Source of the DNA: Nocardioides marmoribigeumensis
GTDB lineage: Bacteria > Actinomycetota > Actinomycetes > Propionibacteriales > Nocardioidaceae
Reading direction: 5' to 3'
DNA length: 64,000 bases
Assembly: GCF_031458325.1 (NCBI RefSeq)
Contig: NZ_JAVDYG010000001.1
Coordinates: 1,302,001 to 1,366,000 of the forward strand
Shown piece by piece: positions 1-64,000 of this stretch. Numbering within the stretch: the first letter of the stretch is position 1; every line of letters starts with the position of its first letter. Under the pieces are notes generated by a model. The model did not search any database and was not told the DNA's origin. It saw nothing but the letters and a program-made list of their open reading frames with translations. Made by a program: the position numbers and the translations under genes.

Positions 1-54
1 GGTCACCACCACGACGACCGCGACGAGGGAGACCAGGGTCAGGGCGACGTGCAC
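1..54 (-). CDS. Possible 5' end of a small membrane protein running off the left edge
   Basis: On the minus strand a frame opens with GTG at position 54 and reads a strongly hydrophobic run (many V, L, A) to the window edge. It begins 33 bases after the stop of the oxidoreductase gene and would be read in the same direction, so it may be the next gene of that operon. Only 18 codons are visible, no clear ribosome binding site is seen, and no family can be named. It could also be chance. Confidence 0.25.
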   Translation of the reverse strand, partial: MHVALTLVSLVAVVVVVT

Positions 55-87
55 CGGACCATTGTGGCGGGCGGCGCCAGACGTCCC

Positions 88-1110
88 CTACGGCGTCAGC
101 ACGACCTTGCCCGTGCTGCGCCGCGCCTCGATGTGGGCGTGGGCCTCACCCGCACGGTCGAAGGGGTACGACGAGTCGACGTGCGGCCGCACCCAGCCCT
201 CCCCCACCCCGTCGACGACCTGCTGCATCCAGCCCCGGATCCGGTCGACCTCGCCCCACATGTGACCGAGGTTGACCCCGAAGACGCCGACGTTGTCGTT
301 CATCAGCGGGACCGGGTGGAACCACGGCATCAGGGCCGCGGTCTTCGCCAGCTGGAGCTTGCCCCGCAGCCCCTGGTTGCTCGAGGCGGCGGAGACGCCG
401 TACATCCCCAGCCGGCCGGTGGGCCGGAGGACCTGGCGGGACTTGCGGAAGCTCTCGCCGCCGAGGGGGTCGACGACCAGCTCGACGCCGTGCCCGCCGG
501 TCAGGTCGCGGACCTCGCGGACCCAGTCGCCGGTGCGGTAGTCGACGGCGTGGTCGAGCCCGCGCGCCCGCAGGAAGTCGTGCTTGCCGGCACTGGCGGT
601 GCCGATCGTGCGGGCACCCACGTGCCGCGCGACGTCGAGCGCGGCGAGCCCGACGCCGGACCCGGCGTTCTGGACGAGCACCGTGTCCCCCTCCCGCAGC
701 CCGCCCTGGACGACGAGGAGCTGCCAGGCCGTGGCGTAGGCGACCGGGAGGGAGGCGGCCTCGGCGTGGGTCAGGCCGGCCGGCTTGGTGAAGACCTGGG
801 TGCGCGGCACGTTGAGCGCGCTGCTGTAGCCGCCGAAGCGGGTCAGCCCCAGCACCTCCTGGCCGACCAGGCCCGCGTCGTCCCCGTCACCGGCGACGAC
901 CGTGCCGGAGAACTCGTAGCCCACGACGCACGGCAGGGGCGGGGCGTCGGGGTAGAGCCCTTGCCTGGCGAGGATGTCGGCGAAGTTGATGCCGGCCGCG
1001 GCGACCTCGACCTGCACCTCCCCGGGCCCGGGGGCGGGGAGCGCGCTCCGCCGGACCGCCAGCCGGTCGGGCCCGCCTGCGCCGGTGATGACGACCTGGG
1101 TGATCTCCAT
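88..1110 (-). CDS. NADPH:quinone oxidoreductase-like medium-chain dehydrogenase
   Basis: A 340-residue medium-chain dehydrogenase/reductase of the quinone oxidoreductase branch. The N-terminal GroES-like domain contains AAGINFADIL (about 38-47), the signature of the zinc-free members. The Rossmann domain has the nucleotide loop NAGSGVG at about 148-154, the form that usually binds NADPH. No structural zinc cysteine cluster is present. The start is the ATG preceded by GGAGG five bases upstream. It lies 30 bases downstream of menD on the same strand, so it may be co-transcribed with the menaquinone genes, but a role in that pathway is only inferred from position. The natural acceptor (quinone, enone or aldehyde) cannot be told. 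Confidence 0.85.
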   Translation of the reverse strand: MEITQVVITGAGGPDRLAVRRSALPAPGPGEVQVEVAAAGINFADILARQGLYPDAPPLPCVVGYEFSGTVVAGDGDDAGLVGQEVLGLTRFGGYSSALNVPRTQVFTKPAGLTHAEAASLPVAYATAWQLLVVQGGLREGDTVLVQNAGSGVGLAALDVARHVGARTIGTASAGKHDFLRARGLDHAVDYRTGDWVREVRDLTGGHGVELVVDPLGGESFRKSRQVLRPTGRLGMYGVSAASSNQGLRGKLQLAKTAALMPWFHPVPLMNDNVGVFGVNLGHMWGEVDRIRGWMQQVVDGVGEGWVRPHVDSSYPFDRAGEAHAHIEARRSTGKVVLTP

Positions 1111-1140
1111 GGGTTCCTCCGTGTCTGCCGTGGCGAGGGC

Positions 1141-2808
1141 TCAGACGAGCGCGCGGATCGCGGCGTCGAGCGCCCGCCGGTCGTCGCGTCGTACGACGGC
1201 CTCGACGACCTCGAGGCCACCTGCGGGGGTGGCCAGTGCGTCACGGAGCCCGGCCGGGTCCCGGACCTGCCGGTGGTGGACGCCGAGGCCGGCGCAGAGG
1301 GCGCCGAGGTCGGCCCCGTGGGGGGTGGCGAAGAGGCGCTCGAACGAGGCGGCGTGCGTCTCGGCCCCCTGCTCGAGCAGCGCGAAGATGCTGCCACCGT
1401 CGTCGTTGACCACGACCACGGTGAGGTCCGGACGGGCCTCGACCGGCCCGATCGCGAGGCCCGTGAGGTCGTGCAGGAACGTCACGTCGCCCAGCAGGGC
1501 GAGGGCCCTGGTGCTCCTCGGCCTCCCGAGCGCGCACCCGATCGCGCTCGAGAGGGTGCCGTCGATGCCGGCCAGCCCGCGGTTGGCCACGACCATGCGC
1601 CGCGCCCCGACGTCGTACCTCGGGACCATGAGGTCGAGGTCGCGGACCGGGTTGGAGGAGCCGACGAACAGCAGCCCGCCCGGCGGCAGGGCGGTCGCGA
1701 CCTCGCGGGCGACCTGGTGCGGGACGAGGTCGGCGTCCCACCCGTCGACCAGCTCGTCGAGCCGTCGTGACACCTCGGCGTCGCGGCCCTTCCAGTCAGC
1801 CAGCCATTTCTTGTCACACCGACCATCCACGGTGGCGGCACCGATCACGCGGGAGACCACGTGCCCCGGATCGGTCCAGCGGCCGTGCCGGTCGGCGAGG
1901 GCGACGACCTCGACGTCGGTGCGCGAGACGAGGCGGGTCACGGGGCGGCTGAGCGTGGGGTGCCCGGCGACGACGACGCGGTCGATCCCGCCCGCGAGCG
2001 CGGGGTCGGCGAGCAGCAGCCGGCCGGTGCGGATCGCGTGGTCACCGGTGCGCGAGCCGCTCGACGGCTCGGCGAGGAGCGGCCACCCGGCCTGCTCGGC
2101 CAGCACGCGCGCCGGCGGACCCGCGTCGTCCCCGGCCACCACGACCGTGCGGACCGTGGCGTCGAGCGGCTCGGGCGAGGGACGCGGCTCGTCGTCGGTC
2201 GCGGGCGGGTCGGCGGCGTCGATCCCGGTCGACCACCCGTCGCCGGCGTCGGGGGTCAGCGGACCGTCGAGCTGCAGGTTGAGGTGCACCGGACCGTGGC
2301 CGGTCGTCGCCACCTCGACCAGCCGGAAGAGGTGGGCCCGCCAGGCGCGGACCTGCTCGTCCTCGCGGTCCCCGGGGCTGCCCGGCACCACGTCGGCCTC
2401 GTCGAGCACGGCGCGGCCGAACATGCCCGGCTGCCAGGTGGTCTGGTTGGCCCCGGTGCCCCGCAGGTGGGCCGGGCGGTCGGCGGTCAGGAGCACCAGC
2501 GGCAGGCCGGAGTGCGAGGCCTCGAGGACGGCGGGGTGGAGGTTGGCGACCGCGGTGCCCGAGGTCGTCACGACCCCGACCGGGCGCCGGGAGGTCCGGG
2601 CCAGCCCGAGGGCGAGGAACCCGGCGGTGCGCTCGTCCAGCCGCGTGTGGAGCTCGACGCGCCCCGCCGCGGCCGCGTCGTACGCCGCGAAGGCGAGGGG
2701 CGCCGACCGGGAGCCCGGGCTGAGGACCAGGTGCCGCGCCCCGCACCGGACGAGCTCGTCGACGACCGTGCGGGCGGCGGCGGTCGCGGCGTTGGGCGGA
2801 GGGGTCAC
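1141..2808 (-). CDS. menD: MenD, SEPHCHC synthase
   Basis: 2-Succinyl-5-enolpyruvyl-6-hydroxy-3-cyclohexene-1-carboxylate synthase, the thiamine-diphosphate enzyme that joins isochorismate and 2-oxoglutarate in menaquinone synthesis. It has 555 residues, the usual length. The N-terminal domain carries SPGSRSAPLA and TTSGTAVANL. The C-terminal ThDP-binding region carries GDVTFLHDLTGL (from about 440) and NDDGGSIF (about 468-475), the paired elements that hold the cofactor and Mg. The GTG start overlaps the menC stop in a GTGA junction, which fixes the start and implies translational coupling. A much longer open frame extends upstream but reads antisense-like sequence inside menC. Confidence 0.95.
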   Translation of the reverse strand: MTPPPNAATAAARTVVDELVRCGARHLVLSPGSRSAPLAFAAYDAAAAGRVELHTRLDERTAGFLALGLARTSRRPVGVVTTSGTAVANLHPAVLEASHSGLPLVLLTADRPAHLRGTGANQTTWQPGMFGRAVLDEADVVPGSPGDREDEQVRAWRAHLFRLVEVATTGHGPVHLNLQLDGPLTPDAGDGWSTGIDAADPPATDDEPRPSPEPLDATVRTVVVAGDDAGPPARVLAEQAGWPLLAEPSSGSRTGDHAIRTGRLLLADPALAGGIDRVVVAGHPTLSRPVTRLVSRTDVEVVALADRHGRWTDPGHVVSRVIGAATVDGRCDKKWLADWKGRDAEVSRRLDELVDGWDADLVPHQVAREVATALPPGGLLFVGSSNPVRDLDLMVPRYDVGARRMVVANRGLAGIDGTLSSAIGCALGRPRSTRALALLGDVTFLHDLTGLAIGPVEARPDLTVVVVNDDGGSIFALLEQGAETHAASFERLFATPHGADLGALCAGLGVHHRQVRDPAGLRDALATPAGGLEVVEAVVRRDDRRALDAAIRALV

Positions 2809-3755
2809 GACGACCGATCCTGCCGCACCGAGGCCAGCCGCGCCTCCCAGTGGGCCCACCGGTCCGGGGCGGCCCGCACGGCCTCGAGCGACGCGGCGGT
2901 GACGGCCGGACGCCGCACCGCCAGCGCGCCCTCGACCGGCAGCAACGGGTCCGCCACGGTGTCGGCCTCGAACAGCTGCACCGTCGCCAGCCCGCAGGCG
3001 TAGGGCAGCTCGGGCAGCGCCGCCGCCAGCGCCAGGCCGGCCGCGATGCCGACGCTCGACTCCAGCGCACTGCTCACCACCACGGGGAGCCCGATGTCCT
3101 CGGCGATGCGCAGGCACGCGCGCACCCCGCCCAGCGGCTGCACCTTGAGCACCGCCACGTCGGCGGCCTCCAGGTCCCGCACGCGGTAGGGGTCCTCCGC
3201 GCGCCGGATCGACTCGTCCGCCGCCACGGGCACCTCGACGCGACGGCGCACGAGCGCGAGGTCCTCGACCGACGCGCACGGCTGCTCGGCGTACTCCAGG
3301 CCGCCCGCGGCACGGTCGAGCCTCCGCACGGCGGTGACCGCCTCGTCGACCGACCAGCCCCCGTTGGCGTCCACACGCACGGCGCCCCTCGGCCCGAGCG
3401 CGTCCCGCACGGCCTCCAGCCGGGCCACGTCGTCGTCGAGGGACTGCCCCGGCTCGGCCACCTTGACCTTGGCCGTCGCGCACCCGCCCTCGCGCACGAT
3501 GCGGTGGGCGGTCGCCGGGTCGACGGCCGGCACGGTGACGTTGACCGGCACCCGGTCGCGGACCGGGTCGGGCCAGCCCTCCTCGGCGGCCTCGAGGGCC
3601 GCGCGGAGCCACGGGCGCGCGACCACGTCGTCGTACTCCAGGAACGGGCTGAACTCCCCCCATCCCGCGTCGCCGCGCAGCAGCACCCCCTCGCGGACGG
3701 TGATCCCGCGGAACCGCTGGCGCAGCCCGACCGACCAGACGTGCACGCCGCTCAC
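2805..3755 (-). CDS. menC: MenC, o-succinylbenzoate synthase
   Basis: Enolase-superfamily dehydratase that converts SHCHC to o-succinylbenzoate in menaquinone synthesis. In the 316-residue product the expected active-site set is visible: K-x-K at about 96-98, metal-ligand region DANGGW with D129, E157 in EQP, D180-E181 in AADES, and K204 in KVQPLGG. The GTG start overlaps the menE stop (GTGA), and its own stop overlaps menD in the same way, so menE-menC-menD form one tightly coupled unit. Residue positions were counted by hand. Confidence 0.94.
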   Translation of the reverse strand: MSGVHVWSVGLRQRFRGITVREGVLLRGDAGWGEFSPFLEYDDVVARPWLRAALEAAEEGWPDPVRDRVPVNVTVPAVDPATAHRIVREGGCATAKVKVAEPGQSLDDDVARLEAVRDALGPRGAVRVDANGGWSVDEAVTAVRRLDRAAGGLEYAEQPCASVEDLALVRRRVEVPVAADESIRRAEDPYRVRDLEAADVAVLKVQPLGGVRACLRIAEDIGLPVVVSSALESSVGIAAGLALAAALPELPYACGLATVQLFEADTVADPLLPVEGALAVRRPAVTAASLEAVRAAPDRWAHWEARLASVRQDRSS

Positions 3756-4789
3756 CCCCCCGCCAGCCGTCGTACGGCGGCCAGGTCGACCTTGCCGCGC
3801 TCGTTGCGGGGCAGCGCGTCGACGAGCACCAGGTCGCGCGGCGCCCACGACCGGGGCTCGACGAGGTCCCTCAGCTCCTCCAGGGAGACCGTGCCGGCCG
3901 CCACGACCACGGCCACCACGACCTCGCCCCACTCGGGGTCGGGGCGGCCGACCACGGCGAGGTCGGCCACCGCCGGGTGGCCGGCGAGCATCCGCTCCAC
4001 CGCGGGACCCGGCACGTTGACCCCGCCGCTGAGCACCACCTGGTCGCGACGGGAGACGATGCGCAGCCGGCCGTCGTCGTCGATCGTGCCGAGGTCGTCG
4101 GTGCGCAGCCACCCGTCGCGCAGGACCCGCGCGGTCCGGGCCTCGTCGACCCGGCCGTCCTCGAGCACGTAGCCGTCGAACAGCACCGGGCCGCTCAGCA
4201 GCACCTCGCCGTCGGCCGCGACCCGCACCCCGACGCCGGGCAGCGGGTGGCCGTCGTACACGCAGCCGCCGCAGGTCTCCGACATGCCGTAGGTCTGCAC
4301 GACCGGGACCCCGGCGTGCTCTGCCCGCGCGCGCACCGCGGGGTCCAGCGGCCCGCCTCCGACCAGCACGGCGTCGAAGGTGGTCAGCGCGTGCAGGTCG
4401 GGTCCGTGCTCGTCGAGCAGCCGGACCAGCTGGGTGGGCACGAGCGAGACGTAGCGTCGCTCCCCCGTCATCGCCCGGGCGGTCTCGGCGACGGTCCCGG
4501 AGAGCAGGGCCGGCGTCGTGCCTGCCCGCACGCTGCGGAACAGCACCTGCACGCCCGCGACGAAGGTCGGTGGCAGGTTGAGCACCCACTGCCCCGGCCC
4601 GCCGAGCACGTCGTGGGTGGCGTCCGCGGAGGCCCGCAGCGCGGCCCGCGAGAGCCGCACGCGCTTGGGCTCCCCCGTCGAGCCAGAGGTGACGATGACC
4701 AGCGGCCCGGGGTCCGCGGCGGCGTCCCACGCCCGCAGGAGGTCGGCGATCTCGGCGGCCGTTCCGGCGACGGGGTCGAGGCTGGGCAC
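3752..4789 (-). CDS. menE: MenE, o-succinylbenzoate-CoA ligase
   Basis: Adenylate-forming ligase that activates o-succinylbenzoate to its CoA ester. At 345 residues it is a short form of the ANL family. The phosphate-binding loop TSGSTGEPK is at about 34-42, so the usual N-terminal subdomain is mostly absent. QTYGMSET is the aromatic/adenine motif, DGWLRTDDLG the hinge-side motif, and RNERGKVD near the C-terminus carries the expected catalytic lysine. The GTG start lies 6 bases after a TAGGTT -10 box, which suggests a leaderless message. First gene of menE-menC-menD and divergent from menA. Confidence 0.93.
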   Translation of the reverse strand: MPSLDPVAGTAAEIADLLRAWDAAADPGPLVIVTSGSTGEPKRVRLSRAALRASADATHDVLGGPGQWVLNLPPTFVAGVQVLFRSVRAGTTPALLSGTVAETARAMTGERRYVSLVPTQLVRLLDEHGPDLHALTTFDAVLVGGGPLDPAVRARAEHAGVPVVQTYGMSETCGGCVYDGHPLPGVGVRVAADGEVLLSGPVLFDGYVLEDGRVDEARTARVLRDGWLRTDDLGTIDDDGRLRIVSRRDQVVLSGGVNVPGPAVERMLAGHPAVADLAVVGRPDPEWGEVVVAVVVAAGTVSLEELRDLVEPRSWAPRDLVLVDALPRNERGKVDLAAVRRLAGG

Positions 4790-4795
4790 CCGGCC

Positions 4796-4801
4796 AACCT
4801 A
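4796..4801 (-). promoter_or_regulatory. -10 box of leaderless menE
   Basis: TAGGTT on the minus strand fits the actinobacterial TAnnnT -10 element. Six bases separate it from the menE GTG, so transcription would start at or next to the start codon. No -35 match is evident. Confidence 0.55.
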
Positions 4802-4828
4802 GCGAGCCCCCTGGCAGGATCGACCCCC

Positions 4829-5704
4829 GTGACCACGACTGACCAGTGGGTGGCCGGCGCCCGCCCCCGCACCCTGCCCGCCGCCGTCGCCCCCGTCCTC
4901 GCCGGCACCGGCGTCGCGGCGTACGACGACGCCGCCGTCTGGTGGAAGGCGCTGCTCGCGCTGGTGGTCTCGTTGGCGCTGCAGGTCGGGGTGAACTACG
5001 CCAACGACTACTCCGACGGCGTGCGCGGCACGGACGACGAGCGCGTCGGCCCGATGCGCCTGGTCGGCTCCGGTGCCGCGACCCCGGGGGCGGTCAAGCG
5101 GGCGGCGTTCCTGTCCTTCGGCGTCGCCGCGCTGGTCGGGCTCGTGCTGGCGGCGACGACCGCGTGGTGGCTGGTCGCCGTCGGCCTGGTCTGCATCGTC
5201 GCCGCGTGGTTCTACACCGGCGGGTCCACCCCCTACGGCTACCTCGGGCTCGGCGAGGTGATGGTCTTCGTCTTCTTCGGCCTGGTGGCGGTGATGGGCA
5301 CCGTCTACGTGCAGACCGAGTCGTTCCCCGCGCCCGGCTGGTACGCCGCGTGCGGCGTCGGCGCGCTCGCCTGCGCGATCCTGGTGGCCAACAACCTGCG
5401 CGACATCCCCACCGACCGGGAGGTCGGCAAGCGCACGCTCGCCGTGCGGCTCGGCGACGACCGCACCCGCGGGCTCTACGTGCTGCTGGTCGGCGCCGCC
5501 CTGGTCGCCCTGGTCGGCGTGGCGGTGACCACCACGTGGTGGGCCCTGCTCGGGCTGGTCTTCCTGGTGCCGGGGGGCCGCGCCGTGCGCACCGTGACCG
5601 GCGGTGCCACCGGGCCGGGGCTCGTCCCGGTCCTCCAGCTGACCGGGGTGGCGGAGCTCCTGCTGTCCGCCGGGCTGGCCCTGGGACTCGTCCTCGGCGT
5701 GTAG
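4829..5704 (+). CDS. menA: MenA, 1,4-dihydroxy-2-naphthoate polyprenyltransferase
   Basis: Integral membrane UbiA-family prenyltransferase that attaches the polyprenyl tail to dihydroxynaphthoate, giving demethylmenaquinone. The 291-residue protein has about eight to nine hydrophobic spans. The first Asp-rich motif is NDYSDGVRGTDDE and the second is NNLRDIPTDREVGKR; both bind prenyl diphosphate through Mg. The GTG start is preceded by AGGA at nine bases. It is divergent from menE with a 39-base gap, and its TAG stop is directly followed by the palindrome that precedes the DUF4396 gene. Confidence 0.94.
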   Translation: MTTTDQWVAGARPRTLPAAVAPVLAGTGVAAYDDAAVWWKALLALVVSLALQVGVNYANDYSDGVRGTDDERVGPMRLVGSGAATPGAVKRAAFLSFGVAALVGLVLAATTAWWLVAVGLVCIVAAWFYTGGSTPYGYLGLGEVMVFVFFGLVAVMGTVYVQTESFPAPGWYAACGVGALACAILVANNLRDIPTDREVGKRTLAVRLGDDRTRGLYVLLVGAALVALVGVAVTTTWWALLGLVFLVPGGRAVRTVTGGATGPGLVPVLQLTGVAELLLSAGLALGLVLGV

Positions 5705-5706
5705 GA

Positions 5707-5723
5707 ATACCCCAGTGGGGTAT
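5707..5723. promoter_or_regulatory. CsoR-like palindromic operator ATACCCC-AGT-GGGGTAT
   Basis: A perfect 7-bp inverted repeat with a 3-base centre starts two bases after the menA stop and ends nine bases before the ATG of the DUF4396 gene. The G/C tract flanked by TA is the form of operators bound by CsoR-family copper sensors (TACCC...GGGTA). The position, overlapping where a -10 box should be, is right for repression. Binding by CsoR is inferred; no csoR gene is in the window. Confidence 0.6.
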
Positions 5724-5732
5724 CTGGTTCGC

Positions 5733-6191
5733 ATGACCATGGATCACTCACACCACGGCTCCGGCTGGTCCGCAGCCGTCTCGGCCACCTTGCACTGCCT
5801 GACCGGCTGCGCCATCGGCGAGGTCCTGGGCATGGTCATCGGCACCGCGCTGGGCTGGCACAACGGCGCGACCGTCGTGCTGAGCATCGCGCTGGCGTTC
5901 CTCTTCGGCTACGCGCTGACCGCGAGCACCGTCCTGCGGGCCGGCGACACCCTCGCCCGCGCCGCCAAGGTCGCGCTGGCGGTCGACACCTTGTCGATCA
6001 TCACGATGGAGGTCGTCGACAACGGCGTGATCCTCGCGATCCCCGGCGCGATGGACGCCGGCCTCGGGTCACTGCTGTTCTGGGGCTCGCTGGCCCTCAG
6101 CCTCGCGATCGCCTTCGTGCTGACGGTCCCGGTCAACCGCTGGCTGCTGGCCCGCGGCAAGGGCCACACCGCGATGCACGCCTACCACTGA
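5733..6191 (+). CDS. DUF4396 membrane protein, possibly metal-responsive
   Basis: A 152-residue membrane protein with four hydrophobic segments, recognised as DUF4396. Its N-terminus begins with a His-rich stretch (MDHSHHGSG counted from the second Met), the first span carries HCLTGC, and the C-terminus ends HTAMHAYH. These residues could bind a soft metal. The ATG at 5733 is chosen because the upstream in-frame GTG at 5715 lies inside the operator palindrome; an ATG at 5739 is also possible. No Shine-Dalgarno sequence is seen, so the message may be leaderless. The CsoR-like operator suggests copper control. The biochemical function of the family is not known to me. Confidence 0.8.
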   Translation: MTMDHSHHGSGWSAAVSATLHCLTGCAIGEVLGMVIGTALGWHNGATVVLSIALAFLFGYALTASTVLRAGDTLARAAKVALAVDTLSIITMEVVDNGVILAIPGAMDAGLGSLLFWGSLALSLAIAFVLTVPVNRWLLARGKGHTAMHAYH

Positions 6192-6203
6192 CCGCTCACC
6201 GGC

Positions 6204-6497
6204 TCACTGGTCGGCGGAGCGGCGGGCCTCGTCCTCGGCGTCCTCGCGGGCCTTGTGCTCCTCGAAGCGCCCGGCCATGCGCGAGGCCCGCTCGTGCACC
6301 CCGGCGGAGACCTTCTCGCGCAGCCCGCGCAGGGCGTACGTCGACACGATGGTCGAGGTGACCGCCGCGGTGACCACGGGCCACAGGATCCACACGCCCT
6401 CGCGGCCGTTGGCCAGCCAGAACACGAGCATCGCGACGCCCAGCAGGACGGCGAAGATGCCGAAGCGGGCCAGGGTGTAGAGGGCGAAGTCCTTCAC
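6204..6497 (-). CDS. DUF4229 small membrane protein
   Basis: A 97-residue protein with two hydrophobic spans (LYTLARFGIFAVLLGVAMLV and a second around VTAAVTSTIVSTYAL) followed by a charged, cytoplasmic-type tail rich in E, R and K. It matches the DUF4229 family of actinobacteria; function unknown. The GTG at 6497 is chosen because TAGGGT at 6505-6510 ends seven bases before it, giving a leaderless start. A GTG two codons upstream is the alternative. Convergent with the DUF4396 gene, 12 bases apart. Confidence 0.8.
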   Translation of the reverse strand: MKDFALYTLARFGIFAVLLGVAMLVFWLANGREGVWILWPVVTAAVTSTIVSTYALRGLREKVSAGVHERASRMAGRFEEHKAREDAEDEARRSADQ

Positions 6498-6504
6498 GAG
6501 CACA

Positions 6505-6510
6505 ACCCTA
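6505..6510 (-). promoter_or_regulatory. -10 box of leaderless DUF4229 gene
   Basis: TAGGGT on the minus strand, seven bases before the GTG at 6497. It decides the start between two nearby GTG codons. Confidence 0.5.
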
Positions 6511-6621
6511 CGAGCCCCCGCCCCACGCCCCTGCCATCGAGCGTCGTCGTGGACCCGGCCGCCTGCTGAGCGCCCGCGCAGCACGGAGCCCGGTTCTCGG
6601 CGGGCTCTCAGCGAGCGCACG

Positions 6622-6627
6622 TAGGCT
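6622..6627 (+). promoter_or_regulatory. -10 box of leaderless small membrane protein gene
   Basis: TAGGCT fits TAnnnT and ends six bases before the GTG at 6634, the spacing expected when transcription begins at the start codon. Confidence 0.5.
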
Positions 6628-6633
6628 GGTGCC

Positions 6634-6852
6634 GTGCTCAAGCTGCTCCTGGTCGCCGGCGTGGTCGCCGGGGTGGTCTATGCGGTCTTCTGGGCCCTCG
6701 AGCGCCGCCAGGCAGCCGGCCGCGCCCAGCGCCAGCACCCCTCCGCCCGACGGCCCCGCCCCCGGCCCTCGCGGATGGTCGCGCCCGACGACGACGAGGA
6801 CTTCCTGCGCGACCTGGACCGCCGTCGCCGGGAGAAGGACGAGCCCGGCTGA
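6634..6852 (+). CDS. Small single-span membrane protein, unknown function
   Basis: A 72-residue protein with one N-terminal hydrophobic helix (LLLVAGVVAGVVYAVFWAL) followed by a basic, proline-rich stretch (PSARRPRPRPSRM) and an acidic then basic tail (DDDEDFLRDLDRRRREKDE). I do not recognise the family. It has its own leaderless-type promoter and is convergent with the DUF6081 gene; a weak CCCGG-CTGA-CCGGG hairpin overlaps its stop. Codon use and GC content match the neighbours, so it is probably real. Confidence 0.65.
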   Translation: MLKLLLVAGVVAGVVYAVFWALERRQAAGRAQRQHPSARRPRPRPSRMVAPDDDEDFLRDLDRRRREKDEPG

Positions 6853-6873
6853 CCGGGCCCGTCCCCCAGGTGA

Positions 6874-7860
6874 TCAGCCGACCGTCTTGACCTTGAAGTC
6901 GTCGAAGGTCGCCGAGGCCCCCTGACCGAAGAGCCGCTGGCTCATCGGGATCGACACGTCGAGCGCCGGGGCGTCGGGGTGGCGGAACGGGAAGGCGTCC
7001 AGCAGGCTGAAGAGCCCGTGGCCGATGGCGAGACTGTCGATCTGACCGCCCAGCTCCTCACCGGCCCCCAAGGACGGGTAGGTGCCCGTCCACGGGACGC
7101 CCTGCACGTCCAGCGGCACGCCGACGTGGTCGACGGTCGCGACCTTGGCACGGTCGAAGAAGTACTCCGCCTTCCCCACGCCGTTGCTCCGGCTGAACCG
7201 GACCGACACCGCGTGGGTGCCCCTGGACGCCGGGATCTCCTTGATGATCTGGGTGTAGGCCTTGTCCAGGCCCACGTCCCCGTTGCCCGTCACGTTGGAC
7301 GGGAGGCGCTCGACCAGGGCGAACGCCGTGTGGCCCGCGACGAACCAGTCGAAGAGCTGGCCGGTCTGGAAGTCCACGACGTTCATCACCGCGCCGGCCT
7401 GCTGGCCCTCCAGCGTCGGCTCGGCGTAGGGCGCACCGGTCGCGGTGTAGGTGCCGTGGACGACCCGGCCGGGCTGGGTGCCGGGCGTGGCGGCCCTGAT
7501 GGTCGACGAGATCTCCACCGAGCCGTCCTCCGGCACCGGGAAGGTCTTGTTGCTGATCGCGATGTACTTCAGGTGGTCGTAGACGCTGAAGTCCGCGCCG
7601 ACCGTGAACGGCACGGCCGAGACCGAGAAGGCACCCTTCGCGAAAGATCGGGTGTCGTCGTTGGCCACCTCGAGAGGGCCGTAGATGGTGCTCCACTTGG
7701 CGTTGTAGTCCGCCAACGAGTAGCCGGGCCCGGAGAAGTCGTCGTAGACCTCGACGGTCGTCCTCTTCCCGGCAGCCGTGGCGGGTCCCGAGAGAGTGGC
7801 CGCGGCGAGCAGCGCGCAGAGCGCGCCGGCCGCAGCGGTCGTCGTACGAGTGGGATGCAT
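6874..7860 (-). CDS. Secreted DUF6081 family protein
   Basis: A 328-residue protein with a Sec signal peptide: basic N-terminus, a hydrophobic core around AAAGALCALLAAATL and a likely cleavage near ATAAG. The mature part (YDDFSGPGYSLADYNAKW onward) is predicted mostly beta and resembles concanavalin-like or laminin-G-like jelly rolls, and I recognise it as DUF6081. The ATG is fixed by a strong GAGGAGG five bases upstream; a second GAGGAGG 25 bases further up may be a decoy. It is a single-gene unit. A carbohydrate- or surface-binding role is possible, but no function is established from the sequence. Confidence 0.8.
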   Translation of the reverse strand: MHPTRTTTAAAGALCALLAAATLSGPATAAGKRTTVEVYDDFSGPGYSLADYNAKWSTIYGPLEVANDDTRSFAKGAFSVSAVPFTVGADFSVYDHLKYIAISNKTFPVPEDGSVEISSTIRAATPGTQPGRVVHGTYTATGAPYAEPTLEGQQAGAVMNVVDFQTGQLFDWFVAGHTAFALVERLPSNVTGNGDVGLDKAYTQIIKEIPASRGTHAVSVRFSRSNGVGKAEYFFDRAKVATVDHVGVPLDVQGVPWTGTYPSLGAGEELGGQIDSLAIGHGLFSLLDAFPFRHPDAPALDVSIPMSQRLFGQGASATFDDFKVKTVG

Positions 7861-7971
7861 GGGTCCTCCTCGGTGAAGTGGGTTGTCCTCCTCACCAAGG
7901 CCCTGCCGGGGTGCCTCCGGCCAGGGTCCTCGGCCCCTGTCCGGGCGCTGGAGATCCCCGGTCACCAGATC

Positions 7972-7987
7972 GCGCCACATGTGGCGC
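7972..7987. promoter_or_regulatory. Perfect 16-bp palindrome upstream of the DUF6081 gene
   Basis: GCGCCACATGTGGCGC is fully self-complementary and lies 112 bases upstream of the DUF6081 start and 43 bases beyond the ccsB stop. It could be an operator for the secreted protein or a cruciform. No regulator can be named. Confidence 0.35.
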
Positions 7988-8000
7988 TGTCTCGCCCCAT

Positions 8001-8018
8001 GTCACCCGAAAGGGTGAC
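8001..8018. terminator. Hairpin downstream of ccsB
   Basis: GTCACCC-GAAA-GGGTGAC forms a 7-bp stem with a four-base loop 12 bases past the ccsB stop. There is no U-tract, as is common in high-GC actinobacteria. It probably ends the hemL-to-ccsB transcript. Confidence 0.5.
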
Positions 8019-8029
8019 AGCGCCGGCGC

Positions 8030-9001
8030 TCAGCCGGCGTAGGAGTGCATGCTCCCGCCGCCGAAGAAGAAGTTGATCCCGACGAAGTTGAACAGCAGCG
8101 AGGCGAACCCGATCAGCGCGAGCATCGCCGCGGCCTTGCCCTTCCAGCCCGCGGTCGCCCGCGCGTGGAGGTAGGCGGCGTAGCAGACCCAGGTGATGAA
8201 CGCCCAGACCTCCTTGGGGTCCCAGTTCCAGTAGGAGCCCCAGGCGTACTCCGCCCAGATCGGGCCGGCGATGAGCACCGCGAAGGTCCACAGCGGGAAC
8301 CCGACCGCGTGCACGCGGTAGGCGAAGCGGTCGAGCGCGTCGCCGGCGGGGAACAGCCGCGAGATCCGCGCCAGCCGGGACCCCGGCCGCTCCTCGCCGC
8401 GGGCCTTGAGCAGGAACACCAGGGAGGCCAGCGCCCCCAGGGCGAACGCGCCGGAGGACACCATCGCGGCGCCCACGTGGATCACCAGCCAGTAGGAGTG
8501 CAGGGCCGGCACCAGCGGCCCGGCGGAGGTGATCAGCAGCAGGTTGGCGGCCATGAGCGTGACCACGACGAACGCGGTGAGGAACAGCCCCAGCCAGCGC
8601 AGGTCGAGGCGCCGCAGGAGGGCGAGGTAGCCGATGACGACGACGAGCGTCCCGGTGACGGTGAACTCGTACATGTTGCCCCAGGGCACCCGCACCGGGT
8701 CGGTGGCGAACGAGCGCGCGACCACGCCGACCAGGTGGAGCAGGGCGCCGACGACGGTCAGCGCGACCCCGATGCGCGCCGACGACTCGATCTTGAGCTC
8801 CCAGCGCTCCAGCGCCTCGGCCGACGGCGCGGCCTCCGCGGGGCCGGGGGCGCCGACGGCCACGCGCTCCCGGCGTACGGCGGCGGGGCGGCTCATCGAC
8901 CGCGCCCACTCCGCGACGTGGGCGAGCAGGGCGCCCGCGTAGACGAACGAGGCGAACATGATCGCCCGGTCGCTCAGCTGGGCGAAGTCCTCGATGCTCA
9001 C
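8030..9001 (-). CDS. ccsB: CcsB/CcsA-type cytochrome c biogenesis protein (heme handling)
   Basis: A 323-residue polytopic membrane protein of the ResC/CcsA family, the heme-delivering half of the system II cytochrome c synthase. The tryptophan-rich heme-binding segment WGSYWNWDPKEVWAFITW lies in the last third, and conserved histidines flank it (in SYWLVIHVGAA and YRVHAVGFPLW). The GTG at 9001 is chosen because GGTGG lies just upstream and the sequence before it is a low-complexity repeat. It follows resB by 70 bases and ends the hemL-phosphatase-resA-ccdA-resB-ccsB operon. Some authors name the ResC partner ccsA and ResB ccsB. Confidence 0.9.
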   Translation of the reverse strand: MSIEDFAQLSDRAIMFASFVYAGALLAHVAEWARSMSRPAAVRRERVAVGAPGPAEAAPSAEALERWELKIESSARIGVALTVVGALLHLVGVVARSFATDPVRVPWGNMYEFTVTGTLVVVIGYLALLRRLDLRWLGLFLTAFVVVTLMAANLLLITSAGPLVPALHSYWLVIHVGAAMVSSGAFALGALASLVFLLKARGEERPGSRLARISRLFPAGDALDRFAYRVHAVGFPLWTFAVLIAGPIWAEYAWGSYWNWDPKEVWAFITWVCYAAYLHARATAGWKGKAAAMLALIGFASLLFNFVGINFFFGGGSMHSYAG

Positions 9002-9009
9002 GCTTCCAC

Positions 9010-9070
9010 CGCCTTCGCTCCGCTCGGCGGCGGAGCCAGGCGTGAGTTGTCGGTTCGCTCGCTTCGCTCG
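9010..9070. repeat. Short TTCGCTCG-rich repeat between resB and ccsB
   Basis: The 70-base gap holds CCTTCGCTCCGCTCGG and, further on, TTCGCTCGC followed at once by TTCGCTCG, plus a partly inverted GGCGGCGGAG. It is a low-complexity extragenic element of the kind common in high-GC actinobacteria. It may be a transcript-stability stem inside the operon. Confidence 0.45.
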
Positions 9071-9071
9071 T

Positions 9072-10679
9072 TCACGCTGTCTCCTCCGGGGGTGCGTCGG
9101 TGCGGTCAGTATCACCGGCCGTCTCGGGGACGACCAGGCCGAGCAGGGTGTGGACCTCGTCGTCCAGGGTCTGGCTGACCGTCGAGCGGTCGAGCCCGGC
9201 CACCTCGACGCGGGTGCCCTCGGGGGTGTCGAGGACCCGCACCCACGCGCGGCGGCGACGGATGAACAGCGAGCCCATCAGCCCGAGGAGCCCGATCGTG
9301 ATCGAGACCAGGGTCGGGGTCTTGGCCGGGGCGTCGCTGACCTGGAGCTTGACCCAGCGCTGCCAGCCGTCGAAGCGCACCGTGCCGAGCCCGTCGGGCA
9401 GCTTCACCGCGCGCCCCGGCGAGAGCACGATCTGCAGCGGCGTGCCGTCCTTGCCGAGCACGGGCTTCATCCGGCGGGTGTCGAGGTCGTAGACGGACTG
9501 CGGCAGGCCGTCGTCCAGGCCGAGGTTGCCGGCGTAGGCGCGCAGCGACAGGCCCGGGTTGAGGGCGTCGGGGAACGCCGAGAACACCCCGCGCTGCTTG
9601 GTCGCGGCGAAGGTCGGGAGGAAGAAGCCGTCGAGGCCGATCTGCTTCGGCTGGGCCTCGGGTGCCTTGACCACGCCGTACGACGCGAAGCTGGCGTCCT
9701 GCGGGAGGAAGACCGTCGGACCGGAGTAGACCTCCTTGCCGCGCCCGTCGGTGACGGTGACCACCGGGGCGTAGCCGTGGCCCACGAGGAAGACGCTCAC
9801 GCCGTCGAGGACCAGCGGGTGGTTGACCTCGATCCGCTGGGTGCGCTCGGGCTCCCCCGGCGCCTCGGTGTAGGTGAGGTGCGCCGCGAACGACTCGGGC
9901 TGGCCGCGGTGGGTCCCGGAGGGGATGAACTTCACGGTGAAGTCGTCGACGGTGAAGTGCAGCGGCGGCAGCTGCTCGGGGTCCATCAGCGTGCCGGAGT
10001 CGAAGGTGTCGTACTGCGAGACCAGGTTGGTGAAGCCGCGGCCCACCGGGACGATCACGCCGCCCTTGAACCCCCACAGCTGGCCGGCGGCGAAGCACAC
10101 CAGCACCGCGATCACGGAGACGTGGAAGAGCAGGTTGCCGGCCTCGCGGAGGTAGCCGCGCTCGGCCGACACGGCGTCGCCGGAGGCCACGACGCGGTAG
10201 CGCCTCCTGCGCAGCACCTCACCGGCCCGCTCCAGCACCTCGGCGCCGCTGCGGGAGGTCAGGGCGGTGGCGTGGGCGGGGAGCCGGTCCAGACGGCGGG
10301 GCGCGGCCGGCGGTCGCGCCCGGACCGCCCGGGCGTAGACGCCGAGCCGCGGCACGATGCAGCCGACGAGCGAGAGCATCAGCAGCAGGTAGATCGCGGA
10401 GAACCAGACCGAGTCGTAGACCGAGAAGAGGCCGAGCTTCTCGTAGAGCGGCGTCAGGCCCGGGTGGTCGGCCTTCCAACGGAGCACCCGGGAGGCGTCG
10501 ATGTTCTGCTGCGGGACGACCGAGCCGGGCACGGAGCCGAGGGCGAGCAGCAGCAGGAGCAGGAGCGCCGTGCGCATCGAGGTGAGCTGGCGCCACCCCC
10601 AGCGGGCCAGCTCGCGCGGCGCGAGCGGCGGCGGGGCGCCGGTCGCCTCCCTCTCGGTGGTCGAGCTCGTCGAGACCAT
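9072..10679 (-). CDS. resB: ResB family cytochrome c biogenesis protein
   Basis: A 535-residue membrane protein, the ResB/Ccs1 partner of CcsB in system II cytochrome c maturation. Hydrophobic spans occur at about 35-55 (ALLLLLLLALGSVPGSVV), around 83-103 and near 180, followed by a large extracytoplasmic domain and a last span near 470 (LVSITIGLLGLMGSLFI). The ATG overlaps the ccdA stop as TGATG. The first codons (MVSTSSTTE) are encoded by a dispersed palindromic repeat, so the N-terminal dozen residues are probably not functional sequence. The C-terminal acidic tail is variable in the family. Confidence 0.92.
   Translation of the reverse strand: MVSTSSTTEREATGAPPPLAPRELARWGWRQLTSMRTALLLLLLLALGSVPGSVVPQQNIDASRVLRWKADHPGLTPLYEKLGLFSVYDSVWFSAIYLLLMLSLVGCIVPRLGVYARAVRARPPAAPRRLDRLPAHATALTSRSGAEVLERAGEVLRRRRYRVVASGDAVSAERGYLREAGNLLFHVSVIAVLVCFAAGQLWGFKGGVIVPVGRGFTNLVSQYDTFDSGTLMDPEQLPPLHFTVDDFTVKFIPSGTHRGQPESFAAHLTYTEAPGEPERTQRIEVNHPLVLDGVSVFLVGHGYAPVVTVTDGRGKEVYSGPTVFLPQDASFASYGVVKAPEAQPKQIGLDGFFLPTFAATKQRGVFSAFPDALNPGLSLRAYAGNLGLDDGLPQSVYDLDTRRMKPVLGKDGTPLQIVLSPGRAVKLPDGLGTVRFDGWQRWVKLQVSDAPAKTPTLVSITIGLLGLMGSLFIRRRRAWVRVLDTPEGTRVEVAGLDRSTVSQTLDDEVHTLLGLVVPETAGDTDRTDAPPEETA
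10656..10678. repeat. Dispersed palindromic repeat, copy 1 (start of resB)
   Basis: GGTGGTCGAG-CTC-GTCGAGACCA is an imperfect palindrome. In the opposite gene-relative orientation it matches the copy at 56587-56611 with two mismatches in 23 bases. It is fused to the first codons of resB. Confidence 0.6.
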
Positions 10680-11431
10680 CACACGTCCACCCCGTAGCCC
10701 GAGCTCCACCCGCGCAGGTCGGCGACCAGGACGTCCCACCAGCCGGTGAGCAGCAGCAGGCCCACCACGACGAGCATCGCGCCGCCGAGGCGGGTCACCC
10801 AGACCTGGTGGCGGCGTACCCAGCGCACGGCGCCGAGGGTGCGGCGGTAGGCCAGTCCCAGCAGGACGAACGGCAGCCCGAGCCCGAGCGAGTAGGCGAC
10901 GCTGAGCAGCACGCCGCGACCGACCGTGCCCTCGCTGAGGGCCATCGACTGGACGGTGACGATCGTGGGACCGAGGCAGGGCGTCCACCCGATCGCGAAC
11001 AGCAGCCCGAGCAGGGGCGCCGCGCCCAGCCCGACCGCGGGCAGCCGGTGGACGCGCACGTCGCGCTGCAGCAGCGGCAGGCCCATGAACACCAGCCCGA
11101 CGGCGACCGTGACGCCGCCGAGGACCCGGGAGATCACGTCCTGGTAGTCGTAGAGCCACGCCCCCAGGGCGCCGGTGGTCATGCCGACCACGACGAACCA
11201 GGCGGTGAAGCCGAGCACGAACAGCGTCGTGCCGAGGAGCATGCGACCGCGGTGAGCGTCCTCCTCGAGGTCGGCGCCGCTGAGCCCGGTGGCGTAGGAG
11301 ACGTAGCCCGGCAGCAGCGGCACCACGCAGGGCGAGAGGAAGGAGACGGTCCCGGCGGCGCCGGCGACGGCCAGCGCCACGGGCATGGTCCCCGAGGAGA
11401 CCTGGTCGACGAACCAGTCCGCAGCGCTCAC
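10679..11431 (-). CDS. ccdA: CcdA-type thiol-disulfide transmembrane protein
   Basis: A 250-residue protein with six hydrophobic spans of the CcdA/DsbD-beta family. It passes reducing equivalents from cytoplasmic thioredoxin across the membrane to reduce apocytochrome c via the ResA-like protein. The two conserved cysteines are in FLSPCVVPLLPGY (first span) and WTPCLGP (fourth span). The GTG start overlaps the resA stop (GTGA) and its stop overlaps resB, so translation is coupled through resA-ccdA-resB. Confidence 0.92.
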   Translation of the reverse strand: MSAADWFVDQVSSGTMPVALAVAGAAGTVSFLSPCVVPLLPGYVSYATGLSGADLEEDAHRGRMLLGTTLFVLGFTAWFVVVGMTTGALGAWLYDYQDVISRVLGGVTVAVGLVFMGLPLLQRDVRVHRLPAVGLGAAPLLGLLFAIGWTPCLGPTIVTVQSMALSEGTVGRGVLLSVAYSLGLGLPFVLLGLAYRRTLGAVRWVRRHQVWVTRLGGAMLVVVGLLLLTGWWDVLVADLRGWSSGYGVDV

Positions 11432-12021
11432 GCGTCCGCCCTCGGCACGGCCAGCTTCTTGCCGGTGACGTCCTCGACCACGCCGTAGACCGTCGACAGG
11501 TCGGCGGGGCCGAGGATGCGCGCGGCGACCCGGCCCTGCCGGTCGATGACCACGATCGACGGGATGCCCAGGGGCGGCAGCGTGCCGCGGAAGGCCAGCA
11601 GCGTGCGGCCGTCCTCGTCGTAGATCGAGTCGTAGGAGATGTCGAACCGGTCGAGGAAGCTGCGCACGTCGACCTTGTTGCGGTCGCGGGTGTTGATGCC
11701 CAGGAAGGTCACCCCGTCGTCAGCGAGGTCGCGCGCGGCCCGCGCCAGCCCGGGCGCCTCCTTGCGGCAGGGCCCGCACCAGGAGCCCCAGACCGGCATC
11801 ACCACGACGCGGCCACGCAGGCCGGCCAGGGAGACCTGCTTGCCGTCCACGGTCTGCCCCGCGACCTCGGCCGCGGGCGGCTCGCGCTCGGTGGTGTCGA
11901 GCACCTTGACCGAGAGGTCGGGGGTGACGAACCCGTCGTTGCCGCTGCGCAGCTCCTCCTTGCAGCCGGTCAGCAGCAGGAGCGCGGCCACGAGGGGCGC
12001 GACGGCTCGGAGGACCCTCAC
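11428..12021 (-). CDS. ResA/TlpA-like thioredoxin lipoprotein
   Basis: A 197-residue membrane-anchored thiol-disulfide reductase. The N-terminus is a lipoprotein signal with lipobox LLTGC at about residues 17-21, followed by a thioredoxin fold with the redox motif WCGPC (GSWCGPCRKE). The cis-proline region is GIPSIVVID. It probably keeps the CxxCH cysteines of apocytochrome c reduced, receiving electrons from CcdA. The GTG start overlaps the stop of the phosphatase gene by four bases. The order resA-ccdA-resB-ccsB supports the assignment. Confidence 0.9.
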   Translation of the reverse strand: MRVLRAVAPLVAALLLLTGCKEELRSGNDGFVTPDLSVKVLDTTEREPPAAEVAGQTVDGKQVSLAGLRGRVVVMPVWGSWCGPCRKEAPGLARAARDLADDGVTFLGINTRDRNKVDVRSFLDRFDISYDSIYDEDGRTLLAFRGTLPPLGIPSIVVIDRQGRVAARILGPADLSTVYGVVEDVTGKKLAVPRADA

Positions 12022-12689
12022 GCCGGCGTGTTCTCCTCGGGGGCGCCGCCGGTCGAGAACGGCGACCTGCGGTCCTTGAGCGGGATGAGGTCGCCGGCCG
12101 GCTCGCTGTAGGTCAGGCGCACGAGGTCCTGCCCCTCGAACTCCAGCGAGGTCAGGCTGCACAGCGTGCACTGCCGGCGGCGGGGGTCGTGCAGGAACGA
12201 GCGGTTCTCCACGTGCAGGCGCGTGATCCAGATCGGCAGCTGGTGGGAGACGATGAGGGCCTCGTGGCCCTCGGCGTCGCGGCGGGCGTCGTGCACCGCG
12301 GCCATCATCCGGTCGACGACCTGGCGGTAGGGCTCGCCCCACGACGGCTTGAACGGGTTCCAGAGGTACTTCCAGTAGCGCGGCTTGCGCAGGATGCGGT
12401 CGCCCTGCCCGAACGGCTGGCCCTCGAAGACGTTGGAGGACTCGATCACCCGCTCGTCGGTCTCGATCTCCAGCCCCAGGGCCCGGGCCGTGGGGTCGGC
12501 GGTCTCCCGGGTGCGCTCGAGCGGCGAGGTGCGGATCAGGGTGACGTCGCGCGTCCCGAGCGTCTCCGCGACGCGCTCGGCCATCTCGACGCCGCGCGGG
12601 GTCAGGTGGTAGCCGTCGCTGCGACCGTAGAGGATGCCCTGCGGGTTGTTGACCTCACCGTGGCGCAGCAGGTGGACGACGGTCTTCAT
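12018..12689 (-). CDS. Histidine phosphatase (phosphoglycerate mutase-like) family protein
   Basis: A 223-residue protein with the RHG signature LLRHGEVNNP at the N-terminus (catalytic His about residue 9), an Arg in TSPLERTRETA, and the second catalytic His in LIVSHQLPIW. This is the histidine phosphatase superfamily; the substrate is unknown. The ATG is preceded by AAGGAG. It sits 14 bases after hemL and overlaps the resA-like gene, the same arrangement as Rv0524-Rv0526 in M. tuberculosis as I recall it. A role tied to heme or cytochrome synthesis is only inferred from this placement. Confidence 0.88.
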   Translation of the reverse strand: MKTVVHLLRHGEVNNPQGILYGRSDGYHLTPRGVEMAERVAETLGTRDVTLIRTSPLERTRETADPTARALGLEIETDERVIESSNVFEGQPFGQGDRILRKPRYWKYLWNPFKPSWGEPYRQVVDRMMAAVHDARRDAEGHEALIVSHQLPIWITRLHVENRSFLHDPRRRQCTLCSLTSLEFEGQDLVRLTYSEPAGDLIPLKDRRSPFSTGGAPEENTPA

Positions 12690-12703
12690 CTGGCTCCTTC
12701 GCG

Positions 12704-14032
12704 TCAGGACGGGTCGGGTACGGCGGCCGCCGCGCGGGCCGCGGCGGGCAGGGCGGTGAGGACCCGGTCGACGGCGGCGTCGTCGTGGGCCGCCGAGAGG
12801 AACCACACCTCGAACGCGCTCGGCGGGAGGTGCACACCCTGCTCGAGCATCGAGTGGAAGAACGCGGCGAACCGGTCGGTCCGCTGGGCGGACGCGCCGG
12901 CGAAGTCGCGCACCGCGTCGACCCCGTCAGCCTCGGTGAAGAACACGCTGAACATGGTGCCGTCGGTCTGGACCAGGTGGGGCACCCCGGCAGCCGACAG
13001 CGCCTCGCCCACCCCGGCACGGATCGCCTCGCCGGCGCGGTGGAGGTGGGCGTAGACCTCGTCGGTGGCGAGCCGCAGCGTGGTGAGGCCGGCGGTGGCC
13101 GCGACCGGGTTCCCCGACAGGGTGCCGGCCTGGTAGACCGAGCCGGTCGGCGCCAGCGCCGCCATGACGTCGGCCCTCCCGCCGAACGCGGCCGCCGGGA
13201 AGCCACCGCCCATCACCTTGCCGAAGGTGAGCAGGTCGGGTCGCCAGCCCTCGAGCTCGCCGTCCAGGCCCCACCGGCCGTGGGCGTGGGTGCGGAAGCC
13301 GGTCATCACCTCGTCGGAGACGAACAGCGCCCCGTGGGCGGCACAGGTCTCGGAGAGGAACCGGTTGAACCCGGGCTCGGGAGCGACCATCCCCATGTTG
13401 CCGGGGGCGGCCTCGGTGATCAGGCACGCGATGCGGTCGCCGTGCTCGGCGAACGCCGCGGCGACGGCGTCGCGGTCGTTGTAGGGCAGCACGAGCGTGT
13501 GGGCGGTGAAGTCGGCCGGGACACCGGGGGTCCCGGGGACGGCGAAGGTGGCCAGCCCCGACCCGGCCGAGGCCAGGAGGGAGTCGACGTGGCCGTGGTA
13601 GCAGCCGGCGAACTTCACCACGAGGTCGCGACCGGTGAACCCGCGCGCGAGCCGGATCGCCGACATCGTCGCCTCGGTGCCCGAGGACACCAGCCGCACC
13701 TGCTCGACCGGGGCCCGCTCGACCAGCGCGGTGGCGAGGTCCACCTCGGCCGGCGTCGGGGTGCCGTACGACGTGCCGCGGGCGACCGCCCCGCTGACCG
13801 CCGCGACCACCTCGGGGTGGGCGTGGCCCAGGATCATCGGCCCCCACGAGCAGATCAGGTCGACGTACTCCTGCCCGTCCACGTCGTAGAGGTAGGGGCC
13901 CGAGGCGCGGGTGATGAAGCGGGGCGTGCCCCCGACGGCGTTGAAGGCGCGCACGGGTGAGTTGACCCCGCCCGGAGTCACCTGGCGGGCGCGCTCGAAC
14001 AGCGCGGCGGAAGCGGGGGTGGGGACGGGCAC
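12704..14032 (-). CDS. hemL: HemL, glutamate-1-semialdehyde 2,1-aminomutase
   Basis: PLP enzyme of the C5 pathway that turns glutamate-1-semialdehyde into 5-aminolevulinate, the product that HemB uses. The 442-residue product has the cofactor lysine in [11 protein letters not shown] (K272), the phosphate-binding SSGTEATM (about 116-123), and the gating segment around [10 protein letters not shown]. The GTG at 14032 gives the usual N-terminus ([21 protein letters not shown]). The frame stays open further upstream into the intergenic region, but no family sequence is found there. It heads the operon that continues into cytochrome c maturation. Confidence 0.95.
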
Positions 14033-14158
14033 CGGGCCATTGTCCCCGACCGGACCCAGGCCCGAGGAGGGCGGCCGGGCGAGGTGTGACGCACCTGTCA
14101 CCAGGGCACTCTCAAGGTGTGAACGGCACCACAGCGGACTAGCCCGCTCGGCCGTAGG

Positions 14159-14175
14159 TTTGGGACCTTGGTCGG
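14159..14175. promoter_or_regulatory. GGGAC-N4-GTC site upstream of the transglycosylase gene
   Basis: TTTGGGAC-CTTG-GTCGG matches the sites before the CAP-domain and EEP genes and half of the DosR/NarL-type consensus GGGAC-N4-GTCCC. The right arm is imperfect (GTCGG). Confidence 0.4.
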
Positions 14176-14287
14176 CCGTCCATGATAAATCACACACCGA
14201 AGGTCCTAGGACCCTAGGCTTGGTTGCGGAGAGCTGTGCCCTCCGACTCAGGGGGCCTCTCACAGGGGATGAAAAACAGGCTCGCGC

Positions 14288-14315
14288 CGTAACCGAGAGG
14301 CGCTCGGATCGTTGA
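14288..14315 (+). promoter_or_regulatory. BldN-type promoter CGTAAC-N16-CGTTGA
   Basis: CGTAAC (14288-14293) and CGTTGA (14310-14315) are separated by 16 bases. This equals the -35/-10 consensus I know for Streptomyces sigma-BldN promoters. Transcription would start near 14322, giving a leader of about 60 bases before the ATG. A gene for a BldN-like sigma factor is at 24805. Confidence 0.7.
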
Positions 14316-14383
14316 GAGGCTGTTCGAGGGAGAGAGACACCGGCTGCGGCAACCGCACCCGGCGACAAGGGAGTTAGGCACAC

Positions 14384-15661
14384 ATGAACCACCGCATGAC
14401 CAGATGGCAGAAGGCGACTGCCCTTGTCCCCCTGGCCCTGCTGTCCGGCGCATGGACCGCGAGCCTCGCGGTGTCCAGCGCGACCGCCGACGACGGCGAG
14501 GCCTCGGCCAAGCTGCCCGATGGCAGCACCGTCCCGAGCAAGGCGATCGAGGACCCCGCCAGCGTGTCGGCCCCCGGCCAGATCGCGCCGGGCATCCCCA
14601 CCGGCGGCGCCGACAAGGTCCTGTCCAGCGCCTCAGCGAACGGCATTCCCGCGGCCGCGCTCGCGGCCTACCAGCGCGCCGCGCAGGTGATCGACAGCGC
14701 CGACCCGTCCTGCCACATCGAGTGGCCCCTCATCGGCGCCATCGGCCGGGTGGAGTCCAACCACGGCACCTACGGCGGCAACACGCTCAGCGACCAGGGC
14801 GTGTCCACCCCCGGCATCATCGGCATCGCGCTCAACGGCTCCAACGGCACGCAGCGCGTCGCGGACACCGACGCCGGCGAGTTCGACCGGGACAAGACCT
14901 TCGACCGCGCGGTCGGCCCGATGCAGTTCATCCCCTCGACCTGGCGGGTCGTCGGCGTGGACGGCGACGGCGACGGCAAGCGCAACCCGCAGGACATCGA
15001 CGACGCCGCCCTGGCGACCGCGGTCTACCTCTGCTCCGGCGACGAGAACCTCGGCAAGCGGGCCGGGCAGGAGTCGGCGGTCTACCGCTACAACCACAGC
15101 CAGGACTACGTGAACCTCGTCCTGTCCATCGCCGACGCCTACGCCTCCGGCGACTACAGCGCCACCCCCAACGGCTCCACGTCGAGCACCACCTTCACCC
15201 CGTCCTACGGCGACTCGGTCTTCGGCGGCGCCAGGAGCGGCACCCGCGGCTACAAGGGCGCGCGTGCGCCCAAGGCGCAGCAGGCCCAGACCCAGCAGCC
15301 GACGACCGGCACCGGCTCGGGCTCCACCACCACCGGAGGCGGCACCACCACCACCAGCGGCGGCGGCAGCAACCCCGTCACCGGTGGCGGCGGCACCAGC
15401 AGCACCACCAGCGACCCGGGCAAGGTCGTGCAGGACACCACCAAGTCGGTGACCGGCACGGTCACCAACACCGTGACCCCGCTGCAGAAGGCCACCGAGT
15501 GGTGCCAGTCCAACTACAGCGCGGCCAAGCTCGACGCGATGGGCGGCGTCACCAAGTGCGCCAACGCCTACCTCGACGGCGGGGCCGCAGCGGTCAACAA
15601 CCTGCTCACGAGCCTCACCGACACCGTCGGTGGCGCGACCGGCGGCCTCCTCGGCAACTGA
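14384..15661 (+). CDS. Secreted lytic transglycosylase
   Basis: A 425-residue secreted peptidoglycan lytic transglycosylase of the MltB-like SLT type. A Sec signal peptide (hydrophobic core [14 protein letters not shown]) precedes the catalytic domain at about 85-245. The catalytic glutamate is in [16 protein letters not shown] and the substrate groove motif is [12 protein letters not shown] low-complexity Thr/Ser/Gly linker (about 300-345) leads to a C-terminal segment with two cysteines ([12 protein letters not shown] and [11 protein letters not shown]). The ATG has GGGAG about ten bases upstream. It is monocistronic and ends in a strong terminator. The upstream BldN-type promoter suggests control by the sigma factor at 24805. 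Confidence 0.9.
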
Positions 15662-15684
15662 CCCGGCGTCCACGCAGCACCACC

Positions 15685-15720
15685 GAAGAAGCCCCGGACC
15701 ACCCGGTCCGGGGCTTCTTC
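15685..15720. terminator. Bidirectional terminator between transglycosylase and hemB
   Basis: GAAGAAGCCCCGGACC and GGTCCGGGGCTTCTTC form a perfect 16-bp stem around an ACCC loop. It lies between two convergent genes and has A/T-rich ends on both sides, so it can serve both. Confidence 0.9.
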
Positions 15721-15740
15721 GCGGTGCCGGGGGCGTGGGG

Positions 15741-16751
15741 TCAGAACCCCTCGCGCAGCCACGGGGCGGCCTCGGCCGCCCAGTAGGTCAGGACGACGTC
15801 GGCGCCCGCGCGCCGGATGCTGGTGAGCGTCTCCAGGATGGCTGCCCGGCGGTCGATCCAGCCGTTGGCCGCGGCCGCCTCGACCATCGCGAGCTCGCCG
15901 GAGATGTTGTACGCCGCCACGGGCACGTCCACCGCGTCGCGCACCTCGCGCAGCACGTCGAGGTAGGCCAGCGCCGGCTTCACCATGACCAGGTCGGCGC
16001 CCTCGGCGATGTCGAGCAGCGCCTCGCGGACGCCCTCGACCCGGTTGCGCGGGTCCTGCTGGTAGGTCCGCCGGTCGCCCTGCAGGCTCGAGTCGACGGC
16101 CTCGCGGAAGGGCCCGAAGAAGGCCGAGGCGTACTTCGCCGAGTAGGCCAGCACCGCCACGTCCTGGTGCCCGGCACCGTCGAGGGCCTGCCGGACCACG
16201 GCGACCTGGCCGTCCATCATGCCGCTGGGGCCGACCACCTGCACGCCAGCCTCGGCCTGCGCGACGGCCATGTCGGCGTACACCTCGAGCGTGGCGTCGT
16301 TGTCGACCGACCCGTCGGCGGCGAGCACACCGCAGTGGCCGTGGTCGGTGAACTCGTCGAGGCACAGGTCGGCCATCGCCGGCAGGGCGTCACCGACCTC
16401 GGCGACGACGTCGCGGATCGCGACGTTGAGGATGCCGTCGGGGTCGAGCGCACCCGACCCGACCGCGTCCTTGTCCTCCGGCACCCCGAAGAGCATGATC
16501 CCGCCGAGCCCCAGCTCGGCCGCCTCCGCGGCCGCGGCCCGCAGCGAGTCGCGGGAGTGCTGGACGACCCCCGGCATCGAGGTGATCGGCCGCGGCTCGT
16601 CGAGCCCTTCGCGCACGAACACCGGCAGCACGAGCTGGCGCGGCGCGAGCGTGGTCTCCGCGACCAGCTCGCGCAGCGCCGACGTCCGCCGCAGCCTGCG
16701 CGGGCGTACGACGGGCCGCTCGAGGCCCCCGGGCATGCTCACGTCGCTCAC
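15741..16751 (-). CDS. hemB: HemB, delta-aminolevulinic acid dehydratase
   Basis: Porphobilinogen synthase, condensing two 5-aminolevulinates. The 336-residue product has both Schiff-base lysines: K206 in [13 protein letters not shown] and K258 in [11 protein letters not shown]. The metal site segment [15 protein letters not shown] keeps Cys130 and Cys140 but has Asp132 where a zinc-type enzyme has its middle cysteine. A TAGGGT box ends six bases before the GTG start, so it is probably leaderless and transcribed apart from hemACD, although it follows hemD closely on the same strand. Confidence 0.95.
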
Positions 16752-16757
16752 CCCTCG

Positions 16758-16763
16758 ACCCTA
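16758..16763 (-). promoter_or_regulatory. -10 box of leaderless hemB
   Basis: TAGGGT on the minus strand, six bases before the hemB GTG and within the 41-base gap after hemD. It suggests hemB has its own start of transcription. Confidence 0.55.
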
Positions 16764-16792
16764 CGGCCCGGTCGGTTTCCCTCGGCCCGGAC

Positions 16793-18478
16793 TCACTTCT
16801 TGCGGGCCGAGGTCCTGCGGTCCGACGGCTTGGTGACCGGGAGGCCCGCCTCGAGCTGCTCGGCGCGGCGGGCGTAGCCCAGCGCGGCGAGGGCGTCGGC
16901 GAGGTGCTCCGCGGACGGCTCGGTGGCCATCGCGTCGACCCGCAGGCCGTGCTCCTCGGCGGTCTTGGCCGTCTGGGGACCGATCACCGCGATCACCGTC
17001 GACGGGTGGGGCTTGCCGGCGATGCCGACCAGGTTGCGCACCGTCGAGGACGAGGTGAACACGACCGCGTCGAACTTGCCGGACTTGATCGCCTCGCGCA
17101 CCGGCGCCGGCGGCGGGGCGGCCCGGACCGTGCGGTAGGCCGTCACGTCGTCGACCTCCCAGCCGAGCTCGACCAGGCCGGCGGCGAGGGTCTCGGTGGC
17201 GATGTCGGCGCGGGGCAGGAAGACCCGGTCGATCATGTCGAGCTGCTCGTCGTAGGCCGGCCAGTCCTCGAGCATGCCGCGGGCGGACTGCTCGCCGGTG
17301 GGCACGAGGTCGGCGCGCAGGCCCCAGTCGGCCAGGGTGGCGGCGGTCTTGTCGCCGACCGCGGCGACCGAGAGCCCGGAGAAGGCCCGGGCGTCGAGGC
17401 CGTACTCGTCGAACTTCTCGCGGACCGCGCGCACGGCGTTGGCCGAGGTGAACGCGACCCACTTGTAGCGGCCCTCGACGAGGCCGCGGATCGCCTTGTC
17501 CATCTGCTGCGGGTTGCGCGGCGGCTCGACGGAGATCGTCGGGACCTCCTCGGGCGTCGCGCCGTAGGAGCGCAGGCGCTCCGAGAGCGACCCTGCCTGC
17601 TCCTTGGTGCGCGGCACCAGGACGCGCCAGCCGAACAGGGGCTTGGTCTCGAACCACGACAGCGCCTCGCGCATGGCCACCACCTCACCGACGACGGTGA
17701 TCGCAGGCTCGCACAGCTGCGCGGCCTCCGCCTCCGCGGCGATCTCGCCGAGCGTCGAGACCAGGGTGGTCTGCTCGGTGGAGGTGCCGGTGCAGGTGAT
17801 CGCGACCGGGGTGTCCGCGGAGCGGCCGGCCTCGACCAGGCAGGTGGCGATCTTGTCGATGCCCTCCAGGGCGTGCAGCAGGACGAGCGTCTTGTCGTCG
17901 GCGTACCACTCCCAGTCGATCTTGGACGAGGCGCACGAGACGACCGCGAGCTCCTGGGCGGAGCGCGTGGTCAGCGGGATGCCGGCGTACGTCGGGACGG
18001 CGAGCGCGGCGGAGACGCCCGGCACGATCTCGAAGGAGAGGCCGGCCTTGACGCAGCCCTGGGCCTCCTCGGGACCGGCGGCGTAGACGAACGGGTCGCC
18101 CTCGAGCAGCCGGACCACGCGGCGACCGGTCTTGGCGTGGCGGACCACGACCTTGGTCCGGGCCGAGGGCGGCAGCGAGTGGCCGTCCGGGCCGAAGCCG
18201 ACCTCGACGACCTCGGGGGCGCCGGGGGCCGGCACCTCGTTGTCGCTGCCGTCCGCGGCCGGGACGGTCAGCGACGGGAGCCCGAGGACCGCGCGGACGA
18301 GCTCGCGCTGGCGGGGCGTCTCGGCCACGACGATGTCCGCCTGGCGGATGAGCGAGGCGGCGCGGACGGTCAGCAGGTCGGGGTCGCCGGGTCCCGTGCC
18401 GACGAACGCCACGTGGCCGGCCGGGAGGGCGGGCAGGGCGGAAGCGGTCTCACGGGTCTGCTTGGCGGTGTTGCTCAC
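16793..18478 (-). CDS. hemD: Fused uroporphyrinogen-III C-methyltransferase / uroporphyrinogen-III synthase (CobA-HemD)
   Basis: A 561-residue two-domain protein. The N-terminal half (about 20-275) is a tetrapyrrole methylase with the SAM-binding loop VGTGPGDPDLLTVRA, RLLEGDPFVYAAG and a late TSTEQTTLVSTL segment; it makes precorrin-2/siroheme precursors. The C-terminal half (about 290-540) is HemD, which closes hydroxymethylbilane to uroporphyrinogen III (FTSANAVRAV, AAVGDKTAATL, FTSSSTVRNLVG). Fusion of these is usual in actinobacteria. The GTG at 18478 has AGAAGG nine bases upstream. It follows hemC by 56 bases in rex-hemA-hemC-hemD. Confidence 0.93.
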   Translation of the reverse strand: MSNTAKQTRETASALPALPAGHVAFVGTGPGDPDLLTVRAASLIRQADIVVAETPRQRELVRAVLGLPSLTVPAADGSDNEVPAPGAPEVVEVGFGPDGHSLPPSARTKVVVRHAKTGRRVVRLLEGDPFVYAAGPEEAQGCVKAGLSFEIVPGVSAALAVPTYAGIPLTTRSAQELAVVSCASSKIDWEWYADDKTLVLLHALEGIDKIATCLVEAGRSADTPVAITCTGTSTEQTTLVSTLGEIAAEAEAAQLCEPAITVVGEVVAMREALSWFETKPLFGWRVLVPRTKEQAGSLSERLRSYGATPEEVPTISVEPPRNPQQMDKAIRGLVEGRYKWVAFTSANAVRAVREKFDEYGLDARAFSGLSVAAVGDKTAATLADWGLRADLVPTGEQSARGMLEDWPAYDEQLDMIDRVFLPRADIATETLAAGLVELGWEVDDVTAYRTVRAAPPPAPVREAIKSGKFDAVVFTSSSTVRNLVGIAGKPHPSTVIAVIGPQTAKTAEEHGLRVDAMATEPSAEHLADALAALGYARRAEQLEAGLPVTKPSDRRTSARKK

Positions 18479-18534
18479 GGTGTGTGCCTTCTGGTGCCTG
18501 GTGTGTGTGCGTTCGTGCGGGGGCGGGACTGGGG

Positions 18535-19482
18535 TCAGGGTTCGTGCTCCGGTGTCGCCGAGGGCGGCGGCATCAGCTCCGCGGCCCCGTCCTCGAGCAT
18601 CTGCCGGGCCAGGTCGTGGCCCAGCTGCGCGGCGGCGGAGACCGGGCCGCTGGCGGACTGCCGGACGGTGAGCGCCCCGTCGAGCGAGAGCACCACGGCC
18701 CGCAGCCACAGCTCCTCGCCGTCCTCGCCCTCGACCACCTCGGCCAGGGCTCCGACGGGGGCGCTGCAGCCCGCCTCGAGGGTGGACAGCAGGCTCCGCT
18801 CGGCGGTCACGGCCGCGCGGGTGGCGGGGTCGTCCAGCGCGGCGCCGACCGCGGCGCACGTCTCGGGGTCGGCGGTGCGGCACTCGACGGCCAGCGCGCC
18901 CTGGCCGGGGGCGGGGAGCATCTGGAGCGGGTCGAGGCTCTCGGTGACCGCCTCGAGGCGGCCGATGCGCGCCAGTCCGGCCCGGGCCAGGACGACGGCG
19001 TCGAGGTGGCCGTCGGTGACCTTGCGCAGGCGGGTGTCGACGTTGCCCCGGATCGCCCGGACGTCGAGGCCGAGCCCGAGCGCGTGCAGCTGCGCGGCAC
19101 GGCGGGGCGACCCGGTGCCGATGCTGCTGCCGACGGGCAGCTCGCCCAGGGTGAGCCCGTCCCGGGCCGACACGGCGTCGCGCGGGTCCTCACGGGGGGG
19201 TACGGCGACCAGGGAGATCCCCTCGGCCGGCGCCGTCGGCAGGTCCTTGAGCGAGTGGACGGCGACGTCCACCCGGCCCTCGAGCAGCGCCTGGCGCAGC
19301 GCGCCGACGAAGACGCCGACCCCGCCGAACGAGGCGAGCGGGGCGCGGTTGACGTCGCCCTCGGTGGTCACGTCGACGAGCTCGACCTCACGGCCGAGCC
19401 GTTCGCGGAGGAGGTCGGCGACCTGCCCGGACTGGGTCCGGGCGAGCAGGGAGGCGCGGGTGCCCACGCGCAGTGCGGTCAT
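18535..19482 (-). CDS. hemC: HemC, porphobilinogen deaminase
   Basis: Hydroxymethylbilane synthase. The 315-residue protein starts [18 protein letters not shown], has the catalytic aspartate in HSLKDLP (D80), the substrate-binding arginines in [12 protein letters not shown] and [11 protein letters not shown], and Cys239 in [10 protein letters not shown], which holds the dipyrromethane cofactor. The ATG overlaps the hemA stop (ATGA). The C-terminus has a proline-rich extension without obvious function. Confidence 0.95.
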
Positions 19483-20822
19483 GACAGGCCCCCCTCGGGA
19501 TCGGTCTCGGCGGCTCGGGCCGCCTCGGCGGACGTGACGGCCTCCACGGCCTGGGGGTCGAGCGCGAACAGCTCGGCCAGGGCCTCGGCGTAGGACACGA
19601 CCCCGGCGCGGCTGGCCAGCTCCTTGACCCGCACGGTCGGCTGGTGCAGCAGCTTCTGGGCGACCCGGCGCAGGGCCTGCTCGACCTCGGTGCGCACGAC
19701 CGGGTCCAGACCCGAGAGCCGGCCGTCGAGACGGGTCAGCTCGGCGTCGACCACGTCGGTGGCCATCGAGCGCAGGGCGACCACGGTCGGGGTCACCGAC
19801 GCCACGCGACGGGCGTCGAGGAAGGCCCGGATCTCCTCGGAGACGATGCGGCGCACGCCGATCACGTCGACCATCCCGGCCCCCGCCTCGGTGTCGTCAC
19901 CGAGCTCCTCGGCCAGCCGGCGCAGCCCGATCAGCCGCACCCCGGGCAGGTCGCCCACCGCGGGGTCGACGTCGTGGGGCAGCGCGAGGTCGACCACTGC
20001 CCGGCGTACGCCGTCGGAGGCTCGCCAGGCCTGCTCGAGCACGGAGGCGTCGATGACGGTGCCGACGGCTCCGGTGCAGGACAGCAGGAGGTCGGCCTGC
20101 GCGACCTCGGCCGCGAGCGCCGAGACCGGCGCCGAACGCGCGCCGTGGGCAGCGGCGAGCCGGGCGCCCTTGTCCTCGGTGCGGTTGAGCACGACGACGT
20201 CACGCACGCCGGCGCGAATGAGGGTCGCGACGGCCAGGCCGGCCATCGAGCCTGCCCCCACGACGACGGCGCGGCGGCCCTCGAGGCCGCCCAGCCACTC
20301 CCCTGCGCGGTCCAGCGAGACCGAGACCAGGGACGGGGCCGCGTGGTCGATGTCGGTCTCGGTGTGGGTGCGCTTGGCCACGCGCAGCGCCTGCTGGAAC
20401 GCCGCGTTGAGCGCCGGGCCGACGGTGCCGAGCTCCTGGCCGAGCCGGAGGGACTCGCGCGCCTGGGAGAGGATCTGGCCCTCGCCCACGACCATGGAGT
20501 CCAGCCCGGCCGCGACGTGGAACAGGTGCGAGACCGCACCGTCGTCGTAGTGCACGTAGAGGTGCGGCACGACCTCGTCGGTGGCCTCGCCGGACAGGTC
20601 GCACAGCGCCTGGCAGATCGCCTCCACGCTGCCGTGGAAGCGGTCGACCTCGGTGTAGATCTCGACCCGGTTGCAGGTCGCCAGCACGGTGCTCTCGCGC
20701 ACGTGGTCGACGGTCTGCACGGCCTGGACGAGCTTCTCGACCTGGTCACCGTCGAGCGCGAGCCGCTCCAGCAGCTCGACCGGCGCGGAGTGGTGGGACA
20801 CACCCACGACGAGGATGCTCAT
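19479..20822 (-). CDS. hemA: HemA, glutamyl-tRNA reductase
   Basis: First enzyme of C5 tetrapyrrole synthesis, reducing glutamyl-tRNA to glutamate-1-semialdehyde. In 447 residues the order is: N-terminal catalytic domain with the nucleophile Cys50 in ATCNRVEIY, the conserved [15 protein letters not shown], an NADPH domain with [13 protein letters not shown], and a C-terminal helical dimerisation arm. The ATG follows GAGGGGGG and lies ten bases after the rex stop. Cotranscription with rex links heme synthesis to the NADH/NAD ratio. Confidence 0.95.
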
Positions 20823-20832
20823 GCCGCCCCCC

Positions 20833-21543
20833 TCATGCCCCGACCGCCTTGCGCTGCTCGTGGTAGGCGAGGATCTGCAGCTCGATGGACAGGTCGACCT
20901 TGCGGACGTCGACGCCGTCGGGCACCGAGAGCACGACCGGGGCGAAGTTGAGGATGCTGGTGACGCCGGCCGCCACGAGCCGGTCGCAGACCGGCTGTGC
21001 GGCCGAGGCGGGCGTGGCGATGACGCCGATCGCCACCGACTCGGCGGCGACGACCTCCTCCAGCCGGTCGAGGGGGACGACGGCCAGGTCGCCCACGCTC
21101 TCCGACCACCGGTCGGGGTCGCTGTCGAGCAGGGCCACGATGCGGAAGCCGCGCGAGGTGAATCCGGCGTAGTTGGCCAGCGCGTGACCCAGGTTGCCGA
21201 TGCCCACGATGACGACGGCGAGGTCCTGGGTGACCCCGATCTCACGGGCGATCTGGTAGCGGAGGTACTCCACGTCGTAGCCGACCCCGCGGGTGCCGTA
21301 GGAACCGAGGTAGGACAGGTCCTTGCGGAGCTTGGCGCTGTTGACGCCCGCCGCGCCGGCGAGCTCCTCGCTCGAGCAGGTCGCGATGCCGCGCTCGGCG
21401 AGGGCGACCAGGGCGCGCAGGTAGACCGGGAGCCGGGCGACCGTGGCCTCGGGGATGCCGCGCGCCGGGTGGGCCGGACGACCGGGGGCGACGGCACGCG
21501 CTGCGTGCTCGACCCCGGTGCTGCGGTCGCGGGTGGCGCTCAC
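20833..21543 (-). CDS. rex: Rex, redox-sensing transcriptional repressor
   Basis: NADH/NAD-sensing repressor. The 236-residue product has an N-terminal winged helix (about 30-90, including GVNSAKLRKDLSYLGSYGTR) and a Rossmann domain with VIVGIGNLGHALANY (glycines at about 114-119). The GTG start has AGGAGG just upstream; an in-frame stretch further upstream is non-coding. It is the first gene of rex-hemA-hemC-hemD, as in Streptomyces. A partial Rex operator overlaps the -35 region of its own promoter, so autoregulation and control of hemACD are likely. Confidence 0.94.
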   Translation of the reverse strand: MSATRDRSTGVEHAARAVAPGRPAHPARGIPEATVARLPVYLRALVALAERGIATCSSEELAGAAGVNSAKLRKDLSYLGSYGTRGVGYDVEYLRYQIAREIGVTQDLAVVIVGIGNLGHALANYAGFTSRGFRIVALLDSDPDRWSESVGDLAVVPLDRLEEVVAAESVAIGVIATPASAAQPVCDRLVAAGVTSILNFAPVVLSVPDGVDVRKVDLSIELQILAYHEQRKAVGA

Positions 21544-21663
21544 GGTCCTCCTGCAGCGACGTCCGGTGCGCAGCCCGAACGACGGCTCGCTGACAGCTCG
21601 CTGGTGACTGGGTGGGGCCGGGGACGGGCGCCCGGTGCTGGGGCGCGGGATCGGCCGACAGCC

Positions 21664-21693
21664 ACTGTAGGAGTTTGTGAACGTGAGAACAAA
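21664..21693 (-). promoter_or_regulatory. rex-hemACD promoter with overlapping Rex operator
   Basis: On the minus strand TTGTTC, a 17-base spacer and TACAGT (21664-21669) form a promoter. The stretch TTGTGAACGTGAGAACAA (21675-21692, plus strand) covers the -35 and spacer. Its left half equals the known Rex half-site TTGTGAA; the right half keeps only ACAA. Confidence 0.6.
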
Positions 21694-21708
21694 ACGAGCA
21701 TCGGCCCG

Positions 21709-21724
21709 GGTGACCGGGGTCACA
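21709..21724. promoter_or_regulatory. CRP/FNR-like palindrome upstream of the rex promoter
   Basis: On the minus strand TGTGA-CCCCGG-TCACC; the core GTGACC-GG-GGTCAC is a perfect palindrome. It fits TGTGA-N6-TCACA with one mismatch and lies about 15 bases upstream of the -35 element, an activator position. Confidence 0.4.
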
Positions 21725-21747
21725 CGGGGCGGCCGGGTTCGCGGGGC

Positions 21748-21996
21748 TCAGCGCGTCAGGGCGCGCCGCAGGCGGTCCTCGGAGACCCAGTGGACCTCGA
21801 GCTGCTCGCCGTCGACGAACGTCACCGGGATCTCGATCTGGAAGCGGCGCAGCAGGTCGTCGGAGGTGGTGATGTCGACCTCCTCGTAGGACTCGCCGAG
21901 GTCGGCGCACACGCGCTCGACGACCACCCGGGCGTCGTCGCACAGGTGGCAACCGGGACGGGAGTAGAGCGTGACCCGCGCGCTCCGGTCGCTCAC
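21748..21996 (-). CDS. Glutaredoxin-family protein
   Basis: An 82-residue protein with the glutaredoxin/DUF836 fold and redox motif RPGCHLCDD (Cys16 and Cys19), followed by a typical EIPVTFVDG cis-proline segment. The GTG overlaps the stop of the upstream AMP-binding ligase (GTGA). It sits just upstream of rex-hemA, as Rv0508 sits before hemA in M. tuberculosis as I recall. The target is not known; a mycoredoxin-like role is possible. Confidence 0.85.
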   Translation of the reverse strand: MSDRSARVTLYSRPGCHLCDDARVVVERVCADLGESYEEVDITTSDDLLRRFQIEIPVTFVDGEQLEVHWVSEDRLRRALTR

Positions 21997-23597
21997 TCGA
22001 TCAGCCCGAGCCGCTCGCGGCGGAGGGTCGCGCGCAGGCGCCCCTTGGCGACCTTGCCGGTGACGGTGCGCGGCAGCGCCTCCACGACCTCGACCCGGGT
22101 CGGCTGCTTGAAGCGGGCCAGGCGCCGGGCGCACGCCTCCTCGACGGCGGCCCGCACCTGGTCGGGGTCGGCGGCCGGGTCGACGGGCCGGACGTAGGCG
22201 ACGACGGCCTCGCCGGTGCGCTCGTCGGGCACCCCGACGACGGCGACCTCACGGACGCCCTCGACCTCCTCGATCACGTCCTCGACCTCGCTGGGGTAGA
22301 CGTTGAACCCCGAGACGATGACCAGCTCCTTGAGCCGGTCGACCAGGAAGAGGTCGCCGTCACCGTCGAGGAAGCCGACGTCGCCGGTCGCGAGCCAGCC
22401 CTCCACGGGCGCCTCGGCACGGTCGGGCCAGTAGCCGCTGAACAGGTTGTCGCCCGACACCCAGATCTCGCCGGGGTCCTCCCCCTCGGGCGCGCGGCCG
22501 GTCTCGTCGACCAGCCGCAGCGAGACCCCGGGGATCGCGACGCCGACGGACCCGCGCTTGACCCGGGGGCTCCCGATCGTCGAGGTCACGACCGGAGCGG
22601 CCTCGGTCAGGCCGTAGCCCTGGTGCACCGCGACGCCCGTGCGGTCGACGAACTCCTCGACCAGCTCGGGCGCGAGCGGGGCGGAGCCGGAGAGCAGCAT
22701 CCGGACACCGGAGAGGCGTGCGCGCAGGTCCTCCACGGTGCGCCAGTAGGCCAGCACCGCGGGCGCGATCGGCACGATCGTCACGCCGTGCCGCTGCACC
22801 TGCTCGAGCGAGCGCTCGGCGTCGAAGCCGTCGACCACGACGAGCCGGGCCGCCTGGCGCACGACCGCGCCGAGGACCGCGTTGAGGCCGTAGACGTGGA
22901 ACAGCGGCAGGACGCCGTAGAGCACGTCGTCGGGGCCCACCATGGCCGGCTCGATCCGCGCGACCTGCTCGACGTTGGCCAGCAGCGCGCGGTGGGTCAG
23001 CATCGCCGCGCGGGGCCGGCCCGAGGCCCCGGAGGTGTAGAGCAGCACGGCCAGCGCCTCGGGGTCGACCGACTCGGGCAGGACGGTCGGCTCGCCGGAC
23101 TCCAGGTCGGCGTAGGCCGCCTCGCCCTCGCGCACCGGCACGTCGAGGACGAGCAGGCGGGGCGCGGCCCGCAGGGTGCTGGTCGGGGGTCGCTCGGGCG
23201 AGGCCGCGAGGGCCTCCTGCACGCCGGAGACCACCGAGCGGCCGGACTCGGCGGTGGAGGCGTCGACGACCAGCAGCCGGGCGCCGCTGTCCGAGACCAC
23301 CCGGAGCAGCTCACCGGTGGCCGAGCGCGGGTTGACGGGTACGGCGACCAGGCGCGCGCGCAGCACCGCGAAGTAGAGCGCCACGAACTCGACCCGGTTG
23401 GCCGTGGCGAGGGCGACCCGGTTGCCGGCGACCAGCCCGAGACGCTCGAGCCCCGAGGCCAGCCGGGAGGCCAGGTCGTCGAGCTCGCGCCAGGTGAGCG
23501 AGACCTCGCGGTCAGGACCCTCCACGCCGACCAGGGCGACCGTGTCCGGGCTCGTCGCGCTCGCACGCGAGAGCAGGTCGGCCAGGTTGGCGGTCAC
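21993..23597 (-). CDS. AMP-binding long-chain acyl-CoA ligase-like enzyme
   Basis: A 534-residue ANL-superfamily ligase. Motifs in order: YTSGASGRPRAAMLTH (P-loop; Arg replaces the usual Lys after Pro), GYGLTEAAPV, the hinge region WLATGDVGFLDGDGDLFLVDR, and the C-terminal lysine in PRTVTGKVAKG. It would activate a carboxylic acid, probably a fatty acid, to acyl-AMP and then acyl-CoA. The substrate cannot be told. The GTG start has no clear ribosome binding site. It is cotranscribed with the glutaredoxin gene and divergent from the HAD phosphatase. Confidence 0.85.
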   Translation of the reverse strand: MTANLADLLSRASATSPDTVALVGVEGPDREVSLTWRELDDLASRLASGLERLGLVAGNRVALATANRVEFVALYFAVLRARLVAVPVNPRSATGELLRVVSDSGARLLVVDASTAESGRSVVSGVQEALAASPERPPTSTLRAAPRLLVLDVPVREGEAAYADLESGEPTVLPESVDPEALAVLLYTSGASGRPRAAMLTHRALLANVEQVARIEPAMVGPDDVLYGVLPLFHVYGLNAVLGAVVRQAARLVVVDGFDAERSLEQVQRHGVTIVPIAPAVLAYWRTVEDLRARLSGVRMLLSGSAPLAPELVEEFVDRTGVAVHQGYGLTEAAPVVTSTIGSPRVKRGSVGVAIPGVSLRLVDETGRAPEGEDPGEIWVSGDNLFSGYWPDRAEAPVEGWLATGDVGFLDGDGDLFLVDRLKELVIVSGFNVYPSEVEDVIEEVEGVREVAVVGVPDERTGEAVVAYVRPVDPAADPDQVRAAVEEACARRLARFKQPTRVEVVEALPRTVTGKVAKGRLRATLRRERLGLIE

Positions 23598-23662
23598 GTC
23601 GGCGAGTCTTGCACACCGCCTCGGGCCGGCTTCACCCCTCCGCAGCGGCTCGGGGCCACCAC

Positions 23663-23668
23663 TAGTCT
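23663..23668 (+). promoter_or_regulatory. -10 box of leaderless HAD phosphatase gene
   Basis: TAGTCT ends six bases before the GTG at 23675, giving a leaderless start. Confidence 0.5.
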
Positions 23669-23674
23669 GGGCGC

Positions 23675-24634
23675 GTGAGCGCGGAGAACGGCAGCGGACC
23701 CCCGGCCCAGGGCCGGCCGTCGCTGACCTCGGGGACGCCTCGCCGGGCCCGCACCACGCCCCGCCGCGACCTCAAGGTGCGCTCCAAGCTCGCCGGCGAG
23801 GCCTCGAGCGCCGCCCGCGAGGTCGAGTCCTCCCTCGAGGCGCCCGCCGACCCGACCGCGGCGGCGTTCTTCGACGTCGACAACACGATCATCCAGGGCG
23901 CCTCGATCTTCCACCTGGCGCGCGGGCTCCACCGGCGCCAGTTCTTCACCACCCGCGACATCCTGGGTGCGGCCTGGAAGCAGGCCTACTTCCGCGTCGT
24001 GGGCGTCGAGGACCCCGAGCACGTCGCCGAGGCCCGCAGCTCGGCCCTGGCCTTCATCAAGGGCCACCGGGTCGAGGAGCTGGTCGCGATCGGCGAGGAG
24101 ATCTTCGACGAGACCATGGCCGAGCGGATCTGGCCCGGCACGCGCGCCCTGGCCCAGATGCACCTCGACCAGGGCCAGCGGGTGTGGCTGGTGACCGCCG
24201 CTCCGGTCGAGATCGCCACGACCATCGCCGGGCGGCTGGGGCTCACCGGCGCCCTGGGCACCGTGGCCGAGCACGTCGACGGGGTCTACACCGGCGCCCT
24301 GGTGGGCGACCTCCTCCACGGGCCCGCCAAGGCCGAGGCCGTGCTGGGGCTCGCGGAGGCCGAGGGGCTCGACCTGGACCGCTGTGCGGCGTACTCCGAC
24401 TCCTACAACGACGTCCCGATGCTGAGCCTGGTCGGCGACCCGTGCGTGATCAACCCCGACGCCAAGCTGCGCGACCACGCGCGCGAGCAGGGCTGGCGCA
24501 TCCGGGACTACCGGACCGGCCGCAAGGCCGCCCGCGTCGGCCTGTTCGGCGCGGCGGTGACCGGCGCGGTGACCGGCACCGTGGCCGCCGGACTGGCGCT
24601 GCGGCGCCGCCAGAGCGGCCTCGGCCCCTTCTGA
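23675..24634 (+). CDS. HAD-IB family hydrolase (SerB1-like)
   Basis: A 319-residue HAD phosphatase. Motif I is FFDVDNTII with D67 and D69, motif II is the Thr in VWLVTAAP, and motif IV is [12 protein letters not shown]. It is typed as HAD-IB, the group with SerB-like and 1-acylglycerol-3-phosphate phosphatase members. A basic N-terminal extension (about 1-60) and a C-terminal hydrophobic segment ([17 protein letters not shown]) suggest membrane attachment. Synteny with Rv0505c (serB1) suggests the same ortholog group. Whether the substrate is phosphoserine or a lipid phosphate is open; the membrane anchor and nearby acyltransferase favour a lipid. Confidence 0.85.
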
Positions 24635-24804
24635 GCGGTCCCGACGGACGGGGCGGTCGGGCCCGTAACTTTGCCGAGACCGGGTGTCCACGTGGTCAAT
24701 TCGGTCTATCATTCCGGGACAGGTCGGGCACGGGGGCTGCGACTTCCACGCACTCCGCCCCTCGACCGGGAGATGGCTGGCTGGGGAGCCGGCAGGGGAG
24801 AGTC

Positions 24805-25611
24805 ATGGAGAAGCGTCGCTACGACCTCGCTGAGGGCATGGACGCGCTGCGCCGTGCCGTCGCCGAGGTGCTGCGCGCCGACCTCGCCGGCCTGGCCCCC
24901 CGTCTCGCCCCCGCAGGCGCGCCCCCGCTCGCCGCGCTCCCGGCCTCGCGCCGCTCGCCGTGGCTGCTGGCCGAGGCCGCCGCCCTGCACGAGGTCGCCC
25001 CCGACCCCGCCGGCGGGCCCGGCGACAGCCAGCACGCCGTGTCCTCGGTCGAGGACGAGGCCGAGGCCAGCCGGCTGATCGCCCTGGTCGAACTGGCCCG
25101 CGGAGGCGACACCGAGGCGTTCGGGCTGCTCTACGACCACTACCACCCGCAGGTCTACCGCTTCCTCTACTACCGCGTGGGCTCGCAGGCGCTGGCCGAG
25201 GACCTGACCTCCGACACCTTCTTCCGCGCGCTGCGGAGCATGAGCTCGTTCCGGTGGCAGGGCAAGGACTTCGGCGCGTGGCTGATGACGATCGCCCGCA
25301 ACCTGACCACCGACCACTACAAGTCGGGCCGCAACCGCCTCGAGATGACCACCGAGGACATGAGCCCGCACGACTCGGTGACCGACGGCCCGGAGACCGC
25401 GGTGCTGGCGTCGCTGACCAACGAGGCCCTGATGGAGGCGCTGCGGCAGCTGCCCAGCGAGCAGCAGGAGTGCCTGGTGATGCGGTTCCTCCAGGGCATG
25501 TCGATCGCCGAGACGGCCCAGGTGATGGGTCGCTCCGACGGCGCGATCAAGCAGCTGCAGCTCCGCGCGGTGCGCAACCTGGCCAAGCTGATGCCGGAGG
25601 GCCTGCGATGA
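24805..25611 (+). CDS. BldN-type ECF RNA polymerase sigma factor
   Basis: A 268-residue sigma factor with an unusual N-terminal extension of about 90 residues (EKRRYDLAEGMDALRRAVAE onward), as in Streptomyces BldN. Region 2 covers about 95-175 (FGLLYDHYHPQVYRFLYYRV, then DLTSDTFFRALRS) and region 4 about 215-265 (LPSEQQECLVMRFLQGMSIA, then MGRSDGAIKQLQLRAVRNL). The ATG follows AGGGGAG. The gene after it is an RsbN-like anti-sigma factor, which supports the BldN assignment. A perfect BldN-type promoter lies upstream of the transglycosylase at 14384. Nocardioides-like bacteria do not sporulate like Streptomyces, so the role here is open. Confidence 0.88.
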   Translation: MEKRRYDLAEGMDALRRAVAEVLRADLAGLAPRLAPAGAPPLAALPASRRSPWLLAEAAALHEVAPDPAGGPGDSQHAVSSVEDEAEASRLIALVELARGGDTEAFGLLYDHYHPQVYRFLYYRVGSQALAEDLTSDTFFRALRSMSSFRWQGKDFGAWLMTIARNLTTDHYKSGRNRLEMTTEDMSPHDSVTDGPETAVLASLTNEALMEALRQLPSEQQECLVMRFLQGMSIAETAQVMGRSDGAIKQLQLRAVRNLAKLMPEGLR

Positions 25612-25690
25612 CGATCCTCGGTCGAGACGTGAGCATGATTCGGATTCATGGGACTGAGGTCCTGATCTCGCACGGTTCCGTGGCGGACGG

Positions 25691-25719
25691 CGTAACCCCG
25701 GGGCCCACCGGCTCGTTGC
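25691..25719 (+). promoter_or_regulatory. BldN-like promoter CGTAAC-N17-CGTTGC before the anti-sigma gene
   Basis: CGTAAC (25691-25696) and CGTTGC (25714-25719), 17 bases apart, match the BldN-type consensus in 11 of 12 positions with one extra spacer base. Transcription would start about 34 bases before the ATG of the anti-sigma gene, giving negative feedback. Confidence 0.6.
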
Positions 25720-25759
25720 AGCCAGTGACGCACCCACCACGACAGACAGGATCCCTGCG

Positions 25760-26902
25760 ATGACCTCCCTGATCGGCGCCCGCAGGCGCGCTGAGGAGTT
25801 CGACGCGGCCCTTCGTTCCCCCGCGACCGACACCGCCGCCGAGCTGCAGCCCCTGCTCTCGGTCGTCGCGGCCCTGCGGTCGCACGAGGCCCCCGCCCCC
25901 CGGGCCGACTTCGCAGCGAGCCTGCGCGAGCAGCTCATGGCCGAGGCGGCCGAGGTCCTCGCGCCGTCCACGCCCCTGGCACTGCCCCCGCGCCGCCGCG
26001 GAGCCCGCGAGCGCCGCCTCACGATCGCCGCCTCGGCCTTCGTCCTCATCGGCGGCACGGCCGGCATGGCCGCCGCCGCCCAGAGCTCCGCCCCCGGCGA
26101 CGCCCTCTACCCGCTCAAGCGCGGCCTGGAGAACGTCGACCGCACCCTCCAGCGCGACGACGCCGCCAAGGGACACGCGTTCCTGTCCCAGGCCGACGCC
26201 CGCCTGGACGAGGCCGCCGTCCTCGCGGGCCGCGACGCCACCACGCAGGAGATCGGCACCAGCCTGCGCTCGTTCAGCACCCAGGCGACGGCCGGCTCCG
26301 ACCTGCTGCTCGGCTCGTTCCAGGAGAAGCAGGACCCCGCGCTCGTCCGCGACGTCCGCAGTTTCACCGCCGACTCCCTCGACGCCCTCGCCGCCCTCGG
26401 CGCCGTCGCGCCGGCCGACCTGTCCGACGAGATCGCCCAGGTCGGGTTCGTCCTCCAGGGCATCGACGCGGCCGCGGCCCAGGCGTGCGGCAGCTGCTCC
26501 GACCTCCCGGCGCTCCAGGTCCCCGAGGACATGCAACTGACCGCCGAGGTCCAGCGCGCCACCAAGCAGGTGCAGATCCGCAAGCCCGACAACAGCCACC
26601 CGGCCCCGGCCGTGCGGCTGCCGCTCTCGGAGCCCTCGACCGGCACCTCGACCGACGGGTCCGGCGGTGCGACCGGCGGCGACCAGACCACGGCCGGGGG
26701 CGGCCTGCCCACCTCCCCGCTGGACAGCCAGAAGGAGGACGTCGGGACCGCGCTGCCCAAGGACCCGCAGGACCTCCTCGGCGCCGTCGACGACGCCACC
26801 GGCGGCCTCGTGGGCTCGGTCGGCGACAAGGTCGGCGAGACCACCGACAAGCTCCTCCCCAAGACCGACCCCAGCACGTCCCCCGACGACCTGTTGAAGT
26901 GA
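25760..26902 (+). CDS. RsbN-like membrane anti-sigma factor (DUF5667)
   Basis: A 380-residue protein with a cytoplasmic N-terminal domain (about 1-85), one membrane span (about 87-107, LTIAASAFVLIGGTAGMAAA) and an extracytoplasmic DUF5667 region (about 110-230, SSAPGDALYPLKRGLENVDR). The tail is low-complexity and includes CGSCSDLP. The architecture and place after a BldN-like sigma gene match Streptomyces RsbN, which holds BldN at the membrane. It lies 148 bases downstream, with its own BldN-like promoter in the gap. The ATG is preceded by AGGA. The signal that would release the sigma factor is unknown. Confidence 0.83.
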   Translation: MTSLIGARRRAEEFDAALRSPATDTAAELQPLLSVVAALRSHEAPAPRADFAASLREQLMAEAAEVLAPSTPLALPPRRRGARERRLTIAASAFVLIGGTAGMAAAAQSSAPGDALYPLKRGLENVDRTLQRDDAAKGHAFLSQADARLDEAAVLAGRDATTQEIGTSLRSFSTQATAGSDLLLGSFQEKQDPALVRDVRSFTADSLDALAALGAVAPADLSDEIAQVGFVLQGIDAAAAQACGSCSDLPALQVPEDMQLTAEVQRATKQVQIRKPDNSHPAPAVRLPLSEPSTGTSTDGSGGATGGDQTTAGGGLPTSPLDSQKEDVGTALPKDPQDLLGAVDDATGGLVGSVGDKVGETTDKLLPKTDPSTSPDDLLK

Positions 26903-26999
26903 TCTGCGGGCATCCCGGCCACGGTCGGGATCCGCAACGCCCTGCCCAGGTGACCCTCGGCTGAGCCGGCGCAGGGAGCCCGCGCGGCGAGCCGACAAC

Positions 27000-28293
<1,294 letters not shown>

Positions 28294-28301
<8 letters not shown>

Positions 28302-29352
28302 GGGTGCCTCCCAGGAGACCCGTGACGGTGTTCTCCACGGTCACGACGGGGTGGGTGCGGAGGAGGGCCGGCGGGTGGGCCCGCGCGAACTCGCCGAGGG
28401 TCTCCTCGGTGGTGCGGGTGGCCTCGAAGCCCAGGACGTTGCGCATGCGGGAGGTGTCGAGCCCGCGACCGTAGGTGAGGTAGGCCAGCTGGTCGGGCGA
28501 GAAGCTGCCCATGCCGAGCCGCGCGCGGCGTACGGCGGACCCGAAGCCGCTGAGCGCGAAGCCGGGCACCGGCAGCACGAGCCGCTCGAGGCGGCGGACG
28601 GCCTGCGACATCGGCAGGACGCCCTCGCCGGCGACGTTGAACGTGCCCGCGACGCCGGCGAGGGTCGCGTGGTGCAGGGCGCCGACGAGGTCGTCGTAGT
28701 GCAGCATCTGGATGCGCGCGTCGAACCCCATCACCTTGGGGATGGGGTTGAGGGTGAGGTAGTCGCTGAGCGCGGTCGGCGTGGTCGGCGAGAGCAGCGG
28801 GGCGTTGCGCAGGACCGTGACGGTCACCTCGGGCCGCCGCCGGGCGAAGCCGCGGACGTAGCCCTCGATCTCGAGGACGTCCTTGCCGTAGCCGGTGCGG
28901 GGCACCCGGCGGGGTCCCATGTCCTCGGTGAACATCGCCGGGTCGCGGTTGGAGGAGCCGTAGACCTCGGCGCTGGACTTGACCACGAGCCGCTCGAGCC
29001 CCGGCGCGCGCTGGCACGCGGCGAGCAGCTGCATGGTGCCGATGATGTTGTGCTCCTTCATCGACACCCGCCCGCCGAGCACGTCGGGGCTGCTCGCCAC
29101 GCTGGTGTGGACGACGGTGTCGACGTCGTCCTGGGTGATCACCTTGGCGATGACAGGGTTGCGGATGTCGGCGCGCACGAAGCGGACCGAGCCGAGGTCA
29201 CCGCGCGGCGGGACGACGTCGACGCCGATCACGCGAGCGACCCCGGGGTCGTCGCTGAGACGGCGCGCCAGCCGTCCGCCGAGGACGCCGGAGACACCGG
29301 TGACCAGGACGATGCGCCCGGTCGGGCTCGACGCGCCCGAAGTGCCGGTCAT
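28294..29352 (-). CDS. NAD-dependent epimerase/dehydratase family protein
   Basis: A 352-residue extended short-chain dehydrogenase. The NAD-binding glycines are in VTGVSGVLGGRLARR (about 17-31). The active-site tyrosine region reads TGYGKDVLE, so a lysine lies at Tyr+2 rather than the usual Tyr+4. It is the GalE2-like member of the bS22-epimerase-acyltransferase cluster. The ATG follows GGGGAG. A sugar-nucleotide substrate is likely by family but unproven, and the atypical active site leaves a non-epimerase role possible. Confidence 0.85.
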
Positions 29353-29374
29353 GGACTCCCCTGCAAGTCACGGT

Positions 29375-29393
29375 CACGGCCTGCTCGGCCGTG
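29375..29393. promoter_or_regulatory. Hairpin between bS22 and the epimerase gene
   Basis: CACGGC and GCCGTG pair around a seven-base loop in the 103-base gap. It may be a partial terminator that lets bS22 be made in excess over the epimerase. Confidence 0.4.
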
Positions 29394-29455
29394 TCCCCCC
29401 TGTGGTCTGTGCGGGTGCGGGCGGCCGGCGTCGTTGCACGACCGGCCCGCGGGCC

Positions 29456-29557
29456 TCACTTGCCGAGACGGCGACGCTGGACGCGGGTCTTCTTGAGCAG
29501 CTTGCGGTGCTTCTTCTTGGCCATGCGCTTGCGGCGCTTCTTGATGACGGAACCCAC
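29456..29557 (-). CDS. bS22-type small ribosomal protein (AURKAIP1/COX24 domain)
   Basis: A 33-residue, extremely basic protein: starts [19 protein letters not shown] and ends RVQRRRLGK, with no acidic residue. It is the actinobacterial bS22 found in the small ribosomal subunit (Rv0500B-like). The GTG at 29557 is preceded by GAAGGG. A TAGGCT -10 box (29619-29624) would give a leader of about 55 bases that includes a strong hairpin. It is the first gene of bS22-epimerase-acyltransferase. Confidence 0.9.
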
Positions 29558-29584
29558 GGACAGACCCTTCTGGCAGGCGGCACC

Positions 29585-29599
29585 GAGCCGGACCGGCTC
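29585..29599. promoter_or_regulatory. Hairpin in the bS22 leader
   Basis: GAGCCGG-A-CCGGCTC gives 7-bp arms, extended by CACC and GGTG outside. It lies between the bS22 -10 box and start codon and could bind the protein for autoregulation. Confidence 0.4.
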
Positions 29600-29713
29600 G
29601 ATGGTGCTGGAAGGACCAAGCCTAACCGGAGGCCGGACGACCGCCCAACCGAGCCGACCGGCGGGACGGCTCCCGCAGGCGGTCCAGACCTCTCCCTGCG
29701 TGATTTCTCGAAA

Positions 29714-29794
29714 GTCCCGGGCACTTCGGGACCATGGTCCTATAGTGAAAGGACCAACAACCGGAGCGATTCGGGACCAGTTGGAGTTCGGGAC
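29714..29794. promoter_or_regulatory. GGGAC-site array in the promoter of the CAP-domain gene
   Basis: TTCGGGAC occurs three times (29725, 29770, 29787), the first as TTCGGGAC-CATG-GTCC, and GTCCCG faces it at 29714. The palindrome GGACCATGGTCC (29729-29740) abuts the -10 box TATAGT (29741-29746), followed by GGACC at 29751. The layout suggests cooperative binding of a DosR/NarL-type regulator, which is an inference. Confidence 0.5.
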
Positions 29795-29848
29795 ACCCGG
29801 TGTGGGAGCGCCGGCCCGGACGACACCAGGCTAGGGAGGGCCAGGGAC

Positions 29849-30346
29849 ATGACCATCGCCGCGACCACTCGTCGGATCCTCATCGCGATCATCGCCGTCC
29901 TCGCATCGGGCTTCGCCGTGCTCGGGGGCACCACCGCCAGCGCGGACGCCGCCTCCTTGAGCTACATCCGCTCGATCGCCCCCAACACCTACGAGGCACG
30001 GGTGATCACCTGGATCAACCGCGAGCGGACCGCCCGCGGCCTGGTGCCGGTCAAGGGCCAGACGTGCACGGACTACTACGCCGAGCGCTGGAGCCGCTAC
30101 CTCGGTCGCAGCCTGACGTTCTTCCACCAGGACCTCGACCCGTTCTTCGACAGGTGCCACGCCCGCTACGCCGGCGAGACCCTCGCCCGCGGCGCGGTCA
30201 GCCCCAAGGAGATCGTCAACCTGTGGATGCACAGCGACGGCCACCGGGCGATCCTGCTGAGCAAGAGCCCCCGCCGCATCGGCGTCGGCGCCTTCCTCGA
30301 CTCGCGCGGCGACTGGCTGGTCGCGGCCGACTTCACCCGCTTCTGA
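29849..30346 (+). CDS. Secreted CAP/SCP-domain protein
   Basis: A 165-residue secreted protein. The signal peptide (hydrophobic core ILIAIIAVLASGFAVLGG) is followed by a short CAP domain: ARVITWINRERTARGL helix, the conserved GETLARG, and LWMHSDGHRAILLS, the CAP signature. Two cysteines (TCTDYYAERW and DRCHARYAG) can form a disulfide. CAP proteins act outside the cell with no single biochemical role. The ATG at 29849 follows GGGAGGGCCAGGGAC. It is divergent from bS22 and ends in a 19-bp-stem terminator. Confidence 0.87.
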   Translation: MTIAATTRRILIAIIAVLASGFAVLGGTTASADAASLSYIRSIAPNTYEARVITWINRERTARGLVPVKGQTCTDYYAERWSRYLGRSLTFFHQDLDPFFDRCHARYAGETLARGAVSPKEIVNLWMHSDGHRAILLSKSPRRIGVGAFLDSRGDWLVAADFTRF

Positions 30347-30379
30347 GCCTTCGGGCTCCTGCAACACCGCACCCACGAA

Positions 30380-30419
30380 GACGAAGGGATGTGGACCCTC
30401 GGGTCCACATCCCTTCGTC
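30380..30419. terminator. Bidirectional terminator between CAP and HTH genes
   Basis: GACGAAGGGATGTGGACCC pairs perfectly with its complement at 30401-30419 around a minimal loop, a 19-bp stem between convergent genes. Confidence 0.92.
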
Positions 30420-30459
30420 GCGTTCTCGGTCGTGCGCTCGGGGTCGAGTCGCAGCCCCC

Positions 30460-30666
30460 TCAGCCGGTCTGGAAGTAGCTCCGCTGGAGGTACTCGTTCA
30501 CCTGGTCCTCGGGCACCCGGAAGGAGCGGCCCACCCTGACGGCGGGGAGCTCTCCTGAGTGGACGAGGCGGTAGACCGTCATCTTGGACACCCTCATGAC
30601 GGTGGCCACCTCGGCCACGGTCAGGAACTTCACTCCGGAGACGTCCCCGGGGCTGTTATCGGCCAT
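30460..30666 (-). CDS. Excisionase-type helix-turn-helix DNA-binding protein (Rv0500A-like)
   Basis: A 68-residue protein made of one MerR/excisionase-like winged HTH: FLTVAEVATVMRVSKMTVYR (recognition region) and LPAVRVGRSFRVPEDQV (wing). It is the BldC-like small DNA-binding protein conserved between proC and bS22 in actinobacteria. The ATG at 30666 gives the conserved length; an upstream in-frame ATG at 30723 would add 19 unconserved residues. Its -10 box lies inside an inverted repeat, so autoregulation is possible. Confidence 0.87.
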   Translation of the reverse strand: MADNSPGDVSGVKFLTVAEVATVMRVSKMTVYRLVHSGELPAVRVGRSFRVPEDQVNEYLQRSYFQTG

Positions 30667-30736
30667 GTAGCACCGCTCTTTCTCAGCCGCACGCCTCCGG
30701 CTTCCCCACCGGAGGTCCGACATTGCGCCTATGACT

Positions 30737-30758
30737 CACGAGCCTAGTGTGACTCGTG
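30737..30758. promoter_or_regulatory. Inverted repeat CACGAG-N10-CTCGTG over the HTH-gene promoter
   Basis: The arms flank TAGGCT (minus strand, 30741-30746), the likely -10 box, about 70 bases before the ATG. A repressor bound here would block transcription; the HTH protein itself is the obvious candidate. Confidence 0.5.
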
Positions 30759-30830
30759 GGGTGTGCGGAGCGGGTTGAGGCAAAAGTTTGCGTTCGACCG
30801 CGTGTCGACTGGACACGTGGGCCAGCCCGC

Positions 30831-32018
30831 TCACAGGACGGGGTCGAGCCCGTGCAGCGGGAACACCGACGTGCGGGTGGCCTGGATGGCGCGGTCGAGC
30901 CACGAGGCGGGGTCGTAGCCCTGCTCCCAGTCGCGGTAGACCGGGGTGCGCCCGTCGGTCATCAGCAGCGGCCCCGGCCGGCCCAGCCGGCCCCGGACCT
31001 CCTCGCGCCACGCCTGCGGCACGTCGGTGGCCGGGTCCAGCGGGGTGCCCGCCACGATCGCGAGCAGGTGGGTCCACGCGCGGGGGACGACGTCCACCAC
31101 GGCGTACCCCCCGCCGCCGGTGGCCAGCCAGCGGCCGCCGGCCACCTCGTGGGCGAGGTCGTGCAGGGCGGCGTAGGACGCGCGCTGGCCGTCGACGCTG
31201 AGCATCAGGTGCGCGAGCGGGTCCTCGGTGTGGGAGTCGCAGCCGTGCTGGGTGACCAGGACGTCGGGGCGGAACTCCCGCAGCAGAGGGGGTACGACGG
31301 CGTGGAAGGCCCGCAGCCAGCCGGCGTCGGAGGTGCCGGGCGGCAGCGCCACGTTGACCGCGCTGCCCTCGGCCCCGGGCCCACCCACGTCGTGCGGGAA
31401 GCCGGTGCCCGGGAAGAGCATCTGCCCGGTCTCGTGCAGGGAGATGGTGAGGACCCGGGGGTCGTCCCAGAAGACCTTCTCCACGCCGTCCCCGTGGTGC
31501 ACGTCGACGTCGACGTAGGCGACCCGCTGCGCCCCCTGCGCCAGGAGCCACCGGATCGCCACCGCCACGTCGTTGTAGACGCAGAAGCCGCTGGCCCGGT
31601 CGGGCATCGCGTGGTGGAGGCCGCCGGTGACGTTGGCGGCGTGCTGCACCTCGCCGGACCACATCCGCCGGGCGGCCTCGACGGTCGCGCCGACCACGTG
31701 GGCCGAGGCGTGGTGCATGCCGGCGAAGGTCGGGTTGTCGTCGGTGCCGAGCCCGCGCACCAGGTCGGTGCGTGTGGGGTCCTCGCCGATCCGGCGGACG
31801 CTCTCGATCAGCGCCCGGTCGTGCACGGTCGCGACCAGGTCGTCGTCGGCCACGGGAGCGGGGACGACCCGCAGGTCGGTCCCGCCGACCACGCCCAGCG
31901 CCTCGGCCAGCCGCATGGTGAGGTCCACCCGGACCGGGTTCATCGGGTGGCTCGCCCCGAAGTCGTACTCGACCAGGCTCGGCTCGAAGACGGTGCAGGC
32001 CGTGCATCCCGTGCTCAC
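30831..32018 (-). CDS. AcuC-like histone deacetylase-fold enzyme
   Basis: A 395-residue protein of the arginase/deacetylase superfamily. The active site is complete: TGGLHHAM (H135, H136), YVDVDVHHGDGV (D170, D172, H174, H175 for zinc) and TISLHETGQ. It is most like AcuC, a zinc deacetylase that acts on acetyl-lysine, for example on acetyl-CoA synthetase. The GTG overlaps the proC stop (GTGA), so it is the last gene of ppx-isomerase-ProDH-proC-acuC. The substrate protein is not in the window. Confidence 0.87.
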   Translation of the reverse strand: MSTGCTACTVFEPSLVEYDFGASHPMNPVRVDLTMRLAEALGVVGGTDLRVVPAPVADDDLVATVHDRALIESVRRIGEDPTRTDLVRGLGTDDNPTFAGMHHASAHVVGATVEAARRMWSGEVQHAANVTGGLHHAMPDRASGFCVYNDVAVAIRWLLAQGAQRVAYVDVDVHHGDGVEKVFWDDPRVLTISLHETGQMLFPGTGFPHDVGGPGAEGSAVNVALPPGTSDAGWLRAFHAVVPPLLREFRPDVLVTQHGCDSHTEDPLAHLMLSVDGQRASYAALHDLAHEVAGGRWLATGGGGYAVVDVVPRAWTHLLAIVAGTPLDPATDVPQAWREEVRGRLGRPGPLLMTDGRTPVYRDWEQGYDPASWLDRAIQATRTSVFPLHGLDPVL

Positions 32019-32863
32019 TGCTGGTCGCCCGACAGCGAGCGGGAGCGGTCGCGCGCGGCCTCCATCGCGGTGAGGAACGCGGCCCGGACCTTGTGGTCCT
32101 CCAGCTCGCGGATCGCGGCGGCGGTCGTGCCGCCCGGTGAGGTCACCTGCTCGCGCAGGACGGTCGGGTGCTCGCCGGTCTCGCGCAGCAGCTTGGCCGA
32201 GCCGACCACGGTCTGGACGACCAGCTCGGTGGCGGTCGTGCGCGGGAGGCCCAGGTGGACGCCGGCCTCGATCATCGCCTCCACGACGAAGAACAGGTAG
32301 GCCGGGCCGGAGCCGCTGATCGCGGTGACCGCGTCCTGCTGCTTCTCGGGCACGCGGACCACCCGGCCGGTCGCGGCCAGCAGCGACTCGGCGACGGCGA
32401 GGTGCTCCTCGTCGCAGTGGGAGCCGCGGGAGATCGCGGCCATGCCCTCGTCGACCAGCGCCGGGGTGTTGGGCATGACGCGGACGACGGCGACCCCGTC
32501 GGGCAGGTGGGACTCGATGAACGCCGTGGTGATGCCGGCGGCCAGCGAGACCACCAGCTGCCCGGCGCGCAGGTCGGGGGCGATCTCGGCGAGCAGCTCG
32601 CCCATGTCCTGGGGCTTGACGACGACGACGACGGTGTCCGCCCGCGCCGCGGCCTCACGGTTGTCCACGACGGTCACGCCGTAGCGCTCGCGCAGCTCCT
32701 CGGCCCGCTCCGCGCGCTTCTCGCCGACCAGGAGGCCGGCCGTCGGCCGGCCGGCGCGCAGCAGACCGGACAGCAGCGTCTCGCCCATCACGCCGACCCC
32801 GAGGATCGCGACCACGCCGTCGCCTCCCGCCCGTGGCCCAGTCGTGGCAGTCGTGGCAGTCAT
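32015..32863 (-). CDS. proC: ProC, pyrroline-5-carboxylate reductase
   Basis: Last step of proline synthesis. The 282-residue product has the NAD(P)H motif AILGVGVMGETLLSGLL, VVKPQDMGELL, RVMPNTPALVDEGM and the helical C-terminal domain with GSGPAYLFF and EQVTSPGGTTAAAI. The N-terminus (TATTATTG) derives from a short TGCCACGAC-type tandem repeat. The ATG follows GAGGAG. It is encoded ten bases after a proline dehydrogenase, so both directions of the proline/P5C couple are in one operon. Confidence 0.94.
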   Translation of the reverse strand: MTATTATTGPRAGGDGVVAILGVGVMGETLLSGLLRAGRPTAGLLVGEKRAERAEELRERYGVTVVDNREAAARADTVVVVVKPQDMGELLAEIAPDLRAGQLVVSLAAGITTAFIESHLPDGVAVVRVMPNTPALVDEGMAAISRGSHCDEEHLAVAESLLAATGRVVRVPEKQQDAVTAISGSGPAYLFFVVEAMIEAGVHLGLPRTTATELVVQTVVGSAKLLRETGEHPTVLREQVTSPGGTTAAAIRELEDHKVRAAFLTAMEAARDRSRSLSGDQQ

Positions 32864-32873
32864 GACGCGCTCC

Positions 32874-33806
32874 TCACTTCTTCGACGCCAGCGCCCGGAG
32901 GAAGAACCCCAGGTTGGCCGGTCGCTCGGCCAGCCGCCGCATCAGGTAGCCGTACCACTCCTGACCGTAGGGGACGTAGACCCGCACGCGGTGCCCCTCC
33001 CCGGTCAGCCGGTGCTGCTCGTCGGGCCGGATGCCGTAGAGCATCTGGAACTCGTAGGAGTCCGCCGGCCTCGCCGTACGACGGACCAGCGCCTCGGCGA
33101 TCGCGACCAGGCGGGGGTCGTGGGTGGCCACCATCGGGTAGCCGTCGCCCTCCATCAGCACCCGCAGGCAGCGGACGTAGGACCGGTCCACCTCGAGGCG
33201 GCCCTGGAACGCCACGCGCTCGGGCTCGTCGTACGCCCCTTTGCAGAGGCGGACGCGGGAGCCCTCGACCGCCAGGGCGCGGCAGTCGGCCTCGGTGCGG
33301 CGCAGGTAGGCCTGCAGCACGGCGCCGGTCTCGGGGAAGTCCTTGCGCAGCTCGCGGAGCACCCGCAGCGTCGAGTCGGTGGTGGTGTGGTCCTCCATGT
33401 CGAGGGTCACCGTGGTGCCGGCGTTGCGGGCCGCGCGGCAGATCCTGCGGGCGTGGTCGCGCGCGATGCGCTCCCCGTCGGGCAGCGCCTGGCCGATCGC
33501 GGAGAGCTTGACCGACACCTCCGCGCTGGTCGACAGGCCGCGGGCGGCGAGCTGCTCGAGGAGGTCGACGTACGCCGCGACCGCGCGCTCGGCGAGCGCC
33601 TCGTCGGTGGTGTCCTCCCCCAGCACGTCGAGGCTGACCAGGCGGCCACCGGCGACCAGCCCGGCGACCACGTCGACCGCCTCCCGGGTCGACTCCCCCG
33701 GCACGAACCTCGCGACGACCGCGCGGGTCGGGGGCAGCGTGGTCAGGGCGTCCTTGAACCGCGCGTCGCGCGCGAGTCCCAGCAGCGTGCGCCTCAGCAC
33801 GTCCAC
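32874..33806 (-). CDS. Proline dehydrogenase (monofunctional)
   Basis: FAD enzyme oxidising proline to pyrroline-5-carboxylate and passing electrons to the quinone pool. The 310-residue barrel shows VSVKLSAIGQ, LDMEDHTTTDSTL, RLCKGAYDEPE, VATHDPRLV, YEFQMLYGIR and the C-terminal YGQEWYGYLMRRLAERPAN, which lines the proline and FAD sites. The GTG at 33806 is chosen for AGGAGG ten bases upstream; a TTG at 33851 would add 15 residues. No P5C dehydrogenase domain is fused or adjacent. Confidence 0.9.
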   Translation of the reverse strand: MDVLRRTLLGLARDARFKDALTTLPPTRAVVARFVPGESTREAVDVVAGLVAGGRLVSLDVLGEDTTDEALAERAVAAYVDLLEQLAARGLSTSAEVSVKLSAIGQALPDGERIARDHARRICRAARNAGTTVTLDMEDHTTTDSTLRVLRELRKDFPETGAVLQAYLRRTEADCRALAVEGSRVRLCKGAYDEPERVAFQGRLEVDRSYVRCLRVLMEGDGYPMVATHDPRLVAIAEALVRRTARPADSYEFQMLYGIRPDEQHRLTGEGHRVRVYVPYGQEWYGYLMRRLAERPANLGFFLRALASKK

Positions 33807-33837
33807 GGCACGGCCACCTCCTCGTCCGGGTCGTTCG

Positions 33838-34656
33838 TCAGTCAAGCCCAACGGTGGAGGCGAAGTTCAACCGGGTGAAGGCCAGCGCCTCCATCAGGTC
33901 GGCCTCGCGGGCGGCGCGGTTGCCCGAGCGCCGGGTGTTGACCTCGAGGACGAGGTGCCCCCGGAAGTCACGCTCGGCGAGGTGCTCGAGCAGGGCGGCG
34001 ACCGGCTGGTTGCCGCGCCCGGGGATGAGGTGCTCGTCCTTGGCGCTGCCCGAGCCGTCGGTCAGGTGGAGGTGGCGCAGCCGGTCGCCGAGCCGCTGGG
34101 CCAGCTCGAGGGAGTCGACCTGGGCGGTCGAGGCGTGGGACACGTCGAGGGTGGTGTGGGCGTAGTCGTAGCCCGCGGGGTCCCAGTGCGGGGCGTAGAC
34201 CTGCATGTGCCGGTTGGACGAGGCACGCCAGGGATACATGTTCTCGACCGCGAAGGCGAGGTCGGTCTTCTCCTCCAGCAGGGCGATGCCCTCGACGAAC
34301 CCGCGGGCGTAGTCGCGCTGCCACCGGAACGGCGGGTGCACGACGACGACGTCGGCCCCGACCTGCTGGGCCATCTCGGCGCTGCGGCGCAGCTTGCCCC
34401 ACGGCTCGGTGCCCCAGACCCGCTGCGTGATCAGCAGGCACGGCGCGTGCACCGCGCAGACCGGGATGTCGTGGTAGTCGGACAGGTGCGCGACCTGGGC
34501 GGCGTCCTGGCTGGTCTCGTCCATCCCGACCATCACCTCGACGGCGTCGAAGTCCAGCCGCTTGGCCATCTCGAAGGCGGTCGCGGTGGTCTCGGGGTAG
34601 ACCGACGCCGTCGACAGGGCGACGAGCGCCTGGCGCTCCGGAGGGACGGACGACAT
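33838..34656 (-). CDS. Sugar phosphate isomerase/epimerase-type TIM-barrel protein
   Basis: A 272-residue protein of the AP endonuclease 2/xylose isomerase-like TIM-barrel superfamily. Metal-ligand candidates are in [40 protein letters not shown] and LVLEVNTR. It corresponds by position to Rv0498 of M. tuberculosis, whose role I do not know. The ATG start lies nine bases after the Ppx gene. The reaction is not assigned. Confidence 0.83.
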
Positions 34657-34665
34657 GGGCCGGCC

Positions 34666-35604
34666 TCAGCGACCCAGGACGCTGAGGGCGTCGAGTCGTT
34701 CGAGGATCACGCCCTCGCGCAGCGCCCACGGGCAGATCTCCAGCTGGTCCAGCTCGAACAGGTCGAGCACGGCGTCGGCCACCATCGCACCGGCCAGCAG
34801 CTGGTGGGAGCGGCCGGAGGAGACCCCGGGCAGCTCGCGCCGCTGCTCGTCGTCCATCTCGGCCAGGGCGGGCAGCTTCTCGCGCAGGACGTCGGCCGGG
34901 AGCACCCGGCGCACGAGCGGACCGTCGCCGGACGGCGCCGCCCCGCAGATGCGGGCCAGGGAGCGGAAGGTCTTGGACGTGGCGACCGCGTGGTCGGGGC
35001 GGCCGCCTCGCAGCACCGCGCCGGCCTCGCGACCGATCTCGGCCCGCACGTGGGCGCGCAGCCTGCGGACCGTCTTGGCCGACGGCGGGTCCTCGGACAG
35101 CCACTGCCGCGTGAGCCGTCCGGCGCCGAGCGGCACGGACGTCGCGACCTCGGGCGCCTCGTCGGCGCCCGCCGCGATCTCCAGCGAGCCGCCGCCGATG
35201 TCGAACAGCGCGAGCCGGCCCGAGGACCAGCCGAACCACCGGCGCACCGCGAGGAAGGTCAGCCGCGCCTCGTCGTCGCCCGGCAGCACCTGGAGCTCGA
35301 CGTCGGAGGCCTTGTGCACGCTCTTCAGCACGTCGTCGGAGTTGGTCGCGTCGCGCACCGCCGAGGTCGCGAAGCCGAGCATCTCCTCACAGCCCTTGTC
35401 CTCGGCGACCTGCAGCGCGTTGGCCACGAACTCGGTGAGGGCGTCGATCCCCTCGTCGGTGATGGCGCCGTCGTCGTCGAGGTGCTCGGCCAGGCGCAGC
35501 GGCTCCTTGAAGGAGTACGCCGGCAGCGGGGCGGCACCACCCGACGCGTCCACCACCAGCAGGTGACCGGTGTTGGATCCGATGTCGAGGACTCCGAGTC
35601 GCAC
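34666..35604 (-). CDS. Ppx/GppA phosphatase family protein
   Basis: A 312-residue ASKHA-fold phosphatase with [16 protein letters not shown] at the N-terminus, the catalytic-glutamate region around [14 protein letters not shown], and the second phosphate loop [10 protein letters not shown]. The family hydrolyses polyphosphate or pppGpp; the short form without the C-terminal HD domain is usual for the actinobacterial Rv0496 type. TACGTT ends six bases before the GTG, so the operon starts leaderless here. Confidence 0.88.
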
Positions 35605-35610
35605 AGGACC

Positions 35611-35616
35611 AACGTA
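35611..35616 (-). promoter_or_regulatory. -10 box of leaderless ppx-proC operon
   Basis: TACGTT on the minus strand, six bases before the GTG at 35604. Confidence 0.5.
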
Positions 35617-35679
35617 CCCGCGGGGACCGGCCGCCCGGCGGCGATCGCCCGTCGCGGTCGCCGGGCTTGTCGGGATCAC

Positions 35680-35685
35680 TAGGGT
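35680..35685 (+). promoter_or_regulatory. -10 box of the Rv0495c-like gene
   Basis: TAGGGT, six bases before the GTG at 35692. It favours that start over the in-frame GTG at 35686, which touches the box. Confidence 0.5.
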
Positions 35686-35691
35686 GTGCGG

Positions 35692-36435
35692 GTGCCCGAG
35701 GTCGACCTGATGTTCCCCAGAGCGTTCGTGGAGTTCGCCGACCCGGCCGACGCCGACCAGGTGTTCCGCTGCGACCTGACCTGGCTGACCTCCCGCTGGA
35801 CCTGCATCTTCGGCCGCGGCTGCCAGGGCATCTACGCCGACCGCCCCGACGACGGCTGCTGCACCCTCGGCGCCCACTTTTCCGACGAGGACGACGAGAA
35901 GCGGGTGGCCGCGCACGTCGAGGACCTCACCGACGAGGAGTGGCAGCGCCGCCGGTCCGGGCTCCGCAAGGGCTGGGTGGAGACCGACGAGGAGGGCGCC
36001 CGCAAGACCCGTGTGGTCAAGGGGGCCTGCATCTTCCTCAACGACCCCGACTTCCCCGGCGGTGGCGGCTGCGCCCTGCACGGGCTGGCGATCCGCAAGG
36101 GCATCCACTTCGTGGAGACCAAGCCCGACGTGTGCTGGCAGCTGCCGCTCCGACGTACCTATCGCACCGTCGAGCGGCCGGACGACACCTCCTACCTCGA
36201 GGTCAGCATCGGGGAGTACGACCGCCGCGGCTGGGGCCCGGGCGGCCACGACCTGGACTGGTACTGCTCGGGCAACACCGAGGCGCACATCGCCACCGAG
36301 CCGGTCTTCCGCTCCAGCGAGGCCGAGCTGGTCGCGCTCATGGGCCGCTCGGCGTACGACGTCCTGGTCGACCACTGCGAGGCGTTCCTCGCCGGCGGCC
36401 GTGCCGGGGCGCCGCACCCGGCGGACCCCGACTGA
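35692..36435 (+). CDS. Cysteine-rich conserved actinobacterial protein (Rv0495c-like)
   Basis: A 247-residue soluble protein with at least ten cysteines in conserved-looking settings: [55 protein letters not shown] and DHCEAF. The pattern recalls YkgJ-type metal or iron-sulfur cluster proteins, but I cannot assign a cofactor. It is divergent from Ppx, as Rv0495c and Rv0496 are in M. tuberculosis. Function unknown; the conserved synteny suggests a housekeeping role. Confidence 0.8.
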
Positions 36436-36444
36436 GGCCCCGCG

Positions 36445-38550
36445 TCAGTCCTGGGTCTTGAACTTCCTCGCGAGGTTGTCGGGCATCGGCTGGTAGCGCG
36501 CGAAGGTGCGGGTGAACGAGCCCGTGCCGTGGGTGCTGGACCGCAGGTCGACGGCGTAGCGGGTGATCTCGAGCTGGGGCACCTCGGCGTGCACGACGCT
36601 GCGCTCCTCGCCGACGGACTCCGAGCCGAGCACGTGGCCGCGGCGGCTGGAGAGATCGCTCATCACCGTGCCGACCAGCTCGTCGGGGACCGTGATCTCG
36701 ACCTGGTCGACCGGCTCGAGCAGCGTGATGCTCGTGGCGGCCGCGGCCTCGCGCAGGGCCAACGACCCGGCGGTCTGGAAGGCCATGTCGGAGGAGTCCA
36801 CGCTGTGCGCCTTGCCGTCGGTGAGGGTCACCCGGACGTCGACGACGGGGAACCCGGCCGCCACGCCCCTCTCCATCTGCGCGAGCACGCCCTTCTCGAC
36901 CGAGGGGATGAACTGGCGGGGCACCGCGCCGCCCACCACCTTGTCGACGAACTCGAACCCGCTGCCCTCCGGGAGCGGCTCCACGGTCACGTCGCACACG
37001 GCGTACTGCCCGTGGCCCCCGGACTGCTTCACGTGACGCCCGTGGCCCTCGGCCCGGCCGCCGAAGGTCTCGCGCAGCGCGACCTTGAGCTCGACCTGGT
37101 CGACGGCCGCACCGTGGCGGGTGGCCAGCCGGTCGACGACGACGTCGGCGTGCGCCTCGCCCAGGCACCAGAGCACGATCTGGTGGGTCTCGGGGTTGTG
37201 CTCGATGCGCAGCGTCGGGTCCTCCGCGGCCAGGCGCTGCAGGCCCTGCCCGAGCTTGTCCTCGTCGGCCTTGGCGTGCGCCTCGATCGCCAGCGGCAGC
37301 AGCGGCTCGGGCATCGACCAGGGGCGCAGCACCAGCGGGCAGTCCTTGTCGGACAGGGTGTCGCCGGTCTCGGCCCGGGTGAGCTTGGCGATCGCGCAGA
37401 TGTCGCCGGCGACGACCTGGTCCGCCGGCCGCTGGGTCGCACCGAGCGGCACCGACAGGGCCCCGACGCGCTCGTCCTCGTCGTGGTCCTCGTGGCCGCG
37501 CTCCTCCCCGAAGAAGGACGAGAAGTGCCCCGAGACGTGCACCGTCTGGTCGGGGCGCAGCGTGCCGGAGAAGACGCGCACCAGCGAGACCCGGCCGACG
37601 TAGGGGTCGGTCGTGGTCTTGACGATCTCCGCGACCAGCGGCCCGTCCGGGTCGCACGACATCACGGGTCCCTTGCCCCCGGCCGGCGTGAACACCTCGG
37701 GCAGCGGGTGCTCCAGCGGCGACGGGAAGCCCGCGACGACGAGGTCCAGCAGCTCGGTGGTGCCGACGCCGGACAGGGCGTCGACGGGTACGACGGGGTG
37801 GAACGAGCCGCGGGCCACCGCGCGCTCGAGGTCGGTGACCAGCGAGTCGCGGTCGACCTCCTCACCGGCGAGGTAGCGGTCCATCAGCCCCTCGTCCTCG
37901 GACTCCTCGATGACCGCCTCGATCAGGGCGCCGCGCTGGGCGTCGTGCTCGTGGTCGTCGGAGAGGAGACCGACCAGGCGCCCGCCCTCGAGCAGGTAGG
38001 CGGGGACGACCTTCTCGCCGAAGGCCTCGCGGGCCTGCTCCACCACCCCGGCGTAGTCGGCCCGGGCGTGGTCGAGCTTGGTGACGACCACGGCCCGCGG
38101 CATGCCGACCTCGGCGCACTCGCGCCACAGGGAGCGGGTCGGCTCGTCGACGCCCTCGTTGGCGGCGACGACGAACATCGCGGCGTCGGCGGCGCGGAGC
38201 CCGGCCCGCAGCTCGCCCACGAAGTCGGCGTAGCCCGGGGCGTCGAGCAGGTTGACCTTCACCCCGTCGTGCTCGAGCGGCGCGAGGGCCAGCCCGACCG
38301 ACCGCTGCTGCCGCTTCTCGGCCTCGTCGAAGTCCGAGACCGTCGTGCCGTCGACGGTCGTGCCTGCCCTGGACAGCACACCGGCCGAGACCAGGAGGGC
38401 CTCGACCAGTGTCGTCTTGCCGGATCCGGCGGGTCCGACCAGGACCACGTTGCGGATCGCCTGCGGGTCCCGGGCGACGGGGGCGGTGTCCGCCCCGGAG
38501 GCTCCTGGCCGCGCCTGGCTGCCTCTGCTGCCGGATGATCTGACCGACAT
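36445..38550 (-). CDS. EF-G-like translational GTPase (EF-G2 type)
   Basis: A 701-residue paralog of elongation factor G. The P-loop is GPAGSGKTT (39-47), whereas canonical EF-G reads AHIDAGKTT; G3 is DAPGYADF and G4 is TKLD. A basic, Ser/Gly-rich N-terminal tail precedes the GTPase, and domains II-V follow to the C-terminal NLARKFKTQD. In other species such proteins bind ribosomes but do not replace EF-G. The ATG follows GGAGG. It is monocistronic and convergent with the Rv0495c-like gene, nine bases apart. Confidence 0.88.
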   Translation of the reverse strand: MSVRSSGSRGSQARPGASGADTAPVARDPQAIRNVVLVGPAGSGKTTLVEALLVSAGVLSRAGTTVDGTTVSDFDEAEKRQQRSVGLALAPLEHDGVKVNLLDAPGYADFVGELRAGLRAADAAMFVVAANEGVDEPTRSLWRECAEVGMPRAVVVTKLDHARADYAGVVEQAREAFGEKVVPAYLLEGGRLVGLLSDDHEHDAQRGALIEAVIEESEDEGLMDRYLAGEEVDRDSLVTDLERAVARGSFHPVVPVDALSGVGTTELLDLVVAGFPSPLEHPLPEVFTPAGGKGPVMSCDPDGPLVAEIVKTTTDPYVGRVSLVRVFSGTLRPDQTVHVSGHFSSFFGEERGHEDHDEDERVGALSVPLGATQRPADQVVAGDICAIAKLTRAETGDTLSDKDCPLVLRPWSMPEPLLPLAIEAHAKADEDKLGQGLQRLAAEDPTLRIEHNPETHQIVLWCLGEAHADVVVDRLATRHGAAVDQVELKVALRETFGGRAEGHGRHVKQSGGHGQYAVCDVTVEPLPEGSGFEFVDKVVGGAVPRQFIPSVEKGVLAQMERGVAAGFPVVDVRVTLTDGKAHSVDSSDMAFQTAGSLALREAAAATSITLLEPVDQVEITVPDELVGTVMSDLSSRRGHVLGSESVGEERSVVHAEVPQLEITRYAVDLRSSTHGTGSFTRTFARYQPMPDNLARKFKTQD

Positions 38551-38639
38551 GGTCGCCTCCTCGCGCGGTCACACCGTGGGGCCGAGTCGCTGCTGCACCC
38601 CTGCCGGCCACTCAACTCCTCATTCCCCTGCTGCACAAG

Positions 38640-38653
38640 GGACCTGGAGGTCC
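38640..38653. promoter_or_regulatory. Palindrome GGACCT-GG-AGGTCC between EF-G2 and VOC genes
   Basis: A perfect 6-bp inverted repeat in the 187-base divergent intergenic region, 85 bases before the VOC ATG. It may be an operator; no regulator is suggested. Confidence 0.3.
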
Positions 38654-38737
38654 TCCGGGTCACGTCCGCGGCTCCCCCGGACCCCCCGTCCGGACCCCAG
38701 TGTCGGGCCGCCCACGGCGTCGGTTCACAATGCCTGC

Positions 38738-39376
38738 ATGCGTCTGGACCACCTCTCCTACGCCGCCGGCCCTGACGGCATGCGGGCCACCGCCGCACGC
38801 CTGTCGGACCTGCTCGGCGAGCCCTTCGTGGACGGTGGCATCCATCCGAGGTTCGGCACCCGCAACATGGTGCTGCCGCTGTGCCAGGGGACCTACCTCG
38901 AGATCGTCGAGGCCCTGGACCACCCCGCCTCCGACAAGGCCCCGTTCGGCCAGGCCGTCAAGGCCCGCTCCGAGCTCGGCGGCGGGTGGCTGGGCTGGGT
39001 GGTGGCCGTCGACGACCTGGCACCCGTCGAGACCCGGCTGGGTCGCGAGTCGGTGCCCGGCAACCGGTTCCGCCCCGACGGGCACGAGCTCAAGTGGCGC
39101 CAGATCGGGGTCAAGGGCCTGCAGGCCGACCCCCAGCTGCCGTTCTTCGTGCAGTGGCTGGGCGACGGGTCCGACCACCCCAGCCAGGGCGCGAGCTGCG
39201 AGGTGCACCTCACCGCCCTCGAGATCGCCGGCGACCCCAACCGCGTCAGCGAGTGGCTGGGCCGCCCGGTCGAGGGCCCGCTGGAGGACGTCAAGGTCGA
39301 CTGGGTCGGCCCCAACGGCCACCCGGGCCTGGTCGCCGCCCAGTTCTCCACGCCCGCCGGTGACGTCCGCATCTGA
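38738..39376 (+). CDS. VOC-superfamily (glyoxalase-like) protein
   Basis: A 212-residue protein of the glyoxalase-like type (DUF-type VOC): RLDHLSYAAGPDGMRATAAR at the start supplies the first metal His, LEIVEALDHP the first Glu region, and a second half with EVHLTALEIAGDP. The substrate is unknown. CACAAT ends six bases before the ATG, so the message may be leaderless. The same frame continues past its TGA stop, through a 10-base tandem repeat and into the methyltransferase gene. Confidence 0.82.
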   Translation: MRLDHLSYAAGPDGMRATAARLSDLLGEPFVDGGIHPRFGTRNMVLPLCQGTYLEIVEALDHPASDKAPFGQAVKARSELGGGWLGWVVAVDDLAPVETRLGRESVPGNRFRPDGHELKWRQIGVKGLQADPQLPFFVQWLGDGSDHPSQGASCEVHLTALEIAGDPNRVSEWLGRPVEGPLEDVKVDWVGPNGHPGLVAAQFSTPAGDVRI

Positions 39377-39417
39377 CAGACCCACAGAGACCCAGAGAGA
39401 CCCAGAGAGACCCTGAG
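39377..39417. repeat. 10-base tandem repeat (CCCAGAGAGA-type)
   Basis: About four units with period ten (CCCACAGAGA, then CCCAGAGAGA twice, then CCCTGAGCGG) follow directly after the VOC stop. A unit gain or loss would shift the reading frame into the methyltransferase, since ten is not a multiple of three. Confidence 0.8.
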
Positions 39418-39532
39418 CGGCCGCACTCCCCCGCGTCCCGGCCACCTGCCGGGCACGATCCCCTCGCCGAACATCTGGGACCACACGGCGACCTACGAGC
39501 TGGAGAACCACGCCTTCGACCCCGACGGCCAG

Positions 39533-40153
39533 GTGTGGGCCGCGATGGAGTCCGTGGCCGGGTGGTCCGGGCGGACCGTCCTCGACGTCGGGTGCGGCAC
39601 CGGCTTCCACCTGCCCCGGTTCGCGCGCTCGGCCGCCCGGGTGGTCGGCGTCGAGCCCCATCCCGACCTCGCCGCACTGGCGCGCCGTCGCGTCGCGGCC
39701 GTCGTACGCCGGGAGCCGGGGCTGGCGCCGGTCGACGTGCGCGTCGGGACGGCTCAGGACCTCCCGCTGCCGGACGCCTCGGTCGACGTCGCGCACGCCC
39801 GGTGGGCCTACTTCTTCGGACCGGGGTGCGAGCCGGGGCTGCGGGAGCTCGACCGGGTCGTGCGACGCGGCGGCACGGCGTACGTCCTCGACAACGACGG
39901 CACGCGCTCGACGTGGGGCGCCTGGTTCCGGCGCGGCTACCCGACGGTCGACCCCGACGCGGTGGAGCGGTTCTGGACGAGCCGGGGCTGGTCGCGGGTC
40001 CCGGTCCTGACCCGGTGGACGTTCGCCGACCGCGCCGAGCTGGAGGCGGTGGTGCGCATCGAGCTCGACCGGGAGACCGCGGAGGCCGTGCTCGCCGAGC
40101 ACCACGGGTGCGAGGTCGACTACGCGGTCAACCTCTGGTGGCGCGACTTCTGA
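39533..40153 (+). CDS. Class I SAM-dependent methyltransferase
   Basis: From the first standard start (GTG 39533) this is a 206-residue methyltransferase with motif I VLDVGCGTGFHL, acidic motif II VVGVEPHPD, and a post-I DLPLPDASVDVAHARW. The substrate is unknown. The frame upstream (from about 39458: PNIWDHTATYELENHAFDPD) looks like genuine family sequence, so the true N-terminus is probably 20-30 residues earlier. No ATG, GTG or TTG exists there; only CTG codons at 39413 and 39446. The start is therefore uncertain. Convergent with the LacI gene. Confidence 0.8.
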   Translation: MWAAMESVAGWSGRTVLDVGCGTGFHLPRFARSAARVVGVEPHPDLAALARRRVAAVVRREPGLAPVDVRVGTAQDLPLPDASVDVAHARWAYFFGPGCEPGLRELDRVVRRGGTAYVLDNDGTRSTWGAWFRRGYPTVDPDAVERFWTSRGWSRVPVLTRWTFADRAELEAVVRIELDRETAEAVLAEHHGCEVDYAVNLWWRDF

Positions 40154-40182
40154 CCGGTCGGGTCAGGCCGGGTCGGGTGGGG

Positions 40183-41208
40183 TCAGGTCGTGCCCCGCAC
40201 GACCAGCTCCGGGGACAGGATCACGTGGGGCTCGTCGCTGGTGCGCAGCTCGAGCCGGTCCTTGAGCAGCCGGACGACCTCGACGCCGATCTGCTCCAGC
40301 GGCTGGCGCAGCGACGTCAGCCCCGGCGTCACCAGCTGGGCGGCCAGCGAGTCGTCGAACCCGACGACGCCGACCCCTCCGGGTCCCGGGTGGATCCCCC
40401 GCTCGGCCAGGGCGTGCAGCGCCCCCATGGCGACGGTGTCGCTCACGCACAGCAGGGCGGTGGGGGCCTCGGCCCGGTCGAGGAGGTCGTGGGCCGCGCG
40501 GCGGCCGTAGTCGACGGTGTCCTCGCCGCGCAGCTCCCACCCCTCGGTCGGGAGCCCGCGCTCGGTCATGCGGGCCAGCCAGCCACCGCGGCGGTCCTCG
40601 CCGATGAAGGAGGTGTCCTGCCAGCCGACCCAGGCGATGCGGCGGTGGCCACGGTCGACGAGGTGGTCCACGGCGGCGGCGACGCCGGCGTGCCCGTCGA
40701 CGTCGACCCACGGGTGGGTGGCCGTCGGCTCGCCCCACGGGCGGCCGAACGCCACGAACGGCACCTGGTGCTGGTCGAGCCACGAGGCCGCCGGGTTGCC
40801 GCGGTAGGTGTCGGTGACCACGAAGGCGTCGACGGCCGCGGACTGCAGCAGGCCGTCGTAGCCGTCGAGCGGGTCGTTGACGTCCTCGGCGGTGAACAGC
40901 AGGACGTGCAGGTCGGCGGTGCGGCAGGTCTCGACCAGCGAGTGCAGGAAACGGTCCATCAGGCCGCTCGCGGTGCCCTCGAGGGCGGGCTCGACGCGCA
41001 GGCCCACCAGGTGGGAGGCGCGGGTGCGCAGGTTGCGGGCCGCGCGGTTGGGCCGGTAGCCGAGGGTCTCGATCGCCTCCTGCACGCGGGCCAGGGTGTC
41101 GGGGCGCAGCAGCTCGGGGCTGTTGAGCGCGTTGGAGACGGTCTGGCGTGAGACGCCGGCCGCCTCGGCGACGGTGGCGAGCGTCGCCACGGGACGCTGG
41201 CCGGCCAT
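40183..41208 (-). CDS. LacI-family transcriptional regulator
   Basis: A 341-residue regulator. The N-terminal HTH is ATLATVAEAAGVSRQTVSNA, with hinge ETLGYRPNRAARNLRT, followed by a periplasmic-binding-protein-like effector domain (HPWVDVDGHAGVAAA, GDTVDYGRR-type region, VGFDDSLAAQL). The ligand is probably a sugar, but no transport or catabolic genes adjoin it, so its targets lie elsewhere or it controls itself. The ATG follows GGAGG. A LacI-type half-symmetric site lies 56 bases upstream. Confidence 0.9.
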   Translation of the reverse strand: MAGQRPVATLATVAEAAGVSRQTVSNALNSPELLRPDTLARVQEAIETLGYRPNRAARNLRTRASHLVGLRVEPALEGTASGLMDRFLHSLVETCRTADLHVLLFTAEDVNDPLDGYDGLLQSAAVDAFVVTDTYRGNPAASWLDQHQVPFVAFGRPWGEPTATHPWVDVDGHAGVAAAVDHLVDRGHRRIAWVGWQDTSFIGEDRRGGWLARMTERGLPTEGWELRGEDTVDYGRRAAHDLLDRAEAPTALLCVSDTVAMGALHALAERGIHPGPGGVGVVGFDDSLAAQLVTPGLTSLRQPLEQIGVEVVRLLKDRLELRTSDEPHVILSPELVVRGTT

Positions 41209-41263
41209 GGCACCCTCCTCCACCCCTCGGCCGGGCCCCGTCGACGCAGGATCGAGCCGCCCG

Positions 41264-41276
41264 TTGATCGTTCCAA
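41264..41276. promoter_or_regulatory. Possible LacI-type operator
   Basis: TTGATCGTTCCAA has the central CG and TTG...CAA ends of LacI-family operators, but only part of the symmetry. It lies in the 172-base gap between the divergent LacI and radA genes. Confidence 0.35.
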
Positions 41277-41367
41277 TCGACTCCATCGTCCTGTCTCGAC
41301 GCGGCAGCCGTCAACCGCCCTGGGGGTGGGGGTGCGCGCCCCGCCGCGGTTTGTCGGAGCGCCGACC

Positions 41368-41373
41368 TAGGGT
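41368..41373 (+). promoter_or_regulatory. -10 box of leaderless radA
   Basis: TAGGGT ends seven bases before the radA ATG, so the message probably begins at the start codon. Confidence 0.5.
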
Positions 41374-41380
41374 GCGGGTC

Positions 41381-42808
41381 ATGGCGAAGGCGAGCAGGTC
41401 GGGTGAGCGGGCGGCCTACGTCTGCGCGGAGTGCGGCTGGGAAGCCGCCAAGTGGGTCGGCCGCTGCGGCGAGTGCCAGGCCTGGGGCAGCCTGACCGAG
41501 CGCGGGCCCGCGGGGCTCACCCCTGCCCGCCCGGTCTCGGCGCCCGCGATCCCCATCGGCCAGGTGCCGCGTGACGAGGCCCGGGCCCGCACCACCGGCG
41601 TGCCCGAGCTCGACCGCGTGCTCGGCGGCGGACTGGTCCCCGGCGTCGTCGTGCTGCTCGCCGGCGAGCCCGGGGTGGGCAAGTCCACCCTGCTCCTCGA
41701 GGTCGCCGCCCAGGTCGCCCGCGTGGGTGCGACCACCCTCTACGTCAGCGGCGAGGAGTCGGCCGCGCAGGTCCGGCTCCGCGCCGACCGCTGCGGCGGC
41801 ATCCACGACCGGCTCTTCCTGGCCGCCGAGACCCAGCTGGGCGCCCTCCTCGGCCACGTCCAGGAGGTCCGGCCCGACCTGCTGGTCGTCGACTCGGTCC
41901 AGACGATCTCGGCCGAGGACGTCGACGGCGTGCCGGGCGGCGTCACCCAGGTCAAGGAGGTCACCGCCGCCCTGGTCCGTCAGGCCAAGGCCCGTGGCAT
42001 CTCGACGCTGGTGGTGGGGCACGTGACCAAGGACGGCTCCATCGCCGGCCCGCGGGTGCTCGAGCACCTGGTCGACGTGGTCCTCCAGTTCGAGGGCGAG
42101 CGGTCCAGCAGCCTGCGCATGGTCCGGGCCACCAAGAACCGCTTCGGCCCGGTCGACGAGGTCGGTTGCTTCGCCCTGACCGCCGACGGCATCACCGCGG
42201 TGAGCGACCCGTCGGGGCTGTTCGTCTCCCGCCACCACCACCCCGTCCCGGGGTCCTGCATCACGGTGGCGCTCGAGGGCCGGCGCCCGCTGCCGATCGA
42301 GATCCAGGCGCTGGTGACCAGCGCCGCCGACCGGCCGCGGCGGGCCCAGACCGGGGTCGACCCCGGCCGCGCGGCGATGGTGCTCGCCGTGCTCGAGGCG
42401 CGGGCGCGCGTGCGCAGCAGCGACAGCGACGTGTTCGTCGCCACCGTCGGCGGGGCCCGGCTGCACGAGCCGGCCGGCGACCTGGCGATGGCCCTGGCCG
42501 TCGCCTCGGCCACGCGCGGCACGATCGTCCCGCCGCAGGTCGTGGCGCTCGGCGAGATCGGCCTGGCCGGCGAGCTGCGCCGGGTGCCCGATCTGCGTCC
42601 GCGGCTGATGGAGGCCGCGCGGCTCGGGTTCACCGTCGCGGTCGTCCCGCACCACAACGACGGCGGTCCCGGCACCTCCGGCCCGTTGGAGATCCCGGGC
42701 CTGCACGTCCACGGCGCCCCCGACCTGGCCGCGGCGCTGCAGGTGGTCGAGCAGGCCGGCACCTCCCGCGCTCCACGCGCCCCACGCACCGAGCTGCCCG
42801 ACTTCTGA
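41381..42808 (+). CDS. radA: RadA/Sms DNA repair protein
   Basis: RecA-like ATPase/helicase that processes recombination intermediates. The 475-residue product has an N-terminal zinc finger (C15, C18, C29, C32: VCAECGWEAAKWVGRCGEC), Walker A GEPGVGKST (95-103), the RadA-specific KNRFG at about 250, and a C-terminal Lon-protease-like domain (DPGRAAMVLAVLEARARVR). It is 80 bases upstream of disA, the pairing seen in many Gram-positive bacteria, where RadA and DisA interact at branched DNA. Confidence 0.95.
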   Translation: MAKASRSGERAAYVCAECGWEAAKWVGRCGECQAWGSLTERGPAGLTPARPVSAPAIPIGQVPRDEARARTTGVPELDRVLGGGLVPGVVVLLAGEPGVGKSTLLLEVAAQVARVGATTLYVSGEESAAQVRLRADRCGGIHDRLFLAAETQLGALLGHVQEVRPDLLVVDSVQTISAEDVDGVPGGVTQVKEVTAALVRQAKARGISTLVVGHVTKDGSIAGPRVLEHLVDVVLQFEGERSSSLRMVRATKNRFGPVDEVGCFALTADGITAVSDPSGLFVSRHHHPVPGSCITVALEGRRPLPIEIQALVTSAADRPRRAQTGVDPGRAAMVLAVLEARARVRSSDSDVFVATVGGARLHEPAGDLAMALAVASATRGTIVPPQVVALGEIGLAGELRRVPDLRPRLMEAARLGFTVAVVPHHNDGGPGTSGPLEIPGLHVHGAPDLAAALQVVEQAGTSRAPRAPRTELPDF

Positions 42809-42850
42809 GTCCGGGGGCTGCCGCAGACCCGCATGGAGCCGTCCGTCTCC

Positions 42851-42856
42851 TAGAGT
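42851..42856 (+). promoter_or_regulatory. -10 box of disA
   Basis: TAGAGT, 32 bases before the GTG, in the radA-disA gap. It would give disA its own leadered message with the GGAG ribosome binding site at about 42880. Confidence 0.45.
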
Positions 42857-42888
42857 TGGCCCACCGAACCTCGAGCCCAGGAGACCGT

Positions 42889-43974
42889 GTGGCCCCCGCC
42901 GACCGCCCCGCCGACACCGAGCGGCTGCGCGCGACCCTGGCCAGCGTCGCGCCCGGCACCTCCCTGCGCGACGGGCTCGAGCGCATCCTGCGCGGACGCA
43001 CCGGCGCGCTCATCGTGCTCGGCACCGACCGCACGGTCGACTCGATCTCGTCGGGCGGCTTCACCCTCGACGTGCCGTTCTCCTCCACCGGCCTGCGCGA
43101 GCTGGCCAAGATGGACGGCGCGATCATCGTCGACCGCGACATCACCCGCATCATGCGGGCCGCGGTGCACCTGATGCCCGACCAGTCGATCCACTCGGTC
43201 GAGACCGGCACCCGGCACCAGACCGCCGACCGCGTGGCCAAGATGACCGGGCTCCCCGTGGTCTCGGTGTCGCAGTCGATGCACATCATCGCGCTCTACG
43301 TCGGCGAGATCCGCTACGTCCTGGAGGACACCGGGTCGATCCTGTCCCGCGCCAACCAGGCCTTGGCCACCCTCGAGCGCTACAAGATGCGGCTCGACGA
43401 GGTGTCCACCACGCTCTCGGCCCTCGAGATCGAGGACCTGGTGACGGTGCGCGACGTCGCCGCCGTGGCCCAGCGCCTGGAGATGGTGACCCGGATCGCC
43501 AGCGAGATCGAGGACTACGTCCTCGAGCTCGGCACCGACGGCCGGCTGCTCTCCCTGCAGCTCGACGAGCTGGTCACCGGCGTCGACGCCGACCGGCAGC
43601 TCGTGGTGCGCGACTACCTCCCCACCGGCAAGCGGGCCCCCACCACCGACGACGCCCTGGCCGCGCTCGAGGCGCTCAGCCCCGCCGAGCTGGTGGACAT
43701 CAACGCCGTCGCCCGCTCCCTCGGCTTGGGCACCAACGAGCTGCTCGACAACCCGGTGTCACCTCGGGGCTACCGCCTCCTGGCCCGGGTCCCCCGTCTC
43801 CCCGGCACGGTCGTCGAGCGCCTGGTCGACCACTTCGGTGGGCTGCAGAAGCTCCTCGCGGCCAGCATCGACGACCTCCAGACCGTCGAAGGGGTCGGCG
43901 AGCTCCGGGCGCGCAGCGTGCGCGAGGGCCTGTCCCGGCTGGCCGAGTCGAGCATCCTCGAGCGCTACGTCTGA
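42889..43974 (+). CDS. disA: DisA, diadenylate cyclase / DNA integrity scanning protein
   Basis: Makes c-di-AMP from two ATP and scans DNA for branched structures. In 361 residues the DAC domain has DGA (76-78) and GTRHQTA (107-113; Gln replaces the Arg of the usual RHR). A coiled-coil linker follows (about 150-280), then a C-terminal helix-hairpin-helix (PRLPGTVVERLVDHFGGLQK). The GTG at 42889 follows AGGAGACC; GTG also occurs two bases earlier, out of frame. No c-di-AMP phosphodiesterase is in the window. Confidence 0.94.
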   Translation: MAPADRPADTERLRATLASVAPGTSLRDGLERILRGRTGALIVLGTDRTVDSISSGGFTLDVPFSSTGLRELAKMDGAIIVDRDITRIMRAAVHLMPDQSIHSVETGTRHQTADRVAKMTGLPVVSVSQSMHIIALYVGEIRYVLEDTGSILSRANQALATLERYKMRLDEVSTTLSALEIEDLVTVRDVAAVAQRLEMVTRIASEIEDYVLELGTDGRLLSLQLDELVTGVDADRQLVVRDYLPTGKRAPTTDDALAALEALSPAELVDINAVARSLGLGTNELLDNPVSPRGYRLLARVPRLPGTVVERLVDHFGGLQKLLAASIDDLQTVEGVGELRARSVREGLSRLAESSILERYV

Positions 43975-43992
43975 GCCGCCGCGCCCGGCCGG

Positions 43993-44757
43993 TCAGCGTG
44001 AGGTGGGGCTCGCGCTCGTCGACGGGCTCGCCGTCGGCGTCGGCGTGCGGGTGACGGTGGGCCGCACCGCCATGCCCAGCACGAACTCCGACGACGTGGC
44101 GCGGGAGCTGCCCACCGCGATCGCCTGGGCGGTGTAGTCGCCGGGGAACACCCAGTCGGTCAGGTCGGAGCACCGGTCGTCGGAGGTGCGGCCGTTCCAG
44201 AACACCTGGACCCGGCCGGGCTTGCCCGGACGGGCGACCACGGTGCGCTCGGGCACCGCGGCGGTGCAGTCCTGGGTGGTCCACAGCGGCTCGCTGCGCC
44301 GCGGGGTGAGGAGGCGGACGATCACCGACGCCGGCGAGACCTCGAAGGTGCAGGCCGGGCTCTCGATGCTCGTCACCTCGAGCACGATGCGCACCGGCTG
44401 GGCCACGTGGGCCTCCTTGACCACCGGGGTCACCAGGACGTCGGACGGGTCGCAGGAGCCCTGCGGAGCCACGTTGCCCTTGGGCCCCGTCGGCAGCACG
44501 GTCGGGGAGAGCGGTGCGGTCGGAGCCGTGGTCAGGCTCGGCGTCACGCTCGTGCCGCTGCCCGCGGTCACGGCGGCGCCGCCCCCGTCACCGCCGCCCA
44601 TGCTGAGCAACCGGGTGATCCCGAGGACCAGGAGCGCCGCGACCCCGAGGACGAGGGCCCGGCGGACCCAGTAGACGCGTCGCGGCAGCGGTCCGCGGCG
44701 CCGGGAGGGGGAGCTCGCGCTGCGGGCACGCGGGGAAGGGCGGTTCCGCTGGCTCAT
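43993..44757 (-). CDS. Membrane-anchored extracytoplasmic protein, unknown function
   Basis: A 254-residue protein: a basic cytoplasmic N-terminus rich in Arg/Ser, one membrane span (about 32-52, VRRALVLGVAALLVLGITRLL), a Ser/Thr/Pro linker, a beta-rich domain with paired cysteines (GSCDPSDV, SPACTFEV, TQDCTAAV, DDRCSDL) and a Thr/Pro/Ser tail typical of wall-spanning segments. I do not recognise the family. A TAGCCT -10 box ends eight bases before the ATG. It lies between the convergent disA and divergent mutY. Confidence 0.75.
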   Translation of the reverse strand: MSQRNRPSPRARSASSPSRRRGPLPRRVYWVRRALVLGVAALLVLGITRLLSMGGGDGGGAAVTAGSGTSVTPSLTTAPTAPLSPTVLPTGPKGNVAPQGSCDPSDVLVTPVVKEAHVAQPVRIVLEVTSIESPACTFEVSPASVIVRLLTPRRSEPLWTTQDCTAAVPERTVVARPGKPGRVQVFWNGRTSDDRCSDLTDWVFPGDYTAQAIAVGSSRATSSEFVLGMAVRPTVTRTPTPTASPSTSASPTSR

Positions 44758-44849
44758 GGTGCTCGAGGCTAACCGGGGCGACCGGGCGTCCCGCGCAGGC
44801 GCACCGGACCCGCCCGCACCTGGCCCGCCCACGTAGGGTGACCTCGCTC

Positions 44850-45758
44850 ATGGACCTCTCCACCGCCCCTGCCGAGGACCCCCGTCCCGACCCGACCGAC
44901 CTGCACCTGCGGGTCCTCGCCTGGTACGCCGACCACGCGCGCGACCTGCCCTGGCGGCGGTCCGACGCCACGCCCTGGGGCGTGCTGGTCTCCGAGATCA
45001 TGCTGCAGCAGACCCCCGTGGCCCGGGTGGCACCGGTGTGGGAGGAGTGGCTGCGCACGTGGCCCCGCCCCGCCGACCTCGCCGCCGAGCCGGCCGGGGA
45101 GGCCGTCCGGGCGTGGGGCAGGCTGGGCTACCCCCGCCGCGCCCTGCGGCTGCACGCCGCGGCCCAGGCCATCGTCGAGCAGCACGGCGGCGAGGTGCCC
45201 TCGACCTACGACGAGCTCCTGGCGCTGCCGGGGATCGGCGACTACACCGCCGCCGCGGTTGCCTCCTTCGCCTACGGGCAGCGTCACGTCGTGCTCGACA
45301 CCAACGTCCGCCGGGTCCTGACCCGCGTGCTCCGCGGGGCCGAGCTGCCCTCCCCCGCCGTCACCCGCGCCGAGCGCGACCTGGCCACCGAGCACCTGCC
45401 CGACGACGACCGGACCGCCGCGGCGTGGGCGGTCGGGGTGATGGAGCTCGGGGCGCTGGTGTGCACGGCGAGCCGCCCCTCGTGCGGCCGCTGCCCCCTG
45501 GCGGACACCTGCGCCTGGCGAGCCGCCGGCCACCCGTCGTACGACGGCCCGGTGCGGAGGGCGCAGACGTGGGCCGGCACCGACCGGCAGTGCCGGGGGC
45601 GGTTGCTCGACGTGCTGCGCGCGACCGACGGCCCGGTGCCGGCGCAGGCGCTCGTGGGTGCCTGGGACGATGCCGACCAGCGCGAGCGCTGCGTCGCCTC
45701 GTTGCTCGACGACGGGCTCCTGGTCCGGCTCGAGGGGGACCGGGTCGGGCTGCCGTGA
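44850..45758 (+). CDS. mutY: MutY-type A/G-specific adenine glycosylase
   Basis: Base-excision enzyme removing adenine opposite 8-oxoguanine. In 302 residues: catalytic Glu49 in SEIMLQQTPV, helix-hairpin-helix LPGIGDYTAAAV, catalytic Asp150 in HVVLDTNVRRV, and the [4Fe-4S] ligands C205, C212, C215, C221 (C-x6-C-x2-C-x5-C). The C-terminal 8-oxoG recognition domain is short compared with the E. coli enzyme. The ATG is chosen over an upstream GTG (44838) because that GTG overlaps the TAGGGT -10 box. Confidence 0.93.
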   Translation: MDLSTAPAEDPRPDPTDLHLRVLAWYADHARDLPWRRSDATPWGVLVSEIMLQQTPVARVAPVWEEWLRTWPRPADLAAEPAGEAVRAWGRLGYPRRALRLHAAAQAIVEQHGGEVPSTYDELLALPGIGDYTAAAVASFAYGQRHVVLDTNVRRVLTRVLRGAELPSPAVTRAERDLATEHLPDDDRTAAAWAVGVMELGALVCTASRPSCGRCPLADTCAWRAAGHPSYDGPVRRAQTWAGTDRQCRGRLLDVLRATDGPVPAQALVGAWDDADQRERCVASLLDDGLLVRLEGDRVGLP

Positions 45759-45770
45759 CCCGGGGCCGGG

Positions 45771-45796
45771 CAACTGACAGCGCCTATAGTCAGTTG
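45771..45796. promoter_or_regulatory. Operator-like inverted repeat CAACTGAC-N10-GTCAGTTG
   Basis: Perfect 8-bp arms flank the -10 box TATAGT (45785-45790) of the MpaB-family gene. The size and position fit a TetR-family repressor site. No tetR gene is in the window. Confidence 0.65.
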
Positions 45797-45819
45797 CATC
45801 CCGGACCGACGGAGGCCGC

Positions 45820-47052
45820 ATGCACCAGCCGACCCTGCTCGACACAGTCCCGCACCCCTCGGTCGTGAGCGACCCGTCCACGGTCCTGGGGCGCCACTTC
45901 AGCGACCTGGTCGACGAGGCCACGCTGCGACCCGACCCGCGGCAGGTCGAGGAGTTCCGCAGCCACGCCCACTGCGCCGACCCGCTCGCCGACGACGTGG
46001 TCGAGGCGATGGCCACCGACGGCCCGACCGTCCGCGCTGCCGTCGAGGCGGCCCTCGCCCGGGGCTGCACCCCGTCCGACGACGACCCCGACCCGGTCCG
46101 CGAGCTCTTCGCCCGGACCGCGGCCACGCCGTACTGGGTGGACCTGCGCCAGGTCGAGGCCGGCCAGCGGGCCCTGGCCCGCGCCGGGATCCTGGGGCTG
46201 ATGAGCCTGGGGTCGCTGGCCCTCATGGGCGGCTACCTCTCGCGCCGCAGCATCAAGCCGCTGGTGCGCACCGGCGAGCTCGACGCGATGGCGCCGCGAC
46301 GCCTCACCGAGACCGCGGCGTGGTGGCTCGAGGTCACCACGCCCGGCTCGCTGCGCCCGGGCGGCAAGGGCGTCGAGTCCGTCCTGCGGGTCCGCCTGAC
46401 CCACGCCCACGTGCGCCGCTGGATGCACCGGCGGCCCGACTGGGACTACGAGTCGTGGGACGCCCCGGTCAACCAGATCCAGATGGCCGGCACGCACCTG
46501 CTGTTCTCGATCGCGTGCCTCGGGGGCCTCCAGCGCCTCGGGGTGAGGTACGACGCGCGCGAGCGTGCCGCGGTCATGCACCTGTGGCGCTACGTCGGGT
46601 GGCTGATGGGGATCGAGGACGCGCTGCTGCCGGCGACCGAGGCCGACGGGTGGCGGCTGTTCTGGCTGATGGCCGCCACCGAGCTCGACCCCGACGAGGA
46701 CTCCCGCGCCCTGGCCGACGCGCTGACCCGCTCCTCGGGCCTGGCCGCCGCCGACGCCCCCGACCTGGTCGTGCAGGCCGGGCTGGCCTTCAACGCCGGG
46801 ATGAGCCGCTACCTGCTGGGCGACTGGGCCTGCGACGTGCTCGGGCTGCAGCGCAGCCGGGGCGGGGCCCTGGCGGTCCGGGCGTTCACCCGCGGGGTGG
46901 CCGCAGCCGAGCTCGGCCGCCGCGTCGTGCCCGGGGGCACCCGGGTCGCGGGCCTGGTGGGTGGGGCCACCCGCCGCCGGTTCATCGAGCGTGCCGCGTC
47001 GGCCCTGGACGCGGACCGCAGCTACGGCCGCGACCACCTGACCACGGCCTGA
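45820..47052 (+). CDS. MpaB/Lcp-type oxygenase family protein (DUF2236)
   Basis: A 410-residue protein of the family that includes latex clearing protein. R161 and T165 in RRLTETAAWW and H195 in RLTHAHVRRWM have the same spacing as R164, T168 and heme ligand H198 of LcpK30, as I remember that enzyme, and PGSLRPGGKGVES lies between. The residue at the K167 position is Glu. It is probably a b-type heme protein. Rubber cleavage is possible but not shown; no twin-arginine signal is present, so it seems cytoplasmic. SD GGAGG precedes the ATG. An inverted repeat on the promoter suggests inducible expression. Confidence 0.82.
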   Translation: MHQPTLLDTVPHPSVVSDPSTVLGRHFSDLVDEATLRPDPRQVEEFRSHAHCADPLADDVVEAMATDGPTVRAAVEAALARGCTPSDDDPDPVRELFARTAATPYWVDLRQVEAGQRALARAGILGLMSLGSLALMGGYLSRRSIKPLVRTGELDAMAPRRLTETAAWWLEVTTPGSLRPGGKGVESVLRVRLTHAHVRRWMHRRPDWDYESWDAPVNQIQMAGTHLLFSIACLGGLQRLGVRYDARERAAVMHLWRYVGWLMGIEDALLPATEADGWRLFWLMAATELDPDEDSRALADALTRSSGLAAADAPDLVVQAGLAFNAGMSRYLLGDWACDVLGLQRSRGGALAVRAFTRGVAAAELGRRVVPGGTRVAGLVGGATRRRFIERAASALDADRSYGRDHLTTA

Positions 47053-47099
47053 CCACGGCCTGACCACCGCCTGGTCCGGGCTGACCCACCGGACGCACG

Positions 47100-47130
47100 A
47101 GGGGCCCGCACCGGATCGGTGCGGGCCCCT
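47100..47130. terminator. Bidirectional terminator between MpaB and clpC
   Basis: AGGGGCCCGCACCG and CGGTGCGGGCCCCT-type arms form a near-perfect stem around GATC between convergent genes, 22 bases from the clpC stop. Confidence 0.9.
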
Positions 47131-47152
47131 CGCGTGTGGACCGTGAGGTCGG

Positions 47153-49690
<2,538 letters not shown>

Positions 49691-49744
49691 GTCTCACTCC
49701 CCTGCCTCGGAGGCTCGCGCCGTACAGGCGCGATGCCGTCCTTG

Positions 49745-49750
49745 CACTCT
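49745..49750 (-). promoter_or_regulatory. -10 box of clpC
   Basis: TAGAGT on the minus strand, giving a leader of about 48 bases before the ATG. Confidence 0.5.
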
Positions 49751-49817
49751 AGTAGCCCCCCGGTGGCACCGAGGGCCTTCGATGGTCCCAACGTGCAGGG
49801 TGACCAGCGGTGTTCCA

Positions 49818-49842
49818 GAACATGTGTTCGCGGCGAGCGAAC
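49818..49842. promoter_or_regulatory. ClgR-type box with overlapping LexA-like site upstream of clpC
   Basis: GTTCGC-GGCGA-GCGAAC (49826-49842) is a perfect 6-5-6 palindrome equal to the ClgR motif known from Streptomyces clp promoters. Overlapping it, GAAC-ATGT-GTTC (49818-49829) fits the LexA core GAAC-N4-GTTC. The box lies about 90 bases upstream of the likely transcription start. Confidence 0.65.
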
Positions 49843-49869
49843 GGGCCGCCCCGTGCAGGGACGGCCCGT
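49841..49869. terminator. Terminator hairpin downstream of lsr2
   Basis: ACGGGCCG and CGGCCCGT form 8-bp arms with an inner CCC/GGG stem. It lies 47 bases past the lsr2 stop and touches the ClgR box. Confidence 0.65.
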
Positions 49870-49915
49870 CGGCGTACGGCGGCCGGAGGCGTCGGTGGGG
49901 ACGCCCCGGGAGGCC

Positions 49916-50260
49916 TCAGTGGGCGGCGGCGTAGGCCGACCGCACCTCGGCGGAGACCCGGCCCCGCTCGGAGACCTCGAAGCCGTTCTCGCGCGCCCAG
50001 GCCCGGATGTCGGCGGCGTTCCCCGAGGCCGCGGACGATCGGGACGAGGAGGCGGACGAGCCACGGGAGGAGCCACCCCGGCGGCCACCGGTGCGGCGGG
50101 CGTGCCCGAGGTAGGGCGCGAGGGCGTTGCGCAGGCCCTCGGCGTTGGCCTCGGAGAGGTCGATCTCGTAGCTGACGCCGTCGAGGGCGAAGGACACCGT
50201 CTCGGCGGCGGGACTCTCGTCCAGGTCGTCGATCAGCTCGACATTGACGCGTTGCGCCAT
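49916..50260 (-). CDS. lsr2: Lsr2, nucleoid-associated xenogeneic silencer
   Basis: A 114-residue H-NS-like protein of actinobacteria. The N-terminal dimerisation domain (about 1-55, AQRVNVELIDDLDESPAAET) is joined by a Gly/Ser/Arg linker to the DNA-binding domain (about 80-114), where RGR (99-101) enters the minor groove of AT-rich DNA. A TAGGAT -10 box (50322-50327) and a leader of about 55 bases precede the ATG. The upstream region is the least GC-rich of the window, which fits autorepression. Confidence 0.94.
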   Translation of the reverse strand: MAQRVNVELIDDLDESPAAETVSFALDGVSYEIDLSEANAEGLRNALAPYLGHARRTGGRRGGSSRGSSASSSRSSAASGNAADIRAWARENGFEVSERGRVSAEVRSAYAAAH

Positions 50261-50321
50261 GGGGATTTCACCTGACCATTTCTTGAAGGGGGAACACCCG
50301 TTGGGTGGACGGGCATCGGCG

Positions 50322-50327
50322 ATCCTA
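50322..50327 (-). promoter_or_regulatory. -10 box of lsr2
   Basis: TAGGAT on the minus strand, 61 bases before the lsr2 ATG. Confidence 0.45.
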
Positions 50328-50362
50328 ACCGCCCCCCGGATGATATTCCCACGCCGGTCGAA

Positions 50363-50415
50363 ATCATTTCCCGCGGCCATTCCGGACGTTCGCCGGAAAC
50401 AGCGTCGGAAATGAT
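50363..50415. repeat. Inverted repeat in the AT-richer region upstream of lsr2
   Basis: ATCATTTCC (50363-50371) and GGAAATGAT (50407-50415) are exact inverted copies 35 bases apart, upstream of the lsr2 -10 box. They are possible nucleation sites for Lsr2 itself or sites of another regulator. Confidence 0.45.
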
Positions 50416-50460
50416 CGGGAAATAGGTCTCCCGACCCGAGAACCCCGCGTCGTCAGGCGA

Positions 50461-51984
50461 TCAGGGCTGCTCGGGACGCAGCAGCGGGAAAAGAATCGTC
50501 TCCCGGATCCCGGCCCCGGTGAGCAGCATCACCAGCCGGTCGACACCGAGACCGAGACCGCCGGCGGGCGGCATTCCGTATTCCATCGCTTTGAGGAAGA
50601 CCTCGTCGAGGTCCATCGCCTCGGGATCGCCCTTGGCGGCGAGAAGGGACTGCTCGGTGAGCCGCTCGCGCTGGATCACCGGGTCGTTGAGCTCGGTGTA
50701 GGCCGGCGCCAGCTCAACCCCGTTGATGATCAGGTCGAAGGCCTCGACCAGGCCGGGCTTGGACCGGTGCCTCTTGGCCAGGGGACGCACCGACTCGGGG
50801 TAGTCCTCGACGAAGGTCGGCTGCACCAGGGTGTGCTCGACGAGCTGCTCGTAGAGCTCGAGGAGGATCTCGCCGGCGTTCCAGTGGGGCTGCAGGTCGA
50901 TCTCGCGCTCGTCGGCGATCTCGCGCAGCCGCTCCGCCGGCGTCTCGACGTCGACCTCGAGGCCGAGGGCGTCGGAGACCAGGTCGATCAGCCCGGCCGA
51001 GCGCCACGGCTTCTCCAGGTCGATGTCCTCGCCGTTGCGCCCGCTCACGACCGTGCGGCCGACGGCGCGGGCGGCGTCCAGCACGATCGCGCGGGTGAGG
51101 TCCTTCATCGACTCGATGTCGCCGTAGGCCTGGTAGGCCTCCAGCATCGCGAACTCGGCGGCGTGGGTGGAGTCCAGACCCTCGTTGCGGAACGTGCGGC
51201 CGATCTCGTAGACGCGGTCGACCCCGCCGATCATCGCCTTCTTGAGGTCGAGCTCGATCGCGATGCGCAGCAGCATCGGCTGGTCGAAGGCGTTGAGGTG
51301 GGTGCGGAAGGGACGCGCGGCGGCCCCGCCGTTGGTGAGCTGGAGGATCGGGGTCTCCACCTCGATGAACCCGCGGTCGTCGAGGGTGCGGCGGATGGAG
51401 CGCAGGACGGTGGCCTTGGTGCGCACCATCTGGCGGCTCTCGGGGTTGACGATCATGTCGACGTAGCGCAGCCGGACCCGTGCCTCGTCGGAGAGCGGGC
51501 GGTGCTCGTTGGGCAGCGGCCGCAGGGCCTTGCTCACCATCGACCAGCCGGTCGCCTGCACCGAGAGCTCGCCGCGGCGGCTGGTCACGACCTCGCCGGT
51601 CACCCCGACGAAGTCGCCGATGTCGACCAGGTGCTTCCACTCCTCGAGCGCCTGCTCCCCGACCTCGGCGAGCGACAGCATCGCCTGGATCTCGGCGCCC
51701 GCGCCCTCGCGCAGCCGCGCGAAGCAGAGCTTGCCGGTGTTGCGGACGTGGATCACGCGGGCCACGACCGAGACCACGTCACCGGTGCGGGTGTCGGGCT
51801 CGAGGTCCTGGCCGTCGTAGGTCTCGCGCAGCTCGGCGATCGTGTGCGTGCGCTCCACGGTGTTGGGGTAGGCCGACCCACCGGCCTCCAGGATCCGCGC
51901 GCGCTTGGCCTTGCGCACCGCGACCTGCTCGGGGTCGTCGTGGTGCGCGGGCGCGCCGGAGCCGTTGGAGCCAGGGGAGGTCAT
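50461..51984 (-). CDS. lysS: Lysyl-tRNA synthetase (class II)
   Basis: A 507-residue class II LysRS. An OB-fold anticodon-binding domain (about 60-170, DVVSVVARVIHVRNTGKL) precedes the catalytic domain with motif 1 (MIVNPESRQMVRTKATVLRS), motif 2 (GRTFRNEGLDSTHAAEF) and motif 3 (GLGLGVDRLVMLLTG). No fused MprF-type membrane domain is present. TAGGAT ends seven bases before the ATG and begins inside the coaX stop codon, so the gene can be transcribed leaderless. Confidence 0.95.
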   Translation of the reverse strand: MTSPGSNGSGAPAHHDDPEQVAVRKAKRARILEAGGSAYPNTVERTHTIAELRETYDGQDLEPDTRTGDVVSVVARVIHVRNTGKLCFARLREGAGAEIQAMLSLAEVGEQALEEWKHLVDIGDFVGVTGEVVTSRRGELSVQATGWSMVSKALRPLPNEHRPLSDEARVRLRYVDMIVNPESRQMVRTKATVLRSIRRTLDDRGFIEVETPILQLTNGGAAARPFRTHLNAFDQPMLLRIAIELDLKKAMIGGVDRVYEIGRTFRNEGLDSTHAAEFAMLEAYQAYGDIESMKDLTRAIVLDAARAVGRTVVSGRNGEDIDLEKPWRSAGLIDLVSDALGLEVDVETPAERLREIADEREIDLQPHWNAGEILLELYEQLVEHTLVQPTFVEDYPESVRPLAKRHRSKPGLVEAFDLIINGVELAPAYTELNDPVIQRERLTEQSLLAAKGDPEAMDLDEVFLKAMEYGMPPAGGLGLGVDRLVMLLTGAGIRETILFPLLRPEQP

Positions 51985-51991
51985 GGGCGCA

Positions 51992-51997
51992 ATCCTA
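51992..51997 (-). promoter_or_regulatory. -10 box of lysS overlapping the coaX stop
   Basis: TAGGAT on the minus strand: its first three bases are the TAG stop of coaX, and it ends seven bases before the lysS ATG. Confidence 0.5.
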
Positions 51998-52795
51998 GGA
52001 GTTGCGGGCGAAGGCGATCTCCAGGCCCAGCAGCGTGAGCCACGGCTCGTGGACGGTCACGCTCGCGCACTCGTCGACCACCCCCGGAGCCAGGCCGCCG
52101 GTGGCGATCACCGTGACGTCGTCGGCCTGCAGGCCGAGCTCGGCGGTCATGCGGGCGACCATCCCGTCGACCTGGGAGGCGAAGCCGTAGAGCGCCCCGC
52201 TCTGCAGGGCCTCGACGGTGTTCTTGGCGATCACCGACCGCGGCCGCTGCAGCTCGACCTTGCGCAGCTGGGCCCCGCGCCGGCCGAGGGCCTCGAGGCT
52301 GATCGCGATGCCGGGCGAGATCGCGCCGCCGACGTACTCCCCCTTGGCCGAGACCACGTCGAAGGTCGTGGCGGTGCCGAAGTCGACCACGATCGCCGGC
52401 CCGGGGTGGAGCTCGGCGGCCGCGATCGCGTTGACGATCCGGTCCGAGCCGACCTCGCGGGGGTTGTCCATGCGGACCGGCAGGCCCGTGCGGACGCCGG
52501 TCTCGACGACCACGTGCGGGACGGCGGGGAAGTGCCCGACCAGCATCTGGCGCCACTCCTGCAGCACGGCCGGCACCGAGGAGCACACCGCGACCCCCCG
52601 CAGCACGACGTCGCTGGGCAGGAGCGCGTGCAGCAGCACACCCCACTCGTCGGAGGTGCGGCGCTCCTCGGTCGCCACGCGCCAGTGCGCCGTCACCTCC
52701 CCGTCGGCCACGAGACCCACGGTCGTGTGGCTGTTGCCGATGTCGGCGCAGAGCAGCGGCTCGGCCGCAGCCGCTCCAGGACCCGGGGCGCTCAC
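51995..52795 (-). CDS. coaX: Type III pantothenate kinase (CoaX)
   Basis: First step of CoA synthesis, phosphorylating pantothenate. The 266-residue ASKHA-fold protein has CADIGNSHTTVGL (phosphate 1), EVGSDRIVNAIAA, VVDFGTATTFDVV (phosphate 2) and YVGGAISPGI. The GTG overlaps the nadC stop (GTGA). Together with panC and panD it places three CoA-pathway genes in one operon with NAD synthesis. Confidence 0.93.
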   Translation of the reverse strand: MSAPGPGAAAAEPLLCADIGNSHTTVGLVADGEVTAHWRVATEERRTSDEWGVLLHALLPSDVVLRGVAVCSSVPAVLQEWRQMLVGHFPAVPHVVVETGVRTGLPVRMDNPREVGSDRIVNAIAAAELHPGPAIVVDFGTATTFDVVSAKGEYVGGAISPGIAISLEALGRRGAQLRKVELQRPRSVIAKNTVEALQSGALYGFASQVDGMVARMTAELGLQADDVTVIATGGLAPGVVDECASVTVHEPWLTLLGLEIAFARNS

Positions 52796-53673
52796 GGCCG
52801 GAGGTCCATCGCGACGTCGAGGACCGGCGCGGAGTGGGTGAGCGCGCCGATCGCGAGGTAGTCGACGCCGGTCGCCGCCACCTCGCGCGCGCGGTCGAGG
52901 GTGAGCCCGCCGGACGCCTCCAGCCGCGCCCGACCGGCCGTGACGCGGACCGCCTCGGCCATCGTCGCGGTGTCCATGTTGTCGAGCAGGATCTCGTCGG
53001 CACCGACGGCGAGCAGCTCGCGCAGCTGGTCGAGGGTGGTCACCTCGACCTGCACGGGCAGGCCCGGGTAGGTCGCGGAGACCGCGTGGAAGGCGGCCAC
53101 CACCCCGCCGGCGGCGAGGACGTGGTTGTCCTTGACCAGCGCCTGGTCCGACAGCGAGGTGCGGTGGTTGGTGCCGCCGCCGCAGCGGACGGCGTACTTC
53201 TCCAGCAGGCGGAAGCCGGGCGTGGTCTTGCGGGTGTCGCGGATCCTGGCACGCGTGCCGCCGACCGCGCCGACCCACCGGGCCGTCGCCGTGGCCACCC
53301 CGGACAGGTGGCACAGGTAGTTGAGCGCGGTGCGCTCGGCGGTGAGGAGCAGTCGGGTCGGGCCCGTCGCCGTGAGCAGCACGTCGCCCCTGGCGACCCG
53401 GTCGCCGTCGGCGCGGTGGCGCTCGACGCGGACCGCGTCGCCCACGACGAGCCGGAACACGACCTCGGCGACCGCGAGGCCGGCGACGACCCCGTCGGCG
53501 CGGGCGACCAGGTCGGCCGTGGCGACCGCGTCGGCGGGGATCGTCGCCACGCTGGTGACGTCCTCCGACGGGCAGTCCTCGGCCAGCGCGCGGGACACGT
53601 GCGCCAGCACCTCGCGCGCGTCGAGGCCCTCCTCGGTCAGCTCGGCGACCAGGGCGCGGGGCAGCTGGGTCAT
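52792..53673 (-). CDS. nadC: NadC, quinolinate phosphoribosyltransferase
   Basis: Converts quinolinate and PRPP to nicotinate mononucleotide. In 293 residues: N-terminal alpha/beta domain (AEDCPSEDVTSVATIPADA), PRPP/quinolinate motifs RDTRKTTPGFRLLEKYAV and CGGGTNHRTSLSDQALVKDN, VQVEVTTLDQLRE, and ASGGLTLDRAREVAATGVD. The ATG overlaps the nadB stop (ATGA). Confidence 0.95.
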   Translation of the reverse strand: MTQLPRALVAELTEEGLDAREVLAHVSRALAEDCPSEDVTSVATIPADAVATADLVARADGVVAGLAVAEVVFRLVVGDAVRVERHRADGDRVARGDVLLTATGPTRLLLTAERTALNYLCHLSGVATATARWVGAVGGTRARIRDTRKTTPGFRLLEKYAVRCGGGTNHRTSLSDQALVKDNHVLAAGGVVAAFHAVSATYPGLPVQVEVTTLDQLRELLAVGADEILLDNMDTATMAEAVRVTAGRARLEASGGLTLDRAREVAATGVDYLAIGALTHSAPVLDVAMDLRP

Positions 53674-55322
53674 GCAGGCACCTCCTGCGGCGTCGGGTGC
53701 GGCGTGGGGTGGAAGACGAGGGCCGGCCGCCCGGCCTCCAGGCGTACGTCGACGTGCCCCGACCAGCGCGCGTCGTCGCGCTCGGGATGGTCCTCGCGCC
53801 AGTGGGAGCCCCGGGTCTCGCACCGCAGCTGGGCGGCTCCGGCGAGCGCGAGGCCGAGGCTCGCGAGGTTGGTCGTCTCCCACGCCCCGACACCGGCACC
53901 TCCGGCGGGGGCGGCGAGCACCGCGCCGAGGGCGTCCTCGGCGAGGTCGAGACCCTCGTCGTTGCGCAGGACGCCGGCGCGCTCGGTCATCACGTGCTGG
54001 ACGGTCGGCCTGGCCGCGGCGTCGACCAGGCCCTGCGCCCGTGGGTCGACCGCGGGGTCGCGGCGCGGCGGCAGCCCCTCGGCGGCGAGGTGGGCGGCGA
54101 TGCGGCGGGAGAGCACCAGCCCCTCGAGCAGCGAGTTGGAGGCGAGGCGGTTGGCGCCGTGGACGCCGGAGCAGGCGACCTCGCCGGTGGCGAAGAGCCC
54201 GGGGACGTCGGTCCGGCCGAGCAGGTCGGTGGCCACGCCGCCGCTGGCGTAGTGGCAGGCGGGGGCGACCGGCACCAGCTCGGTCATCGGGTCGATCCCG
54301 TGGGAGCGGCAGGACGCCAGGACCGTCGGGAAGTGGTGGGCCCAGGCCTCCGGGGAGAAGTGCCGGGCGTCGAGCCACACGTGCTCCGCGCCGGTCTCGC
54401 GCACGCGCCGCATGATCGCCTTGGCCACGACGTCGCGAGGGGCGAGGTCGGCCAGGTCGTGGACACCCTGCATGAACCGCGCACCGGTGTCGTCGACGAG
54501 GAAGGCGCCCTCCCCGCGCAGGGCCTCCGAGACCAGCGGCTGCTGCCCTCGTGCCTGGTCCCCGAGCCACAGCACGGTCGGGTGGAACTGCACGAACTCC
54601 AGGTCGCGCAGGGTCGCTCCGGCGCGCAGCGCCAGCGCCATCCCGTCACCGGTGGAGACGGCCGGGTTGGTGGTCGCGGAGTAGAGCTGGCCGAGGCCGC
54701 CGCTGGCCAGGACGACGGCGCGGCACAGCACGGCCCCGACCCCGTCGCGCTGCCCCTCCCCCATCACGTGCAGCGTCAGGCCGGCCAGCCCGCCGCCCTC
54801 GCCGGGGACCAGGTCGAGCGCGAGCGCGTGGGGCTGCACGACGATGTCCGGCGCCGCCTCGACCGCGGCCACGAGGGCGCGCTGGATCTCCGCACCCGTG
54901 GCGTCGGCGGCGTGGGCGATGCGGTTGCGGTGGTGGCCGCCCTCGCGGGTCAGGGACAGCTCGCCGGCGGGCGTGTGGTCGAACTGGGTGCCGAGGGCGA
55001 TCAGCTCGCGCACCGCGTCCGGCCCCTCGGTCACCAGGGCGCGGACCGCCTCCACGTCGCACAGCCCGGCACCCGCGACGAGGGTGTCGGCGAGGTGCTG
55101 CTCGGGGGTGTCGCCCGGTCCGAGCGCCGCGGCGATCCCGCCCTGCGCCCAGCGGGTCGAGCCGGCCGAGAGGTCGTCCTTGGTCACCACCATGACGCTG
55201 CCGAGCCCGGCCTCGCGGATGCGCAGCGCGGCGGTCAGCCCGGCGATGCCGGACCCGACGACCACGACGTCGGCGTACGTCGTCCAGCCCGGCGCGGGCG
55301 CCGCCAGTCGTGCGGGGATCAC
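53670..55322 (-). CDS. nadB: NadB, L-aspartate oxidase
   Basis: FAD enzyme oxidising aspartate to iminoaspartate for quinolinate synthesis. In 550 residues: FAD motif [29 protein letters not shown], the active-site [24 protein letters not shown], and [20 protein letters not shown]. The GTG overlaps the panD stop. The quinolinate synthase gene nadA is not in this operon and must lie elsewhere. Confidence 0.94.
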
Positions 55323-55735
55323 GCTGGGACGGTATCGCCGCGCAGCAGGCCCGAGCCGGCGGGGACGTCCGCGGGGTCGGTGCCCAGCGTGACGACCTTG
55401 TTGTCCTCGTCGACGAAGACGACGTGCGGCTGGAGCTCGCGCGCCTCGTCGGTGGTCACCTGCGCGTAGGCGATGAGGATGACGACGTCGCCGGGGTGCA
55501 CCAGGTGGGCGGCGGCGCCGTTGATGCCGATGACGCCCGAGCCGCGCGGCCCGGCGATCGTGTAGGTCTCCAGCCGGGCCCCGTTGGTCACGTCGACGAT
55601 GTGCACGAGCTCGCCGGGCAGGAGGTCGGCGGCGTCGAGCAGGTCCTCGTCGACGGTGACCGAGCCGACGTAGTGCAGGTCGGCCTGCGTGACCGTGGCG
55701 CGGTGGATCTTGCTCTTCATCATCGTGCGCAGCAT
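55319..55735 (-). CDS. panD: PanD, aspartate 1-decarboxylase
   Basis: Makes beta-alanine for pantothenate. The 138-residue proenzyme is self-cleaved between Gly24 and Ser25 in [10 protein letters not shown] to give the pyruvoyl cofactor. [20 protein letters not shown] is the conserved body of the active site. The ATG overlaps the panC stop as TGATG; starts at Met5 or Met6 would also keep the processing site. Confidence 0.95.
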
Positions 55736-56622
55736 CAGCGTGCTCCTAGGACGATCGGGGTGTTGTCGATCAGGCGGGTCGTGCCCACGCGCGCGGCGAC
55801 GAGCAGGCGGGCGGGTCCCGAGGGAGGTGGTGCGTGGAGGTCGGGCGCGGTGAGGGCGAGGTAGTCGACGGCCACCTCCGGTCGGGCCTCGAGCACCGCC
55901 CGCGCGGCGGCGAGCACGGCCTCGGCGCCGTGCGCCTCCTGCTGCGCGCCGGCGCGCAGCGCGGCGGAGAGGGCGAGCGCGGTCTGCCGGTCGTCGCCGG
56001 AGAGGTAGCGGTTGCGGCTCGACAGCGCGAGGCCGTCGGCCTCACGGACGGTCGTGGCGCCGTGCACCTGCACGCCGAGGCACAGGTCGGCAGCCATGCG
56101 GCGGATCAGGACGAGCTGCTGGTAGTCCTTCTCGCCGAAGACCCCGACGTCGGGCCGGACCAGGCCGAACAGCTTGGCGACCACGGTCAGCACGCCCCGG
56201 AAGTGGGTCGGCCGGACCGCACCCTCGAGCACCGAGCCGAGCGGTCCCGGGTCGAGCGTCACCTCGGGCTCGCCGCCGGGGTAGACCTCCTCGGCCGTCG
56301 GGGCGAACACCACGTCGGCCCCCTCGGCCCGGCACACCTCGAGGTCGGCCTCGAAGGTGCGGGGGTAGCGGTCGAGGTCCTCCCCCGCCCCGAACTGCAG
56401 CGGGTTGACGAAGATCGAGACCACCACGGCCCCGCCCGGCCGGAGGGCGGCCCGGGCGTCGCGCACCAGGCTCGCGTGGCCGTCGTGCAGGGCGCCCATC
56501 GTCGGCACGAGCACGACGTGTCCGCCGGCGGCGCGCACGGGTGCGAGCGCGTCGTCGAGCTCCTCGCGGGTCCGGACGACCCGGGGGGTGGTCTCGACAG
56601 GCTCGACCACCGGAGGGGTCAC
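55735..56622 (-). CDS. panC: PanC, pantothenate synthetase
   Basis: Joins pantoate and beta-alanine with ATP. The 295-residue product has [43 protein letters not shown] and SSRNRYLS. The N-terminal [13 protein letters not shown] is encoded by a dispersed palindromic repeat just after the GTG, so it is an added, probably non-functional peptide. The GTG overlaps the DUF2520 stop (GTGA). Confidence 0.94.
56587..56611. repeat. Dispersed palindromic repeat, copy 2 (start of panC)
   Basis: GGTGGTCTCGACAG-GCTCGACCACC is a 25-base imperfect palindrome, the same element as at 10656-10678. Read in the gene direction it encodes VVEPVETT directly after the panC start. Confidence 0.65.
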
Positions 56623-57530
56623 GCAGTCACCTTCTCGAGGGCGTCGTTGAGGACGCCCACGAGCTTGGCCGCGCGGATCGGCAGCAGGCGGCCGTCCAGG
56701 ACGGCGGAGTTGGCGGTCGCGCGCGCCAACGCGACGTAGGACGGGATGGTGTCGGGCGCGGTGCGGGCCATCACCTCGAGGTGGGCGCGCACGGTCTCGA
56801 CGTCGCCGCGGACGATCGGGCCGGTCAGGGCCGCGTCGCCCATCGTCAGCGCGTTGTCCAGCGCCGCGGTGAGCAGCGGGCGGAGGGTGGCGGCCGGGTC
56901 CTCGGCCCCCGACTCCCGCAGCAGGCCCATCGCCTGGGTCACCAGCGTGACCAGGTGGTTGGCGCCGTGGGCCAGGCCCGCGTGGTAGAGCGACCGCTTC
57001 TCCTCGGGCACGGCGACCAGCCGTCCGGCGAGCGCGTCGACCAGGGACTGCGCCAGACGGGCCGTGTCGTCGGCGTCGGTGGTGACGCCGAACGCGCACC
57101 CGGGCAGCCGGTCGAGGTCGAGGGGCGTGCCGGTGAAGGTCATCGCGGGGTGCAGCGCGAGCGGGCGGGCCCCGACCCGGCGTACGGCGGCGAGGACCGC
57201 GAGCCCGTGGCGGCCGGAGGTGTGGGCGACGTACTGGCCGGCCCGCAGGGCGCCGGAGGCGGCGAGCTGGACCGCGACGTTCTCGAGCATGTCGTCGGGG
57301 ACGGTCAGCAGGAGCAGGTCGCAGGAGCGCGCGACCGAGGTGGGCTTGGCCGTGGCCACCCCGGGGAGCAGCACCTCGGCGCGGGCGCGCGAGGCGTCGG
57401 ACTCGGCGGCCACGGCGGTGACGTGGGCACCGGCGGCCCGCAGCGCGGCGCCCAGCACCGCGCCCACTCGGCCGGCGCCGACGACGCCCACGCGCAGCGA
57501 GGGGACAGCAGGGGTGACCAGGTCGGTCAT
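56619..57530 (-). CDS. DUF2520 Rossmann-fold oxidoreductase-like protein
   Basis: A 303-residue protein with an NAD(P)-binding N-terminus ([20 protein letters not shown]), a second conserved segment [11 protein letters not shown], and a helical C-terminal DUF2520 domain ([15 protein letters not shown]). The fold resembles 6-phosphogluconate and ketopantoate reductases. It is coupled by GTGA to panC, a common arrangement in actinobacteria. It could supply the ketopantoate reductase step, which has no other candidate in this operon; that is inference. The ATG follows AAAGGTG. Confidence 0.85.
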
Positions 57531-57641
57531 GTGTCATCACCTTTCGTTCCAGTCCCGCGAGGGGTACCGGACTACTTGCCTGACCCGAAAAGCGTAGGTG
57601 CGGACCACCGGCCGCGTCAGCGGTATACCCGCGTGGGCTGC

Positions 57642-57689
57642 CTCACACCCACCCTCACACCCACCCTCACACCCACCCTCACACCCACC
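57642..57689. repeat. 12-base tandem repeat, four perfect copies
   Basis: CTCACACCCACC occurs four times without mismatch. The minus strand carries closely spaced GGG runs and so could fold into a G-quadruplex. It lies about 110 bases upstream of the DUF2520 start. Confidence 0.9.
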
Positions 57690-57815
57690 GGGAGGCGATC
57701 GCCGGACGGGCGGCGCGTTCGCGGGACACCGGCCGCGGATTCGTCTAGACCAGAGCCGGGTGACCGCCCCCCGAAGGAAAAAGTCCGGCTCCCCCGCCGG
57801 AGATGGTCATCTGGG

Positions 57816-57842
57816 ACTACTCCCTCACCCAGGATGAGTAGT
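57816..57842. promoter_or_regulatory. Inverted repeat ACTACTC-N13-GAGTAGT
   Basis: Perfect 7-bp arms 13 bases apart, upstream of the GGGAC site of the EEP gene. The form suits a two-component (NarL-type) regulator. Confidence 0.45.
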
Positions 57843-57856
57843 ACGTTCGGGTCACT

Positions 57857-57872
57857 CGGGACGTTGGTCCCG
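57857..57872. promoter_or_regulatory. DosR-like palindrome CGGGAC-GTTG-GTCCCG
   Basis: A perfect 6-4-6 palindrome with the GGGAC-N4-GTCCC core of DosR/DevR boxes. It is the best of three related sites in front of secreted-protein genes in this window. Confidence 0.5.
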
Positions 57873-58057
57873 CGTCGCTGTGACTCAAGACCCAGGAACT
57901 TGGGCCCTTTCGCTGACGAACGTCCCGAACCCCGCCTATCGTGACGGAACCGCCTCCTCCGGCTCGCCGGGGAACGGAGCCGTGGGAGTGGGTCCCGGAG
58001 GCACAGCGCACGTGTCCCCTCGACGTGCGTCACCCGATGCTTGGGAGGGCATCAGCC

Positions 58058-59092
58058 ATGAAGAAGCTTCTGTGCACCGTCGCCGCGAGCCTCGTCGCCG
58101 GCCTCGTCGTCGTCGCCCCCTCGACCCCCGCCGAGGCCCGGGGCTCGATGAACATCCGGGTCGGGACCTTCAACGTGCTGACCGTCAGCATGGACACCAC
58201 CGACGGCAACCGTCGTCCGTGGCGTGACCGCCGCGGCACCATCATCCGGCAGGTCCTCGACGAGCGCCTCGACGTCCTCGGCGCGCAGGAGATCAACCAG
58301 GGCAAGTACTTCCGCGCCCGCCTGGTCGACGGGATCACGCAGATGACCGACCTGCGCAACGGCCTCAACAAGGCCGGCGGCACCTACGCCCTGACCAACA
58401 CCGCCGGATTCAACTGCGTGGACCCCAGCACGAACTACAAGTGCACCTACCGGTACCGCGCCGCCTCCGGCGACAACCGGATCCTCTACAACACCAGCAA
58501 GCTCAGGCTGGTCAGGCAGGGCACGTACAAGTACCGCAACCAGGGCTCCACGTTCACGTCCTACCTGCCCTGGGCGACCTTCCGCACCCGCGCCACGGGC
58601 TACGAGTTCACCTTCGCCAGCACCCACCTGACCACCACCAGCGACAGCCTCCGCCGCGCCCAGTGGAGCGAGCTGATCAAGAAGATGACCTACCTGCGCG
58701 ACCACTACGCCCGGCCGGTCATGGTGGTGGGGGACTTCAACGCCCAGAAGTTCAGCAAGATCGCCGAGATCTACCTGCCGGCGATGCGTCGGGCGGGCTT
58801 CGGCGACGTCACCGGGCAGCAGGCCTACGAGAGCCGGATCACCCGTCCCCGGGCCCAGCGCCGGATCAACGGGTTCATCAACTCGTGGAACCGCATGGAC
58901 CGCAACGTGAAGAACTACAGCTACTACGACGACCGCACCCGCATGGGGAACACGATCGACTACATCTTCGCCTCCAACGCGCTGGCGGTCCCGGAGTACA
59001 AGCTCTGCCTCAACTACGGCAGCGACCTGCAGGTCAACGGCGTCATGCCCTCCGACCACAACATGCTCAGGGCCACCATCACCCTGGGCTGA
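58058..59092 (+). CDS. Secreted endonuclease/exonuclease/phosphatase (EEP) family protein
   Basis: A 344-residue protein with a signal peptide (LLCTVAASLVAGLVVVAPST, cleavage near AEARG) and an EEP domain: VGTFNVLTV, GAQEINQ (metal Glu), STHLTTT, VGDFNAQK, NTIDYIFAS and PSDHNMLRA (catalytic His). It could be an extracellular DNase or a phosphodiesterase/sphingomyelinase-like phosphatase; the substrate cannot be decided. Two cysteines in FNCVDPSTNYKCTY may form a disulfide. The ATG follows GGGAGGGCATCAGCC. Confidence 0.88.
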   Translation: MKKLLCTVAASLVAGLVVVAPSTPAEARGSMNIRVGTFNVLTVSMDTTDGNRRPWRDRRGTIIRQVLDERLDVLGAQEINQGKYFRARLVDGITQMTDLRNGLNKAGGTYALTNTAGFNCVDPSTNYKCTYRYRAASGDNRILYNTSKLRLVRQGTYKYRNQGSTFTSYLPWATFRTRATGYEFTFASTHLTTTSDSLRRAQWSELIKKMTYLRDHYARPVMVVGDFNAQKFSKIAEIYLPAMRRAGFGDVTGQQAYESRITRPRAQRRINGFINSWNRMDRNVKNYSYYDDRTRMGNTIDYIFASNALAVPEYKLCLNYGSDLQVNGVMPSDHNMLRATITLG

Positions 59093-59173
59093 CGCGCCGC
59101 CCTCACCCGTCCGTCCCACCGGTCGCCTCGCGGGTAGGATGATCGCCGCCCCGCCCCCGAGCCCGGAGTGTCG

Positions 59174-60259
59174 ATGTCCGATCAAGCAGTGCCCGACCGC
59201 GAGCCCGGCCGGCAGGCTCTCGTGCTCGTCTCGGGCTCGGGACGCAGCGGCACCAGCACGGTGGCCGGGACGCTGAAGAAGCTCGGCCTGGCCGTCCCGC
59301 AGCCGGAGATCGCCCCCGACGAGACCAACCCGCGCGGCTACTTCGAGCCGGCCTGGGTGGTCGACTTCCAGAAGCGCACTCTCGCCGACGCCGAGGTCAA
59401 GACCAACGACGCGCGACCCGACGCCGCGTCGCTGGTGCACCCGGCGCTGGTCGAGCGCCGCGACGAGCTCGAGCGCTGGCTCCGGGGCCAGCTGGACTCC
59501 GACCTGGCGGGTCGCGACGTCGTGGTCAAGGACCCCCGGTCGTTCTGGCTCATGCCGCTGTGGCGCGAGGTCGTCGACTCGGTGGGGCTCCGGCTGAGCT
59601 CGCTGACCATGCTCCGCCACCCTGCGGAGGTGGCCGGCTCCCGCGAGCTGCACTACCTCAAGGGCGCCGACGAGGAGCTCCGCCGGGCGCGCGAGGTCGG
59701 CAACGTCGCCGGGTGGCTCAACGCGGTGCTGATCCAGGAGGACCTGACCCGCGACATGTCCCGCACCTTCGTGCCCTACGCCGACCTGATCAGCGACTGG
59801 CGCGCGGCGGCCTCGCGCATCGCGACCCAGCTCCAGCTGCCCTACGACGTGCCGGCCCCCTCCCAGCACCACGAGGTCGACGACTTCATCGACGCCAACC
59901 TGCGCCGCTCGCAGCGCCAGTGGTCCGACCTCGACGTGCCCGTCGCGCTCGTCGACCTGGCCGAGACGACGTGGCAGGCCATGAACGCCCTCGTCTCCGA
60001 CCCCGCCGACGCAGCAGCGCTGCGCGACATCGACGCCGCGCGCGAGGGCTACGCCGAGCTGCACCGCCAGGCCGCCGCGATCGTGCAGGACGACACCGCC
60101 GCCCGGGTGCGGCAGGCGCGCCGCGAGACCAGGCGCAAGCTCAACCAGAAGCACCGCGCCCAGCTCGCCGAGCTCGGGCGGGGGCCCGGCGACACCGCCC
60201 ACACCGCGCGCCGGGCGGTCCGCAAGGCGCTGGGCCGGTTGCGCGGGCCGGGCGGCTGA
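59174..60259 (+). CDS. Sulfotransferase family protein
   Basis: A 361-residue cytosolic-type protein with the PAPS 5'-phosphosulfate loop LVSGSGRSGTSTVAGTL near the N-terminus and the 3'-phosphate region LRHPAEVAGSRE. The last 60 residues are strongly basic (RQARRETRRKLNQKHRAQ). The likely acceptor is a wall polymer or glycolipid, given the teichoic acid genes that follow; this is inferred from context. The ATG at 59174 has GGAG five bases upstream; a GTG at 59168 is the alternative. It is two bases from the next gene. Confidence 0.85.
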   Translation: MSDQAVPDREPGRQALVLVSGSGRSGTSTVAGTLKKLGLAVPQPEIAPDETNPRGYFEPAWVVDFQKRTLADAEVKTNDARPDAASLVHPALVERRDELERWLRGQLDSDLAGRDVVVKDPRSFWLMPLWREVVDSVGLRLSSLTMLRHPAEVAGSRELHYLKGADEELRRAREVGNVAGWLNAVLIQEDLTRDMSRTFVPYADLISDWRAAASRIATQLQLPYDVPAPSQHHEVDDFIDANLRRSQRQWSDLDVPVALVDLAETTWQAMNALVSDPADAAALRDIDAAREGYAELHRQAAAIVQDDTAARVRQARRETRRKLNQKHRAQLAELGRGPGDTAHTARRAVRKALGRLRGPGG

Positions 60260-60261
60260 CC

Positions 60262-63006
60262 GTGCCCCGTGACCTCATCGGTGCGGTGCGCCGCCGCGCC
60301 GCGCTGCGCACCCGCCTCCGCGAGCAGCAGGAGCGGTGGCACACCACCCGCAAGTCCTCCCGCTACGCCAGGCGCCGCCAGCGGCCGGTCGAGACCGGCA
60401 CGGTCTTCTACGAGTCGTTCTTCGGCAACGGCATGCTGGACAACCCGGAGGCGATCTTCCGCCACCTCCTGACCCGCACCGACCTGCCTCGCCTCCGGCA
60501 CGTGTGGGCCCTGGACGACCTCTCCCGCCACCAGGAGGTCCAGGCCGAGTTCGCCGGGCGCGACGACGTCAGCTTCGTGCGCGTCGACTCGCTGGCCTAC
60601 TGGGAGACGCTCGCCAAGGCGCAGTACGTCATCACCAACCAGACGCTGCCGCAGCTCTACGCCAAGCGCGACGGGCAGGTCTACCTCAACACCTGGCACG
60701 GCGTCCCGATCAAGCACATGGGTCGCGACATGGCCGGGGTCGGCCGCTCGCACTCCCGCAACGTGGTGCGCAACTTCCTCAACGCCGACTACCTCGTGTC
60801 CACCTCGCCCTACATGACCGACACGATGTACCGCCACGCCTATCGCCTGCAGGGCATCTACCGCGGCACGGTGCTCGAGATGGGCCAGCCGCGGATGGAC
60901 CTGCTCACCGCAGCCGTCTCCGACCCGGCGGGGACGCGAGCGACCCTGGAGGCCGCGGGCCTGCGGATCGGTGACCGCAAGGTCGTGCTCTTCGCGCCCA
61001 CGTGGCGCGGCAAGGACTTCGGGCACCCCGAGGACGACTCCGCGGACCTCCTGGCCACGGTGGCCAGGCTGCAGGAGGCGGCCGACGACCTCGGCCACGT
61101 CGTGCTGCTCAAGGTCCACCAGGCGGCCTACGAGCTCGTGCGCGGGTCGCTGCCGCCGGGGTCGGAGCACGTCCTGGTGCCCAACGACCTGGCCACCAAC
61201 ACCGTGCTGGGCGCGACCGACCTCCTGGTCAGCGACTACTCCAGCATCGTCATCGACTTCCTGGTGACCGGTCGTCCGGTCGTGCACTACGTCCCCGACC
61301 TCGAGGACTACTCCGACCAGCGGGGCCTCTACCTCACCCAGGACGAGCTCCCGGGCCCGGTGGTCGCCGACCACGACGGGCTCGTCGCCGCGGTGACCGA
61401 GGCCATCGCGGCCGGCCCGACCTCACCGCGGTCCCAGCAGGCCGCGGCCCGCTTCAGCGGTCCGGCGGACGGCAGGGTGAGCGCACGCATCGTGGACGTG
61501 GTCTTCGGCGGGGCGTCCGCCGACGCCGGCGCCGACTACGTCCTCAAGCGGGACTTCGTCGACCCTGCCAAGGAGAGGCTGCTGATCCACTGCGGCAGCA
61601 TGAAGTCGATGGGCATCACGACCTCGGCCCTCAACCTGCTGCGCAACCTCGACTACGACAAGTACGACGTCACCGTCTTCTGGCCGCACATCCCCGGACG
61701 CGACCGCGCCAAGAACATCGCCGTGGTCGACGACCGGGCCCGCCCGCTGCCGAGGGCCCTGACCTACATCGGCACCCGGCGACAGGTGCGGCAGGAGACC
61801 GACGTCGCCATGCAGCGCGGCGCCGCCAACCGGCTCAACCCCGGGCACGACCAGTTCTGGCGGACCGAGTGGCAGCGGGTCTTCGGCGACGCCCGCTTCG
61901 ACCACCTCATCGACTTCAGCGGCTACGGCTGCTACTCCCCCTTCGTCTTCTCGGCGACCGAGGCCACGCACCGCTCGATCTGGCTGCACAGCGAGATGGT
62001 GGCCGACCTCGACCGCGTGATCGAGAAGCACGAGGTCGACCGGCTGAGCCCGGTCTTCACGACCTACCGCTTCTTCGACCACCTGGTCTCGGTCTCGCCC
62101 CAGCTGCGCGACATCAACCGGCTCGCGCTGGCGGCGTACGCCCCTCCGGAGAAGTTCCACTACGCGCTCAACACCATCGACGGCGACCACATCCTGGAGC
62201 TCTCCACCCATGCGTTCTGGGGCGACGCGGTCTTCGGCCCGCCCGGGAGCTCCACCAGCGGCTCGGCGGTCGACGACGACGAGGCAGCAGCCGCTGCCGA
62301 GGAGGCGGAGCAGCGCGAGGAGGAGCAGGACGACCCCGAGATGGGCGAGACGCCCACCACGGTGCAGGAGCTGGAGTCCGCGGAGAACCGCGAGGGCGGC
62401 GTGCCCTCACCCGAGGACCAGCCCGGCCTGCCGGGGGCGGGCGACCGGCCGCACCGCCTGCGTCCGGTCCGTGAGCCCGGCACCACCCTGTTCATCACCG
62501 TGGGCCGGCTGTCGCTGGAGAAGAACCACGTCCGGCTCGTCGACGCCTTCGCGCGTGTGCACGCCGACCACCCCGACACCCGGCTGTGGATCGTCGGAGG
62601 CGGCAAGCTGGAGGGCACGGTGCGCGAGCGCATCACCCACCACGGCCTCGACCGCGTCGTCCACATGACCGGCCAGGTGGCCAACCCCTACAAGTTCATG
62701 GCCAAGGCCGACTGCTTCGTGCTGTCCAGCGACTACGAGGGCCAGCCCGTCGTGATCCTCGAGGCGCGGGTGCTGGGGCTGCCGGTCATCAGCACGGCGT
62801 TCGCCTCCGTCGGCGACTCCATCCCCGACGGAGCCGGGCTGGTGGTCCCGCAGTCCGTCGACGGCGTCGCCGACGGCATGGAGCGCTTCCTCGCCGGCGA
62901 GGTGCACGCCAAGGTGCTCGACCACCACGACTACAACCGCCGCGCGATCGAGCAGTTCGAGCGTGCCATCCACGGCCGGCACGGCCACGACGACGACGAG
63001 GACTGA
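60262..63006 (+). CDS. Two-domain CDP-glycerol glycerophosphotransferase / glycosyltransferase (teichoic acid synthesis)
   Basis: A 914-residue protein. Residues about 130-410 are a TagB/TagF-type glycerophosphotransferase: LNTWHGVPIKHMG (catalytic His), FAPTWRGKDF, LVSDYSSIVIDFL. Residues about 440-640 hold a GT-B-like N-terminal half (HCGSMKSMGITTSALNLLRN). An acidic linker (DDDEAAAAAEEAEQREEEQD) is followed at about 735-900 by a GT4 domain (TVGRLSLEKNHVRLVDAF, SSDYEGQPVVILEA). It would both extend a glycerol- or ribitol-phosphate chain and glycosylate it. The GTG is two bases after the sulfotransferase stop. Confidence 0.88.
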   Translation: MPRDLIGAVRRRAALRTRLREQQERWHTTRKSSRYARRRQRPVETGTVFYESFFGNGMLDNPEAIFRHLLTRTDLPRLRHVWALDDLSRHQEVQAEFAGRDDVSFVRVDSLAYWETLAKAQYVITNQTLPQLYAKRDGQVYLNTWHGVPIKHMGRDMAGVGRSHSRNVVRNFLNADYLVSTSPYMTDTMYRHAYRLQGIYRGTVLEMGQPRMDLLTAAVSDPAGTRATLEAAGLRIGDRKVVLFAPTWRGKDFGHPEDDSADLLATVARLQEAADDLGHVVLLKVHQAAYELVRGSLPPGSEHVLVPNDLATNTVLGATDLLVSDYSSIVIDFLVTGRPVVHYVPDLEDYSDQRGLYLTQDELPGPVVADHDGLVAAVTEAIAAGPTSPRSQQAAARFSGPADGRVSARIVDVVFGGASADAGADYVLKRDFVDPAKERLLIHCGSMKSMGITTSALNLLRNLDYDKYDVTVFWPHIPGRDRAKNIAVVDDRARPLPRALTYIGTRRQVRQETDVAMQRGAANRLNPGHDQFWRTEWQRVFGDARFDHLIDFSGYGCYSPFVFSATEATHRSIWLHSEMVADLDRVIEKHEVDRLSPVFTTYRFFDHLVSVSPQLRDINRLALAAYAPPEKFHYALNTIDGDHILELSTHAFWGDAVFGPPGSSTSGSAVDDDEAAAAAEEAEQREEEQDDPEMGETPTTVQELESAENREGGVPSPEDQPGLPGAGDRPHRLRPVREPGTTLFITVGRLSLEKNHVRLVDAFARVHADHPDTRLWIVGGGKLEGTVRERITHHGLDRVVHMTGQVANPYKFMAKADCFVLSSDYEGQPVVILEARVLGLPVISTAFASVGDSIPDGAGLVVPQSVDGVADGMERFLAGEVHAKVLDHHDYNRRAIEQFERAIHGRHGHDDDED

Positions 63007-63037
63007 CGAGGACTGACGCGAGCCGTCCGACGGCCGC

Positions 63038-64000
63038 TCAGGCCAGCTGCGCGAGCACCCAGTCCGCCGCGCGACCGGCGGCACGGCCGTCGTCCCACGG
63101 GCAGAACTCCTCACGGAACGCCGCCCGGGCCGCCGCCCCGGTGTCCTCGGCCCGGAGCAGGTCGACCACGTCGGAGGTCGTGCGCACCAGCTCGCCGGGG
63201 GCGTGCGACTCCAGGTCGACGTAGAACCCGCGCTCGACGTCGCGGTAGTGCTCCAGGTCGGGGGTCAGCAGGACGATCGGGCGGTCGAGCAGCGCGAAGT
63301 CGAACATCACCGAGGAGTAGTCGGTGACCAGGACGTCGGCCGCGCAGAACAGCGGCGCGACGTCGGGGAAGCGGGTCACGTCGACCACGCGCTGCGCGCC
63401 GGCGAACGCGTCCGCCGACCCGCCGGCGTTGTAGTGCCCGCGCACCAGCACGACCGCGTCGGGCAGCGCGGCGGTCACGCCCGGCGCGTCGAGGAAGAGC
63501 GGCTTGGCGTCCCGCACCCCGGCGTGCTCCCGCCACGTGGGGGCGTAGAGCACGACGCGCTGGTCCACGGAGAGGCCGAGCGCCCGGCGCACGCGCGCGC
63601 CGGTGGCGGCCCGTCGCTCCGGGTCCACCAGCAGGTCGTTGCGGGGGTAGCCCGACTCGAGCATCGGGCCGTCGTAACGGAACGCCGTGCGGAAGGCGCG
63701 GGAGGACAGCGGGTTGGCCGAGACCAGCGCGTCCCAGCCCGCTGCCTGCGCGGCGACGTCGCGGCGGTGCCGCCACACGGCCAGGTCCCCCGGGCCCCGG
63801 TCCTCGCCGATCCGCTTCAACGGCGTGCCGTGCCAGGTCTGCAGGTGGACCATCCCCGGCGGCTTGGTCCACCACGACGGCGCCGCCGCGTTGCCGACGT
63901 ACGCCGCGGCGCCGCGGAGCAGCTCGTGCCACTCCGCCGACCGGCGTACGACGGCCCGCACGCCGGGCGGGGGCGTCACCCGCGGGTCGTCGACCACCAG
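63038..64000 (-). CDS. CDP-glycerol glycerophosphotransferase family protein, 5' end beyond the window
   Basis: At least 320 residues of a second TagB/TagF-type enzyme, reading in from the right edge. Visible motifs: LQTWHGTPLKRIG with the catalytic His, LYAPTWREHAGV, RGHYNAGGS, LVTDYSSVMFDFAL and LTPDLEHYRDVERGFY. The N-terminal part is missing, so any additional domain is unseen. It is convergent with the two-domain enzyme and probably adds or primes polyol-phosphate units in wall teichoic acid. Confidence 0.87.
   Translation of the reverse strand: MVVDDPRVTPPPGVRAVVRRSAEWHELLRGAAAYVGNAAAPSWWTKPPGMVHLQTWHGTPLKRIGEDRGPGDLAVWRHRRDVAAQAAGWDALVSANPLSSRAFRTAFRYDGPMLESGYPRNDLLVDPERRAATGARVRRALGLSVDQRVVLYAPTWREHAGVRDAKPLFLDAPGVTAALPDAVVLVRGHYNAGGSADAFAGAQRVVDVTRFPDVAPLFCAADVLVTDYSSVMFDFALLDRPIVLLTPDLEHYRDVERGFYVDLESHAPGELVRTTSDVVDLLRAEDTGAAARAAFREEFCPWDDGRAAGRAADWVLAQLA

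Follow-up and report, generated by a model that had tools for sequence, protein, structure and literature searches.

A BldN-type promoter in front of a predicted lytic transglycosylase gene in Nocardioides marmoribigeumensis and its relatives

The analyzed window is the whole stretch of 64,000 bases covering bases 1302001-1366000 of the Nocardioides marmoribigeumensis genome, which consists of one contig of 4,440,796 bases. The following features were assigned, with positions counted from the first base of the window:

14288-14315, plus strand: BldN-type promoter, with the -35 element CGTAAC at 14288-14293, a spacer of 16 bases (N16), and the -10 element CGTTGA at 14310-14315 (motif match; conserved upstream of orthologues)
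14384-15661, plus strand: gene for a predicted secreted MltB/SltB-like lytic transglycosylase (SLT) of 425 aa with the candidate catalytic residue Glu124 (Pfam, alignment, and fold)
24805-25611, plus strand: gene for a BldN-type ECF sigma factor of 268 aa with an N-terminal extension of ~90 residues (solved relative and Streptomyces comparison)
25691-25719, plus strand: BldN-type promoter preceding the DUF5667 gene, with the sequence CGTAAC-N17-CGTTGC and one mismatch (motif match)
25760-26902, plus strand: DUF5667 gene at the position of rsbN, the anti-sigma gene (Pfam PF18915)

The -10 element ends 68 bases before the ATG of the SLT gene (14384), and the site is the sole exact match in the window when spacers of 14-18 bases are scanned. 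The consensus of BldN promoters is given as CGTAACN16CGTTGA in the available part of PMC2375139; both hexamers, a spacing of about 16 bases, and a promoter-like distance to the gene were found here. The first-pass annotation had described the same hexamers and spacing 68 bases upstream of the ATG, had named them as the BldN consensus, and had put chance occurrence at about 0.01 per window; the first two points agree with the sequence and the cited consensus, and 100 shuffles reproduced the expectation of 0.01 exact motifs in the window. A riboswitch or another known RNA at the motif was rejected, since the region had no Rfam match. The SLT upstream region is a divergent intergenic region of 342 bases with inverted repeats. 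The palindrome GGTCCTAGGACC at 14203-14218, 5' of the promoter, is a possible operator, as is a perfect 8-base inverted repeat, GCCTCTCA/TGAGAGGC (14255-14262 and 14313-14320), one arm of which lies 5' of the -35 element while the other overlaps the -10 element.

The lytic transglycosylase proposed earlier downstream of the motif stands as a prediction: residues 176-219 of the product matched Pfam SLT_2 (6.1e-11), and its N-terminus carries a hydrophobic export-like segment. Glu124-Ser125 and MQFIPSTW (180-187) are invariant in all 16 aligned SLT sequences. The model built from this 16-sequence alignment had a mean pLDDT of 67, with 10-residue means of 71-95 over residues 41-260. Its top four fold matches were SltB2, Slt35, SltB1, and SltB3 (E 4e-4 to 7e-3), with low TM-scores of 0.23-0.27 over the full chain, and a profile search retrieved SltB2, SltB3, and Slt35/Slt36 chains. 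An SLT domain, a conserved Glu at the candidate catalytic position, and a matching fold (at pLDDT 67 and low full-chain TM-scores) thus place the product with the MltB/SltB (GH103) enzymes, and it is predicted to be an MltB/SltB-like lytic transglycosylase cutting peptidoglycan. It differs from them in that just the short profile part at 176-219 is matched, in a long Thr/Gly/Ser linker and a C-terminal helical part, and in scoring far under the cut-off of the NCBIfam MltB models. The nearest named carriers of the gene are Nocardioides, Marmoricola, and an uncultured Nocardioidaceae bacterium, all of the Nocardioidaceae.

The BldN-like sigma gene that had been noted 10 kb away was confirmed at about 10.5 kb from the SLT motif. 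The closest solved relative of its product is 6dxo_A (1.6e-54), followed by the next ECF chain at 1.6e-14; we take 6dxo to be the S. venezuelae BldN-RsbN complex, the database entry naming an ECF sigma factor only. On that identification, the window sigma factor has BldN as its nearest sequence relative among ECF sigma factors. It shares 49-51% identity with the counterparts from three Streptomyces, it alone in the genome reaches 1e-30 to BldN, and the extension of ~90 residues precedes region 2; S. coelicolor BldN is reportedly made as a proprotein. Judged by these characteristics, the window sigma factor is a BldN orthologue. The adjacent rsbN-position gene, a putative anti-sigma gene, has its own BldN promoter with one mismatch, and in a Streptomyces (L186) bldN is likewise followed by a DUF5667 gene. 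No solved relative of the window DUF5667 protein was found at E up to 1. In relatives, the exact motif was located 23-77 bases past the bldN match in 14 of 48 BldN-bearing genomes, 13 of these with N17. According to the available part of PMC4255298, rsbN of S. venezuelae carries its own BldN-dependent promoter.

Genome-wide, the exact motif (N14-18) occurred in 4 copies, all N16, versus 0 in the reversed control, and sites with up to one mismatch at N16 numbered 25 versus 2; therefore, the motif is not a product of chance. Nineteen of the 25 sites lie 2-170 bases 5' of a protein-coding start (starts chosen by codon-position GC content), and two (L003 and L022) precede RNA-like segments. The remaining four (L007, L008, L016, and L017) are intragenic, so single sites can be chance occurrences. 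The first-pass annotation had suggested such a scan and had regarded random placement of the motif as evidence against the promoter; this outcome was not seen. An N-terminal export or anchor segment was called by a crude hydrophobicity rule in 13 of the 19 products; among window genes that the GC rule had likewise selected, the figure was 10 of 36 (p 0.005). The products include SLT, two BNR-repeat proteins, a beta-helix protein, a trypsin-like protease, a subtilase protease, a tannase-like DUF6351 protein, a periplasmic-binding lipoprotein, a YkuD L,D-transpeptidase, an MlaE permease (L014, a one-mismatch site), Polysacc_synt_2 and Bac_transf proteins, a thioredoxin-like protein, a DnaJ-domain protein, and several proteins with no Pfam match; cytoplasmic-looking products are also among them. 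None of the four exact sites of the genome precedes a response regulator gene.

A BldN match (E up to 1e-30) was present in 48 of 58 related genomes of the Nocardioidaceae and sister families. The exact motif (N16-17) was found in 40 of these 48 genomes, with 95 matches versus 8 in the reversed control, and in one of the ten genomes without BldN, with 1 match versus 4 in the control (Fisher p 1.9e-5, uncorrected for relatedness); of the ten BldN-less genomes, five come from one other family and the rest from four genera of the Nocardioidaceae. Within the family, it was present in 24 of 32 genomes with BldN and in none of five without (p 0.003, relatedness ignored). Eight BldN-bearing genomes had no exact motif, nor did four further BldN-less genomes (N. 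insulae, Mumia quercus, Nesterenkonia, and Janibacter). Across the relatives, motif occurrence follows BldN presence. The ORFs behind the exact motifs clustered into 12 rsbN-position genes (14 including two recognized by eye) and 8 genes for ABC ATPases in Mla/Mce-like operons, two of which were checked and matched Pfam ABC_tran.

In the named SLT orthologue set (51 loci), the motif was sought no farther than 300 bases from the aligned start, with a spacer of N16 or N17 and up to one mismatch. It was found at 39 loci (15 exact and 24 with one mismatch), versus 0 of 51 with the hexamers reversed and 2 of 1020 dinucleotide shuffles. The spacer was N17 in 24 sites and N16 in 15, the last -10 base was A in 20, G in 13, and T in 6, the base preceding the -10 element was T in 36 of 39, and the spacer sequence was unconserved. 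Among the 12 loci with no motif at one mismatch, two come from BldN-less genomes (N. insulae and Mumia quercus), six carry two-mismatch sites (e.g., TCGTTAG), and four have none or worse. The SLT orthologues of other relatives (30 loci, overlapping the 51 by at least two genomes, L056/G004 and L075/G015) gave 11 sites with up to one mismatch and 23 with up to two, with 0 in the control. By comparison, 36 other SLT loci, made up of paralogues, some tandem copies, and 7 loci from BldN-less genomes, had no site with up to one mismatch and 2 with two mismatches, the reversed control giving 1 at one mismatch. Six more Nocardioidaceae SLT loci, outside both the 51 and the 36 (L106, L108, L109, L110, L113, and L129), had no motif at one mismatch. 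The motif is retained upstream of SLT orthologues and not of paralogues. The distance between SLT and bldN is 7.4-13.7 kb in 20 Nocardioidaceae genomes and 27 and 91 kb in two; in others, the genes are located on separate contigs.

In other families, the motif was sought within 450 bases of the aligned start at 23 SLT loci; four were preceded by an exact motif (L116, L121, L122, and L134) and three by a one-mismatch motif (L107, L117, and L135), and all seven genomes have a BldN match. The 16 motif-less loci include at least 10 in BldN genomes and 2 in BldN-less genomes. Four genomes (G058-G061) were chosen because the SLT site is present, so they are descriptive rather than a test, and a joint chance figure for them was set aside for this reason: in G060 and G061, about 8 Mb of sequence contain no exact motif besides the SLT site, and the two largest Pseudonocardiaceae-like genomes, G058 and G059, showed no excess of exact motifs over the reversed control (4 versus 5 and 3 versus 2). 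The genome of L121, recorded as Rhodococcus rhodnii, measures 12.4 Mb, encodes a BldN match, and has an SLT site resembling that of Kibdelosporangium; its title may be wrong.

Three Streptomyces genomes contained 8 exact motifs (2 in the control), which precede two BldM-like response regulators (in two genomes, by eye) and one rsbN-position gene. No SLT-like ORF was found behind the 8 motifs, and no SLT gene in 27.9 kb around bldN of one Streptomyces, a stretch cut off by the contig end at 8.5 kb on one side. Chaplins (PF03777) were detected in none of the 58 relatives, in a run whose built-in controls were silent too; as a positive control, the PF03777 search was positive in all three Streptomyces and negative in a Saccharopolyspora, a Nocardioides, and a Kribbella genome. 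Chaplin and rodlin control is a regulon feature of Streptomyces rather than of the BldN protein family. The earlier suggestion that a cell-wall hydrolase target, in an actinobacterium presumed to be non-aerial, would be a different use of the BldN system gains support from this distribution. The system resembles sigma-BldN/RsbN of Streptomyces (AdsA in S. griseus) in its orthologous sigma factor and promoter consensus, as described in the available parts of PMC2375139 and PMC4255298, and in its DUF5667 neighbor with a BldN-type promoter. It differs from the Streptomyces BldN regulon in that no chaplin was detected in the 58 relatives and in that the sites precede genes for a lytic transglycosylase, Mla/Mce-type transport, and exported proteins, and a small RNA; the sequences thus suggest that a familiar sigma/anti-sigma pair and its promoter type serve a different regulon. 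In its available sections, a 2013 review (PMC4255298) restricts convincing BldN orthologues with synteny to morphologically complex genera and describes Nocardioides as mycelial and sporulating. No BldN regulon appears in the available part of the RIViT-seq paper. Neither a lytic transglycosylase nor a small RNA under BldN control was reported in the open papers searched, among them PMC4255298, PMC7985256, PMC4282423, PMC4125116, and PMC9205884, a set that does not include the original BldN target papers.

Taken together, the BldN-type sigma factor very probably transcribes the SLT gene directly from the promoter at 14288-14315. The strongest alternative, rather unlikely though compatible with BldN driving SLT, is that another promoter in the divergent region of 342 bases accounts for most SLT transcription, with the BldN promoter adding conditionally; BldN-less genomes retain SLT genes close in sequence (L104, L105, and L270), and the intergenic inverted repeats could be operators, but no sigma-70-like site reached the threshold in the SLT upstream region, in a scan that is weak for GC-rich actinobacteria. 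It is improbable that the promoter, though real, is mainly used by an ECF sigma factor other than BldN that has a similar -35 element, e.g., one of the SigD type. The promoters of mycobacterial and corynebacterial SigD are of the GTAAC type, and ECF sigma factors generally share -10 and -35 features; however, the BldN-less genomes gave 10-50 candidate sigma regions in a first screen, yet only one exact motif was found in the ten, no second protein of the genome passes the BldN threshold, and the motif also fronts the rsbN-position and BldM-like genes, as for known BldN. A coincidental match, of which the intragenic one-mismatch sites are a reminder, or a piece of structured leader RNA has a negligible probability and is refuted in the main by the co-occurrence of motif and BldN and by conservation before SLT orthologues with an unconserved spacer, as well as by the empty reversed control and Rfam search.

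One class of exact motifs precedes two hairpins with C-rich, CUCCCUCCC-like loops, which together were treated as a small RNA; it adjoins a gene reading as guaA in the copies examined. The copy of the source genome is as follows:

3652829-3652952 of the genome (within positions 1371-1500 of locus L022), minus strand: small RNA with the promoter CGTAAC-N16-CGTTGC

Compensatory changes occurred in 15 of 21 pairs in an alignment of 11 small RNA sequences. A promoter-free RNA model matched 19 of the 58 genomes (L286-L304), all of them Nocardioidaceae with BldN (19 of 32), and none of the five BldN-less Nocardioidaceae. Eleven of the 19 matches had served to build the model. All eight others have a BldN-type promoter starting 27-48 bases 5' of the RNA (none in the reversed control); one of these promoters has two mismatches and the other seven no more than one. 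One of the eight (G010) had already been met as an exact motif. The small RNA had no Rfam match at the gathering score; the nearest scores, alphaproteobacterial ar14 and CcsR1, fall below it and offer an analogy only. In its two stem-loops with C-rich loops, it resembles the 6C RNA of actinobacteria, from which it differs in its CUCCCUCCC loops and BldN-type promoter. Identity with 6C RNA was rejected, as the tested copies had no RF01066 match, and a 6C RNA (RF01066, 60.2 bits) without a BldN motif is located elsewhere in the same genome. As described in the available part of PMC8388888, 6C RNA has two stem-loops with C-rich loops, and that of S. coelicolor rises in sporulation. The small RNA may pair with ribosome-binding sites. 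At the other RNA-like segment, L003 1501-1790 (about 2325833-2326122 of the genome, plus strand), an exact BldN-type promoter lacks a downstream ORF and lies between a sortase-like gene and a convergent DedA-like gene (names by eye), and C-rich hairpins with a terminator-like hairpin may form a second small RNA.

In the proposed mechanism, release of BldN from its anti-sigma factor would act as the switch. RNA polymerase with the window sigma factor would then recognize 14288-14315 and start transcription ~7 bases past the -10 element, leaving a leader of ~60 bases; SLT would be made, secreted, and presumably cut peptidoglycan, and the BldN-driven anti-sigma gene would provide feedback. BldN would thereby be a switch for wall and surface remodelling, a role suggested because most protein genes behind the sites of the genome look exported or membrane-bound. 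Its control of wall and surface remodelling is likely because a BldN promoter fronts SLT and is kept in most relatives examined. The distribution of SLT suggests a core and perhaps ancestral target of BldN, and the same kind of evidence points to BldN as an envelope-remodelling switch in these relatives. More tentatively, and at somewhat less than an even chance, the original actinobacterial job of BldN may have been that of a cell envelope switch rather than of a hydrophobic coat; its regulon would have comprised a wall hydrolase, the anti-sigma factor of BldN itself, genes for lipid transport and exported proteins, and the small RNA with C-rich loops, with chaplins, rodlins, and bldM as a later addition on the Streptomyces side. 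Regulation of aerial growth is the established role of BldN; since BldN is present in 48 of 58 relatives with a regulon readable from sequence and no detected chaplin, its function without a chaplin coat becomes directly testable.

Two further groups of exact sites were observed in the relatives. In a fourth family of the order, seven loci (L148, L150, L153, L190, L191, L193, and L196) carry an exact BldN-type promoter with no clear long ORF behind it, 10-13 kb from bldN, at about the place that SLT holds in Nocardioidaceae. In four loci of one family with Kribbella-size genomes (L156, L157, L159, and L201), the exact motif is followed by a conserved ORF-less stretch of ~300 bases that closes with a strong hairpin and may represent another, different RNA.
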